12,761 bases of DNA from Streptomyces sp. NBS 14/10. GTDB taxonomy: Bacteria > Actinomycetota > Actinomycetes > Streptomycetales > Streptomycetaceae. Under the pieces are notes generated by a model. It was not told where the DNA came from, ran no database searches, and saw nothing but the letters and a program-made list of their open reading frames with translations. The DNA is taken from the NCBI RefSeq assembly GCF_002224125.1, contig NZ_NCSM01000090.1:1-12761 (forward strand), written 5' to 3'. This document shows, piece after piece, positions 1 through 12,761 of this stretch. Numbering within the stretch: the first letter of the stretch is position 1; each line of letters starts with the position of its first letter. Made by a program: the position numbers and the translations under genes.

Positions 1-91
1 TGGCCTCGTCAATGCGGCGCTGAAGGTCCGCGAGCTTCCCCGCGGTCGTGTGGATGTCGGCGTCGGCCGGCTGCGCGGGCTCGGTGCTCAC
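1..91 (-). CDS. Acyl-CoA (probably propionyl-CoA) carboxylase beta subunit, N-terminal 30 codons only
   Basis: The minus strand opens with GTG at 91 and runs off the window edge. The residues include DIHTTAGKLADLQRRIDEA, which I recognise as the conserved N-terminus of streptomycete acyl-CoA/propionyl-CoA carboxylase beta (carboxyltransferase) subunits. These transfer carboxyl from biotin to acetyl- or propionyl-CoA, giving malonyl- or methylmalonyl-CoA for fatty acid and polyketide synthesis. The start is supported by a strong ribosome binding site, AGAAGGGAG at 107-99, seven bases before the GTG. The open reading frame is intact over the visible part. The catalytic carboxyltransferase domains lie outside the window, so substrate preference cannot be judged. 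The gene points away from the DUF35 gene's 3' end with a 393-bp gap, so it probably has its own promoter. Confidence 0.8.
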   Translation of the reverse strand, partial: MSTEPAQPADADIHTTAGKLADLQRRIDEA

Positions 92-484
92 TGCCTGGCT
101 CCCTTCTGAGCGTTGGCGCTGGTGGCGTGCCAGGTGCTGAACGAGGGCCCGGTTGCCGAGGCAGCTGTGAATGGGTTTCCGAGCGGGAACGGCACTGCCC
201 TCCGCGCCGGGGAACCCGGAATGGGAGTGGTCGGTCGGTGAAGCGGGGCCGTCGGACCGGCGCCTGGGGGCACCGTTACGTCATCGCGTCCCAGCGTTCT
301 CGGCAGGAACGAATCGGTCGGCATTGGGGGGCGGAGTGGCAGGCGGCAGCCACGAGGGATCATTGGAGGCACTCCAGAGGTGATGGGCAATGGCCTGCGG
401 GGGCGAACTCGAGGTCAGAGGGTGTCGTGGGGGACGTACACAGCCCAGACGTCGCTGGAGCACATGGGCGTGCTGCCTCGTCGT
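92..484. other. Gene-free interval upstream of the carboxylase gene
   Basis: This stretch lies between the start of the carboxylase gene and the stop of the DUF35 gene, both on the minus strand. It holds the carboxylase Shine-Dalgarno site at 99-107 and presumably its promoter, but I see no convincing -35/-10 pair. The open frames here on both strands are arginine- and glycine-rich, without any recognisable domain, and look like high-GC shadow frames. A small CCGGG/CCCGG hairpin at about 207-219 is the only secondary structure I noticed; no copy of the 13-bp or 16-bp operators found elsewhere in the window is visible. Confidence 0.5.
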
Positions 485-943
485 TCATCGCGACGGAGGT
501 TGCGGAGGCTCGCAGAGGCGGAAGAGGAGTCCCTGAGGGCCGGACTCGATGCCTTCCGCCAGACACACCGGGGCCCCGACTCGCACGATGAGCGGTGGCA
601 CGCCGATGACCCTGGAGCACAGCCAGAATCCCTCGTTCACGTTGATGGTGGCGAGTGCGCACTGTCTCCCGGGACTCCGGCGCACGGTCAGGACATGACG
701 GATGACCCCGGTGCCGCAACTGAGCTCCCAGGCGAAATCGGTGGAGGCACAGACGGGACACAACAGATGGCGGAAGACTGCGGTCCGACACCAGCGGCAG
801 CGCTGGAAGTACAGCTCTCCACCCCCCACCCCACCCAGCGGCACCTGCGTGGGGCAGTCCGCCTCCGGGAGTGGGCTCGCACTTGGATCGACCTCCCGTT
901 CGACGGGGGCGCTGTCCGTGGTTTCGATCGCTGCATGGAGCAC
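485..943 (-). CDS. Zn-ribbon / OB-fold DUF35 protein (acyl-CoA associated)
   Basis: This is a 152-residue protein. Residues 45-65 form a rubredoxin-like zinc ribbon with C49-x2-C52 and C62-x2-C65 (CRWC...CPVC). Residues 66-150 fit the DUF35 OB-fold, with beta strands around GTGVIRHVLTVRR and ALATINVNEGFWLCSRVIG. Family members usually partner with thiolases, SCP-x-like proteins or MaoC-type hydratases and help bind acyl-CoA or acyl intermediates; no such partner is visible in the window. The GTG start at 943 is chosen because GGGGAGAG lies just upstream; an open frame continues to 1258 but that extension has no domain character. The N-terminal 40 residues are low-complexity and acidic. The gene is divergent from a TetR gene whose likely operators cover its promoter. 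The fold is secure; the metabolic role is inferred. Confidence 0.8.
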   Translation of the reverse strand: MLHAAIETTDSAPVEREVDPSASPLPEADCPTQVPLGGVGGGELYFQRCRWCRTAVFRHLLCPVCASTDFAWELSCGTGVIRHVLTVRRSPGRQCALATINVNEGFWLCSRVIGVPPLIVRVGAPVCLAEGIESGPQGLLFRLCEPPQPPSR

Positions 944-1046
944 GGTGTCTCTCCCCGTCCCCGGCCTGAAACGACCCGTGACGGGAGGTGGCGGCTCACC
1001 GGTCACGGCTGGGGCACGTCGCACCGCTGTGGTGGCGTGCAGAGCC

Positions 1047-1075
1047 AAGCTATGGCACTGAGTTCCGTAAGTAAA
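1047..1075 (-). promoter_or_regulatory. Candidate promoter of the DUF35 gene
   Basis: On the minus strand TTTACT (1075-1070) and TAGCTT (1052-1047) are separated by exactly 17 bases, an acceptable sigma-70/HrdB-type pair. It lies about 105 bases before the GTG start. One 13-bp palindrome (1054-1066) fills the spacer and a second (1075-1087) abuts the -35 box, the geometry expected for repression. The hexamers are not strong matches, so this is a prediction only. Confidence 0.4.
1054..1066. promoter_or_regulatory. Putative TetR operator A1 (13-bp palindrome)
   Basis: GGCACTGAGTTCC is an imperfect palindrome around a central G. It shares its plan with two other intergenic sites nearby (AGTACTCAGTTCC and GGTACTCAGTCCC). 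Its centre is 21 bp, two helical turns, from the neighbouring site, so two dimers could bind the same face of the DNA. It lies between the candidate -35 and -10 of the DUF35 gene. Confidence 0.55.
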
Positions 1076-1087
1076 GTACTCAGTTCC
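1075..1087. promoter_or_regulatory. Putative TetR operator A2 (13-bp palindrome)
   Basis: AGTACTCAGTTCC is the second copy. Together with A1 it also forms a longer inverted repeat, ACTGAGT (1057-1063) facing ACTCAGT (1078-1084). It overlaps the upstream edge of the candidate DUF35 -35 box. Confidence 0.55.
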
Positions 1088-1243
1088 AAACGGGGTGTGG
1101 GTGCTGGACGTGGTGGTGTGCCGACGCGGCGGTTCCTTGTGGTGGCAGGCGAAGACGTCCCTGGTCGGGTGCGGGGGAGTGGCGAGCTCGCTCCTTGCGG
1201 GGAAGCCGCGCCGCGCCACTCGGCGCCCGATGCCCGAGGATTC

Positions 1244-1256
1244 GGTACTCAGTCCC
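1244..1256. promoter_or_regulatory. Putative TetR operator A3, upstream of the tetR gene
   Basis: GGTACTCAGTCCC is the most symmetric copy: GGTACT faces AGTCCC about a central C, with one mismatch. It ends 55 bases before the tetR start codon, where autorepression would be expected. No clear -35/-10 pair was found around it. Confidence 0.55.
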
Positions 1257-1311
1257 ATCGAGACGAGGCAAGTGGCGTCCGCGCGGTAAGGCGGGGAAGG
1301 ATGGGGGAATC

Positions 1312-1995
1312 ATGAGCAAGCTACCTGCACGGATCCGACTGGCAGATGCCGCGTTCGCGCTCTTCGACGAGCGCGGATACGAGCAGACGACCGTCGAAGA
1401 CATCGCTGAGCGAGCGGGGCTCGGGCGCACGACGTTCTTCCGCAACTACCGTTCCAAGGAAGACGTCATCTTTCCGGACCACGACCGGCTCCTGGCGTTG
1501 ATCAGAGATCGGCTGGCGACCTCGAGCCACAGCACCGCCCTGGTCGCCGTGTCGGACGCGGTTCGACTCGTACTGCTGCACTACGTGGATGAGGGCGACC
1601 TGGCGAGGCGGCGATACGCCCTCACGAGCAAGGTGGCTGCCCTGCGTGACCGGGAGATCGCCAGTGTGGGCCGCTACCAGCGACTGTTCCGGGAGTTCAT
1701 CGCGGACTGGATGGGGGGTCCGACGGAATCGGCGTCGCTGAGGGCCGAACTCATGGCCGCCGCGGTGGTCGCCGCTCACAACCACGTGCTGCGTCGCTGG
1801 CTTCGGGGCGAGTCGTCCGACCCGGTCGCCGAGGTGGACGAGGCGATGCGTGAGGTGCTCGCCCTCTTTCGGGCGCCCGGCTCCTCACCGGAGCCCGGCG
1901 CTGGTACCACCGTCGTCGCGTTCAGGACCGGGCAGGACCTCGAAGCCCTGCTTCCCTCCCTGCGGCGTCTCGTCGAGGACGGCGCCGAGCACTGA
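1312..1995 (+). CDS. TetR/AcrR-family transcriptional regulator (divergent from DUF35 gene)
   Basis: This 227-residue protein has a typical TetR N-terminal DNA-binding domain. The helix-turn-helix covers about residues 27-46 (TVEDIAERAGLGRTTFFRNY), preceded by ADAAFALFDERGYEQT. The C-terminal part is alpha-helical and ligand-binding in character, without a motif I can assign to a ligand class. The ATG at 1312 follows GGGGGA at a suitable distance; an upstream open extension is not domain-like. Being divergent from a DUF35 protein and near an acyl-CoA carboxylase suggests an acyl-CoA-responsive repressor. A streptomycete TetR repressor of short-chain acyl-CoA metabolism, AccR, is known, but orthology cannot be shown here. 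The three 13-bp palindromes in the shared intergenic region are its likely targets. Confidence 0.85.
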   Translation: MSKLPARIRLADAAFALFDERGYEQTTVEDIAERAGLGRTTFFRNYRSKEDVIFPDHDRLLALIRDRLATSSHSTALVAVSDAVRLVLLHYVDEGDLARRRYALTSKVAALRDREIASVGRYQRLFREFIADWMGGPTESASLRAELMAAAVVAAHNHVLRRWLRGESSDPVAEVDEAMREVLALFRAPGSSPEPGAGTTVVAFRTGQDLEALLPSLRRLVEDGAEH

Positions 1996-2083
1996 AGCCG
2001 GCTCCGCGTGAACGAGTGGTGCCGCGCACAACGGAGACCAGGGCGCGCTGTGGCGTGTTGGCTTCCGGTCGTGGCTTCCCCGG

Positions 2084-2094
2084 TGAAGGGTGTC
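2084..2094 (+). repeat. Left terminal inverted repeat of the first IS
   Basis: TGAAGGGTGTC is an exact 11-bp match, in inverted orientation, to 3285-3295. It lies 71 bases before the first transposase start codon. Confidence 0.75.
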
Positions 2095-2151
2095 TTTATT
2101 GGCGTATGGTGGTTGATCTGGGGCTTTGCGATCGTCCAAGTATGGGCATGA

Positions 2152-3274
<1,123 letters not shown>

Positions 3275-3284
3275 TCGGAATATT

Positions 3285-3295
3285 GACACCCTTCA
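3285..3295 (-). repeat. Right terminal inverted repeat of the first IS
   Basis: GACACCCTTCA is the reverse complement of the left end. Its outermost TCA, read on the minus strand, is TGA and serves as the stop codon of the truncated neighbouring transposase. Confidence 0.75.
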
Positions 3296-4110
3296 GGACT
3301 GCGGGGCGGTCTTCAGGGTTTCGATGTCCTCGGCTTCGAAGACCGCGTCGAAGGACTCGGTGTATTTGCTGTCCCGGTCGCGGCTCAAGAAGCGCAGTGA
3401 CTCCAGGGGCATTCCCTCGTGGAGGGCAAGGTTGCGGGCTTGCTGGGCTGTCCACTGTGCGGTCGGATGTGCGGTCACCCCGGCGACGTGGAGGCGGCGT
3501 GTACCGTGCTCGAGGAAGACCAGCGCGTAGACCCGCCGAAGATCCACCAAGTCGATGTGCAGGAAGTCGCAGGCGATGATGGCGCCGGCCTGAGCCGTAA
3601 GGAACTCGCGCCATGTCGGCCCGCTGCGGCGAGGAGCAGGGTCGACACCGGGCGTCGTCAAGATCTTCCAGACCGCGGAGGCGCCGACTCTGTGGCCCAG
3701 CCGGGCGAGCTCACCCTGGATTCTGCGGCAGCCCCAGCGCGGGTTCTCCTGCGCCAGCCGGAGCACCAACCTCTTCACAGCTTCCGCTGTCGGCGGCCGG
3801 CCCGGCTTGCTCCGGCGCTCACTGTAGTCCCACCTGCGTGCAACGAGACGTCGATGCCAGCCGAGCAACGTCCCCGGCGTCACGCGGAAACCCGTGCCCA
3901 GCGCGGCCGGGGTATCAGCGAGGACAGTGCCACGAACCACAGCCGGTCCGCCCACTCGTACCGCACAGGACCCGCGAGTTGCCTGCGTAGCACCACGTTC
4001 TCATGCCGAAGCACCAGCAGTTCGGCGTCCTCGCCTACCTGCCTGCGTAACAGCACCGCCGGAACGGAGAGCAGCCTCCGCGTCACCTGATACACCAGTG
4101 AGACGATCAC
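3293..4110 (-). pseudogene. Truncated and frameshifted integrase-core transposase of the second IS
   Basis: The first segment (GTG at 4110, reading VSLVYQVTRRLLSVP...) carries the helix-turn-helix part up to RPRWARV. One base is missing in GGGTTTCC near 3888; restoring it leads into RVTPGTLLGWHRRL, GRPPTAEAVKRLVLRLAQENPRW and the catalytic core. The first Asp (ACDFLHIDLVDLRR) and second Asp (RDRDSKYTESFDAVF) are present. The Glu-containing third of the rve domain is absent, since the frame ends TAPQS then TGA, where the TGA belongs to the first IS. It is dead on two counts. The transposase is about 70% identical by eye to the third IS's protein near 12305. Confidence 0.85.
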
Positions 4111-4168
4111 CCAGACATGATCCCAGCGTGCCCACGAGGCCACCAGACAGCCTAGGAACTGCAGCGAC
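3296..4168 (-). mobile_element. Remnant of a second IS, 3' end lost at the junction with the first IS
   Basis: The 5' part of an IS on the minus strand. Its upstream (right) limit is estimated at about 4168 because similarity to the third IS in this window fades beyond TCGCTGC there. Its downstream third is missing at the exact edge of the first IS and does not reappear left of 2084, so a deletion accompanied or followed that insertion. Confidence 0.65.
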
Positions 4169-4837
4169 GCATTTCTGAACGGCACAGGATGACCTTCGAG
4201 CCGGCCTGGAGCTCCTGGCCAAAGACCTCAAGGACTCGCGCAACCCTCGGACGTGGTGCTCACCCTGCTGGCCGCACTGTCCGACCACAGCAGGCACAGG
4301 TCACCTGGTGAGCCAGATCCCCTCATGCAGCCTCTCGACTGCAAGGCTCCGGCATCCTCAAGCTCCCCGGCACCCTGCGACATCCGCGGCCGAATCCTGC
4401 ATCTGCTCCAGATGACCCCCGAGCAGGACCATCGGCCGAGTAGCCGGGGCATGTGCCCAGTGCGGTGCCACCGATGGCCTGCGCGACGGCGGGATTACGT
4501 ACAGGTGACACGACCGCGGGGGAGGCTCCGGCGGCGCTGCTGATGCCCCCCGCGTTCCGGCCCACCGCCGGCCCCACCGTCAAGGCCGCCTGGAAAGGGC
4601 GGCGAACGTCTGCCATGACTGCCCAGCAGATCCCGGGCTGCACGAGGTCCGACGGAAGTGAATACGACTGTACGAAAAAACAACGTAGGTGGATTTCGCG
4701 CCTCAGTGCATCAATATGTGCCAGTTCCGCCTTCACCGGGACGGGTGGCGACTGCTGTAATTCCTTGAAAACAATTGACAGGGGGGATTCCTGCGCGGGG
4801 CCGTGAAACCACGTCGAGCCGCGCGGAAGGAGTTCAC
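4169..4837. other. Gene-free stretch before the beta-propeller gene
   Basis: I recognise no intact gene here. Open frames on both strands lack domains and have weak codon bias. The first part (4188-4300) may be decayed coding sequence. GC content drops noticeably at about 4655-4785, with runs such as ACGAAAAAACAACG and TTGAAAACAATTGACAGG; this probably contains the promoter of the propeller gene. TTCACC and TGTAAT, 18 bases apart around 4731-4760, and TTGACA at 4775-4780 are candidate boxes, none convincing. The propeller gene's Shine-Dalgarno site, GGAAGGAG, is at the right end. Confidence 0.45.
4188..4300 (+). pseudogene. Possible decayed coding fragment of unknown function
   Basis: From 4188 the reading DDLRAGLELLAKDLKDS looks protein-like, then stops making sense after RNP. 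Shifting by one base gives DVVLTLLAALSDHSRH, which fits a continuing helical protein with good GC3. A single lost base near 4247 would join the two. There is no start codon with a ribosome binding site and no family I recognise, so this may be chance. Confidence 0.2.
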
Positions 4838-6277
4838 ATGTCACTCCCCGCCTCACCACCCCAAGAGACCACACTCGCGAGCCGGACCTCATCCACGGAA
4901 CCGCCCGCCCCCTACACCGTCCCGCTGACGCAGATACCCGTAGGCCACGGCCCCATCGGTATCGCCATGGCACCCGACAGCACGCACGCCTACGTCACCA
5001 ACTTCGGCTCCGGCACCGTCAGCGTCATCAACACCCCCACCAAGACCACGGCCGCCACCGTCCCCACCGGGGCCGGCCCCTGGGGAATCGCGGTCTCCCC
5101 TGACAGCACCCGCGCCTACGTCGCCAACTTCGGAGACAACACGGTCAGCGTCCTCGACACCACGACGAACACCGTCCCCGACACCATCCCCGGGATCACC
5201 AGCCCCATCGGCGTAGCCTTCGCCCCCAACGGACGGTTCGCCTACGTCGTCAGCCAGGGAACCAACGCCGTCGTGCGAATCGACACCACCACCCACACAG
5301 CCCTCGCGACCGTGCCCGTCGGCACCAGGCCGTACAACGTCCTCATCACCCCCGACAGCACCCGCGCCTACGTCACCAACTTCGGCGAAGACACAGTCAG
5401 CGTCATCGACACCACCACCGACACCGTCCTGACCACTATCCCCGGCTTCAACCTCCCCCGCGCCCTGGCCCTCACCCCCAACGGCCTGCGCCTGTACGTG
5501 ACCGACTACGGCGGCAACACAGTGTCCGTCGTCAGCACCTCGAGCAACTCCATCACGCACACGATCAGCGGCCTGTCCATCCCGTTCTACGTCGCCATCG
5601 CCCCCAACGGCGGATACGCCTATGTGAGCGTGGACGGCACCAGCGCGGTGCAGGTCCTCAACCCCGCCACCGGCACCGTCACGGCCACCGTGCCCGGCTT
5701 CAACGTGCCCAACTGGCTCGCGGTCACCCCGGACAGCCGGTTCGTGTATGTGGTCAACAACGGCGGCGACTCGGTCAGCATGTTCCGGTCCCCCCGCGGC
5801 ATCGTGCCCGGCCAGGGCCCGATCGGAGGCGGGACCACGGTGACCATCACCGGCCAGAACCTCACCGGTGCCACCGCTGTGACGTTCGGCTCACGGGCGG
5901 CCAGGAACTTCACCGTCCTGGACGACAACACGATCACAGCAGAGACCCCAGCAGGAACCGGCGCCGTACAGGTGACCGTGACCACCCCCGGCGGGACCGG
6001 AGTCCTCGGCCACTTCTACTACATCCCCCCACCCCGCCTCACCAGCCTGATGCCCTCCAGCGGCCCGGCGGAAGGCGGCAACATCGTAGGCATCAGCGGC
6101 ATCTATCTCAGCACCGCCACCGAGGTGAGGCTCGGAACCACACGCCTGATCCCCACCGTGGACTCCGACAGCCAGATCACCGTGACCGCCCCAGCAGAAC
6201 CTGGACCAGGAAACATTCCGGTCCAGGTGATCACCCCAGGAGGCCCCTCCGACACCCTCACCTACACCTACACGTAG
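4838..6277 (+). CDS. Seven-bladed YVTN beta-propeller protein with two C-terminal IPT/TIG domains
   Basis: This is a 479-residue protein. Residues about 26-315 are seven repeats of 42 residues. Each has the pattern P-x(5)-A/V-x-x-P-D/N-x(4)-YV-x-x-x-G-x-x-x-V-x-V-x(2)-T, with YVTNFG, YVANFG, YVVSQG, YVTNFG, YVTDYG, YVSVDG and YVVNNG in blades 1 to 7. This is the YncE/YVTN (surface-layer) propeller family. Two immunoglobulin-like IPT/TIG domains follow (about 318-396 and 398-479), each with the GPxxGG...VxIxG signature. The ATG at 4838 follows GGAAGGAG at five bases. No signal peptide or membrane segment is visible; the first 25 residues are Ser/Pro/Thr-rich. The likely role is protein or ligand binding, possibly at the cell surface, but export is unexplained. 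It lies alone between mobile-element remnants. Confidence 0.85.
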   Translation: MSLPASPPQETTLASRTSSTEPPAPYTVPLTQIPVGHGPIGIAMAPDSTHAYVTNFGSGTVSVINTPTKTTAATVPTGAGPWGIAVSPDSTRAYVANFGDNTVSVLDTTTNTVPDTIPGITSPIGVAFAPNGRFAYVVSQGTNAVVRIDTTTHTALATVPVGTRPYNVLITPDSTRAYVTNFGEDTVSVIDTTTDTVLTTIPGFNLPRALALTPNGLRLYVTDYGGNTVSVVSTSSNSITHTISGLSIPFYVAIAPNGGYAYVSVDGTSAVQVLNPATGTVTATVPGFNVPNWLAVTPDSRFVYVVNNGGDSVSMFRSPRGIVPGQGPIGGGTTVTITGQNLTGATAVTFGSRAARNFTVLDDNTITAETPAGTGAVQVTVTTPGGTGVLGHFYYIPPPRLTSLMPSSGPAEGGNIVGISGIYLSTATEVRLGTTRLIPTVDSDSQITVTAPAEPGPGNIPVQVITPGGPSDTLTYTYT

Positions 6278-6311
6278 ACAAGGGAGCCACCCGGCACGCC
6301 GCCCCTGACGT

Positions 6312-6956
6312 GTGAGGAACCACCGCTTGGAGCGACAGAGCGGTCGATGCCCTGACGCGAACCTTCAGAAACAGCTTCTGAAGCGCATCGCCACCCACTG
6401 GCCGGACATGCTCCGGGTTGCCGGATCCCTGATCACGAACCAGGTCAGGGCGTACGACCTGCTGCGGATGTTCGGCCGCGAGGGCCACCCCACCCCGCTG
6501 GGGGCGGCGTTCGCCGAGTACGGGCGCATCGACAAAACCATGCACCTGCTCGCCCTGGTCGACCCGGTCGACGACACCTACCGGCGGCTGATGAACCGGC
6601 AGCTCACCGTGCAGGAGTCCCGCCACCGCCTCGCCCGTGCGATCTGTCACGGCGGCCGGGGCCAGATCCGGCAGGCGTACCGCGACGGCCAGGAGGACCA
6701 GCTCGCCGCCCTCGGCCTGGTCCTCAACGCCATCGTGCTGTGGAACACCCGCTACCTGGACGCCGCCGTCGCGAAGCTCCGCGCCGAGGGCCGCGACATC
6801 AAGGACGAGGACGTCGCCCGCCTCCCCCCTCTCAAGGATTGGCACATCAACTTCCTGGGCCGCTACCTGTTCAACATCAAGGCCACCGGCACCGGCCAGA
6901 GCCTGCGCCCCTTCCGCGACCCGGACGCCGTCGAGGACGATGAGAACGAGGACTGA
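6312..6956 (+). pseudogene. C-terminal fragment of a Tn3-family transposase (TnpA)
   Basis: The 214-codon frame matches the C-terminal fifth of Tn3-family TnpA from about residue 26 (THWPDMLRVAGSL). It includes AFAEYGRIDKTMHLL, NRQLTVQESRHRLARAICH, GQEDQLAALGLVLNAIVLWNTRY, EDVARLPPL and the acidic tail DPDAVEDDENED. Full-length TnpA is about 1000 residues, so the N-terminal DNA-binding region and both catalytic aspartates are gone; only the region of the catalytic glutamate (probably in QESRH) remains. The GTG at 6312 has no convincing Shine-Dalgarno site and the first 25 codons are unrelated sequence. I found no terminal inverted repeat after the stop. It is a relic marking a past transposon, not a working gene. 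Confidence 0.85.
6345..6390. repeat. Bulged inverted repeat at the Tn3 fragment's breakpoint
   Basis: An inner perfect stem, CTTCAGAA (6363-6370) with TTCTGAAG (6376-6383), has a five-base loop. An outer pair, CGATGC (6345-6350) with GCATCG (6385-6390), encloses it, with a 12-base bulge on the left arm. It lies exactly where recognisable TnpA sequence begins, so it could be a recombination site or junction structure. Confidence 0.5.
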
Positions 6957-7019
6957 CGGCGGTGCACTCGACAACCTGCACGAGTACCGGCACTTGGGGC
7001 TCACGGGCCTCGACGAGGG

Positions 7020-7049
7020 TGGGGCCCACCGCGGCAATGCCGGGCCCCA
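7020..7049. terminator. GC-rich stem-loop between convergent units, possible bidirectional terminator
   Basis: TGGGGCCC (7020-7027) pairs perfectly with GGGCCCCA (7042-7049) over a 14-base loop that can itself pair GGCA/TGCC. It overlaps a second palindrome, GGTGGGGCCCACC (7018-7030). It sits between the rightward Tn3 fragment and the leftward oxidoreductase gene, where a terminator is expected. No U-tract follows, which is common in streptomycetes. Confidence 0.45.
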
Positions 7050-7127
7050 GTGTGGGATTCGCGGGCAGTCGTTTTTCGGGTTGGGTGCAGTCGCCACCCC
7101 GCCGGTTCACAGCCGGCGATGTTGGCG

Positions 7128-7251
7128 TCAGTCCGCGTGCTGCTCGGCCGGGCGCAGTCCCGCGGTCCACTTCTCCTCGATGCGGCCAAGCTTCCATACC
7201 GCCAGGGGGAAGATCTGAGCTGCGTCAGGCCGTCGTTCGAGGTTGTCCGGC
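7128..7251 (-). pseudogene. Orphan 3' coding fragment downstream of the oxidoreductase gene
   Basis: Just after the oxidoreductase stop, a different minus-strand frame reads about 41 codons to TGA at 7130-7128. It includes DAAQIFPLAVWKLGRIEEKW and ends LRPAEQHAD. Codon choice is strongly streptomycete (CTG, GCG, ATC, GAG, AAG). There is no ATG, GTG or TTG in frame, so it cannot be a complete gene. It looks like the tail of a gene whose front was lost when the present order formed. I do not recognise the family. Confidence 0.35.
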
Positions 7252-8223
7252 TCAACGGCTCGGGTCGAGCAGCAGCTTGCCGGAGGTGCGGCGCGATTCG
7301 ATGTCGGCGTGGGCCTGCTCGGCGGCGCCCAGGGGATAGCGCTCGCTGATGTCGATCTGCAGCTTGCCCTCGCGGATCTTGTCGAAGAGGTCTCCGGTGT
7401 GCTGGAGCAGCAGCTCCCGGTTGTGGATGTGGTCGGCGAACACCGCGTAGGTGAGTTTGATGCTCTTGGGCAGGTCGAACAGCCGCACCGTGGGGATGTC
7501 GCCGATCAGCGGGCCGTAGTAGACCAGGGTCCCGACCCGTCGCAGTACCTCGGCCGAGGACCAGAACGTGGCGGCGCCGCCGCCGTCGAAGACCGCGTGG
7601 ACTCCCTCGCCGTCGGTCAGGTCCTTGACCCGATCCACGAAGTCACCGCCCGAGGAGACGAGGACCTCGTCCGCGCCCGCCGCCTTCGCGGCCTGGACCT
7701 TCTCCTCGCGGGAGACCAGGCCGATCACGCGCGCGCCGCGCAGCTTGAGCAGTTGGGTCACGATGCGCCCGACCCCGCCGGCGGCGGAGTGCACGAGCGC
7801 GGTCTCGCCCTCGGCCAGGGGCGCGGACTCGGTGACGAAGTGGTGCGCAGTGAGTCCCTGCATCATCGTCGCGGCGGCGATGTCGCTGGGGATGTCGTCC
7901 GGGACGGGGACGAGCTGGGCGGCGGGGACCGCGATCCTCTCGGCGTAGCTGCCGTGGACGTAGGCCCAGGCCACCCGGTCGCCGATTGCGAAGCCGCTGA
8001 CGCCCTCGCCGATGGCGGTGACCCGTCCGGCGCCCTCGACCCCGGGGACGAAGGGTGGGTTGCCGGGCACCGAAAATCCGGAGCGGGTGCCGGTGTCCAT
8101 GAAGTTGATACCGGAGAAGTCGATGTCCACCACCAGTTCTCCCGGCCCTGGTGCGGGGTCGGGGCATTCCTTCAGCTGGAGCACTTCCGGTCCGCCCAGC
8201 TCTTCCACTACTACGGCGCGCAT
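7252..8223 (-). CDS. Zinc-independent quinone oxidoreductase / NADPH-dependent alkene reductase-type MDR protein
   Basis: This 323-residue protein belongs to the QOR branch of the medium-chain dehydrogenase/reductase superfamily. MRAVVVEELGGPEVL opens the GroES-like domain, which includes GINFMDTGTRSGF (about 38-50) and GVEGAGRV (61-68). The Rossmann NADPH loop is SAAGGVG (146-152), and the protein ends SGKLLLDPSR. The structural-zinc cysteines of alcohol dehydrogenases are absent, as expected for QOR enzymes, which reduce quinones or activated double bonds with NADPH in the cytoplasm. The ATG at 8223 follows AGAGGG by eight bases; an open extension upstream is not family-like. It lies 83 bases after the NTF2-like gene on the same strand and is probably the last gene of that transcript. 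The substrate is unknown; the context suggests quinone or enone products. Confidence 0.88.
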   Translation of the reverse strand: MRAVVVEELGGPEVLQLKECPDPAPGPGELVVDIDFSGINFMDTGTRSGFSVPGNPPFVPGVEGAGRVTAIGEGVSGFAIGDRVAWAYVHGSYAERIAVPAAQLVPVPDDIPSDIAAATMMQGLTAHHFVTESAPLAEGETALVHSAAGGVGRIVTQLLKLRGARVIGLVSREEKVQAAKAAGADEVLVSSGGDFVDRVKDLTDGEGVHAVFDGGGAATFWSSAEVLRRVGTLVYYGPLIGDIPTVRLFDLPKSIKLTYAVFADHIHNRELLLQHTGDLFDKIREGKLQIDISERYPLGAAEQAHADIESRRTSGKLLLDPSR

Positions 8224-8306
8224 GGCGCATACCCTCTTTCTCTCGGTTCTGTCGGTACGCCTGCCGGACGGTCGGCACGCGTCAAAGGAATGGCGGAGCG
8301 GCCCGC

Positions 8307-8687
8307 TCAAGCCTGCAACAACGTGGACGCGTAGGCGGGGTTGGTGTAGTCGCGCCAAGCCGCGATCCTGCCGTCGCGGAGCTCGTAGATCGCCATGTTC
8401 ATCACCGGGGCGAGCTTCCCGCCGGGCAGGGCGAGCCCGTGGATCTGCTCGGCGATGACGATGTCACCGTTCACCGCCTGGTGCACGGTCTCGAACTTGA
8501 TCTGTGCGAAGTTCGCGAAGACGCCCTTCCACAGGGCGACCACCGCGTCGCGCCCCTCGACCGGGGAGTCGCCGTAGGCGGTGAAGACGACGTCATCGGC
8601 AAGGAAGGGGGCAAGGGCATCGGCGTCCTGAGCGTTGAAGGCGTTCACGAAGTCGCGGACGAGTGTGTCGTTGTGGGTGGCAGGCAT
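8307..8687 (-). CDS. NTF2-fold protein resembling limonene-1,2-epoxide hydrolase but lacking its catalytic Arg/Asp
   Basis: This 126-residue single-domain protein has the NTF2/SnoaL cone fold: helix VRDFVNAFNAQDADALAPFL, strand VVFTAY, and the terminal DGRIAAWRDY. That last motif is shared with limonene-1,2-epoxide hydrolases (LEH), where the Asp of WRDY is one of the catalytic trio. Aligned by eye with Rhodococcus LEH, D113 is kept. The Arg99/Asp101 pair (TERVD) is Q81/H83 (AEQIH), and Tyr53/Asn55 become F35/A37. It is therefore unlikely to hydrolyse epoxides by the LEH mechanism and may be an isomerase, cyclase or binding protein of the SnoaL class. The start follows AGGGAGA. It is preceded by a copy of the cluster's 16-bp operator and followed closely by the oxidoreductase gene. 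Confidence 0.8.
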   Translation of the reverse strand: MPATHNDTLVRDFVNAFNAQDADALAPFLADDVVFTAYGDSPVEGRDAVVALWKGVFANFAQIKFETVHQAVNGDIVIAEQIHGLALPGGKLAPVMNMAIYELRDGRIAAWRDYTNPAYASTLLQA

Positions 8688-8755
8688 GTCGAGGGTCTCC
8701 CTGTGGGTCGGTGCATGTGTGTGTTCGGTTGTCGCCGAGCGCAGGACGAATCTTC

Positions 8756-8771
8756 TGGACTAGCAAGTCCG
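8756..8771. promoter_or_regulatory. Putative TetR operator B1 (16-bp palindrome)
   Basis: TGGACTAGCAAGTCCG lies 69 bases upstream of the LEH-like gene, inside the 296-bp gap after the epoxide hydrolase gene. Read toward the gene it is almost identical to operator B3 (GGACTTGC, then two variable bases, then GTCC). Both carry a TTGC that could be part of a -35 box; here I find no good -10 at 16-18 bases. The rest of the gap shows only a small GCCGG-AA-CCGGC hairpin at 8805-8816. Confidence 0.6.
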
Positions 8772-8983
8772 GAAAATCGCTCCACATGATGCGCCCGCGT
8801 CTATGCCGGAACCGGCGTCGGTGGCGACAGGGGCGGGCGCGGCTGGGCTGTTGCGCCGCGGAAGACGGTCATGTCCCGGGGGGACTCGGCCGTACCGCGG
8901 TCGGACAGCACCCGGTGAGGCAGCGGCACGGTGTCTGGCCTGCTGTTTCCGGGACTGGAGCAGGAGGCCCGTCGCCCGCGGGG

Positions 8984-10222
8984 TCAGCCACCGATCCTGC
9001 GGAAGGTCTCGACGAGGTCGGAGGTGAACGCCTCGGGGTTCTCGTAGTGGACGAAGTGGCCGCCCTTCATATGGGCATTGACGTTGACCACGTTGAAAGA
9101 ACTGCGCGTGGGCCCGTTCTCGAAGAGGGCGATGCGCTCTTCGACGGTGTTGATGGCGGGCGGATAGGCGTCACCGAGCAGGAAGGTGAAGCCGGCCGGC
9201 GGCTCGACGACGGGCCGACGATCGTGGGAGGGCACCCACGGGTGACGCACCGCGTTGCGGTACATCCGGATCGAGGTGCCGATGGACTGCGTCACCCAGA
9301 AGACGGTGGCCTGGGTGAGGATGAAGTCGCGGGGGAAGTCCTCCTCGAAGTTGCCCCGCTTGTCGCTCCACTTCTTCCACCGCCGCAGCAGCCAGGCGAG
9401 CATCCCGCTGGGGGAGTCGTTCAGACCGTGGGTGAGGGTCGAGCCATCCAGCATGTGCACAGCGACGTGGGAGACATACGTGTTGACGAAGTTCTCCAAG
9501 CCCTCCCGCAGCTCCGGCGCGGCGTCCTCGGGGATCTTGCTGCCGTCGGTCAGGTCCCAGAACCGCTCGTTGGCGAACTGACCCGGAGGCATGTCGTGGC
9601 CGTAGTGCAGGCCGATGATGCTGTCGGCGTACTTGTGGCCGAGCGCACTCGTCACCAGAGCACCGTAGTCGGAACCCGCCGCCCCGTACTTCTCGTAGCC
9701 CAGCACCTCGGTCATGAGCCTGTGCAGGATGTCGGCGATCTTCCAGTAGTTCAGATCGCCTCTGACGACAGGAGTGGACCAGGCGAAGCCGGGCAGGTCC
9801 GGGATGATGACGTCGAACGAGACGGACGGGTCACCGCCATGGGCGGCGGGGTCCGTCAGCGGCCCGATGAGCCCGTAGCTGAACTCGCCGGGCCACGGCC
9901 ATCCGGGGCTGATGATGAGCGGGATCGGGTTCGGGCCCTTGCCGCGCTCGTACACGAAGTGCACGGGTGCGCCGTCGATCTCGACCTTGTGCTGGTTGTA
10001 GGCGTTAAGCCGCTTCTCCTGCGCACGCCAGTCGAAGCCGTCCGCCCAGTACTCCACGAGCGGCTTCAGATAGGCGGTGCTGATGCCATAGTACTCCTCC
10101 TCGTTGTCCAGGTCGTCGAAGAAGCGGGTCTTCTGCAGGCGGTCCTTGAGGTCGTCGAGGGCGTCCTGGGAGACGTCGATGTGGTAGGGCTCCAGCGCGA
10201 CGGGCTTGTTGCTGTTGCTCAT
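8984..10222 (-). CDS. EHN-type alpha/beta-hydrolase epoxide hydrolase
   Basis: This 412-residue protein has an N-terminal EHN domain (about 10-115, including FDWRAQEKRLNAYNQHKVEI) followed by an alpha/beta-hydrolase core. It belongs to the microsomal-type epoxide hydrolases that open epoxides to vicinal diols through an Asp ester intermediate. The nucleophile elbow is GSDYG with D185, and the catalytic His is H389 in KGGHFVHYENPE. DLPGFAWSTP (142-151) is the conserved strand motif before the elbow. One oddity: the usual HGWPG oxyanion motif reads SPGWPWPGE (105-113), with Pro in place of His. The ATG at 10222 is chosen because family similarity starts there; the open extension upstream overlaps the previous gene. 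It lies 61 bases after the SnoaL-like gene and probably shares its transcript. The natural substrate is unknown. Confidence 0.88.
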   Translation of the reverse strand: MSNSNKPVALEPYHIDVSQDALDDLKDRLQKTRFFDDLDNEEEYYGISTAYLKPLVEYWADGFDWRAQEKRLNAYNQHKVEIDGAPVHFVYERGKGPNPIPLIISPGWPWPGEFSYGLIGPLTDPAAHGGDPSVSFDVIIPDLPGFAWSTPVVRGDLNYWKIADILHRLMTEVLGYEKYGAAGSDYGALVTSALGHKYADSIIGLHYGHDMPPGQFANERFWDLTDGSKIPEDAAPELREGLENFVNTYVSHVAVHMLDGSTLTHGLNDSPSGMLAWLLRRWKKWSDKRGNFEEDFPRDFILTQATVFWVTQSIGTSIRMYRNAVRHPWVPSHDRRPVVEPPAGFTFLLGDAYPPAINTVEERIALFENGPTRSSFNVVNVNAHMKGGHFVHYENPEAFTSDLVETFRRIGG

Positions 10223-10283
10223 GGCGATGCTGCTTTCTGTTGGATTGAAAGGGAATTTGTTGCTGAAGGGGTCACGGAAGGGG

Positions 10284-10742
10284 TCAGGCGGTGAAGTCCA
10301 GACGGACTCGGGTCTGCTTGAGCTCGGCGATCTGCCAGGAACCATCGATCTTGACGAAACGTGCGTGGTAGTGGCCGAAGCCGTGCATGCCCCTGAAGGG
10401 AATGGTCTCGGACACCGCGGCGCCCTCGGGACGGGTGACGATGTCCTCCATCGCGAACACGCCGTGGGCGGTGGTCTCCGAGTCGACGTCGATCTCATCG
10501 GAGAACAGGTGGTGGATCAGGGTGACGCCGGGGCCGCCGCTGGAGCCGACCGTCGCGGCGATCTCGTCCCGGCCGTTCATATGCAGCCACACCGTTCCGT
10601 CCGGCTTGTGCGGGCTGAACGTACCGTCAGGTGTGAACAGGTTCGCCAGGTCGTCCCAGCGCTGGTGATCCGCATAACGGACGTAGCGGGCCATCAGACG
10701 GCGGAGTTCCTCGGTGATGCTGAGGCGCTCAACAGCTTCCAT
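10284..10742 (-). CDS. SnoaL-like NTF2-superfamily protein, first gene of the cluster
   Basis: This 152-residue protein has the fold order of SnoaL-like/scytalone-dehydratase-like proteins: helices ITEELRRLMARYVRYADHQRW and LANLFTPDGTFSP, a second helix GRDEIAATV, then the strands LIHHLFSDEIDVD and FGHYHARFVKIDGSW. The paired histidines in LIHHL and the Tyr and Asp of the first helix occupy the pocket positions used by dehydratases and isomerases of this group. The reaction cannot be named from sequence. The ATG at 10742 follows AAGAAGGAAG, a strong site. It is the promoter-proximal gene of the leftward cluster, with two 16-bp operators around a candidate promoter about 100-150 bases upstream, and it precedes the epoxide hydrolase by 61 bases. 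Confidence 0.82.
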   Translation of the reverse strand: MEAVERLSITEELRRLMARYVRYADHQRWDDLANLFTPDGTFSPHKPDGTVWLHMNGRDEIAATVGSSGGPGVTLIHHLFSDEIDVDSETTAHGVFAMEDIVTRPEGAAVSETIPFRGMHGFGHYHARFVKIDGSWQIAELKQTRVRLDFTA

Positions 10743-10837
10743 GATCGATCTTCCTTCTTGACGTCATGCACGTGCACCGTGGGCCGGCGACCAAGCGGCC
10801 TGTGATGCGGCCACCACCGGGGTATTCCGAGCCTCTG

Positions 10838-10853
10838 TGGACCGTTTGGTCCA
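10838..10853. promoter_or_regulatory. Putative TetR operator B2 (16-bp perfect palindrome arms)
   Basis: TGGACCGTTTGGTCCA has perfect six-base arms. It lies immediately downstream of the candidate -10 of the leftward cluster, over the expected transcription start. Its centre is 37 bp from B3. Confidence 0.65.
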
Positions 10854-10856
10854 TTC

Positions 10857-10885
10857 ATCATGCGTCCCCAAAACTGGACCGGCAA
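10857..10885 (-). promoter_or_regulatory. Candidate promoter of the leftward epoxide/NTF2 cluster
   Basis: On the minus strand TTGCCG (10885-10880) and CATGAT (10862-10857) are separated by 17 bases. The -35 box lies inside operator B3, and operator B2 covers the start region, the arrangement expected of a repressed promoter. The leader before the first start codon would be about 110 bases. Confidence 0.5.
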
Positions 10886-10890
10886 GTCCA
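10875..10890. promoter_or_regulatory. Putative TetR operator B3 (16-bp palindrome)
   Basis: TGGACCGGCAAGTCCA has perfect five-base outer arms. It overlaps the candidate -35 box of the leftward cluster and closely matches B1. Confidence 0.65.
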
Positions 10891-11144
10891 AACATGAGAG
10901 ACGTCGGCCACAGGACCCGACTGGCTGCGTCATGCAGCAGCGCTCGCGCCAAGCAGGCCGCCGACAGGCGCGGCATGTGTGCCGGGCGAAGCCGCGGCAA
11001 GTCTCCGGACGGTGCAAGGTGCGCGGCGGGTCGGTATTTGAATTCCAGGTGGCGGAAGCAGTAGGCGGGGCCCATTCGGCGGAGCAGTCGACGGTGGCCG
11101 TCCAGCCCTGGAGGCGGTTCGGGGTGCCGTTACGGGCTCAAGAA

Positions 11145-11160
11145 TGGACCAAAGAGTCCA
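11145..11160. promoter_or_regulatory. Putative TetR operator B4, upstream of the tetR gene
   Basis: TGGACCAAAGAGTCCA ends 21 bases before the preferred tetR start, so binding there would block transcription of the regulator itself. The close spacing and lack of a clear Shine-Dalgarno site suggest a very short leader or a leaderless message. Confidence 0.65.
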
Positions 11161-11181
11161 AAAGTGTGCGATGATGTGAAG

Positions 11182-11784
11182 ATGAAGAAGGGGCTGACTG
11201 CTAAGGGTAGGGCGACTCGACAGCGCATCGTTGTTGCCGCGGCGCTTCTGATCCGGGAGAAGGGGATCGCCGACACGTCGCTCGACGATGTACGGGCGGC
11301 CACGGCGACCAGCAAGAGCCAGCTGTTCCACTACTTTCCCGAGGGCAGGTCCGACATTCTGGCTGCCGTCACCGAGTACGAGGCCGCGCAGGTCCTGGAG
11401 GCGCAGCAGCCGTTTCTGGGCGATCTTTCGACGTGGGAGTCCTGGCAGGATTGGCAGCACGCGGTGCTCACCCACTACACGGAACTGGGGCGGCGCTGCC
11501 CCCTCGGCAGCCTCACCGCGGAGCTGGGCAAATCCTCCCCGCAGACTCGCGCAGTCGTCTCCTCTCTCTACGACAAGTGGGAGGCGGCGCTCGTGCGCGG
11601 TGTGGAGACGGTGACGTCCGCTGGGCGCGACGCGGCACTCGGTCGTGCGCGCAGCATCCTGACCGCCGTCCAGGGCGGGGTCGTGATGCTCCAGACGACC
11701 GGGCGCACGGACTATCTGGAAGCAGCGCTGACCGAGGCAATCAGCCCGCTACGACCCGTGGGTACTCAGGTCGTGTCGGTGTGA
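11182..11784 (+). CDS. TetR-family regulator, LmrA/YxaF-like, likely repressor of the epoxide/NTF2 cluster
   Basis: This 200-residue protein has a TetR helix-turn-helix at about residues 33-52 (SLDDVRAATATSKSQLFHYF). Its C-terminal domain carries CPLGSLTAELG (from C106), a hallmark of the LmrA/YxaF-like TetR subgroup. Bacillus subtilis YxaF and LmrA repress flavonoid-related genes and respond to flavonoids, so a small aromatic or xenobiotic ligand is a reasonable guess. The ATG at 11182 is preferred; GTG at 11176 and 11164 are in frame and would add two or six residues. No start has a good Shine-Dalgarno site. It is divergent from the four-gene leftward cluster, and the 16-bp palindrome at 11145, repeated upstream of two cluster genes, is its likely operator. 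Repression is inferred from site positions. Confidence 0.87.
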   Translation: MKKGLTAKGRATRQRIVVAAALLIREKGIADTSLDDVRAATATSKSQLFHYFPEGRSDILAAVTEYEAAQVLEAQQPFLGDLSTWESWQDWQHAVLTHYTELGRRCPLGSLTAELGKSSPQTRAVVSSLYDKWEAALVRGVETVTSAGRDAALGRARSILTAVQGGVVMLQTTGRTDYLEAALTEAISPLRPVGTQVVSV

Positions 11785-12037
11785 GGGATTTCCCTGCGAG
11801 GTCTGCGGAGGCAGCCGACTCGCGGGCCTGCAGCCCATATGGACTCTTCCACAGCAGACCGATACAACTGCGGCAACAGGGCCTTCCGGTGACCAGTGGC
11901 GTAGACACCCTCTGTGCTACCGAGAGGCCCTGTCTTCATGCCTCCGCGCGGCCACAATCACCTCAACAGCACGCCCGTACGGAACCCCCAGCCCCACACT
12001 CGGTTTTGAGAAGGCCTCTGAAGTCAACCGCGCTGCT

Positions 12038-12115
12038 CTCCGGGCGGCCTGAGCGCCTGACCGATCTTCAAGAAACCTTCGTTTTCTGAAGATCGCTCTG
12101 CGGGACCGCCCGGAG
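12038..12115. repeat. Large nested inverted repeat / stem-loop
   Basis: The outer arms CTCCGGGCGG (12038-12047) and CCGCCCGGAG (12106-12115) match perfectly. The inner arms CGATCTTCA (12062-12070) and TGAAGATCG (12087-12095) also match perfectly and can extend by GAAA/TTTC past one bulged base. The two stems share nearly the same centre, so they can fold as one bulged hairpin. Function unknown: a terminator, a structured RNA or a recombination site are all possible. Confidence 0.6.
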
Positions 12116-12124
12116 CCCACAGGG

Positions 12125-12148
12125 CCTTCAAAAACCCCTTCAAAAACC
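12125..12148 (+). repeat. Tandem duplication of a 12-mer
   Basis: CCTTCAAAAACC occurs twice with no gap. Looser relatives lie nearby: TCTTCAAGAAACC at 12066-12078 and, inverted, GGTTTTGAGAAGG at 12002-12014. The purpose is unknown. Confidence 0.6.
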
Positions 12149-12250
12149 TGGGGCATTCAACAACCCGAGACCACCGTTTTCTGACATGAGCCGGGGTCAT
12201 GACCGCCCCCGAACCGGCCGACGGGCTGGACCTGTGGGGCTCGGATATTC

Positions 12251-12761
12251 ATCGCTGCTGGTCAAAAGGCCACGGCCGCCGCGTAGTACTGCGATCCTGG
12301 TTGGATGGTCGTGTCGCTTCTCTACCGGATGACTCGATGTCTTCTCTCTGTTCCAGCAGTGCTCCTACGGCGGGACACCTCGAAGGAGGCTGAGCTTCTC
12401 GTCCTGCGGCACGAAAACGCTGTGCTACGACGCCAGCTGCGGGGGCGGGTACGGTACGAGCCTGCGGACCGTTTCTGGTTCGCAGCCCTGTCCGCGCTGA
12501 TCCCCCGCCGCCGCTGGGCCAAGGTCTTCCCGGTCACGCCGAGCACGCTGCTGGCCCTGGCACCGCAGGCTCGTCGCCCGCCGATGGGACCACTCCCGAC
12601 GACGCCGAGGTCCCGGACGGCCGCCCACGCAGGCCGCCATCAAGAAGCTCGTGTTGCGCCTTGCCCGTGAGAACAGCCGATGGGGCCATCGCCGGATCCA
12701 GGGTGAACTGGCCCGGCTCGGACAGCCGATCGCCGCCTCCACCGTCTGGCAGATCCTCCAC
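12251..12761 (+). mobile_element. 5' part of a third IS, continuing past the window
   Basis: The left limit is estimated at about 12251, where similarity to the upstream region of the second IS (ATCGCTGC, about 53-57 bases before the transposase start in both) begins. The 3' end and its terminal repeat are beyond the window, so the ends cannot be confirmed. Confidence 0.6.
12305..12761 (+). pseudogene. Integrase-core transposase of the third IS, frameshifted, 5' part only
   Basis: From ATG 12305 the frame reads VSLLYRMTRCLLSVP, ELLVLRHENAVLRRQL and IPRRRWAKVFPVTPSTLLA. At 12555-12557 there are three C where the homologous second IS and the first IS imply two (CTGGCCTGGCAC gives LAWHRRL). Removing one C restores WHRRLVARRWDHSRR, GRPPTQAAIKKLVLRLAREN and RRIQGELARLGQPIAASTV to the window end. 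The catalytic rve domain lies outside. The protein is clearly homologous to that of the second IS (about 70% identity by eye) but oriented oppositely. The one-base insertion suggests an inactive copy. Confidence 0.8.

What the first reader, a model, noticed from the sequence alone, without database searches (positions are those of the whole stretch)
8756..11160. Four copies of a 16-bp palindrome mark the regulon
TGGACTAGCAAGTCCG (8756), TGGACCGTTTGGTCCA (10838), TGGACCGGCAAGTCCA (10875) and TGGACCAAAGAGTCCA (11145) fit TGGACY-N4-RGTCCA. All four are intergenic, upstream of cluster genes or of tetR, and two bracket a 17-bp-spaced promoter. I found no copy inside a gene. This is strong internal evidence for a single regulator's operator.
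Basis: seen in the sequence. Interest (0 to 1): 0.72.

Follow-up and report, generated by a model that had tools for sequence, protein, structure and literature searches.

The report
TetR repressor's conserved operator-promoter switch
The four short mirror-image DNA sites are almost certainly the landing pads of a neighbouring TetR-type repressor that shuts off a small set of detoxification-type enzyme genes; the same pads, built into the same kind of promoter, recur with relatives of this repressor in many soil actinobacteria, so it is a new example of a known kind of genetic switch.

Summary
In detail: three exact copies and one (8756) with one mismatch of TGGACY-N4-RGTCCA lie between genes; 0 of 200 shuffles give four. 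Comparison strongly supports one regulator's operator. Of 80 loci encoding relatives of the 11182-11784 TetR, 51 have an exact copy and 67 one with at most one mismatch within 200 bp upstream of tetR; of gaps 0-12 only 4 works. The site contains the -35 box, with a YANNNT -10 box 17 bp on in 48 of 64 oriented sites. A DNA-only search for this composite found 77 of 392 genomes of the genus (reversed control 0); 75 of the 77 encode the TetR, against 7 of the other 315. Genes beside the sites are mostly SDR, AKR, MDR, epoxide-hydrolase-like, SnoaL or MFS. Correction: the -35 lies inside a site, so the two sites do not merely bracket the promoter. Closest known: LmrA/YxaF (QdoR) and NemR; E. coli nemR has TAGACCGACTGGTCTA, same spacing. 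Binding and inducer are untested. New member of a known kind.

The parts
11145..11160 (+). Operator of tetR itself (TGGACCAAAGAGTCCA), covering the -35 region of the tetR promoter
   Evidence: Exact motif; 37 bp before the start codon, and at -34 to -40 in many relatives
11170..11175 (+). Probable -10 box GATGAT of tetR, 6 nt before the ATG, i.e. probably a leaderless mRNA
   Evidence: A [CTG]ANNNT hexamer 6 or 7 nt before the nearest ATG in 25 of the 59 loci that have an ATG there; gaps of 3-5 and 8-15 nt give 0-5 each
11182..11784 (+). TetR-family repressor, LmrA/YxaF-like C-terminal domain
   Evidence: PF21993 30.3 bits (cut-off 27) and PF00440 29.4 (cut-off 24); best solved relative YxaF 1sgm
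10875..10890 (-). Operator 1 of the SnoaL_4-EHN operon; contains the -35 box
   Evidence: Exact motif; only exact composite operator-promoter in the genome
10880..10885 (-). -35 box TTGCCG inside operator 1
   Evidence: Read from sequence; TTG at this place on one strand in 60 of 134 sites with at most 1 mismatch, on both strands in 2 more
10857..10862 (-). -10 box CATGAT, 17 bp from the -35
   Evidence: Composite match 10857-10889 minus, 0 mismatches; spacer 17 in 48 of 64 oriented sites
10838..10853 (-). Operator 2 of the SnoaL_4-EHN operon, starting 3 bp after the -10 and covering the expected transcription start
   Evidence: Exact motif; 12 of 14 downstream neighbour sites within 60 bp of a one-sided TTG site lie 33-37 bp on; 37-bp pair kept in the relative L156
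8756..8771 (-). Operator of the SnoaL_2-MDR operon, one mismatch; contains the -35 TTGCTA (8766-8761)
   Evidence: exact copy TGGACTAGCAAGTCCA at the orthologous place of L156 (3458)
8738..8743 (-). -10-like hexamer TGCGCT of the SnoaL_2-MDR promoter; the relative has TACGCT
   Evidence: Composite match 8738-8770 minus with 1 mismatch; G153:C4:87939
10284..10742 (-). SnoaL_4-domain protein (target)
   Evidence: PF13577 92 bits
8984..10222 (-). Epoxide-hydrolase-like alpha/beta hydrolase with EHN domain (target)
   Evidence: PF06441 105.8 bits, PF00561 31.9 bits
8307..8687 (-). SnoaL_2 / limonene-epoxide-hydrolase-like protein (target)
   Evidence: PF12680 80 bits, PF07858 47 bits
7252..8223 (-). 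Zinc-type (MDR) quinone-oxidoreductase-like enzyme (target)
   Evidence: PF00107, PF13602, PF08240; NCBIfam quinone reductase subfamilies below their cut-offs

Best explanation
The four palindromes are operators of the TetR-family repressor at 11182-11784. A repressor dimer on TGGAC-N6-GTCCA covers the -35 box of a promoter; at the SnoaL_4-EHN promoter a second dimer sits just after the -10, over the start site, so RNA polymerase is shut out. The repressor also represses itself through one operator over its own -35 region. An inducer, most likely a reactive or hydrophobic carbonyl, quinone or epoxide compound that the target enzymes remove, releases it. Shown here by computation: the sites, their conservation, and their co-occurrence with the TetR and with promoter elements. 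Inferred: binding, repression and its direction. Guessed: the inducer, and a sensing role for Cys106.
For: Footprint: 51 of 80 relatives exact and 67 of 80 with at most 1 mismatch within 200 bp upstream of tetR; 359 permuted palindromes average 0.11 loci exact (the two highest, 23 and 9, are near-variants of the motif itself); of gaps 0-12 only 4 gives exact hits; 0 exact sites in 45.6 kb of tetR coding DNA. Anchored only on GAC-N6-GTC, 56 of 80 loci hit (200 mononucleotide shuffles: mean 1.6, max 6), and the outer letters, NOT anchored, come out T 56/56, G 53/56, C 56/56, A 55/56. Promoter grammar: -10 at spacer 17 in 48 of 64, at 16 in 1, at 18 in 2. DNA-only search: composite in 77 of 392 genomes, reversed control in 0 of 392; TetR (E<=1e-38) in 75 of these 77 and in 7 of the other 315. 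Of the 86 composite sites, 30 came back as loci: all 30 adjoin an SDR, MDR or SnoaL gene, 27 of 30 a TetR relative within about 1.5 kb. In the relative L156 the sites stay with their own genes although the operons lie elsewhere relative to tetR.
Against: No binding or expression data. 13 of 80 relatives have no site with at most 1 mismatch within 200 bp upstream, 7 of 80 none within 1 kb; two of these 7 (L098, L105) have a drifted TGTAC-N6-GTACA instead. 7 of 82 TetR-bearing genomes lack an exact composite site, and 2 of 77 site-bearing genomes lack a TetR at E<=1e-38; one of the two, G172, has a 38% relative beside its sites. 22 of 86 sites are not within 3 kb of a listed tetR. Genomes of one genus are related, so the association does not count independent events. 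The 8756 promoter is degenerate in this genome. The bare motif at one mismatch (211 against 331 for the control) and the composite at two (25+41 against 37+44) show no genome-wide excess.
Confidence: 0.9

Rival explanations
1. The palindromes are operators, but of another regulator (for example another TetR of the genome); the 11182 TetR is merely linked.
For: The genome holds 9 further TetR relatives at E<=0.001, and the window itself holds another TetR at 1312-1995.
Against: The site lies upstream of this TetR's relatives in several families and, searched by DNA alone, leads back to this TetR group in 75 of 77 genomes. The 9 paralogue loci have no copy with at most 1 mismatch.
Confidence: 0.05
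2. The sites bind the TetR but it activates, or the second (10838) site is inert and only the -35 site matters.
For: Single sites are common among relatives: a second site 33-37 bp downstream was seen for 12 of 60 one-sided TTG sites.
Against: A site on top of the -35 and one over the start fit repression. Where pairs exist the 33-37 bp distance is mostly kept (12 of 14), including in L156.
Confidence: 0.08
3. Chance palindromes in GC-rich DNA, or a transcription-terminator or IS-end repeat.
For: The cluster lies among transposase pieces; with one mismatch the bare motif is frequent in the genome.
Against: 0 of 200 shuffles reach four sites; conservation upstream of tetR relatives with varying N4 cores; no terminator-like pattern found at 8600-11250.
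Confidence: 0.01

Closest known systems
QdoR/YxaF and LmrA of Bacillus subtilis (LmrA/YxaF-like TetR repressors)
   Same: Closest solved relative of the TetR is YxaF 1sgm (E 1.5e-13) and the C-terminal domain is PF21993 LmrA/YxaF-like. Same plan: two operators at the target promoter, one at the regulator's own promoter, autorepression (PMC8481877, passages seen).
   Different: The target differs (quercetin dioxygenase there). The QdoR operator letters were not in the passages seen; the TAGA-type half-sites with another gap that I recall were not tested. PF21993 score is only just above its cut-off.
NemR of Escherichia coli (nemRA-gloA; electrophile and bleach sensor)
   Same: nemR has TAGACCGACTGGTCTA 14 nt before its start, an exact fit to TRGACY-N4-RGTCYA, i.e. 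the same geometry with A for G at position 2 (at up to 2 mismatches 0.8 matches are expected by chance in the 5 kb searched, this one has none). Target genes are a reductase and a glyoxalase; cysteines sense (PMC5297802, passages). That NemR binds this very sequence is not from a call.
   Different: Low sequence similarity (hhalign probability 21.7%, E 0.001); NemR has 6 cysteines; the matching cysteine is ambiguous (see membership test).
McbR of Corynebacterium glutamicum
   Same: TetR-type regulator with operator TAGAC-N6-GTCTA, as quoted in PMC9210681 (passage seen): same gap, one letter different per half-site.
   Different: Controls sulphur metabolism (recalled); relation of the proteins was not tested.
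AltR of Pantoea ananatis (NemR-like)
   Same: Inverted repeat CAATCTAC-N6-GTAGATTG over its own promoter and a required Cys100 (PMC13178969, passages seen): same N6 geometry, autorepression.
   Different: Different half-site and target genes.

Membership tests
TetR family | N-terminal TetR_N helix-turn-helix | tested here: met
   PF00440 29.4 bits, cut-off 24, residues 16-63
TetR family | Binds a palindrome in the promoter as a dimer and is released by a ligand | not testable with these tools
   Palindrome found and conserved; binding and ligand need experiment
LmrA/YxaF-like TetR subfamily (PF21993) | TetR_C_13_2 C-terminal domain at or above the gathering score | tested here: met
   30.3 bits against 27
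LmrA/YxaF-like TetR subfamily (PF21993) | Autoregulation with one operator at its own promoter and two at a target promoter (as in QdoR) | tested here: inconclusive
   The anatomy fits: 11145 alone for tetR, 10838+10875 for SnoaL_4-EHN; regulation itself was not tested
NemR group | TAGAC-type half-site with N6 between | tested here: inconclusive
   Same geometry; position 2 is G in 53 and A in 3 of 56 aligned sites; the E. coli nemR site has A
NemR group | Redox-active Cys106 | tested here: inconclusive
   Cys106 of the window protein is Cys in 80 of 81 aligned sequences (window plus 80 loci), Arg in L104. MAFFT and hhalign put NemR Cys98 opposite it; an ungapped C-x4-L-[ST]-A-E reading by eye would put NemR Cys106 there. 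No predicted structure was obtained.
ScbR-type and mycofactocin MftR regulators | NCBIfam equivalog score above cut-off | tested here: not met
   ScbR 27.2 against 150; MftR 18.9 against 224.9

The most novel reading that the evidence does not exclude
A pan-actinobacterial electrophile/carbonyl-stress switch: one repressor subfamily with one nearly invariant operator-promoter module (TGGAC-TTGNNR-GTCCA, 17-bp spacer, YANNNT, sometimes a second operator 33-37 bp on) that has been re-attached to unrelated enzyme classes (SDR, AKR, MDR, EHN hydrolase, SnoaL, MFS pump) several times, so that the cis module evolves as a portable cassette while the enzymes are swapped, with the conserved Cys106 as the sensor.
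Probability: 0.3. Interest if true: 0.55.

Novelty: new member of a known kind. Interest (0 to 1): 0.4.

Why it matters
It turns one four-site observation into a tested genome-reading rule: a 34-base DNA pattern alone finds members of an actinobacterial repressor group, for which I found no name in print, and their likely target genes. That makes inducer searches, reporter and biosensor parts, and the question of what these reductases and hydrolases are for directly testable. The kind of system itself is familiar.

Tried and rejected
Rejected: chance, terminator, operator of a paralogous TetR, defence system (no PADLOC match for the 5 proteins), ScbR/MftR membership. Bare-motif genome scans at 1 mismatch, and composite scans at 2 mismatches, are uninformative. 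A YANNNT box just before the tetR operator was looked for and not found as a rule (at most 5 of 62 loci at any one offset); a box 6-7 nt before the start codon was found instead.

Literature: eight answered searches (listings) showed no paper that reports TGGAC-N6-GTCCA as a TetR operator. Letter searches returned mostly unrelated oligonucleotides and only the top 20-30 of hundreds of papers were listed; only open-licence PMC is held, so this is weak evidence of absence. Passages were seen of eight papers: PMC8481877, PMC9210681, PMC8176726 (CssR, a different and longer motif), PMC13178969, PMC6476934 (QsdR, no operator letters in the passages), PMC5297802, PMC3739934, PMC5500506 (GdmRIII, a non-palindromic site; its matching letters are in primers).

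A structure prediction of the TetR had not finished at seven collecting calls, so no fold comparison was made.
Full report
What was checked. The window is the whole of contig C118 (12,761 bp) of a 12.15-Mb genome in 127 contigs; its genus is Streptomyces by inference, since contigs of genus-mates G153, G077 and G364 have the lengths of Streptomyces records that one search lists. Four such sites at one mismatch are not chance: 200 shuffles average 0.14 and never exceed 2. The genome has 13 exact places; the ten others each lie in an open frame of at least 288 codons, while the three here are covered only by frames of 104-254 codons with GC3 of 0.64-0.72 (judged by ORF length and GC3, with no annotation, and L006 is unclear).

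Genes. The TetR at 11182-11784 carries TetR_N and the LmrA/YxaF-like C-terminal domain PF21993, both just above Pfam cut-offs; its nearest solved relative is YxaF (1sgm). Divergent to it lie a SnoaL_4 protein and an epoxide-hydrolase-like EHN protein (10742-8984), then a SnoaL_2/limonene-epoxide-hydrolase-like protein and an MDR-type reductase (8687-7252). The sites stand before SnoaL_4 (10875, 10838), before SnoaL_2 (8756) and before tetR (11145).

Footprint. A scan of genome contigs with an alignment of 48 relatives kept the 80 best of 109 loci, 43-81% identical to the window protein. 51 of 80 have an exact site and 67 of 80 a site with at most one mismatch within 200 bp upstream of tetR; 359 palindromes made by permuting the half-site average 0.11 loci exact and 0.42 within one mismatch (the two highest, 23 and 9 exact, are near-variants of the motif itself); of gaps 0 to 12 only 4 gives exact hits; none lies in 45.6 kb of tetR coding DNA. 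Thirteen loci have none within 200 bp; seven have none within 1 kb. Two of these seven, L098 and L105, have TGTAC-N6-GTACA at -53 and -32 instead, and four loci of the same part of the tree (L095, L097, L099, L103) have one arm of each kind: the operator drifts arm by arm there. Anchored only on GAC-N6-GTC, 56 of 80 loci have a hit at -80 to -12 (200 mononucleotide shuffles: mean 1.6, maximum 6), and the outer letters, which were not anchored, are T 56/56, G 53/56, C 56/56, A 55/56, while the inner four vary.

Promoter grammar. In 60 of 134 sites with at most one mismatch (plus two symmetrical ones) the core reads TTG on one strand at a fixed place, giving TGGAC-TTGNNR-GTCCA, i.e. a -35 box built into the operator. 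Counted over both strands, 64 such oriented sites have a [CT]ANNNT -10 box at spacer 17 in 48 cases, at 16 in one and at 18 in two. For the 60 one-sided sites, 14 further sites lie downstream within 60 bp, 12 of them 33-37 bp on, so that they begin at or just after the -10 and cover the expected start; five more lie 29-34 bp upstream. In the window this is TTGCCG-17-CATGAT on the minus strand with the second operator 3 bp further on. tetR itself has a hexamer GATGAT 6 nt before its ATG; such a hexamer at gap 6 or 7 is found in 25 of 59 loci with an ATG there, so its mRNA is probably leaderless and its operator covers the -35 region.

Own genome. Searching 12.15 Mb with a 33-letter form of the composite pattern, the only exact place is 10857-10889 minus, and 8738-8770 minus is one of three places with one mismatch; at two mismatches there is no excess over control. 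So the regulon in this strain is, as far as this grammar tells, this locus.

Blind test. The 34-letter composite alone, with no protein, was searched in 392 genomes of the genus: 77 have it (86 sites), 0 have the reversed pattern. A separate protein search, which scored the 8 best first-look candidates per genome, found the TetR at E<=1e-38 in 82 of the same 392. Both occur in 75, site only in 2, TetR only in 7, neither in 308 (Fisher p about 1e-69, which ignores kinship). Of 86 sites 64 lie within 3 kb of a listed tetR. For the 30 sites returned as loci, all 30 adjoin an SDR (24), MDR (4) or SnoaL (2) gene and 27 have a TetR relative within about 1.5 kb. Of the 22 sites not within 3 kb of a listed tetR, 21 were looked at (19, two; G111 was not); all 21 have a gene of the SDR, AKR, MDR, SnoaL, EHN or MFS query families downstream, although some matches are weak (MFS 30% in L160, SDR 32-34% in L169, L173, L175, a partial SDR in L165). 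Four of these 21 sites (one in L154, two in L163, one in L164) do have a TetR relative within the fetched stretch that the threshold had missed. I searched these loci only with my own set of query proteins, so other neighbours were not looked for.

Targets. Of 64 oriented sites in the window and the 80 loci, 60 had a called target; recurring families are SDR (19 loci), AKR (17 loci), SnoaL_2 (5) and EHN (5), SnoaL_4 (3), MFS (2), and one MDR; the rest are single calls of doubtful value, one being a tetR itself. Ten representatives were confirmed by Pfam. On a tree of the regulators the four target classes SDR, AKR, EHN/SnoaL and MDR need 7 changes (3 is the minimum, shuffles average 26), so the enzyme attached has changed several times. 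Labels cover 52 of 82 rows and rest on the neighbouring gene; two of the three MDR rows (L098, L105) carry the drifted operator. Among the 19 loci of the window's own clade (57% identity or more), 14 have an EHN-type gene nearby, one of them only 28% identical.

Nearest synteny. In L156 (G153, whose contig length equals that of the S. spinoverrucosus record of L027) the SnoaL_2-MDR genes (92-93% identical) keep an exact operator at 3458, tetR (80%) keeps 6320, and SnoaL_4-EHN (93-94%) keep the 37-bp pair 14540/14577, but these blocks lie kilobases apart, with an additional MFS-EHN stretch behind a site with one mismatch at 6968. The blocks have been rearranged and each kept its own operator, which is what a trans-acting repressor allows. 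The window's 8756 copy is the degenerate one, in both operator and -10.

Mechanism. Best reading: autorepressed TetR switch; one dimer over the -35, a second over the start at the SnoaL_4-EHN promoter; release by a small molecule. Steps shown: sites, grammar, conservation, co-occurrence. Steps inferred: binding, repression. The inducer is a guess from the target classes (NAD(P)H reductases of three folds, epoxide-hydrolase-like enzymes). Cys106 is kept in 80 of 81 sequences, which suggests a role, but thiol sensing is only an analogy with NemR and AltR (passages).

Comparison with the known. QdoR/YxaF shows the same plan of two operators at the target and one at its own gene (PMC8481877, passages). 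E. coli nemR has TAGACCGACTGGTCTA just before its start, and McbR is quoted with TAGAC-N6-GTCTA (PMC9210681, passages): the geometry is a known one for TetR proteins, and the G at position 2 is the difference. The kind of system is known; the group and its operator code were not found in the open literature searched (eight listings, see Tried and rejected), a weak negative.

Noticed in passing
window 2155-3274, 3293-4185, 6312-6956, 12305-12670: Transposase pieces on both sides of the enzyme cluster: an IS transposase split over two frames, an IS piece on the minus strand, the C-terminal piece of a Tn3-type transposase (PF01526), and near the contig end a fragment without Pfam match that resembles the 3880-4185 piece by eye. 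The cluster sits in a mobile, rearranged neighbourhood.
   Followed up: partly
window 1312-1995 (+): A second TetR with an MftR-type C-terminal domain (PF17754), scoring 91 bits against the MftR model, far below its cut-off of 224.9.
   Followed up: no
window 4838-6277 (+): Protein with YncE/lactonase-type beta-propeller repeats and two TIG stretches, apparently unrelated to the regulon.
   Followed up: no
L098:-53, L105:-32, L095:-28, L097:-27, L099:-28, L103:-30 (from the tetR match start): Operator drift in Pseudonocardiaceae relatives: TGTAC-N6-GTACA in two loci and mixed TGGAC-N6-GTACA in four. It offers natural intermediates for a repressor-operator co-evolution study.
   Followed up: partly
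L047:3949, L052:3949, L065:3248: A small Streptomyces clade has TAGACC instead of TGGACC in one arm only, the letter found in the E. coli nemR site.
   Followed up: no
L156:14773-16215 (-): In the S. spinoverrucosus-like relative an aldehyde dehydrogenase gene (PF00171) lies upstream of the SnoaL_4-EHN operon, which would fit aldehyde metabolism; no operator with at most one mismatch lies before it.
   Followed up: no
L020 at -116 and -93 (own-genome TetR paralogue, C13:175871): Two TGTACC-N4-GGTACA palindromes (TGTACCAGACGGTACA, TGTACCGATTGGTACA) 23 bp apart upstream of another TetR gene: perhaps that paralogue's own operators, with the same geometry.
   Followed up: no
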